Virus record (IMG/VR): IMGVR_UViG_3300021964_010662
Coordinates: 1 to 21,184 of that record
Length of the DNA: 21,184 bases
From: a virus
Reading direction: 5' to 3' (one strand)
A program made the translations under genes and the position numbers. Below, one piece after another: positions 1 through 21,184 of this stretch. Each line of letters begins with the position of its first letter. The first letter of the stretch is position 1. The notes beneath the pieces were generated by a model. The model saw only the letters and a program-made list of their open reading frames with translations. It made no database searches and was not told the origin of the DNA.

Positions 1-52
1 ATATATAATGTAATCAGGTAGCACCTGTTAAGTAAAACAGCTAGGAGAAAAA
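1..52 (+). promoter_or_regulatory. uvsX leader with -10-like box and small hairpin
   Basis: TATAAT at 4-9 matches a sigma70 -10 box, but any -35 element would lie outside the window, so a promoter cannot be confirmed. A short inverted repeat follows (CAGGT 15-19, ACCTG 23-27, 3-nt loop) without a T-run, so it is not a terminator; it would sit near the 5' end of a transcript started from this box. GGAGA at about 43-47 is the Shine-Dalgarno site for uvsX at 53. Confidence 0.35.
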
Positions 53-1132
53 ATGAGTGATCTATTAAGTAAGTTGAAGAAAACTTCAACTGTAAAACAG
101 TCTGAGGTTCTGTCTAAGTCTCAACTATTCAATAAAAAAGATATGTGTCCAACTGACGTTCCTATTTTGAACGTTGCTTTGTCTGGTTCTGTAGATGGTG
201 GTTTGACTTCAGGTCTTACTGTTATTGCAGGACCATCTAAACATTTTAAATCGAATCTCGCTCTGCTTATGGCAGGCGCTTATCTGAAGAAACATAGCGA
301 CGCTGTATGTCTTCTCTATGACACTGAGTTTGGTATTACTCCCGAATACCTTAAGTCAATGAACGTAGACCCAGAGCGAGTACTTCATACACCCGTAGAG
401 CATGTAGAACAACTCAAGTTTGATATTACTCGTCAGTTAGAGAATATTGAACGCGGAGATAAGATTGTTATCGTAATTGATTCTGTAGGTAACCTAGCTT
501 CTAAGAAAGAACTAGAAGATGCTTTAAATGAGAAATCTGTAGCAGATATGTCTCGTGCTAAAGCACTTAAGTCTTTGTTTAGAATCTGTACTCCATATCT
601 CACTACACGTGATATTCCGATGATTGTTATTAATCATACGTATCAAGAGATTGGTTTATTTCCTAAAGAGATTATGTCTGGTGGTACAGGTATCTATTAC
701 TCAGCTAATCAGATCTTCTTTATGGGTCGTCAGCAAGAGAAAGACGGTAAAGAGATTTCAGGATATAACTTTATGATCGGTGTTGATAAGTCACGCTTTG
801 TTCGTGAAAAGACTCGCCTTCCACTATCTATTAGTTGGGAGGGTGGTATTAACAAGTGGTCTGGTTTATTAGATGTTGGTCTCGAAGTAGGTTGGATTAG
901 AAAGCCAGCAAATGGGTGGTTTGAAGGTTTTAATCCTTCTACAGGAGAGATTATTACAGATAAAAAACGTCGTAAAGAAACTGATACTGCTGAGTTCTGG
1001 TTACCTATTTTTAAAGAAGGTTTCGCAGATGCTATTAAGAAGCGTTTCTCAATTAGTGAAGTAAGAGCTGTTATTGAAGAGCCAGAAGAAGAGCTAATTG
1101 TAGATAAGGAGATTTTTCCAGATGAAGCCTAA
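53..1132 (+). CDS. uvsX: UvsX RecA-like recombinase
   Basis: A 359-residue RecA-family strand-exchange protein of the T4 UvsX type, which binds ssDNA with UvsY and catalyses homologous pairing in recombination-dependent replication and repair. The Walker A loop GPSKHFKSN is at residues 60-68 (T4 has GPSKSFKSN), and the Walker B strand IVIVID is at 138-143. 'VINHTYQEIG' and 'MSGGTGIYYSANQI' further on correspond to the L1/L2 DNA-binding core. The C-terminus is acidic (EEPEEELIVD), as in other UvsX/RecA proteins. The length is slightly under T4's 391. ATG 53 has a good GGAGA site. It overlaps the next gene by 11 bp and heads a replication cluster followed by helicase and RNase H genes. Confidence 0.96.
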   Translation: MSDLLSKLKKTSTVKQSEVLSKSQLFNKKDMCPTDVPILNVALSGSVDGGLTSGLTVIAGPSKHFKSNLALLMAGAYLKKHSDAVCLLYDTEFGITPEYLKSMNVDPERVLHTPVEHVEQLKFDITRQLENIERGDKIVIVIDSVGNLASKKELEDALNEKSVADMSRAKALKSLFRICTPYLTTRDIPMIVINHTYQEIGLFPKEIMSGGTGIYYSANQIFFMGRQQEKDGKEISGYNFMIGVDKSRFVREKTRLPLSISWEGGINKWSGLLDVGLEVGWIRKPANGWFEGFNPSTGEIITDKKRRKETDTAEFWLPIFKEGFADAIKKRFSISEVRAVIEEPEEELIVDKEIFPDEA

Positions 1133-1403
1133 TCCTAAAAACTTCGAACCATTCATTGACCCAGAAGGAGGTCAATGGATTCGTGTTAAACAAGGTAAGT
1201 TTAAAGACACGGTTTGGCGTCCTGTAGATATGAAAGTAGAAGATGATGAGGGTGAGGAAGGAAGAGTTACATTTCAAGCAGAATTTTTAGGAGAAGCGCC
1301 TAAAGATATTGAAATGTTTGCAAAGGTTTCCGGCGAGATTATTAAAGATATTTTAGTAGGTATGGTAAATGAAAACAGCGATAGTAATCCCAGCGAGACT
1401 TGA
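1122..1403 (+). CDS. small conserved-type hypothetical protein after uvsX
   Basis: A 93-residue acidic protein I do not recognise. The start is set by AAGGAG at 1106-1111 and ATG 1122, overlapping the uvsX end; the 3' end overlaps the kdsB-like gene by 35 bp. The N-terminal half has several aromatic residues (FEPFIDPEGGQWIRV), and the middle is acidic (EDDEGEEG). It has no membrane segment and no catalytic motif. In T4 the gene between uvsX and 41 is gene 40, a head-vertex chaperone, but I see no similarity to it. Tight overlap on both sides argues for a real gene. Confidence 0.7.
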   Translation: MKPNPKNFEPFIDPEGGQWIRVKQGKFKDTVWRPVDMKVEDDEGEEGRVTFQAEFLGEAPKDIEMFAKVSGEIIKDILVGMVNENSDSNPSET

Positions 1404-2052
1404 ATCTACTAGATTTCCGGAAAAGATGTTAGTAAAAGTTGATAAGACAATGAATCTTATTCAACGTGTACATCATTGGTGTTGTTGTTTTAATGACAAA
1501 GAAGATGTGTTTATTGCTACAGATAGTAAAAAAATCGCTTCTTTATTTCCGGGTCAAGCTATCATGACTGACCCAGATTGTCCTAACGGAACTGCAAGAG
1601 TAGCACAAGCAATTAATGATAACAAGCTAAAAGACTATGATACCTTTATTAATGTTCAAGGTGATATGATTGATGTGCCTCCAGTATTTGAGGATATAAA
1701 AAATGCTCTACTTACTTATCCAGTTGCTACCGTATATACTGATATGCCTGATGATCTCAGATCTGATCCGAATAGTGTTAAGCTCGTCGGAAACGGCCGT
1801 AATGCAATTTGGTTTGCTCGTGGTATTACTGGTTATGGGGATTGGCATCTTGGTATATACGGCTACCATAGATGGGCTTTAAATGCATATACTAATTTAC
1901 CTATTCACGATGGAGAATTAGTAGAAAGTTTAGAACAATTGCGTTGGCTTTATAATAATATACCTGTAGGATTGGTCTATAGTGATAGTCCAGCAGCTGA
2001 AATTAATACAGAGGAGGATCTTAAACGTTGGCAATTGACTCACCAGAACTAA
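1369..2052 (+). CDS. kdsB: KdsB-like CMP-KDO synthetase (3-deoxy-manno-octulosonate cytidylyltransferase)
   Basis: KdsB transfers CMP from CTP to KDO, the activated sugar for lipopolysaccharide inner core. Family signatures are present: IPARLESTRFPEKML at residues 7-21 (nucleotide-binding loop), NGTARV at 73-78, NVQGD at 95-99, HLGIYGY at 160-166, ESLEQLRWL at 186-194 and EINTEEDL near the C-terminus. At 227 residues it is a little shorter than bacterial KdsB (about 248), and the usual NVQGDEP reads NVQGDMI. It lies between uvsX and gene 41, so it is co-transcribed with replication genes. Related sugar cytidylyltransferases (CMP-sialate/NeuA type) are an alternative, but GTARV plus the C-terminal motifs favour KdsB. 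The physiological role in a phage is unknown; altered host LPS or a phage glycan are inferences. Confidence 0.85.
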   Translation: MKTAIVIPARLESTRFPEKMLVKVDKTMNLIQRVHHWCCCFNDKEDVFIATDSKKIASLFPGQAIMTDPDCPNGTARVAQAINDNKLKDYDTFINVQGDMIDVPPVFEDIKNALLTYPVATVYTDMPDDLRSDPNSVKLVGNGRNAIWFARGITGYGDWHLGIYGYHRWALNAYTNLPIHDGELVESLEQLRWLYNNIPVGLVYSDSPAAEINTEEDLKRWQLTHQN

Positions 2053-3401
2053 GAAAAGGTATTCTTTATAATCTACTTAAAAGTGATGAGTATTGCCAGA
2101 AAGTACTTCCTTTCTTAGCAAAAGATTATTTTACTGAGAAGCATGAAAGTATAATATTCGAAGAGATTCAACAGTATTATGGTAAATATAATAATGCTCC
2201 TAAACAAGCTGCTATTAAAATTGAAGTTGAGTCTCGTAATGACTTAACTGAAGCAGTCTATAACGAGACTATGAAGCTCTTAGATGCTGATGTAGAACCT
2301 ATTTCTAAAGTAGAATTTCTTGTTAATAAGACAGAGCAATGGTGTCAAGAAAGAGCTATCGTTAACGCGGTATATAAAGCTGTTAATGTTATTGGTGGTG
2401 AAGATAAGAAGACACCTATGTCTGCTCTTCCTGAACTACTTACGCAAGCTATTTCTACTTCATTTGACAAGTCTGTAGGTCACGACTATATCGATGAAGC
2501 AGATGAACGTTGGGAGTTTTATAATCGTAAAGAGTTAAAGATACCTTCAGGTCTAGAGCATATGGATTATATCTTGAGAGGTGGTTTCCCATCTAAGACT
2601 CTTGGTGTTATTATGGCAGGTACTGGTGTAGGTAAGTCTCTGTTTATGTGTGCTATGACCGCTAATCTAGTTGAATCTGGTCATAATGTACTCTATATTA
2701 CTATGGAGATGGCTGAAGAAAAGATTGCTCAGCGTATTGACCAAAACCTTCTTAACCTTAATAACGAAGAACTAGAAGTTATTGCTAAAGATTCTTTCCT
2801 TAAACGCTTTAACAATCTTAAGATGAAGACAAAGGGTAAACTTGTTGTAAAAGAATATCCTACTAAGTCAGCTCATTCAGGTCATTTTAGAGCTCTCTTA
2901 AAAGAGCTTAAGCAGAAAAAAGACTTCGAGCCAGATCTAGTTTGTATTGACTATCTTAATATATGTCAGTCTATGAGCGCAAGCAAGCAAGCTAATTCAT
3001 ATGAACAGATTAAGTCTACTGCAGAAGAACTAAGAGCGTTAGCAATGGAGTTTGATGTTCCTGTGTTGACTGCTACTCAGACTAATCGTCAAGGCTTTAG
3101 TGACGCTGATGTAGAAATTACTTCTGTGTCTGAATCGTTTGGTCTTCCTATGACTGCTGATTATTTCTTTGCTATGACTACTAATGATAAGCTAAGAGAT
3201 GAAGGCTTGATTAGATTTACTCAGCTAAAAAATCGTTACGGTGACCCGGCTGATAGACGTAATTGGTTATTGAATGTAGATTATGCTAAAATGAGAGTGC
3301 TTGATCTAGATCAACAACCTGCATCTATTGAAGTACAAAACGATGCTCAAAAGAATTCGCAAACTGACACTAAACCTATTATGGATATAAATTGGGAATA
3401 A
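2028..3401 (+). CDS. 41: gp41-type replicative DNA helicase (DnaB family)
   Basis: A T4 gp41 homologue: the hexameric 5'-3' helicase that works with primase at the phage fork. An N-terminal helical domain (about 1-145) is followed by the RecA-like domain with Walker A GTGVGKS at 198-204, Walker B VCIDYL at 305-310 and a glutamine sensor motif TATQTNRQG near 350. At 457 residues it is close to T4's 475. The start is TTG 2028, preceded by GAGGAGG at 2011-2017; the next in-frame ATG would remove about 80 residues that align with the gp41 N-terminal domain, so TTG is preferred. It overlaps kdsB by 25 bp, suggesting translational coupling. Confidence 0.95.
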   Translation: MAIDSPELRKGILYNLLKSDEYCQKVLPFLAKDYFTEKHESIIFEEIQQYYGKYNNAPKQAAIKIEVESRNDLTEAVYNETMKLLDADVEPISKVEFLVNKTEQWCQERAIVNAVYKAVNVIGGEDKKTPMSALPELLTQAISTSFDKSVGHDYIDEADERWEFYNRKELKIPSGLEHMDYILRGGFPSKTLGVIMAGTGVGKSLFMCAMTANLVESGHNVLYITMEMAEEKIAQRIDQNLLNLNNEELEVIAKDSFLKRFNNLKMKTKGKLVVKEYPTKSAHSGHFRALLKELKQKKDFEPDLVCIDYLNICQSMSASKQANSYEQIKSTAEELRALAMEFDVPVLTATQTNRQGFSDADVEITSVSESFGLPMTADYFFAMTTNDKLRDEGLIRFTQLKNRYGDPADRRNWLLNVDYAKMRVLDLDQQPASIEVQNDAQKNSQTDTKPIMDINWE

Positions 3402-4000
3402 TGTCTAACGATATGTACGATAGAGAATTTTTAGACCTCAATCCAGAAGAGCTATGGGTATACAACAAACTACAGCTATCTAAGATGCTAGGTTATAAAT
3501 GCGGTCCTGCGGGTGTTAATGTACCTAAACCGGGTAATTATATTGTTAGACCAGCTATTAACTTTGTAGGGCTAGGGCTTGGTACACATTTCATGTGGTT
3601 ACAAGATTCTACAGATAATCTTCCTACTGGTCATTTTTGGTGTCAGGTGTTTAGGGGTACTCACTATTCAGTAGATTTTGAGCATGGAAAAAGAGTTCGA
3701 ACCACAGTAGGTATTCCTGGCGAAGATGTAACCAAATGGGAAAGATGGATTATAGATAAAAAAGATTTTCCCTTTCCTCATATACTTTACAACTTTAGAG
3801 ATAAACCTAATGTTAATTGCGAGTTTATAGGTAATAAATTAATCGAAGTTCACATTAGAAAAAATCCTGATTTCTCTTATAATAATAACGTCTTTATACC
3901 CGTGTGGGAAGGTGAAACTATTAATCCTCCTGACGGTCATAGATATGTTGAATGTCCCGATCTTAACGGTAGAATAGGAGCTTACGTTGATATTACTTGA
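3401..4000 (+). CDS. conserved-type phage protein of unknown function
   Basis: A 199-residue protein I cannot assign. I chose ATG 3401, which overlaps the gp41 stop (TAATG); a TTG 9 bases upstream is also possible. It contains 'YNKLQLSKMLGY', 'PGNYIVRP', 'NFVGLGLGTHFMWL', and a C-terminal 'NKLIEVHIRKNPDF' followed by 'PVWEG'. The 'IEVHIRxNPDF' stretch is loosely reminiscent of the end of an ATP-grasp or carboxylate-ligase fold, but no ATP-binding lysine or acidic metal set can be fixed by eye, so this is only a hint. There is no signal or membrane segment. It sits between helicase and RNase H and overlaps the latter by 14 bp. Confidence 0.75.
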   Translation: MSNDMYDREFLDLNPEELWVYNKLQLSKMLGYKCGPAGVNVPKPGNYIVRPAINFVGLGLGTHFMWLQDSTDNLPTGHFWCQVFRGTHYSVDFEHGKRVRTTVGIPGEDVTKWERWIIDKKDFPFPHILYNFRDKPNVNCEFIGNKLIEVHIRKNPDFSYNNNVFIPVWEGETINPPDGHRYVECPDLNGRIGAYVDIT

Positions 4001-4838
4001 TTACTCGTCTATTGCAATGTCGTCTATTATGGTCAGAGTAGATGACTTTATGGATGAGCCAGGTCTAGTACGACACCAGATCTTTAACATTATTCGTCAG
4101 TATAACGAAAAGTTTCGTAATGAGTACGGTGAGATGGTTATATGTATGGATCATACAAATGTCTGGCGTAAGAAGACGTTTCCACAATATAAAGCTAATC
4201 GTAAGAAGCAGCGCAAAGAATCCAAACATGATTGGTCTGCTATCTTTGATATGATGAATAGTGTACGTGATGAGATTATAGAGTATTCACCTTATCGTTG
4301 TGTACGTATTGAAGGTTGTGAAGCAGATGACGTTATTGCTACTATTGTAGAAGCTAATATGAATCCTACACCAACTGTAATTGTATCTCCAGATAAGGAC
4401 TTTGTACAATTACAGAAGTATCCTAATATTAAGCAGTTTAGCAATATCCAAAAGAAATGGGTTGAACCAGATGTAGACCCTATTACTGATCTAGAAGTTA
4501 AGGTACTTAAAGGTGATATAGGTGATGGTATACCTAACGTTATGTCAGATGATAGCGTACTCGTAGAAGAAAACGCTCGTCAGACTCCTCTACGTAAAGC
4601 TAAGATGGATATGCTTATGAAAGATCCTGAAGCATTAGGTACTACTATCGCTCGTCGTATTATTCGTAATAGAGATATGATAGATCTAAGTAGATGTCCT
4701 GACTATCTTAAGAAAGAAGTATTAGAAGCTTTTAATAAACCTGCTGTTGGTTCTATTAGTCGTCTAATGACATTGTTTACTAAAAATCAAATGAAGTTGT
4801 TGATAGAGTCGTTGCAGGATTTCGAAGTAAAGTTATAA
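3987..4838 (+). CDS. rnh: RNase H / 5'-3' exonuclease (T4 Rnh type, flap nuclease family)
   Basis: A homologue of T4 RNase H, which removes RNA primers and adjoining DNA from Okazaki fragments. Acidic metal-binding residues are in family positions: LLDYS (D5), CMDHTNVWRK (D55), EADD at 112-115, SPDKDF at 134-139 and KGDIGDGIPN at 175-184, the last being the helix-hairpin region. The stretch 'QLQKYPNIKQFSN...KKWV' closely follows T4 Rnh. It has 283 residues against 305 in T4. The start is TTG 3987 with AGGAG at 3976-3980; an ATG start would remove the catalytic D5. It is the last gene of the replication block. Confidence 0.94.
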   Translation: MILLDYSSIAMSSIMVRVDDFMDEPGLVRHQIFNIIRQYNEKFRNEYGEMVICMDHTNVWRKKTFPQYKANRKKQRKESKHDWSAIFDMMNSVRDEIIEYSPYRCVRIEGCEADDVIATIVEANMNPTPTVIVSPDKDFVQLQKYPNIKQFSNIQKKWVEPDVDPITDLEVKVLKGDIGDGIPNVMSDDSVLVEENARQTPLRKAKMDMLMKDPEALGTTIARRIIRNRDMIDLSRCPDYLKKEVLEAFNKPAVGSISRLMTLFTKNQMKLLIESLQDFEVKL

Positions 4839-4844
4839 TAAATA
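4837..4844 (+). promoter_or_regulatory. possible T4-type late promoter (AATAAATA)
   Basis: AATAAATA matches the NATAAATA form of the single-element late promoter of T4-like phages (T4: TATAAATA, about -13 to -6). It begins at the rnh stop codon; transcription would start near 4850, just ahead of AAGGAGA at 4864-4870 and ATG 4876. Position and spacing fit, but the motif is short in AT-rich DNA, so confidence is limited. Confidence 0.4.
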
Positions 4845-4875
4845 ATAATGTTATAACAAATAAAAGGAGATCCTT

Positions 4876-5172
4876 ATGACTTATGTAATTCCTGACACTT
4901 CTGGTAATAATAACCAGACATGTATTGATGGAAAAGGTGTTGCTTTCGGTGCAGCTGTACAAGCATCAGCAGCAGGTTTTGGTGTGACTGGTACAGATGG
5001 TACTAATACACATGAAATTTTAGATGCAATGCCTTTAGGTAGAGCCGCGATTCAAGAATCTGTAGAAGCAGCTTCAACTGTTGACTTTGCTACCCAAGAC
5101 TTCTTGACTACTGTTGAAATCACAGCTCTTGATGATTCGACAGAAGAAGCAACAACATCAGACTTGACATAA
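4876..5172 (+). CDS. very acidic small protein, possible virion component
   Basis: A 98-residue protein with a strong ribosome site (AAGGAGA, 4864-4870) and ATG 4876. It contains only one Lys and one Arg but many Asp/Glu, and is rich in Ala, Thr, Ser and Gly. Its middle (AFGAAVQASAAGFGVTG) is a small-residue run and its end (DDSTEEATTSDLT) is acidic and probably disordered. I know of no catalytic motif in it. A strong ribosome site behind a possible late promoter suggests a well-expressed late product such as a capsid-associated or decoration protein, but this is inference. It is followed one base later by the next ORF. Confidence 0.7.
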   Translation: MTYVIPDTSGNNNQTCIDGKGVAFGAAVQASAAGFGVTGTDGTNTHEILDAMPLGRAAIQESVEAASTVDFATQDFLTTVEITALDDSTEEATTSDLT

Positions 5173-5173
5173 T

Positions 5174-5764
5174 ATGTCAAAAGCAGTTTTTACATTTGGT
5201 AGGATGAACCCCCCTACCTCAGGACATGAAAAACTGGTCAATAAAGTGAGAGCGGTTGCTAGAATGCATAAAGGCGACCCTCTCATCTATCTTTCTCATA
5301 CACATAAATTACCTAAAGATCCTATAGAATATAGTGATAAAATTAAGCTAGCTAAGAAAGCTTTTGGTAATATTGTTAAAATGTCTAGAGCTAACACTAT
5401 AATTAAAGTGCTACAAGAACTAGAAAAGAAATACGATGAGGTTGTACTAGTAGTGGGTTCAGATAGAGTATCAGATTTTAAAGATCTAGTTAACAAGTAT
5501 AACGGTAAAGATTATTCGTTCGATACTATTAATGTAGTATCGGCTGGTGAGCGTGACCCAGATGCTGATGACGTTTCAGGTATGTCAGCTTCTAAAATGA
5601 GAGCTATCGCAGCGGATGGCGATTTAGCAAGCTTTAAGCAAGGCTTGCCAAGAACTCTGCAAAGAGATGCAGAAAATATTATGAAAATGGTAAGAAAAGG
5701 ATTAAATTATGAGCAATATCAAAGCGCGGGACATGCAAGTCTTCGAGATTCTATCGGAGATTAG
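5174..5764 (+). CDS. HxGH-superfamily nucleotidyltransferase (cytidylyl/adenylyltransferase-like)
   Basis: A 196-residue protein of the nucleotidylyltransferase superfamily that includes NMN adenylyltransferase and glycerol-phosphate cytidylyltransferase. The N-terminal 'FTFGRMNPPTSGH' carries the T/HxGH signature (H18), 'VVLVVGSDRVSDF' at about 90-102 is the central strand and turn, and 'GMSASKMR' at 136-143 equals the ISSTxxR triphosphate-binding motif. The substrate cannot be told; NMN, nicotinate nucleotide or a sugar/alcohol phosphate are possible. ATG 5174 has no clear Shine-Dalgarno site and probably relies on coupling to the gene ending at 5172. It overlaps the next gene by 56 bp. Confidence 0.85.
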   Translation: MSKAVFTFGRMNPPTSGHEKLVNKVRAVARMHKGDPLIYLSHTHKLPKDPIEYSDKIKLAKKAFGNIVKMSRANTIIKVLQELEKKYDEVVLVVGSDRVSDFKDLVNKYNGKDYSFDTINVVSAGERDPDADDVSGMSASKMRAIAADGDLASFKQGLPRTLQRDAENIMKMVRKGLNYEQYQSAGHASLRDSIGD

Positions 5765-6308
5765 CAATCTTAAAAGCGATCAATTAAAAATCGAAACACT
5801 TAAGAAAAAATTCTATGATCATACCCCTCTTCATCGCGTGTTGAAGATGAATTATTGTGACACTATTGTATCTATGGTTCCAGAAGGTATTCCACCGTAT
5901 AATAGAAATGAATCACCAGACGGTCCGAATCACGCGTCTTTGTGGGAGTATATTCGTATTTTTCCAGTACTTGTCAGATCAGCTCAATCAGTTAAAATGC
6001 GTCCGTTACAGATCGAACGTATGTTTATTGAAATGCTTGAAGCTATTGATCCAGGTGAAGCAGAGATTATTTGCTTAGCTAAGGATAAGAAATTAGAGGA
6101 AAAATTTAATATCTCAATAAATGTTGTGAGTACAGCTTTTCCGGTATTAAATATAGTAAAGAATAATAAAGAACCTGTAAAGGAAAAGACCCCTAGAGAA
6201 TTAGCTGAAGAGTATCTAGAATTAGCTGAATCAAAAAAAGAGACTGCTAAAAGCTTGTATAATGAAGCTAAGGAATTAATCAAAAAGGCAAAAGAGCTAG
6301 CTGAATGA
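5709..6308 (+). CDS. conserved T4-like marine phage protein (DUF6433-like)
   Basis: A 199-residue protein with AAAGGA at about 5696-5701 before ATG 5709. The N-terminal part ('VFEILSEISNLKSDQLKIETLKK', then 'LHRVLKMNYCDTIVSMVPEGIPPY') follows a pattern I know from T4-like cyanophage and pelagiphage proteins filed under DUF6433; the assignment is from memory. The last 45 residues are a Lys/Glu/Ala-rich helix (ELAEEYLELAESKKETAK...), probably coiled coil. Function unknown. It sits between a nucleotidyltransferase and the SOD-like gene, overlapping the latter by 4 bp (ATGA). Confidence 0.75.
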   Translation: MSNIKARDMQVFEILSEISNLKSDQLKIETLKKKFYDHTPLHRVLKMNYCDTIVSMVPEGIPPYNRNESPDGPNHASLWEYIRIFPVLVRSAQSVKMRPLQIERMFIEMLEAIDPGEAEIICLAKDKKLEEKFNISINVVSTAFPVLNIVKNNKEPVKEKTPRELAEEYLELAESKKETAKSLYNEAKELIKKAKELAE

Positions 6309-6838
6309 GAATGTTAGAAACTGTTCCGGTTTCCTTTGATATTGCAAAGTTGAAACCGGTTATGAATGAACATACCTTTGATCTACACTATAATTTTATC
6401 TACAAGAAACATGTTGATAACTTTAATGAAGGTGTAGGTGATTTTGCTTTTGATAAAGCTGGTGCATTTTTACACGGTTTGTATTTTGAAGGACTAAGAG
6501 AAGTTCGTCAAAATAATATTCCTTTTGGTAATGCCTTAAGAGTTATAGAGTTGAGATATGGTTCGTATGAGAGATTCGTACAAACAATATTAGAAAAAGC
6601 TAGATCTATTCAAGGTAATGGTTGGGTGTTCATGAACACTAGTGGTTATATTAATCTAATTCCTAACAACAGGATTGTTGATAATATTGCTCTGGTTATT
6701 GATTGTTGGGAACATGCTTATATTATATCACATGGCGATGATAGAACCCAGTATATTAAATCTCATATGAGTATTATTAACTGGGACGTAGTCAATTATA
6801 GAATTGAGAACCCTGTAAAAAGATCAGATAGAACATAA
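6305..6838 (+). CDS. Fe/Mn superoxide dismutase-like protein
   Basis: A 177-residue protein with the layout of Fe/Mn superoxide dismutases (E. coli SodB has 193). The four metal ligands can be placed: H28 in 'FDLHYNFIYKKHVDNFN' (SodB H26), H57 in 'AFLHGLYFEGLRE' (H73), and D133 and H137 in 'IDCWEHAY' (D156, H160). The family landmarks 'RYGSYERF', 'QGNGWVF' and 'IINWDVVNYR' are also there. The fold and metal site are well supported; dismutase activity is inferred. ATG 6305 overlaps the previous stop (ATGA); ATG 6311 is an alternative. It could protect virions or infected cells from superoxide or have been repurposed as a structural metal protein. Confidence 0.85.
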   Translation: MRMLETVPVSFDIAKLKPVMNEHTFDLHYNFIYKKHVDNFNEGVGDFAFDKAGAFLHGLYFEGLREVRQNNIPFGNALRVIELRYGSYERFVQTILEKARSIQGNGWVFMNTSGYINLIPNNRIVDNIALVIDCWEHAYIISHGDDRTQYIKSHMSIINWDVVNYRIENPVKRSDRT

Positions 6839-6845
6839 ATAAAAT

Positions 6846-8078
6846 ATGTTAAACTTTAGTGAATTCCTAAAAGAAGCTGCTGATTCAAAGCAAAATCTAC
6901 ATATGACTCATGCAGATGAAGATCTGTTTGAGAGAGGAGACGCAGGCGCTAAAGCTGCTATTGAATTCTTAAGAGACTTTTCAAACACAGTAGGTACTAA
7001 TCATGCTAGTATGACTGTAAAATGGGATGGAGCTCCTGCTTTATTCGCGGGTTACGACCCAGAAGATGGAGAGTTTTTTGTTGGTACTAAATCTGTATTT
7101 GCTAAGAATCCTAAAATCTATAAGACATCAAAAGATATTAGCGATAATGAGTCAGGTGGTAAAGCACAGAAATTACAAGTTGCGTTGAAAGAACTCGCTG
7201 GTGTAGGTATTCCGAAAGATGTAGTTTTACAAGGCGATATGCTTTTTACTTCAGGAGATCAAAAGTATGAAACAATTGATGGAGAACGATACCTTACAGT
7301 CCATCCTAATACTATTGTATACGCTTGGCCTGCTAAGTCTGACGTTGCTAAGCGTATTAGGAACGCTAACATGGGTATCATATGGCATACTTCATATAGC
7401 GGTAAAGGTAGTTTGGCTAACTACTCTGCTTCTTTTGGTGTTGATATATCTAAACTTAAGACGACAAGAAATGTGTTTATGGATGACGCGTATTTCAAAG
7501 GAGCTGATATAGGTTTTGATGATACAGAGTTAAGAGCTTTTAATTCATATATTAACAAAGCTGAAAGATTAATCGGTGGTTTTGATAAAATTGTAAAGAT
7601 AATGGATAGTATTCCAAAAGCTAATCAAGGTGCTGGAGTAAAGACATTTATTAATAGTAAAATTAGAGCAGGACATCTTCCTAACCCTCGTACAGCTGCT
7701 AAAGATTATATTGTATACCTTAAACAATATTGGGAAGATAAAGTTGTTTCTAAAGTAAAATCAGAAGCAGCTATTCAAACTAAGAGAGCAGCTCTTAAAC
7801 AGTTAATAGACGATCTTAATAAAAATATGTCAACATTAGTAAAATCCTTTCAATATGTAGATGAAATTACCAAGGCTAAGATGATGGCTATTAACAAACT
7901 TAATATGATAAATAATCAAAAGGCATTTGTCCTTACTAAAGATGGATTTAAAGTTACAGAGCCAGAAGGTTATGTAGCAATTAACACAGAAAAAGGTGAA
8001 GCAGTTAAATTTGTTGATAGATTAAATTTCTCACATTTTAACTTTTCACAGGAATACATTAAAGGATGGCAACGATGA
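6846..8078 (+). CDS. ligase-like nucleotidyltransferase domain protein with capsid-targeting-like N-terminus (DUF6267-like)
   Basis: A 410-residue protein. 'MTHADEDLFERG' (20-31) and 'TVKWDGAPALF' (57-67) follow a family of T4-like marine phage proteins (DUF6267, from memory). K59 in KWDG fits motif I (KxDG) of covalent nucleotidyltransferases such as DNA/RNA ligases; EGYV at 374-377 and VKFVDR at 387-392 resemble motifs IV and V. The motif I to IV gap (about 315 residues) is unusually long and includes a helical insertion (about 230-340), so ligase function is tentative. The N-terminus MLNFSEFLKEA resembles T4 internal-protein capsid-targeting peptides (MKTYQEFIAEA), with FLKE|A as a potential gp21 cleavage site. 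No Shine-Dalgarno site precedes ATG 6846. Confidence 0.82.
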   Translation: MLNFSEFLKEAADSKQNLHMTHADEDLFERGDAGAKAAIEFLRDFSNTVGTNHASMTVKWDGAPALFAGYDPEDGEFFVGTKSVFAKNPKIYKTSKDISDNESGGKAQKLQVALKELAGVGIPKDVVLQGDMLFTSGDQKYETIDGERYLTVHPNTIVYAWPAKSDVAKRIRNANMGIIWHTSYSGKGSLANYSASFGVDISKLKTTRNVFMDDAYFKGADIGFDDTELRAFNSYINKAERLIGGFDKIVKIMDSIPKANQGAGVKTFINSKIRAGHLPNPRTAAKDYIVYLKQYWEDKVVSKVKSEAAIQTKRAALKQLIDDLNKNMSTLVKSFQYVDEITKAKMMAINKLNMINNQKAFVLTKDGFKVTEPEGYVAINTEKGEAVKFVDRLNFSHFNFSQEYIKGWQR

Positions 8079-8079
8079 G
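8061..8079 (+). repeat. translation-initiation repeat, copy 1
   Basis: AAAGGATGGCAACGATGAG surrounds the start at 8075 and differs at one position from 8926-8944 around the next gene's start. The shared part includes the ribosome site AAAGG, the spacer and ATGAG. It may mark an ancestral duplication of a gene or its initiation region. Confidence 0.7.
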
Positions 8080-8917
8080 CTATAAATCATTAGAAGATAC
8101 AATTCTAGAAATTTCTTCAGTAGAAGAAGCGGCACAAGATTTGGGTACTATTCATGTAATTAACCACCCAACAAAAGGTTATCGCCAAAAAGGTGGAGGT
8201 TATAGTAAAGAGATTAATAGGAAGACAAAGACCTTTAAATCTCACGATTCAGCTGCTAAGTCTGATAATAATGGTTTACATTATCAACATCATAAGGCTG
8301 ATGATGGTAAACAACACACTTCGTTACATCCTTCAACTAATAGAGGAACTCGAGTTCACACAGTTAACACAGCTACTGGTGAAATTAAAAAAGGTGATAG
8401 CTTGCATAGTCATCAAGCTCAAGCCGCTGTAAAGGTGGCTAAGCAGAGTAATAGTGACCATCATCCTTATAGAGCTGGAGAAACTCATGCAGATGACATT
8501 CCAAAGCATAAGCGTTTTAACCATGCAACAAATAAAGGTCACTATGTAGAAAATAAGGAGTTTACAATGGGCTTACAAGAGTATTATGCTACATATATTA
8601 GTAAGCAAATGAAAAATTATATTGGTGAAGGCGATCTAAACGAACTAGATAATATTTTATTAGACATGTCAGATAACGATTTAATTAAATTAGCAGAGGG
8701 TCCATTTAGCCCTGTTGGCAAATTTATGATGAAAAGAAAATTGGCAAAGTCTCGTAGAGATAATTATAAAAAAAGTGATAGTTTAAAAGATTATTCTAGT
8801 AGTGCTAAATCAAGAGGTGATCACAAATCAGCAAGCATGGCAGACAAACGCCGCGACGACGCTGATAAACAAGCTGGTAGAGCACATGACGCTTTAACTA
8901 GGTTAAATAGACCTTAA
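8075..8917 (+). CDS. His-rich basic protein, probable virion-associated
   Basis: A 280-residue protein I cannot assign. I chose ATG 8075 (ATGA overlap with the previous stop; AAAGGA 8061-8066 at good spacing) over the in-frame ATG 8066, which lies inside the ribosome site. Residues about 45-165 are strikingly His/Lys/Asn-rich (e.g. 'HYQHHKADDGKQHTSLH', 'KHKRFNHATNKGHY'). A helical segment follows ('LQEYYATYISKQMKNYIGEGDLNELDNILLDM'), and the C-terminus is a basic, low-complexity tail (KRKLAKSRRDNYKK... SKSR). No enzyme motif was found. Its position between a capsid-targeted-looking protein and an EF-hand protein suggests a virion or prohead role; this is inference. Confidence 0.75.
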   Translation: MSYKSLEDTILEISSVEEAAQDLGTIHVINHPTKGYRQKGGGYSKEINRKTKTFKSHDSAAKSDNNGLHYQHHKADDGKQHTSLHPSTNRGTRVHTVNTATGEIKKGDSLHSHQAQAAVKVAKQSNSDHHPYRAGETHADDIPKHKRFNHATNKGHYVENKEFTMGLQEYYATYISKQMKNYIGEGDLNELDNILLDMSDNDLIKLAEGPFSPVGKFMMKRKLAKSRRDNYKKSDSLKDYSSSAKSRGDHKSASMADKRRDDADKQAGRAHDALTRLNRP

Positions 8918-8925
8918 TAATATAT

Positions 8926-8944
8926 AAAGGCTGGCAACGATGAG
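8926..8944 (+). repeat. translation-initiation repeat, copy 2
   Basis: AAAGGCTGGCAACGATGAG, 18 of 19 bases identical to 8061-8079, again placing AAAGG ahead of an ATGAG start (8940). Confidence 0.7.
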
Positions 8945-10055
8945 TACTGAATTTTACGCAGATTATATTAAAAAAACAACTTTTGATCCTGACACTTCTT
9001 CTGTTAGACAGAAATTTACAGCTGTCAAAGCAGATGATGTTGAAGTAGAGATTAATGTTGAAGAAGAAGAGCAGCTTCAAGAAGCAGCTACAGATACAAA
9101 AAAGAAACCTGCTTCTAAAACACCTAAAGTAGAAGTTCCAGCTACAGAAATTCCAGAAGAGCTTCATGGTGATCAAGATAAGTTAGATCATAATAAAGAC
9201 AAAAAGATTACCGCATCTGATATGAAAAAAGTTCGCAGTCATGGTCCTGTTAAAGAAGAAGCTTTAGAAGAAGGTACATTTAAAGTAGAAGTAGATGGCC
9301 TTCCTACTATGTATATTGATGGCTCTGCTGGTGAGATTAAAGCATCTCTTCGCAAAAAGTTTAAAGACCCTAAAGCTGTTATTTCTGTAGAGAGAATTAC
9401 TCCTGCAGAAAAGAAAAAAGAGCTTCGCGCTAAGGTATCTGAAGATCAAGCAGCTATTGATGCATACCTCAAAAAAGGTGGTAAGATTACTAAAGCACCT
9501 CCAGCTAAAGCTCAAGGTGCTCATGGTAGTTCAGACTTAGAAAGCGGTGTATCAGGTCGTCTTAGTTCAGCAGATACAAGTAGATTTAAGACTCAAAAGA
9601 AAGTCAAATCTATGGAAAGTGTAGAACAAGTAGATGAAATTTCTAAGAGAGCAAAAGCTTCATATGTAAGAGTGGCGGCAAGAGATATTGGACACCAAGG
9701 TGCTCAAGCTGAAAGAGGTGTGGCTAATAATGACCGTGAAGCTATTCGTGCTGCTGATAGAAAAAGAAATAATAGACTTCAAGGTATTGATAGAGCTACT
9801 AAAGCTTTACAAAAAGAAGGTGCAATGAAGCGCATTGCTACTCAAGATGCTGAAAAAGAACGCTTAGGTCCTCGTAAGGTAAAAGGCGATGGAATGGATA
9901 CATTCAAGAAAAAACCTGTAAGCGAAGGTGAAAGAGGTCTTTGGGATAATATCCACGCTAAGCGAAAACGTATCAAAGACGGATCAGGTGAAAAAATGAG
10001 AACACCAGGTTCAAAAGGTGCTCCAACAAAACAAGACTTTAAAGACTCACAATAA
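8940..10055 (+). CDS. EF-hand-loop-containing phage protein, probable virion-associated
   Basis: A 371-residue, highly charged protein. Residues 83-94 (DHNKDKKITASD) form a near-canonical EF-hand/dockerin-type calcium loop: D1, N3, D5, I8, T9 and D12. Before it lies an acidic and Pro/Lys-rich linker (about 40-75). After it a small globular segment (112-155: 'FKVEVDGLPTMYIDGSAGEIKASLRKKF') has a pattern I associate with marine T4-like phage proteins. The C-terminal 200 residues are Lys/Arg-rich and likely helical or disordered. ATG 8940 is set by AAAGG at 8926-8930. It is the last gene before a terminator. It is probably structural, with Ca2+ binding as inference. Confidence 0.8.
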   Translation: MSTEFYADYIKKTTFDPDTSSVRQKFTAVKADDVEVEINVEEEEQLQEAATDTKKKPASKTPKVEVPATEIPEELHGDQDKLDHNKDKKITASDMKKVRSHGPVKEEALEEGTFKVEVDGLPTMYIDGSAGEIKASLRKKFKDPKAVISVERITPAEKKKELRAKVSEDQAAIDAYLKKGGKITKAPPAKAQGAHGSSDLESGVSGRLSSADTSRFKTQKKVKSMESVEQVDEISKRAKASYVRVAARDIGHQGAQAERGVANNDREAIRAADRKRNNRLQGIDRATKALQKEGAMKRIATQDAEKERLGPRKVKGDGMDTFKKKPVSEGERGLWDNIHAKRKRIKDGSGEKMRTPGSKGAPTKQDFKDSQ

Positions 10056-10082
10056 TAACGACAATAAAATTAAAAAAATACT

Positions 10083-10120
10083 AGGGCCTTGAAAACATTG
10101 AGTTTTCTGGGCCCTTTTTT
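10083..10120 (+). terminator. intrinsic terminator closing the late block
   Basis: AGGGCC (10083-10088) pairs with GGCCCT (10110-10115), and AAAAC (10092-10096) with GTTTT (10102-10106), around the loop ATTGA; a T-run covers 10115-10120. It lies 28 bp after the stop of the EF-hand gene and immediately upstream of a promoter. Confidence 0.9.
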
Positions 10121-10122
10121 AG

Positions 10123-10151
10123 TTGATTTTTGGTAAAAAAGTGTATATAAT
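10123..10151 (+). promoter_or_regulatory. sigma70-type promoter
   Basis: TTGATT (-35, 10123-10128) and TATAAT (-10, 10146-10151) are separated by 17 bp. It starts directly after the terminator T-run and 33 bp before the start codon at 10184, so it would reset transcription for the accessory operon and be read by unmodified host RNA polymerase, i.e. an early promoter (inference). Confidence 0.78.
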
Positions 10152-10183
10152 ATATGTATAGAATGAGAAATGAGGAGAATATT

Positions 10184-10507
10184 ATGAAGTTTTCAATTTA
10201 CCAAATGATTCCATCACATCGTAAATACTTAGCTGAGCATAAATCTGATGAATACTTTCAGGTTTCGTTTTACGGTAACGTTCCTTCATCCCTCTTTCTT
10301 GCTCATTATAGTAAAGTGTGCGAGATTATTGCAGATGATCTTAACGAAGTATTTGAGATTGGTAACATCGGTCCAGAAGATAAGATTACTCGTTTAGATC
10401 GTATGCATTCAATTAGTGTAGGTGATGTTATTGAAGACGAAGAGAATCGTTTGTATGTAGTTAAAGGTGTTGGTTTTGAACGTTTAGGTGAAAAGGAAGC
10501 TGCATAA
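10184..10507 (+). CDS. small phage protein with HSxSVGDV motif
   Basis: A 107-residue protein. An in-frame ATG at 10154 lies almost in the -10 box, whereas ATG 10184 has GAGGAG at 10172-10177, so 10184 is the start. The C-terminal half carries 'RMHSISVGDVIEDEENRLYVVKGVGFERL', a motif pattern (HSxSVGDV...Y.V..GF) also found in YodL-like domains and many small phage proteins; function unknown. It is the first gene behind the promoter, and its initiation region AGGAGAATATTATG is identical to that of the yhhQ-like gene at 16348. Confidence 0.82.
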   Translation: MKFSIYQMIPSHRKYLAEHKSDEYFQVSFYGNVPSSLFLAHYSKVCEIIADDLNEVFEIGNIGPEDKITRLDRMHSISVGDVIEDEENRLYVVKGVGFERLGEKEAA

Positions 10508-10551
10508 TACCTATAACAATACAGGTGCCGGTCTACCTTCACTTAGGTGTA

Positions 10552-10680
10552 AAAACTACTTACTAGATACGTCCGTGTAGAGGCGTTGATCAGCTAAAAG
10601 CACTATCTCTTCGGGGATGTTAGTTTCGATCTCTGCAGAGATCGGAGATACTAGCTCGGGCGTATCTAGTAAGTAGTTTT
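10552..10680 (+). ncRNA. structured RNA element: 24-bp closing stem with internal hairpins
   Basis: 10552-10571 (AAAACTACTTACTAGATACG) is the exact reverse complement of 10661-10680; the stem extends inward through TCCG 10572-10575 with CGGG 10657-10660 (one G-U), giving 24 bp. Enclosed are an extra-stable C(UUCG)G hairpin (10605-10618) and a perfect palindromic hairpin CGATCTC-TGCA-GAGATCG (10627-10644), plus a weak stem near 10585-10594. TATCTC at 10604-10609 could alternatively pair with GAGATA at 10645-10650, so the interior may be bistable. It fills most of the 204-bp gap between two genes and contains no convincing ORF. It could be a small RNA, a leader/riboswitch-like element for the gene at 10712, or an RNase III processing site. 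It matches no class I recognise. Confidence 0.7.
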
Positions 10681-10711
10681 GAATTAGGGGTTTATTAAGA
10701 GGAGTTTTGTA

Positions 10712-10915
10712 ATGCTACACTTTGTTGGTTTTCGAAATGATAATGATTACCTGGCTGCGGTTAGGGTTTGGGGTAAGCCTGACTTCGTCCATCTGACTCA
10801 TGATCATCGTATGTACGGTGATGTTGATAGAGATAACGATACTGTTGTTTTCTCGCACAAAGCAGATCCTGATCAAGTTTCTCAATTCACTGATCAGGAT
10901 CATATGAGACACTAA
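10712..10915 (+). CDS. small hypothetical phage protein
   Basis: A 67-residue protein with AAGAGGAG (about 10697-10704) before ATG 10712. The sequence 'FVGFRNDNDYLAAVRVWGKPDFVHLTHDHR' looks like a compact conserved fold that I believe recurs in marine phages, but no function is known to me. It is rich in Asp and His, with no membrane segment. It follows the structured RNA by 31 bp, so that element would lie in its 5' untranslated region. Its stop overlaps the next start (TAATG). Confidence 0.72.
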   Translation: MLHFVGFRNDNDYLAAVRVWGKPDFVHLTHDHRMYGDVDRDNDTVVFSHKADPDQVSQFTDQDHMRH

Positions 10916-11160
10916 TGAAAAATCCAATAGCCAAATACCTTATGTGCTCTTATGCTTATTATAAAGAGGACGATCCTTTAATCTCTGATGCAGAGTTTGA
11001 TGGGTTAGGTAAATGGCTATTGGAAAATTGGGATGACGTAGATCATCGTCATAAATCGTATATTACGAAACACGATCTTAAAGCTGGAACGTTTTTAGGT
11101 AAATATCCTACTATGATTCCAGGTGCAGTAAGATCTTATAGGAAAGAAATTAAAAAATGA
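10915..11160 (+). CDS. protein resembling domain Ia of NAD-dependent DNA ligase
   Basis: An 81-residue protein. Residues 15-29 (YYKEDDPLISDAEFD) match the LigA domain Ia signature, the 'YYxxDxPxISDxEYDxL' helix-turn that binds the NMN half of NAD+. No adenylation domain (KxDG), OB fold or BRCT domain follows, so it is not a ligase alone. It may be a stand-alone domain with another role, or may work with a ligase core encoded elsewhere. It overlaps the neighbouring genes on both sides (TAATG, ATGA). Confidence 0.72.
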   Translation: MKNPIAKYLMCSYAYYKEDDPLISDAEFDGLGKWLLENWDDVDHRHKSYITKHDLKAGTFLGKYPTMIPGAVRSYRKEIKK

Positions 11161-11573
11161 TTGTATGTTTAGATATTGTAGGAGTAAAAAATGAAGAACA
11201 AGGTATACTTATCAGAGATGTCATCGAGCAATCCTTGGCGGCACTTATGCCTAGGCGTCGTAATCCTGTGTTTATCGATTGCCATATTGCTTTAGATGAG
11301 GATATGGGTGCTGCTGAAGCTATGATACATCAGGAAGCTGAAGATACTTTTTTCTTAGCTATTAGCGAATCAGCGTTGAAAGGTCCTACTGACGATATTG
11401 TAACTCTTCTTATTCATGAAATGGTTCATGTTCGTCAGTATATTCGTAAACAAATTACGGATAAACCTTATAATAATTTTGAAGAATATATCCGTTTACC
11501 TTATGAGCAAGAAGCTTACAGACTTCAAGAGGAGATGTTAGATGAGATCAAAGCGAAAGTCTTTAACGATTAA
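11157..11573 (+). CDS. putative zinc metallopeptidase-like protein (HExxH)
   Basis: A 138-residue protein with 'LLIHEMVHVRQY': HEMVH at residues 87-91 is a zincin HExxH helix with the catalytic Glu. The downstream 'PYEQEAYRLQEEM' (115-127) could supply the third ligand (E119), as in gluzincins. The N-terminal half looks like a mixed alpha/beta lead-in. There is no signal peptide, so it would act in the cytoplasm or virion. The substrate is unknown, and peptidase activity is inferred from the motif. It overlaps the previous stop (ATGA) and the next gene by 32 bp. Confidence 0.75.
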   Translation: MIVCLDIVGVKNEEQGILIRDVIEQSLAALMPRRRNPVFIDCHIALDEDMGAAEAMIHQEAEDTFFLAISESALKGPTDDIVTLLIHEMVHVRQYIRKQITDKPYNNFEEYIRLPYEQEAYRLQEEMLDEIKAKVFND

Positions 11574-11889
11574 GCAACAACGTGTTAAAGCAGAGCACGA
11601 TAAATGGTTACGAGATAGAGGTGTTCATCCTGATCAGATTAAAGCTGTATTACCTCATAACGCTAAAGGTAAACGTCTAGGTGTAGGTTCTATGCCAGAT
11701 TATAAATCCCATCAAGGTGAACGTACTGTTCAAACATCGAATATTGTCAAAGGCAGCACAGCTGTTCGACAATCTAATACTTACACTGGTGACTTCATTG
11801 TAGGTGTTGCTACTATGCATAAGTCTAATTTAGTTCCTGTTAATAAAGACCAAGACGCTAAAGATTATGCTACAATGAGGAGAAATTAA
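11542..11889 (+). CDS. conserved-type basic phage protein of unknown function
   Basis: A 115-residue basic protein; GAGGAG at about 11529-11534 precedes ATG 11542. It has recognisable blocks: 'KRKSLTIKQQRVKAEHDKWLRDRGV' (basic helix), 'MPDYKSHQ', and near the C-terminus 'GVATMHKSNLVPV' followed by 'MRRN'. I recall this arrangement from small proteins of unknown function in many phages. The basic N-terminus could contact nucleic acid; no catalytic residues can be assigned. Confidence 0.72.
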   Translation: MRSKRKSLTIKQQRVKAEHDKWLRDRGVHPDQIKAVLPHNAKGKRLGVGSMPDYKSHQGERTVQTSNIVKGSTAVRQSNTYTGDFIVGVATMHKSNLVPVNKDQDAKDYATMRRN

Positions 11890-12113
11890 TGACAGATTAT
11901 GATTTGTCTAATCCTATTCAGGTTAAAATTAAAGAACGTATGGATACTCTTCAAGATATGATGGAAGACAATGTTCATATGGATAGACCAGATATTGTGG
12001 AATCACATATTCAGACTATTACAAAGTTTTGGAGTGTAATGCAAGATGAAGATAAAGATTACATCCATGGTGCTCGCTATGCTATAGAAGAAAAGGTAGA
12101 GTGGAATGTATGA
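11889..12113 (+). CDS. small hypothetical protein
   Basis: A 74-residue acidic, mainly helical protein with AGGAG (about 11878-11882) before ATG 11889. 'DRPDIVESHIQTITKFWSVMQDEDKDYIHGARYAIEE' predicts a two-helix hairpin. No motif of known function. It overlaps its neighbours by 1 and 8 bp, which supports a real operon gene. Confidence 0.7.
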   Translation: MTDYDLSNPIQVKIKERMDTLQDMMEDNVHMDRPDIVESHIQTITKFWSVMQDEDKDYIHGARYAIEEKVEWNV

Positions 12114-12327
12114 TGAAGATCAAATAACCCTTAATTTGGATAATGGAATGAGTAGTACAGCTATGTCACAAGCTCGAGCTCTTTTTGATGAAATTATTAA
12201 CATTAATACAAAAATTTCTATAATGAAAATGAATAACATTGAAGGCGAAGAACTATCTGAGCTTAGACGTATTCGTAAATATTTGAAAGATCGAATGGAA
12301 TTTTATACAACCGGAGGAACACCTTGA
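12106..12327 (+). CDS. small helical hypothetical protein
   Basis: A 73-residue protein, largely helical with heptad-like spacing (ARALFDEIININTKISIMK, LSELRRIRKYLKDRMEFY), suggesting a coiled coil. ATG 12106 lies inside the preceding gene's end (8-bp overlap). It has no signal, membrane segment or catalytic motif. The GGAGG used by the next gene is inside its last codons. Confidence 0.65.
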   Translation: MYDEDQITLNLDNGMSSTAMSQARALFDEIININTKISIMKMNNIEGEELSELRRIRKYLKDRMEFYTTGGTP

Positions 12328-12863
12328 ATATTTTTATCCTTGATCGCGATCCAAAAATCGCTGCGCAAATGCAATGTGACAAACATGTAGTTAAAATGAT
12401 TGTTGAGTGCAGTCAAATGCTATCAGCTGTATTAGATAGTAATAGTACTACTAAGTATGGTATTAAGCCTTCAGAGCAATTTAATACATCAGGTTACCCG
12501 CCTGCTCATATTAAGCATCCATGTACATTATGGGCTATGGAATCGTTAGGTAACTATAAATGGCTTGTAAATCATATGCGTGGGTTATGTGTTGAGTATT
12601 CTAGACGTTATAATAAAGTACATTCCTTAGAAGGTCTACTAATGATCTATGAAGGTCAAATTCCTAATTTAAAATTTGCAAAGGATAAACGTACAGCGTT
12701 TGTTCAAGCTATGCCTGAAAAATATAAAGATAAAGATCCTGTAAAAGCATATCATAATTATTATAATATGGATAAGTTTACATTTGCTAAATGGAAAACA
12801 GGAAATGTACCTGATTGGTATACAGGTGCACCGCAATATGTTATTGAATTGGAAGCTGCATGA
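12324..12863 (+). CDS. conserved-type phage protein, function unknown (CDKHVVKM family)
   Basis: A 179-residue protein starting at TTG 12324, set by GGAGG at 12313-12317. It has the arrangement 'MNIFILDRDPKIAAQMQCDKHVVKM', 'HPCTLWAMESLGNYKWL', 'TAFVQAMPEKYK', 'AYHNYYNMDKFTFAKWKTGNVPDWY', which I have seen in many marine phage proteins of unknown function. C18, H21 and H90-C92 are candidate metal or catalytic residues but cannot be proved. It immediately precedes queD (ATGA overlap), so it may be co-expressed with the deazaguanine genes. Confidence 0.78.
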   Translation: MNIFILDRDPKIAAQMQCDKHVVKMIVECSQMLSAVLDSNSTTKYGIKPSEQFNTSGYPPAHIKHPCTLWAMESLGNYKWLVNHMRGLCVEYSRRYNKVHSLEGLLMIYEGQIPNLKFAKDKRTAFVQAMPEKYKDKDPVKAYHNYYNMDKFTFAKWKTGNVPDWYTGAPQYVIELEAA

Positions 12864-13306
12864 AATATTTCTCTACTAAAACTTATGGACATGAAAGGGG
12901 TTTAAGCTGTGCATTCAGACAACCTAACGCATCACATTCACACTGCTCTTTGTTACATGGATACGCTCTTGCATTCACCTTTGTATTTGGATGTAATGAA
13001 TTGGACGATAAAAATTGGGTGGTAGATTTTGGAGGTCTTAAAGATCTTAAAGATTGGCTTGAAGAACAATTTGATCACACTGTAGCTGTTGACTCTTCTG
13101 ATCCTATGATTGATATGCTCAGACAATTATATCATTGGAATTTAGCTGACATTAGAGTTATGAATGGAGTAGGTTGTGAGAAGTTTGCTCAACACGCTTT
13201 CGAATATTCTAATAAACTTATTAAAGAACAAACTAACAATCGTTGTTGGGTTGAATCTGTAGAAGTAAAAGAGCATGGCGCAAACAGTGCAATCGTCAGA
13301 AAATAA
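12860..13306 (+). CDS. queD: QueD, 6-carboxy-5,6,7,8-tetrahydropterin synthase
   Basis: QueD converts 7,8-dihydroneopterin triphosphate (from FolE) to 6-carboxytetrahydropterin, the second step to preQ0. In this 148-residue protein 'HSHCSLLHGYAL' (26-37) holds the catalytic Cys (C29) and His ligands; 'WVVDFGGLKDLKDWLE' (53-68), 'FDHTV' (71-75) and 'VEVKEHGANSA' near the C-terminus are characteristic. The usual HGH is HGY here, a variant I recall from a QueD-like subgroup with the same DFGGLK and EHGANSA motifs, so activity is still likely. ATGA overlap with the gene before; 32-bp overlap with the one after. Confidence 0.92.
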   Translation: MKYFSTKTYGHERGLSCAFRQPNASHSHCSLLHGYALAFTFVFGCNELDDKNWVVDFGGLKDLKDWLEEQFDHTVAVDSSDPMIDMLRQLYHWNLADIRVMNGVGCEKFAQHAFEYSNKLIKEQTNNRCWVESVEVKEHGANSAIVRK

Positions 13307-13544
13307 TATAATCCGATTAGGTGAGCTTATAGAACATAAGCTTCGTAAAGAAAAAGAGTTAGATTTTTACCGCGAGCAGCTACAAGAGCTTACTGAAAAA
13401 ATTATGACTCTACAAAAAGATGTAGATCTTACAAAGTTAATTATTAATATAATCACATCAGAGACTGTTGTGGATATTAAAGAGCAAGTAGAAAAATCTA
13501 TCCCAATTATAGGAGATAAAAGTGGAACCAATAGATCCAAGTAA
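13275..13544 (+). CDS. small coiled-coil protein
   Basis: An 89-residue protein beginning inside the queD end (ATG 13275). The centre (LGELIEHKLRKEKELDFYREQLQELTEKIMTL..., residues 15-50) has heptads of a coiled coil, and the tail is polar. No signal or membrane helix. It overlaps the following small membrane-protein gene by 23 bp. Function unknown; the evidence is operon position and open frame. Confidence 0.6.
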   Translation: MAQTVQSSENNIIRLGELIEHKLRKEKELDFYREQLQELTEKIMTLQKDVDLTKLIINIITSETVVDIKEQVEKSIPIIGDKSGTNRSK

Positions 13545-13680
13545 AAAACATTTTTATATTAGTATAATTAAAAGTATAGTTAGAATTGTTGCAGGTGTTT
13601 ATCTTTTTTATGGTAATTATGCTGTAGCAGGTTCACTGTTTATCGCAGCAGAAATATTAGGAGTTATTGAAGAATTATGA
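13522..13680 (+). CDS. small single-pass or hairpin membrane protein (GTG start)
   Basis: A 52-residue ORF from GTG 13522, with AGGAGA at 13511-13516, to TGA 13678-13680, overlapping queE's ATG (ATGA). After a polar N-terminus (MEPIDPSKKH) it has hydrophobic stretches 'FYISIIKSIVRIVAGVYLFY' and 'AVAGSLFIAAEILGVIEEL', consistent with one or two membrane helices. I believe comparable short membrane proteins occur in other T4-like phages. Good ribosome site and coupling to queE support it. Function unknown. Confidence 0.72.
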   Translation: MEPIDPSKKHFYISIIKSIVRIVAGVYLFYGNYAVAGSLFIAAEILGVIEEL

Positions 13681-14576
13681 GTGAAGCAAAATATTACTAT
13701 TCAGAAGTTTTTTCATCTATTCAAGGTGAAGGAGCGTATACAGGTCAACATACACTTTGGTTACGCTATTTTTTATGTAACTTACAATGTAACGGTTTTG
13801 GTCAAATAGACCCTACAAACCCTGAAACATATGAGTTGCCTTATGAAGATTTTGACGTTTCTACGGTTAGCAAAGTAGAAGAACTACCTGTATGGGATAA
13901 GGGATGTGATAGTTCTTATACCTGGGCTAAAAAATATAAACATTTAATGGGTCACAGAACCCCTGAAGAGCTAGTACAAACTATCATGTATTACAATTCA
14001 AATGAATTAAATTTAAGCGGGCAGTTTTTACATCCAAGAAGTGGTCAAAGAGCTCATATGTGTTTTACAGGTGGTGAACCTTTAATGCCATCATCACAAA
14101 AATGCTCTACTGAAATTCTTAAAATTTTTAAAAACTCTAAAAACGAACCAGGCGGTGTAACATTTGAAACTAATGGTACAAAAAAGCTAATTAAAGAATT
14201 AAAAGATTTTATGGCAGAAGATAGAGACTGGCAGTTGTTCTGGTCTGTTTCACCTAAATTATGGACAGTAGCGGGTGAAAAACCAGAAAAAGCTATTAAA
14301 CCTGATGTAGTAAAAGAATATATGGAAGTATCAGATAATGGACAGTTAAAATTTGTCATGGGGCTAGAAAAAAAACAATGGCAAGAGTTGGAAAATGTTA
14401 TTAATGAATACCGCAAAGTAGGTATTGATTGGCCAGTATATATTATGCCTGTTGGCGCAACTCTTGAAGGTCAAGATGAAATTGCTAAAAACGTAGCATG
14501 GGAAGCTCTTAAGAGAGGATATAATGTATCAGCTAGAGCTCATGTTTATCTTTTTGGTAACGCTATCGGAACCTAA
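13677..14576 (+). CDS. queE: QueE, 7-carboxy-7-deazaguanine synthase (radical SAM) with split Cys motif
   Basis: QueE is the radical-SAM enzyme that makes 7-carboxy-7-deazaguanine from 6-carboxytetrahydropterin. QueE landmarks: 'SSIQGEGAYTG' (13-23), 'WLRYFLCNLQC' (28-38), 'CDSSYTWA' (77-84), 'CFTGGEPLMP' (SAM-binding GGE), 'TFETNGT' and 'WSVSPKL'. The three cluster cysteines are C34, C38 and C77: CX3C is kept, but the third Cys, normally two residues later in 'CXXCDT', comes after a 38-residue spacer with an acidic stretch (PTNPETYELPYEDFD). The rest of the motif after the insertion (CDSSYTW) is intact, so I read it as a functional enzyme with an insertion rather than decay. 299 residues is longer than typical QueE (about 210-250). 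Confidence 0.93.
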   Translation: MSEAKYYYSEVFSSIQGEGAYTGQHTLWLRYFLCNLQCNGFGQIDPTNPETYELPYEDFDVSTVSKVEELPVWDKGCDSSYTWAKKYKHLMGHRTPEELVQTIMYYNSNELNLSGQFLHPRSGQRAHMCFTGGEPLMPSSQKCSTEILKIFKNSKNEPGGVTFETNGTKKLIKELKDFMAEDRDWQLFWSVSPKLWTVAGEKPEKAIKPDVVKEYMEVSDNGQLKFVMGLEKKQWQELENVINEYRKVGIDWPVYIMPVGATLEGQDEIAKNVAWEALKRGYNVSARAHVYLFGNAIGT

Positions 14577-14578
14577 TA

Positions 14579-14713
14579 ATGAAAATTGTTATAATGATAA
14601 TGTCTTGTATAACCCTTAGTGGTTGTATGCATACAGTAGAGGTTACTGCGGAGTTCTATAAGAAATGTTTTTCAAGAACAGACAACAGCTGCTATACATT
14701 ATTACATGGTTAA
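14579..14713 (+). CDS. small predicted lipoprotein
   Basis: A 44-residue ORF, too short for many gene finders: ATG 14579 to TAA 14711-14713. The N-terminus MKIVIMIMSCITLSGC is a short signal with lipobox LSGC (C16 as the lipidated Cys), leaving a 29-residue mature peptide with two more Cys. GGA at 14568-14570 is a weak ribosome site. It overlaps the next gene by 49 bp in another frame. The overlap recalls spanin gene pairs, but the order (lipoprotein first) is reversed. Confidence is moderate because the ORF is so short. Confidence 0.5.
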   Translation: MKIVIMIMSCITLSGCMHTVEVTAEFYKKCFSRTDNSCYTLLHG

Positions 14714-14997
14714 GTACTATTTGGATGAGTTCTTTCTTGGCTGGTTTTGCTTTTGGTCAAGATTGTACATTAACAACAGTAGTTAATTATAACGATAATG
14801 GAAGCATCGTAAATTCAACACAAAAATACGTGTGTAAAACACCTCCGCCTCCTCCTACTATTATTGTAGCAGAAACAAAGTTAACTAATGCAGAACCTAA
14901 TGTGATGTATGGTTATAATGGAAGAGTATATCCGCCAGTGTCTGATAAAGATATTATGAACGGATTATCTTTATTGAGTCTATTTTTTAGCAACTAG
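14665..14997 (+). CDS. exported or membrane-anchored protein with Pro run
   Basis: A 110-residue protein. Residues 9-30 (LLYIITWLSTIWMSSFLAGFAF) form a signal anchor or signal peptide, with possible cleavage before QDC. The exported part has two cysteines (C34, C57) that could form a disulfide, a five-proline run (60-64) and a hydrophobic C-terminus (LSLLSLFF). GGAG at 14650-14653 precedes ATG 14665. Function unknown. Periplasmic location behind a lipoprotein and before another suggests a cell-envelope role such as superinfection exclusion or lysis help; this is inference. Confidence 0.68.
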   Translation: MFFKNRQQLLYIITWLSTIWMSSFLAGFAFGQDCTLTTVVNYNDNGSIVNSTQKYVCKTPPPPPTIIVAETKLTNAEPNVMYGYNGRVYPPVSDKDIMNGLSLLSLFFSN

Positions 14998-15006
14998 GAG
15001 TAAATT

Positions 15007-15642
15007 ATGAAAAATATCGTTCTACTAGCGTCTTGTGCTCTGGTACTTGGAGCTTGTTCATCTAGCCCTTCAACTAATATGGCGATCACAGATCCTATTA
15101 AGTATAAAACTTTGAAGGTTGAAACACAAGTTAATCTTATCCCTGACTGGTATCTTAACTACCCGAAAGATGAAAATACTATCTATTCATCAGGTACAGC
15201 TGTAACACCAGATCTTCAGTTAGCTATGGATATTGCAGTGCTTAATGCAAAGACTACTCTAGCAGATCGAATTAACGGTCGCTTATCTTCGAAGACTAAA
15301 AGCTTTATCGCTAAAATCGGTTCAACTGATTTAGACGCTGAAGTGTCTCAAGATATTGAGCGTGTAACAACGAATCTAATCGCAGATGTAGATGTAGCTG
15401 GCTATGCTGTACAACAATCTAAAATAGTACAAGATGGACCTCAGTTCAGAGCTTTTGTTTTGCTAGCCTATTCTGATGCAGAAGCGAATAAGATTCTACT
15501 TAATCGTCTACGTAAAGAAAAGATGCTCTTCGACAAACTTAAAGCTACTAACGCTTATAAAGATCTAGAAGAAAGCGTCGATAAGCATAAGCAACAAGAG
15601 ATGGACGAGATGAAAATTATTATTGAAGGAATTAATAGTTAA
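15007..15642 (+). CDS. lipoprotein, LPP20-like
   Basis: A 211-residue lipoprotein: signal MKNIVLLASCALVLGAC with lipobox LGAC and C17 as the lipidation site, then a Ser/Thr linker. 'LIPDWYLNYPKDENTIYSSGTAV' and the following 'AMDIAVLNAKTTLADRINGRLSSKT' resemble LPP20-family lipoproteins (PDWY...IYxxG motif followed by an amphipathic helix). The C-terminal 50 residues are a charged helix. TAGGAG at about 14995-15000 precedes ATG 15007; the stop overlaps folE (TAATG). It is probably in the periplasmic face of a host membrane; its role in infection is unknown. Confidence 0.8.
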   Translation: MKNIVLLASCALVLGACSSSPSTNMAITDPIKYKTLKVETQVNLIPDWYLNYPKDENTIYSSGTAVTPDLQLAMDIAVLNAKTTLADRINGRLSSKTKSFIAKIGSTDLDAEVSQDIERVTTNLIADVDVAGYAVQQSKIVQDGPQFRAFVLLAYSDAEANKILLNRLRKEKMLFDKLKATNAYKDLEESVDKHKQQEMDEMKIIIEGINS

Positions 15643-16337
15643 TGAGTGTAAGAGTATCTGATAGAATTATGGAAAAAATGTCCTCAGACGGTAAACGTTT
15701 TTGGGCAGGGGATAATATCTCTGAATATATGAGCGATACTACTAAAGAAGCTCTTATTGAAGAAGCTACTATTGCTTTTGAGAACGTTCTTGATGCATTG
15801 CTTATCGATAGAGAGAATGATCCTAACTCTATGGGAACTGCTCGACGGCTAGCTAAGATGTACTATAATGAGATTATGGCTGGTCGTTATGAGAATATGC
15901 CTAATGCTACTGCTTTTCCTAATGATGGTGATGATGCTTATAAAGGTATGTTGGTTGTTCGTTCAGAACTTAAGTCGATGTGCTCGCATCATCATCAGCC
16001 TGTTAGAGGTGTAGCTTATATTGGTATTATTCCAGGAGATAAAGTTATTGGTCTCTCTAAATATACGAGAATTGCTCAGTGGTGTGCTCGTAGAGGTACG
16101 TTACAAGAAGAGTTGTGTAATGATATTGCTAAAGAGATTCAAAAAGCTACTGGCACTGATAATGTAGCTGTATACATTCAAGCAACTCATGGTTGTTGTG
16201 AGAATAGAGGTATTGGAGCGCATAGCTCTCTTACTCAAACTGCTGTCCTTAAGGGACATTTTTTAGACGATAAAATGACTACGAAGAAAGAGTTCTTCGA
16301 TCATATTAAACTTCAACAAGAATTTGCACCAAGATAA
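15642..16337 (+). CDS. folE: FolE, GTP cyclohydrolase I
   Basis: FolE opens GTP to 7,8-dihydroneopterin triphosphate, the entry step to both folate and 7-deazaguanines. This 231-residue protein has the zinc site C114-S-H116-H117 ('SMCSHHHQP') and C185 in 'ATHGCCENRG', the core 'VIGLSKYTRIAQWCARRGTLQEEL' (136-158) and 'AYIGIIP' (125-131). The N-terminal helical part (1-100) is of normal length. It overlaps the lipoprotein stop by one base and precedes the YhhQ-like transporter. With queD, queE and queC in this window it supplies preQ0. Confidence 0.95.
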   Translation: MSVRVSDRIMEKMSSDGKRFWAGDNISEYMSDTTKEALIEEATIAFENVLDALLIDRENDPNSMGTARRLAKMYYNEIMAGRYENMPNATAFPNDGDDAYKGMLVVRSELKSMCSHHHQPVRGVAYIGIIPGDKVIGLSKYTRIAQWCARRGTLQEELCNDIAKEIQKATGTDNVAVYIQATHGCCENRGIGAHSSLTQTAVLKGHFLDDKMTTKKEFFDHIKLQQEFAPR

Positions 16338-16347
16338 GGAGAATATT

Positions 16348-16950
16348 ATGTTGAAAGAATGGTTTAATCTCGAAGATGTTGATAGTGCTTTGCTTTATAA
16401 GCTTGTTGCTTTACATCTTGTTATTATCGCTGCATCGAATTATATCGTGCAGTTTAGTGGTACTATTTTTGGTTATCACTTTACGTGGGCAATGTTTGTT
16501 TTCCCACTTGTAGTTATTGCTACTGATTTGACTGTACGTCTTACTAATAAGTATCAAGCTCGTTCTGTTGTAGCATTAGCGTTTCCTCCTGCTATTGTTA
16601 TTAGCGCAATGTTAGCTGATTGGCGTATTGGTTTTGCAAGTGCATTAGCTTATTTGATTGGACAGTTATTTGATGTCTCTGTCTTTCAGCGTATTAGAGA
16701 AAAATATGATACATGGTGGATTGCTCCTGCTATTTCTACTGTTGTCGCTAACATTGTAGACACATATCTATTCTTCTACGCTGCGTTTAGTAATCATCCT
16801 ACTAACGAGTTTATGGCTGCTAATTGGTTAGAAATTGCTACTGTAGATGTATTCTTTAAGATTGCAACTTCACTGGTTTTATTCTTACCAATCTACGGTG
16901 TGCTTCTATCACACCTTAAAAGAAAAATGAACGTTAGTTCTATTGGATAA
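16348..16950 (+). CDS. yhhQ: YhhQ-type preQ0 transporter (VUT family)
   Basis: A 200-residue membrane protein of the VUT/DUF165 family; E. coli YhhQ imports preQ0. Family signatures: 'FPLVVIATDLTVRL' (52-65), 'FASALAYLIGQLFDVSVFQRIR' (97-118), 'WWIAPAISTVVANIVDTYLFF' (123-143) and 'DVFFKIATSLVLFLPIYGVLL' (167-187), about six membrane helices. ATG 16348 follows AAGGAG 16336-16341. The adjacent deazaguanine genes fit import of preQ0 by the infected cell, supplementing synthesis. The specific substrate is inferred from family and context. A terminator follows 8 bp after the stop. Confidence 0.92.
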   Translation: MLKEWFNLEDVDSALLYKLVALHLVIIAASNYIVQFSGTIFGYHFTWAMFVFPLVVIATDLTVRLTNKYQARSVVALAFPPAIVISAMLADWRIGFASALAYLIGQLFDVSVFQRIREKYDTWWIAPAISTVVANIVDTYLFFYAAFSNHPTNEFMAANWLEIATVDVFFKIATSLVLFLPIYGVLLSHLKRKMNVSSIG

Positions 16951-16957
16951 AAATATA

Positions 16958-16991
16958 AAGAGTGCCCGTGGGCACTCTTCTTATTCTTTTT
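16958..16991 (+). terminator. intrinsic terminator after yhhQ-like gene
   Basis: AAGAGTGCCC (16958-16967) pairs perfectly with GGGCACTCTT (16970-16979) around a tight loop, and a T-rich run (TTATTCTTTTT) follows through 16991. The T-run includes an A and a C, so read-through to the downstream genes is likely; no separate promoter is obvious after it. Confidence 0.85.
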
Positions 16992-17003
16992 AGGAGTTTT
17001 TTT

Positions 17004-17432
17004 ATGTTTGAATATAGAGTAAAAATAAAGAGAGTTGTCGATGGTGATACTGTTGATGTTGATATTGATCTTGGATTTGGAGTATGGCTTACTAACGAAC
17101 GCGTTCGACTCTATGGAGTTGATACTCCAGAATCTCGCACAAGAGATAAAGTAGAAAAAATTTATGGCTTAGCTGCTAAAGATTTCGTTAAGAAATTCTG
17201 TGATGATAAAGCTGGTATGATTCTTAAAACTAAAACATATGACGCTAAAGGTAAATTTGGACGCATTATGGGTGAGTTGTGGCGCATTACTAATTATGCA
17301 GATAAGTCAGTAAATGAATATCTTATCGAAAAACATCACGCTGTTCCTTATTATGGACAGAGTAAAGATGATATTGAAGAACAGCATCTAAAAAATAGAG
17401 AGGTTTTAAAGTTACATGAAGATAGCGCATGA
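17004..17432 (+). CDS. staphylococcal-nuclease-like (SNase/thermonuclease) protein
   Basis: A 142-residue SNase-fold nuclease. 'KRVVDGDTVDVDI' (9-21) gives D13 and D15; 'VRLYGVDTPES' (34-44) gives R35, D40, T41 and E43; 'KFGRIMGEL' gives R87. This is the catalytic set of the family, in matching numbering to staphylococcal nuclease for R35, D40, E43 and R87. It lacks an N-terminal signal, so it would act in the cytoplasm. ATG 17004 (TAGGAG at 16991-16996) is preferred over an upstream in-frame ATG inside the terminator. It overlaps dpdA by 17 bp. It could degrade host DNA or have a narrower processing role. Confidence 0.92.
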   Translation: MFEYRVKIKRVVDGDTVDVDIDLGFGVWLTNERVRLYGVDTPESRTRDKVEKIYGLAAKDFVKKFCDDKAGMILKTKTYDAKGKFGRIMGELWRITNYADKSVNEYLIEKHHAVPYYGQSKDDIEEQHLKNREVLKLHEDSA

Positions 17433-18198
17433 AGCACCGCTTAGTATCTTTGATAAGGTGCAGGAATTAACTGACTATGATTATTTTCTAGTTCATCTCT
17501 TTGAAGAGAATGAACAGTATCTTGCTAAGGCTCATGAGAGTGTTTCTAAAGGTAGAGAAACTATTTTAGATAACTCTATCTTTGAGCTTGGTACATCTTG
17601 GAACCCAGAAAGGTTTGCTTATTGGGTTAAAGAGATGAATCCTACTTATTATATTGTTCCAGATGTTTTAGATGACCGTGATAAAACTGTAGATTCTTTC
17701 GAGTCTTTTATGAAACAATACCCTGACCTTCCTGGTAAAATTATTGCTGTATCACAAGGTAGTACTTATGAAGAGTTGGTATCATGCTACAACTATTTCA
17801 AGAATGATGAAAGAGTAGATAAGCTTGCTTTATCTTTTAATCATCCTTTCTTCCAAGACTATCCATGGGATGGTAATCAATACCATAAAATGGTTGTTGG
17901 TCGTCAAGATACTCTAGGTAGGATGTTAGAAGAAGGTATTATTAATACAAATAAACCTCATCACTTACTTGGTTGCGGGCTTCCACAAGAGTTTAAAGGC
18001 TATACAGATTATGAATGGATTGATAGTTTAGATACTTCAAATCCAGTCATACATGGTATTAAAGATATATGGTATTCAGCTGATGGATTAAGTGATAAAG
18101 AATCAGTTAAACTTTATACTATGATGAATGATGATGTTAATAAACATTGGGCTGCAATTGAGTATAATATTAAGACATTCAGGAGTTATTGTCGATGA
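17416..18198 (+). CDS. dpdA: DpdA-like DNA guanine transglycosylase
   Basis: A 260-residue TIM-barrel-like protein of the tRNA-guanine-transglycosylase superfamily in the phage DpdA style, which swaps guanine in DNA for a 7-deazaguanine. Motifs: 'LDNSIFELG' (51-59), 'VPDVLDD' (81-87), 'AVSQG' (111-115), 'LALSF' (137-141), 'HLLGCGLP' (183-190) and 'SLDTSNPVIHG' (204-214), where D206 is the likely nucleophile equivalent. Shorter than tRNA TGTs (about 370) and without their zinc cysteine cluster, as expected for phage DpdA. It sits directly before the formyltransferase-like gene, with queF and queC downstream; this context strongly favours DNA modification over tRNA queuosine. Confidence 0.87.
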   Translation: MKIAHEAPLSIFDKVQELTDYDYFLVHLFEENEQYLAKAHESVSKGRETILDNSIFELGTSWNPERFAYWVKEMNPTYYIVPDVLDDRDKTVDSFESFMKQYPDLPGKIIAVSQGSTYEELVSCYNYFKNDERVDKLALSFNHPFFQDYPWDGNQYHKMVVGRQDTLGRMLEEGIINTNKPHHLLGCGLPQEFKGYTDYEWIDSLDTSNPVIHGIKDIWYSADGLSDKESVKLYTMMNDDVNKHWAAIEYNIKTFRSYCR

Positions 18199-18677
18199 AA
18201 TGGGTAGCTTTGTTTTCTCAAACAGGCTCTGAAATTAAAACTCTGTCAGGTATTCTTGACAGAGTTCCTAGTATGGTATTAACTAATAATAAGAAGTACA
18301 CAGGTGATTTAAATCCGTACATAGCAGATCATAATACACTTATGAAATATCTTATAGATAATCATAAAGATGATCTTATTACTCTTCATGGCTATCTGAG
18401 AATCATTCCAGAAGAAGTATGTAAGGAATGTAAAAATATCTATAACGGTCATCCTGGACTCATTAACGTATACCCTGAGTTAAGAGGTAAAGATCCTCAA
18501 GAGAGAATTAAACCATATATGAATCTTATAGGGTCAGTTGTACATAAAGTTATACCAGAAGTAGACGCTGGTGATATAGTTTCTAATATTGCTGTTAAAA
18601 ATACTAGCGGAAATTACTATAATAAACTTAGAGAAACATCTTTAGAAGCATGGGAGCAATTCTTTGAAAAGTATTAG
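18195..18677 (+). CDS. dpdN: formyltransferase-fold protein, likely dPreQ1 formyltransferase (DpdN-like)
   Basis: A 160-residue protein with the formyltransferase fold of PurN: 'SQTGSEI' (8-14), 'TLHGYLRIIPEEV' (63-75), 'YNGHPGLINVYPELRGKDPQE' starting at 83 (N84 and H86 are the catalytic pair) and 'GSVVHKVIPEVDAGDIV' (113-129; D124 is the catalytic Asp). PurN itself is longer (about 210) and acts on GAR. Adjacency to DpdA and QueF supports the role proposed for the phage protein DpdN: adding a formyl group from N10-formyl-THF to the amine of 7-aminomethyl-7-deazaguanine in DNA. ATG 18195 is set by AGGAG 18181-18185. The fold is well supported; the substrate is inferred. Confidence 0.82.
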   Translation: MKWVALFSQTGSEIKTLSGILDRVPSMVLTNNKKYTGDLNPYIADHNTLMKYLIDNHKDDLITLHGYLRIIPEEVCKECKNIYNGHPGLINVYPELRGKDPQERIKPYMNLIGSVVHKVIPEVDAGDIVSNIAVKNTSGNYYNKLRETSLEAWEQFFEKY

Positions 18678-18915
18678 ACCTAATCACTATCGTGCAGAAC
18701 GCATGGTAGAGTTTGAATGTATTAAAGTTATTGAGGCTTTAACAGAAGATCATCAGAATGATGTCTTTACAGATTATAATCGTTATCAGGCGTTTAAGTA
18801 TCTTTGGCGTCTAGGTAAGAAGGATGATGTGTTGCAGGAGTTATATAAAGCTGCGACATTTATTAATTTTGCTATTGAGAAACTAGAAAAGGATAGAGGA
18901 ATTGCAGATGAATAA
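18664..18915 (+). CDS. DUF3310-family protein
   Basis: An 83-residue protein with 'RPNHYRAERMVEFECIKVIEAL' and 'YQAFKYLWRLGKKDDVLQELYKAATFINFAIEKL', the typical DUF3310 pattern (NHY...C.d.ie.....f...NaiKYlwRag.Kd....DL.Kak.yl). Function is unknown although it is common in phages, sometimes linked to nucleotide metabolism. The start is TTG 18664 with GGGAG at about 18651-18655; the gene overlaps the formyltransferase stop by 14 bp and queF by 8 bp. It is in the middle of the deazaguanine operon. Confidence 0.85.
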   Translation: MKSIRPNHYRAERMVEFECIKVIEALTEDHQNDVFTDYNRYQAFKYLWRLGKKDDVLQELYKAATFINFAIEKLEKDRGIADE

Positions 18916-19822
18916 AATTGAAGATATTGCTAGTCAGCATTTAGGTCGTACTTCTGATGGAGCTACGATGACACGTTATGAGACACCTGATGCTGTTGAT
19001 AGCAGCTTATTGGTAGGTATTCCTCGTTACTTGAATAGAGAAGCATATGAAATTACAGATAAAGATTTCGTAGGTACTGATACCTGGCATGCGTTTGAAG
19101 TATCGTTTCTATTAGGCAGCGGTTATCCAGTATCAGGTGTTGTTAAGTATGTTTATGAGTGTGATACACCTAATATTGTAGAGTCGAAGTCTATTAAGCT
19201 GTATCTAAACTCTTATAACATGGCTGTTATGGGTAAGACAGTTAAAGAAGCTACGCAAAGAGCTCTTGATATGATGGAGCGAGACTTAACTGAGGTTATC
19301 GGTGGTCAGGTAAAAGCTTATTTTCATAATAGCGCATTAGGTGATCCTATCAGTGCTGTCTATAATAAGCTAGAAGATCTGGTTGATGTATCTGAACTAT
19401 CTTTTGATAGATATAATGAAGATCCAGATATCTTAGATATTGTGAATCTTGATAAACGTAGTAAAATTACATATACTACAAATGCTCTTCGTTCTAACTG
19501 TCGTGTTACTAATCAACCTGACTGGGGTGATATCTATATCTATATCGAAGGAGATCAGAAACCTACTCCTGAATCGATGCTACAGTATATTGTTAGTATG
19601 CGTAGAGAGAATCACTTTCATGAAGAGATTTGTGAATGTGTGATTAAAAGACTAAAAGTGCTTATGCCTAAATGTGATATCGCTGTCGCGTGTCTATATA
19701 CTCGTAGAGGTGGTATCGATATTAACCCTGTTAGAGGTACTAGTAATCTAGCTATTATTAGAGCTGGGTTTGAAGATCTTCAAAAGGTAGAAGAGCCTCC
19801 TATGAAGACAGCGAGGCAGTAA
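18908..19822 (+). CDS. queF: QueF, NADPH-dependent 7-cyano-7-deazaguanine (preQ0) reductase
   Basis: QueF reduces the nitrile of preQ0 to the aminomethyl group of preQ1. This is the bimodular (E. coli type) form: 304 residues. The NADPH-binding signature ESKSIKLYLNSYN is at 92-104, and the catalytic core is 'RSNCRVTNQPDWGD' (195-208), with C198 as the thioimide-forming Cys and D205 as the acid. 'SMRRENHFHEEICE' (230-243) holds the conserved His-Glu. The intact NADPH motif argues against a QueF-like amidinotransferase (archaeosine type). ATG 18908 is set by TAGAGGA at 18894-18900. It implies that the phage uses preQ1 rather than only preQ0. Confidence 0.94.
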   Translation: MNKIEDIASQHLGRTSDGATMTRYETPDAVDSSLLVGIPRYLNREAYEITDKDFVGTDTWHAFEVSFLLGSGYPVSGVVKYVYECDTPNIVESKSIKLYLNSYNMAVMGKTVKEATQRALDMMERDLTEVIGGQVKAYFHNSALGDPISAVYNKLEDLVDVSELSFDRYNEDPDILDIVNLDKRSKITYTTNALRSNCRVTNQPDWGDIYIYIEGDQKPTPESMLQYIVSMRRENHFHEEICECVIKRLKVLMPKCDIAVACLYTRRGGIDINPVRGTSNLAIIRAGFEDLQKVEEPPMKTARQ

Positions 19823-20646
19823 TGTATGAATCGCATGAAGCTTATATGAAGAGAAGGATAACGCAAGTGGATAAACTACAAGAGATTATTAATCGTTTAC
19901 CTCATACTGATAAAAAAGTCATTGTGACTCATAGTGGTGGAATGGATAGTGCTACTGCTGTTATTATGTGCGCTCATCATTATGGTGCAGATAATGTTAT
20001 CTCTCTTGGATATGATTATGGTCAAAAGCAAAAAGTAGAATTAGAATATGCTCAGCGGCTATGTGATGAGTTAGGAGTAACTAGAAAAGTTTTAGATTTA
20101 TCTATTCTAGGAGATATTGTTAAAAATGTATCTGCTAATATTGCAGGTACAGATGTAGCGATGCCTACTATTAAAGATATTCTAGGTAACCCTCAACCAC
20201 CTACATACGTACCTTTTCGTAATATGATTATGTTCTCTCTTACAGCTGCTTTTGCTGAAGCTAATGCTGCTTCTCATATTGTTTGTGGTTTGCAAGTTCA
20301 TGATGAATATAGCTATTGGGATACTACTCAGAAGTTTGTAGACGGTTTGAATAGCATCTATGATCAGAATAGATCTTGGCCTCTTACTCTTATTGCTCCT
20401 TTCTCTGATCTATCTAAGACAGAAGAAATTAATTTGTTAGAAGAGTTAGGTGAAACTGAGCTGCTAAAACATACTCTTACGTGTTATGATCCAGAGCACA
20501 GAGTAGAATGGGTTAAAGGTTCACCCCATGTACATGGAATTGCTTGTGGTAAATGTCCTTCTTGCTCAGAGCGCATTCAAGCCTTTATGAATAAAGGTAT
20601 GAAAGACCCTATTGAGTATGCGATTGATATTCCTTGGAGACAATAA
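19822..20646 (+). CDS. queC: QueC, 7-cyano-7-deazaguanine (preQ0) synthase
   Basis: QueC turns 7-carboxy-7-deazaguanine into preQ0 using ATP and ammonia. This 274-residue protein has the PP-loop SGGMDSAT at 38-45, 'LGYDYGQKQKVELEYA', 'TYVPFRNMIMFSLTAAFAEA' and 'YSYWDTTQKF', and a C-terminal zinc site C221, C242, C245, C248 ('CGKCPSCSERIQAF'). It is somewhat longer than typical QueC (about 230). ATG 19822 has GAGG at about 19812-19815 and overlaps the queF stop by one base. Its product can feed QueF next door. A free-standing class II amidotransferase gene lies one gene downstream. Confidence 0.95.
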   Translation: MYESHEAYMKRRITQVDKLQEIINRLPHTDKKVIVTHSGGMDSATAVIMCAHHYGADNVISLGYDYGQKQKVELEYAQRLCDELGVTRKVLDLSILGDIVKNVSANIAGTDVAMPTIKDILGNPQPPTYVPFRNMIMFSLTAAFAEANAASHIVCGLQVHDEYSYWDTTQKFVDGLNSIYDQNRSWPLTLIAPFSDLSKTEEINLLEELGETELLKHTLTCYDPEHRVEWVKGSPHVHGIACGKCPSCSERIQAFMNKGMKDPIEYAIDIPWRQ

Positions 20647-20907
20647 ATGGCTTTATATCCTAACTTTACAGATCAAGATGCGTTAATATTAGATAAAGCA
20701 GAACATTTTACTGTTTTTCAAAAACGTGGTAATAGAAGACAGCATTGTTATAAAAAAGAGTTTGCAACTTTACAACTAGCTATGGAAGATGCTGAAACAA
20801 CATATAAAGAATATTCTCATTATGGAGCTATGGTTTATGCTGTAGCTGGTAATAGAGATTGTATGGTAGGAGTATATAGCCATAGAGGTGGGGAGATTTT
20901 TATCTAA
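20647..20907 (+). CDS. small hypothetical protein between queC and the amidotransferase
   Basis: An 86-residue soluble protein, ATG 20647 immediately after the queC stop. Features: 'AEHFTVFQKRGNRRQHCYKKEFATLQLAMEDAETTYKEY' and 'MVYAVAGNRDCMVGVYS', suggesting a small alpha/beta fold with two Cys. It has no catalytic motif that I recognise. The stop overlaps the next start (TAATG), and its last codons carry the GGTGGGGAG ribosome site for that gene. Function unknown. Confidence 0.65.
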   Translation: MALYPNFTDQDALILDKAEHFTVFQKRGNRRQHCYKKEFATLQLAMEDAETTYKEYSHYGAMVYAVAGNRDCMVGVYSHRGGEIFI

Positions 20908-21184
20908 TGTGTGCAATTTTTGGTTCTTATGATCAGAATAAGTTTTATGAATTAATGAGAGTAAATAGTTATAGAGGTTCTTATAGCTACTCTATCTCTT
21001 ATTATGACGGAAAGAGAATGGATGTAGTAGAAAAAGATTTTGGTACAATGCCGGAAAAAGAACTAGAGCCTAATTATTATTATATTGGTCATGTTCAAGC
21101 ACCTACTACAGATAGTAAAGATGTAACATCTATTCATCCTGCTAATGACAGAGGTGATTACTTATGGCATAATGGTATTATCAA
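20907..21184 (+). CDS. class II glutamine amidotransferase domain protein (partial, runs off the right edge)
   Basis: The first 92 residues of an Ntn-type class II glutamine amidotransferase. Cys2 follows the initiator Met ('MCAIFGSYDQ'), giving an N-terminal nucleophile Cys after Met removal. 'RVNSYRGSYSYS' resembles the conserved RG..S region, 'YIGHVQAPT' the GH.R..T motif and 'IHPANDRGDYLWHNGII' the IHPN...LxHNG motif. The domain is that of GlmS, PurF, AsnB and archaeal Gat-QueC fusions. ATG 20907 overlaps the preceding stop (TAATG), with GGTGGGGAG at 20888-20896. Whether a second domain follows cannot be seen. Proximity to queC suggests ammonia supply for nitrile or amidine chemistry on preQ0, or an unrelated transfer. 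Confidence 0.85.
   Translation, partial: MCAIFGSYDQNKFYELMRVNSYRGSYSYSISYYDGKRMDVVEKDFGTMPEKELEPNYYYIGHVQAPTTDSKDVTSIHPANDRGDYLWHNGII

Follow-up and report, generated by a model that had tools for sequence, protein, structure and literature searches.

The gene cluster described here raises the question of which DNA base a virus would make by combining 7-deazaguanine synthesis genes with a transglycosylase-like protein and a formyltransferase, and at which stage that base would enter its genome. The window, by which we mean the whole stretch of 21,184 nucleotides that was analyzed, is the IMG/VR record IMGVR_UViG_3300021964_010662, an incomplete record of a virus with a T4-like genome. A megablast search of the window against phages gave no match. 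Gene identities, folds, catalytic motifs and the conservation of the operon point to a phage 7-deazaguanine DNA-modification locus whose product would be 7-(formylaminomethyl)-7-deazaguanine (fdPreQ1). We consider it probable that this is what the operon makes and that fdPreQ1 replaces much or all of the dG, blocking restriction enzymes. The chemistry of formylated deazaguanines itself was already described before.

Gene content of the locus

Profile searches, together with a predicted fold for the DpdA-like protein, placed the genes for QueD, QueE, FolE, YhhQ, the DpdA-like protein, the formyltransferase, QueF, QueC and an amidotransferase between positions 12860 and 21184, all on the plus strand (Table 1). 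These are the positions at which the sequence-only reading had put them, and QueD, QueE, FolE, YhhQ, the formyltransferase, QueF and QueC each matched the expected family. An enzyme was identified for every step of the pathway.

Table 1. Features of the locus and the matches on which their assignment rests
Feature	Position	Strand	Length (aa)	Evidence
QueD-type 6-carboxytetrahydropterin synthase, phage variant	12860..13306	+	148	PF01242 3.6e-13; PHROG 2389 6.1e-40
QueE-type radical SAM 7-carboxy-7-deazaguanine synthase	13677..14576	+	299	PHROG 2076 1.3e-48
Lipoprotein-like protein, not an obvious pathway member	15007-15642			
FolE, GTP cyclohydrolase I	15642..16337	+	231	PF01227 3.6e-39
YhhQ-type preQ0/preQ1 transporter	16324..16950	+	208	TIGR00697 107.4 bits, cut-off 50.95
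SNase-like nuclease, not an obvious pathway member	16962..17432	+		PF00565 2e-11
Putative DpdA3-like DNA-guanine transglycosylase	17416..18198	+	260	Predicted fold, nearest relatives, motifs
DpdN-like formyltransferase, PurN fold	18189..18677	+	162	PF00551 4.2e-9
DUF3310 protein	18664..18915	+	83	PF11753 3.3e-8, 33.9 bits, cut-off 24
QueF, bimodular preQ0 reductase	18902..19822	+	306	QueF_N PF14819 5.7e-25; QueF PF14489 1e-15
QueC, preQ0 synthase	19822..20646	+	274	PF06508 9.8e-47; SGGxDS and Zn-type Cys motif
Class II (Ntn) glutamine amidotransferase, cut by window end	20907..21184	+		PHROG 12378 5.2e-16

FolE, QueD, QueE and QueC would convert GTP to preQ0. The QueD protein scored under the cut-off of the NCBIfam QueD model. 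In QueE the cluster cysteines C34, C38 and C77 are invariant in 60 relatives; their spacing is CX3C-X38-C and not CX3CX2C, with a long insertion ahead of the third cysteine. The proposed YhhQ-type transporter was upheld by a TIGR00697 score above the curated cut-off, while its match to NF008406 (1.2e-58, 198 bits) fell short of the 252-bit cut-off. It was present in 29 of 171 sequences scanned and may import extra preQ0 or preQ1. QueF would reduce preQ0 to preQ1. Against TIGR03138 it scored 208 bits (cut-off 293), and all motifs are present (C200, D207, H240, E241 and the NADPH motif ESKSIK at 94-99), the catalytic and NADPH motifs being conserved in 101 relatives.

Several further genes are not obvious members of the pathway. 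Apart from the lipoprotein-like and SNase-like proteins, the latter recurring in 11 loci, they lie at 13275-13544, 14665-14997 and 20647-20907.

A restricted search found at least 521 IMG/VR loci that encode relatives of the DpdA-like protein. Conservation of the gene set goes far beyond what chance would give, as the formyltransferase was present in all 82 loci that were retrieved via DpdA alone.

The transglycosylase-like protein and the formyltransferase

The DpdA-like protein was the most difficult to assign. Its sequence matches were confined to PHROG families without an assigned function, 19058 being the best; a Pfam profile search gave no Pfam family and no recognisable TGT domain, and a sequence search of solved structures found no TGT. 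PF01702 matched one of seven family members, at 0.11, and hhalign comparison with the E. coli Tgt, 9g, Dp-1, pf16 and KVP40 proteins yielded nothing significant. The AlphaFold model (pLDDT 90) was used for a Foldseek search of the PDB, in which the best 50 matches listed were all tRNA-guanine transglycosylases (top E 2.6e-8); its viral structural matches included Vibrio phage nt-1 R9TGF0 and annotated queuine transglycosylases. The fold thus bears out the transglycosylase-like nature that had been proposed for this protein. The putative catalytic residues D52, D83 and D206, equated with the TGT aspartates via motif and not by superposition, and the pair Q114-G115 are invariant in 107 relatives.

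The nearest named relatives of the protein, judged by sequence, are those of Flavobacterium phage vB_FspM_immuto_2-6A (NC_055915), at 50% identity, and of the Campylobacter CP220-group phages, at 41-42% over 99% for CP220 and CPt10. We take the DpdA3 subfamily to comprise the transglycosylases from phages in which dG is completely replaced. In CP220 and CPt10, 100% of dG is replaced by dADG (PMC8306585), and for this reason we group the protein with DpdA3, a putative membership that rests on nearest relatives and predicted fold. Such a compact DpdA3-type enzyme would insert the deazaguanine into phage DNA in exchange for guanine.

The adjoining formyltransferase gave a profile match to solved PurN at 2.6e-18 and a Foldseek match at 3e-10, and its triad N86, H88, D126 is invariant in 106 relatives. 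It directly adjoins DpdA in 80 of 82 DpdA-selected loci, the remaining two having a duplicated DpdA. Fold, triad and synteny therefore substantiate the earlier proposal of a PurN-fold formyltransferase next to DpdA. It also co-occurs with QueF, save in cut contigs and in an odd group of four short contigs (L015-L018), which encode a relative of the formyltransferase and an amidotransferase, with QueC in two. Neither DpdA nor QueF was found within the 10-25 kb available for these four, so the enzyme may also act in other settings. The protein is predicted to formylate preQ1 or dPreQ1, that is, presumably, either before or after insertion, by adding a formyl group to the aminomethyl nitrogen; the donor would presumably be 10-formyl-tetrahydrofolate.

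A quite different function for these genes would be to raise the queuosine in host tRNA or the synthesis of folate or purines, with the formyltransferase as an auxiliary PurN. Phages are known to have a PurN family (PHROG 9240, which is matched here), and some of them have que genes without DpdA (PMC6884629). A role of the formyltransferase in purine synthesis is nevertheless unlikely since it scored 39 bits against a PurN cut-off of 150 bits. Moreover, the operon always has a putative transglycosylase that by sequence is unlike tRNA TGT and to whose gene that of the formyltransferase is tied, and in 10 phage records searched whole (mostly 150-177 kb) the DpdA-like family occurred once in each and canonical TGT (PF01702) was absent. 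We regard this explanation as very improbable.

A second possibility is that the pathway ends at dPreQ1 or dG+ instead of the formylated base, since the QueF-bearing phages 6E351A and Dp-1 carry dPreQ1 and a class II amidotransferase follows QueC. The presence of this amidotransferase had been noted before; the gene is truncated at the window end, and close relatives encode a complete PF13522 protein of 206-207 aa (full-length L005 matches PF13522 at 1.6e-7). It is possibly the ammonia donor for QueC. It is not specific to the formylated product, since in KVP40 and pf16, both without the formyltransferase, it likewise comes after QueC, and it is a separate protein, unlike the Gat-QueC fusion in 9g. 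As a maker of dG+ it was accordingly downgraded. With the formyltransferase nearly invariant in the clade and its triad intact, we find a non-formylated end product rather improbable.

The gene between the formyltransferase and QueF

The small gene in the gap between the formyltransferase and QueF was overlooked in the sequence-only reading. We surveyed the non-redundant loci with the order formyltransferase...QueF. All 99 contained either an AAA_28 P-loop kinase (72 loci) or a DUF3310 protein (27, the window included) in this gap, and in none of the 99 did the two occur together. On the tree, kinase and DUF3310 replaced each other in 4-5 switches. This kinase-or-DUF3310 rule is new here. T7 gp1.7, a dGMP/dTMP kinase, matched PF11753 at 4.5e-23 and thus has this domain in common with the DUF3310 protein of the window, although it carries ca. 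120 extra N-terminal residues compared with the stand-alone 83 aa protein. By this similarity the latter is a putative gp1.7-type nucleotide kinase. The slot gene would link nucleotide phosphorylation to the modification pathway, and in either form it may support nucleotide supply or guanine recycling. It provides a concrete genomic context for the little-studied stand-alone DUF3310 protein, and the strict rule makes the mechanism of whole-genome guanine replacement directly testable.

Recycling is a variant of the preferred explanation: the guanine set free, one per exchange, would be returned to GTP for FolE by a phosphoribosyltransferase and the slot kinase, with insertion being post-replicative. 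A phosphoribosyltransferase family was found in 35 of 107 non-redundant loci, that of immuto included, but the window yielded no member and none is seen in two thirds of the loci, many of these loci being truncated. The activity of T7 gp1.7 is furthermore reported for dGMP and dTMP, not for GMP. We propose this variant tentatively.

The slot gene also allows a route in which the modified base is made before replication, comparable to hydroxymethylcytosine in T4. The transglycosylase would swap the base on dGMP, the formyltransferase would act on the nucleotide, the kinase or DUF3310 protein would phosphorylate the modified dNMP, and the polymerase would insert the modified dGTP. The occupation of the gap in 99/99 loci fits this route, as does the AAA_28 kinase after DpdA in CP220, with its fully replaced dG; kinase, DUF3310 and formyltransferase are all missing from the control loci, whose DpdA is of other types (KVP40, 9g, Dp-1, pf16). 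Of 47 well-flanked loci, 31 have a gene resembling NTP-pyrophosphohydrolases no more than 6 kb away, but pf16 carries one without DpdA3, and we downgraded this gene as a DpdA3-specific sign. The kinases may simply serve dNTP supply, and no kinase was seen nearby in two distant phages of the DpdA3-like type (L172, L173). Against the route, Crippen et al. 2019 reportedly did not find dADG phosphates in infected cells. The characterized DpdA systems are also described as acting on DNA (PMC12707154). Synthesis before replication thus appears unlikely to us, although it would explain complete guanine replacement. If true, it would to our knowledge be the first case of a DNA base that a transglycosylase makes ahead of replication.

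Comparison with known systems

The preferred reading, an insertion pathway to fdPreQ1, agrees with the earlier interpretation as far as GTP to preQ0 to preQ1, insertion by DpdA and DpdN-type formylation are concerned; this is the best-supported reading, and motifs and synteny back it. The accompanying statement that the locus is unusually complete was not supported: the same core occurs in phage immuto and hundreds of IMG/VR loci, and Streptococcus phage Dp-1 has the full preQ0 set, QueF, DpdA and the queuosine-precursor transporter QueT in one locus. The Dp-1 DpdA is of another class, the phage has no formyltransferase, and its dPreQ1 amounts to 1.7% of G.

In immuto, the genes for QueD, QueE, FolE, DpdA, formyltransferase, slot gene and QueF follow the same order as in the window, with a formyltransferase 37% identical. 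The slot is occupied by an AAA_28 kinase in immuto and by DUF3310 in the window. Its QueC is located elsewhere and lacks the Zn cysteines, it has a phosphoribosyltransferase and a pyrophosphohydrolase-like gene, and neither YhhQ nor an amidotransferase was found in the 37 kb fetched.

CP220 and CPt10 (Firehammervirus) have the DpdA-like protein followed by the AAA_28 kinase, scattered que genes, and neither QueF nor formyltransferase, consistent with their non-preQ1 product. KVP40/6E351A and Pseudomonas phage pf16 share with the window the order FolE, DpdA-type gene, QueF, QueC, amidotransferase, the DpdA-type gene being assigned by motifs in pf16 (gp80) and by position in KVP40. Their DpdA-type protein is larger and different (440-459 aa), and formyltransferase, slot kinase and DUF3310 are missing. 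The KVP40-like 6E351A, which has QueF and a different DpdA, carries plain dPreQ1 at 15% of dG (PMC12028318).

Another close counterpart is the DpdA3/DpdN system for fdPreQ1, which combines a DpdA3-like enzyme with QueF and a PurN-fold formyltransferase. Cui et al. 2023 reportedly published fdPreQ1, DpdN and the full-replacement class of DpdA. Compared with that system, the DpdA of the window is a 260 aa protein with only 50% identity to its nearest named relative, and the operon adds YhhQ, the amidotransferase and DUF3310. The present loci would add a large number of environmental T4-like phages to those with this recently described modification of their DNA.

Organization of the modification locus

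The 7-deazaguanine modification genes claimed in the sequence-only reading were confirmed, every one of them on the plus strand. Family searches recognized QueD, QueE, FolE, YhhQ, the formyltransferase, QueF and QueC, and the amidotransferase gene is interrupted by the window end. From FolE (15642) to this end most neighbors overlap by 1-17 bases, as would be seen if the operon were translationally coupled. A small PRA-PH-like pyrophosphohydrolase-type gene, assigned to this family on the member from L028, follows the amidotransferase gene in all four close relatives inspected (IMG/VR loci L005, L019, L020 and L022). The 21,184-base IMG/VR record also contains T4-type genes, including UvsX (57-62% identity to its best matches, mostly from T4-like phages), and further encodes a DnaB-like helicase and a T4-type RNase H. 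A SNase-like nuclease recurs close to DpdA or flanked by the formyltransferase and the kinase (L060, L063, L092, L096); as a guess, it could spare modified DNA.

Features of the window with their coordinates
Feature	Position	Strand	Remarks
UvsX	53-1132
Cytidylyltransferase	1369-2052		PF02348, CMP-KDO-synthetase-like; upstream replication region
Nucleotidyltransferase-like	5174-5764		PF01467; upstream replication region
Modification locus	12860-21184	+
QueE	13677-14576	+
Small protein with signal-like N-terminus and lipoprotein-like protein	14665-15642		QueE-FolE interval; retained in 11 loci
SNase-like nuclease	16962-17432
DpdA-like transglycosylase	17416-18198	+	260 aa
Formyltransferase	18189-18677	+	162 aa

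DpdA-like transglycosylase and formyltransferase

A Pfam search with the DpdA-like protein gave no match. An AlphaFold model built from seven of its relatives had a mean pLDDT of 90, and all 50 best PDB matches listed for it were tRNA-guanine transglycosylases (TGTs; best E 2.6e-8). In BFVD the model matched a Cellulophaga phage phiST protein (TM 0.87), followed by weaker matches to several annotated phage queuine transglycosylases and nt-1 R9TGF0. The key residues of the motifs LDNSIFE (D52), VPDVL (D83), SQG (Q114-G115) and SLDTSNP (D206) are invariant in 107 relatives; in our reading their order appears to fit the catalytic Asp and QGG motifs of TGTs, a correspondence by motif and not by superposition. 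The nearest named proteins are DpdA of Flavobacterium phage immuto (50% identity) and those of the Campylobacter CP220 group (41-42%). In whole-record searches, each of ten phage records had a single DpdA of this family and no canonical TGT. In L057 and L059 the DpdA-like gene is duplicated in tandem.

Profile and structure comparison assigned a PurN fold to the formyltransferase, which scores 39 bits, the PurN cut-off being 150. N86, H88 and D126 match the Asn-His-Asp triad of PurN and do not vary across 106 relatives; in named phages, relatives are confined to the immuto group. In L015-L018 a relative lies beside a class II amidotransferase without DpdA or QueF in the 10-25 kb covered; L015 and L017 include QueC, and the gene after the relative in L015 encodes a protein of dATP/dGTP diphosphohydrolase type (PF18909).

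IMG/VR was scanned with restricted patterns, which gave DpdA relatives in at least 521 loci and formyltransferase relatives in at least 583; the best of these loci were examined. The earlier view that the locus is unusually complete was not borne out; the operon is neither rare nor uniquely complete. The formyltransferase is present in each of the 82 loci selected by DpdA alone; it directly adjoins DpdA in 80 and is separated from it by a second DpdA copy in the other two.

QueF, QueE, QueC and the expected product

QueF belongs to the bimodular type known from E. coli, and its Cys/Asp, His-Glu and NADPH motifs are all present; preQ1 is therefore expected as the product before formylation. Addition of the formyltransferase to this pathway would yield 7-(formylaminomethyl)-7-deazaguanine (fdPreQ1). 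CP220, in contrast, lacks both QueF and the formyltransferase; its modified base is dADG, which in CP220 and CPt10 replaces 100% of dG (PMC8306585). The base dPreQ1 has been measured in DNA of the KVP40-like Vibrio phage 6E351A (15%; PMC12028318) and of Streptococcus phage Dp-1 (PMC6884629).

In QueE a long insertion displaces the third cluster Cys, and the spacing is CX3C-X38-C, compared with CX3C-X7-C in immuto and the standard CX3CX2C in 9g; all three Cys are kept without exception in 60 relatives. The zinc-binding Cys of QueC are missing in many related loci (L003 2516-3397, L039, L045 and others), which have TNTSYKP...SSSSVER where TCY.P...CGxCPSC is expected. The window QueC retains them, unlike that of immuto.

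A kinase-type gene between formyltransferase and QueF

Among 99 non-redundant loci with formyltransferase and QueF in that order, the slot between them holds an AAA_28 P-loop kinase in 72 and a DUF3310 protein in 27, as in the window, never both and never neither. The two are unrelated. AAA_28 proteins include the immuto and CP220 genes annotated as thymidylate kinase. DUF3310 forms the C-terminal domain of T7 gp1.7 (PF11753, 4.5e-23), which phosphorylates dGMP and dTMP (PMC12846349, PMC7693777); the first 120 gp1.7 residues are missing from the stand-alone protein. On the DpdA tree the two slot states require five changes, at least four forced by well-supported branches. AAA_28 is usually single-copy in the genome and located in the slot, and none scored above cut-off in the DUF3310-slot records searched. 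Kinase, DUF3310 and formyltransferase are all absent from the control loci of pf16, KVP40, 9g and Dp-1, which have other DpdA types. That non-orthologous genes replace each other at this one position suggests that some nucleotide kinase activity matters to this modification pathway. In L126 and L129, which are rearranged and encode very divergent DpdA-like proteins, the kinase gene remains immediately downstream of the formyltransferase gene.

The kinase might serve ordinary dNTP supply or guanine recycling, with which a phosphoribosyltransferase in 35 of 107 loci is consistent. Base exchange on dGMP followed by phosphorylation, a logic comparable to that of T4 hydroxymethylcytosine, would agree with the finding that 31 of 47 well-flanked loci have pyrophosphohydrolase-like genes no more than 6 kb away. 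This nucleotide-level route is nevertheless improbable: no kinase gene lies in the vicinity in two distant DpdA3-like phages, and a study of Campylobacter phage infection reportedly found no dADG phosphates. Moreover, modification by DpdA systems is described as taking place after replication (PMC12707154).

Comparison with known systems

The strict link of the operon with a nucleotide-kinase-type gene is apparently unreported; a literature search, with two key papers outside its scope, found no report of it. Cui et al. reportedly described fdPreQ1, the formyltransferase DpdN and the DpdA3 subfamily in 2023. The locus is a real, well-conserved DNA modification operon of the fdPreQ1 type, as judged from its predicted product, and belongs to this already known kind.
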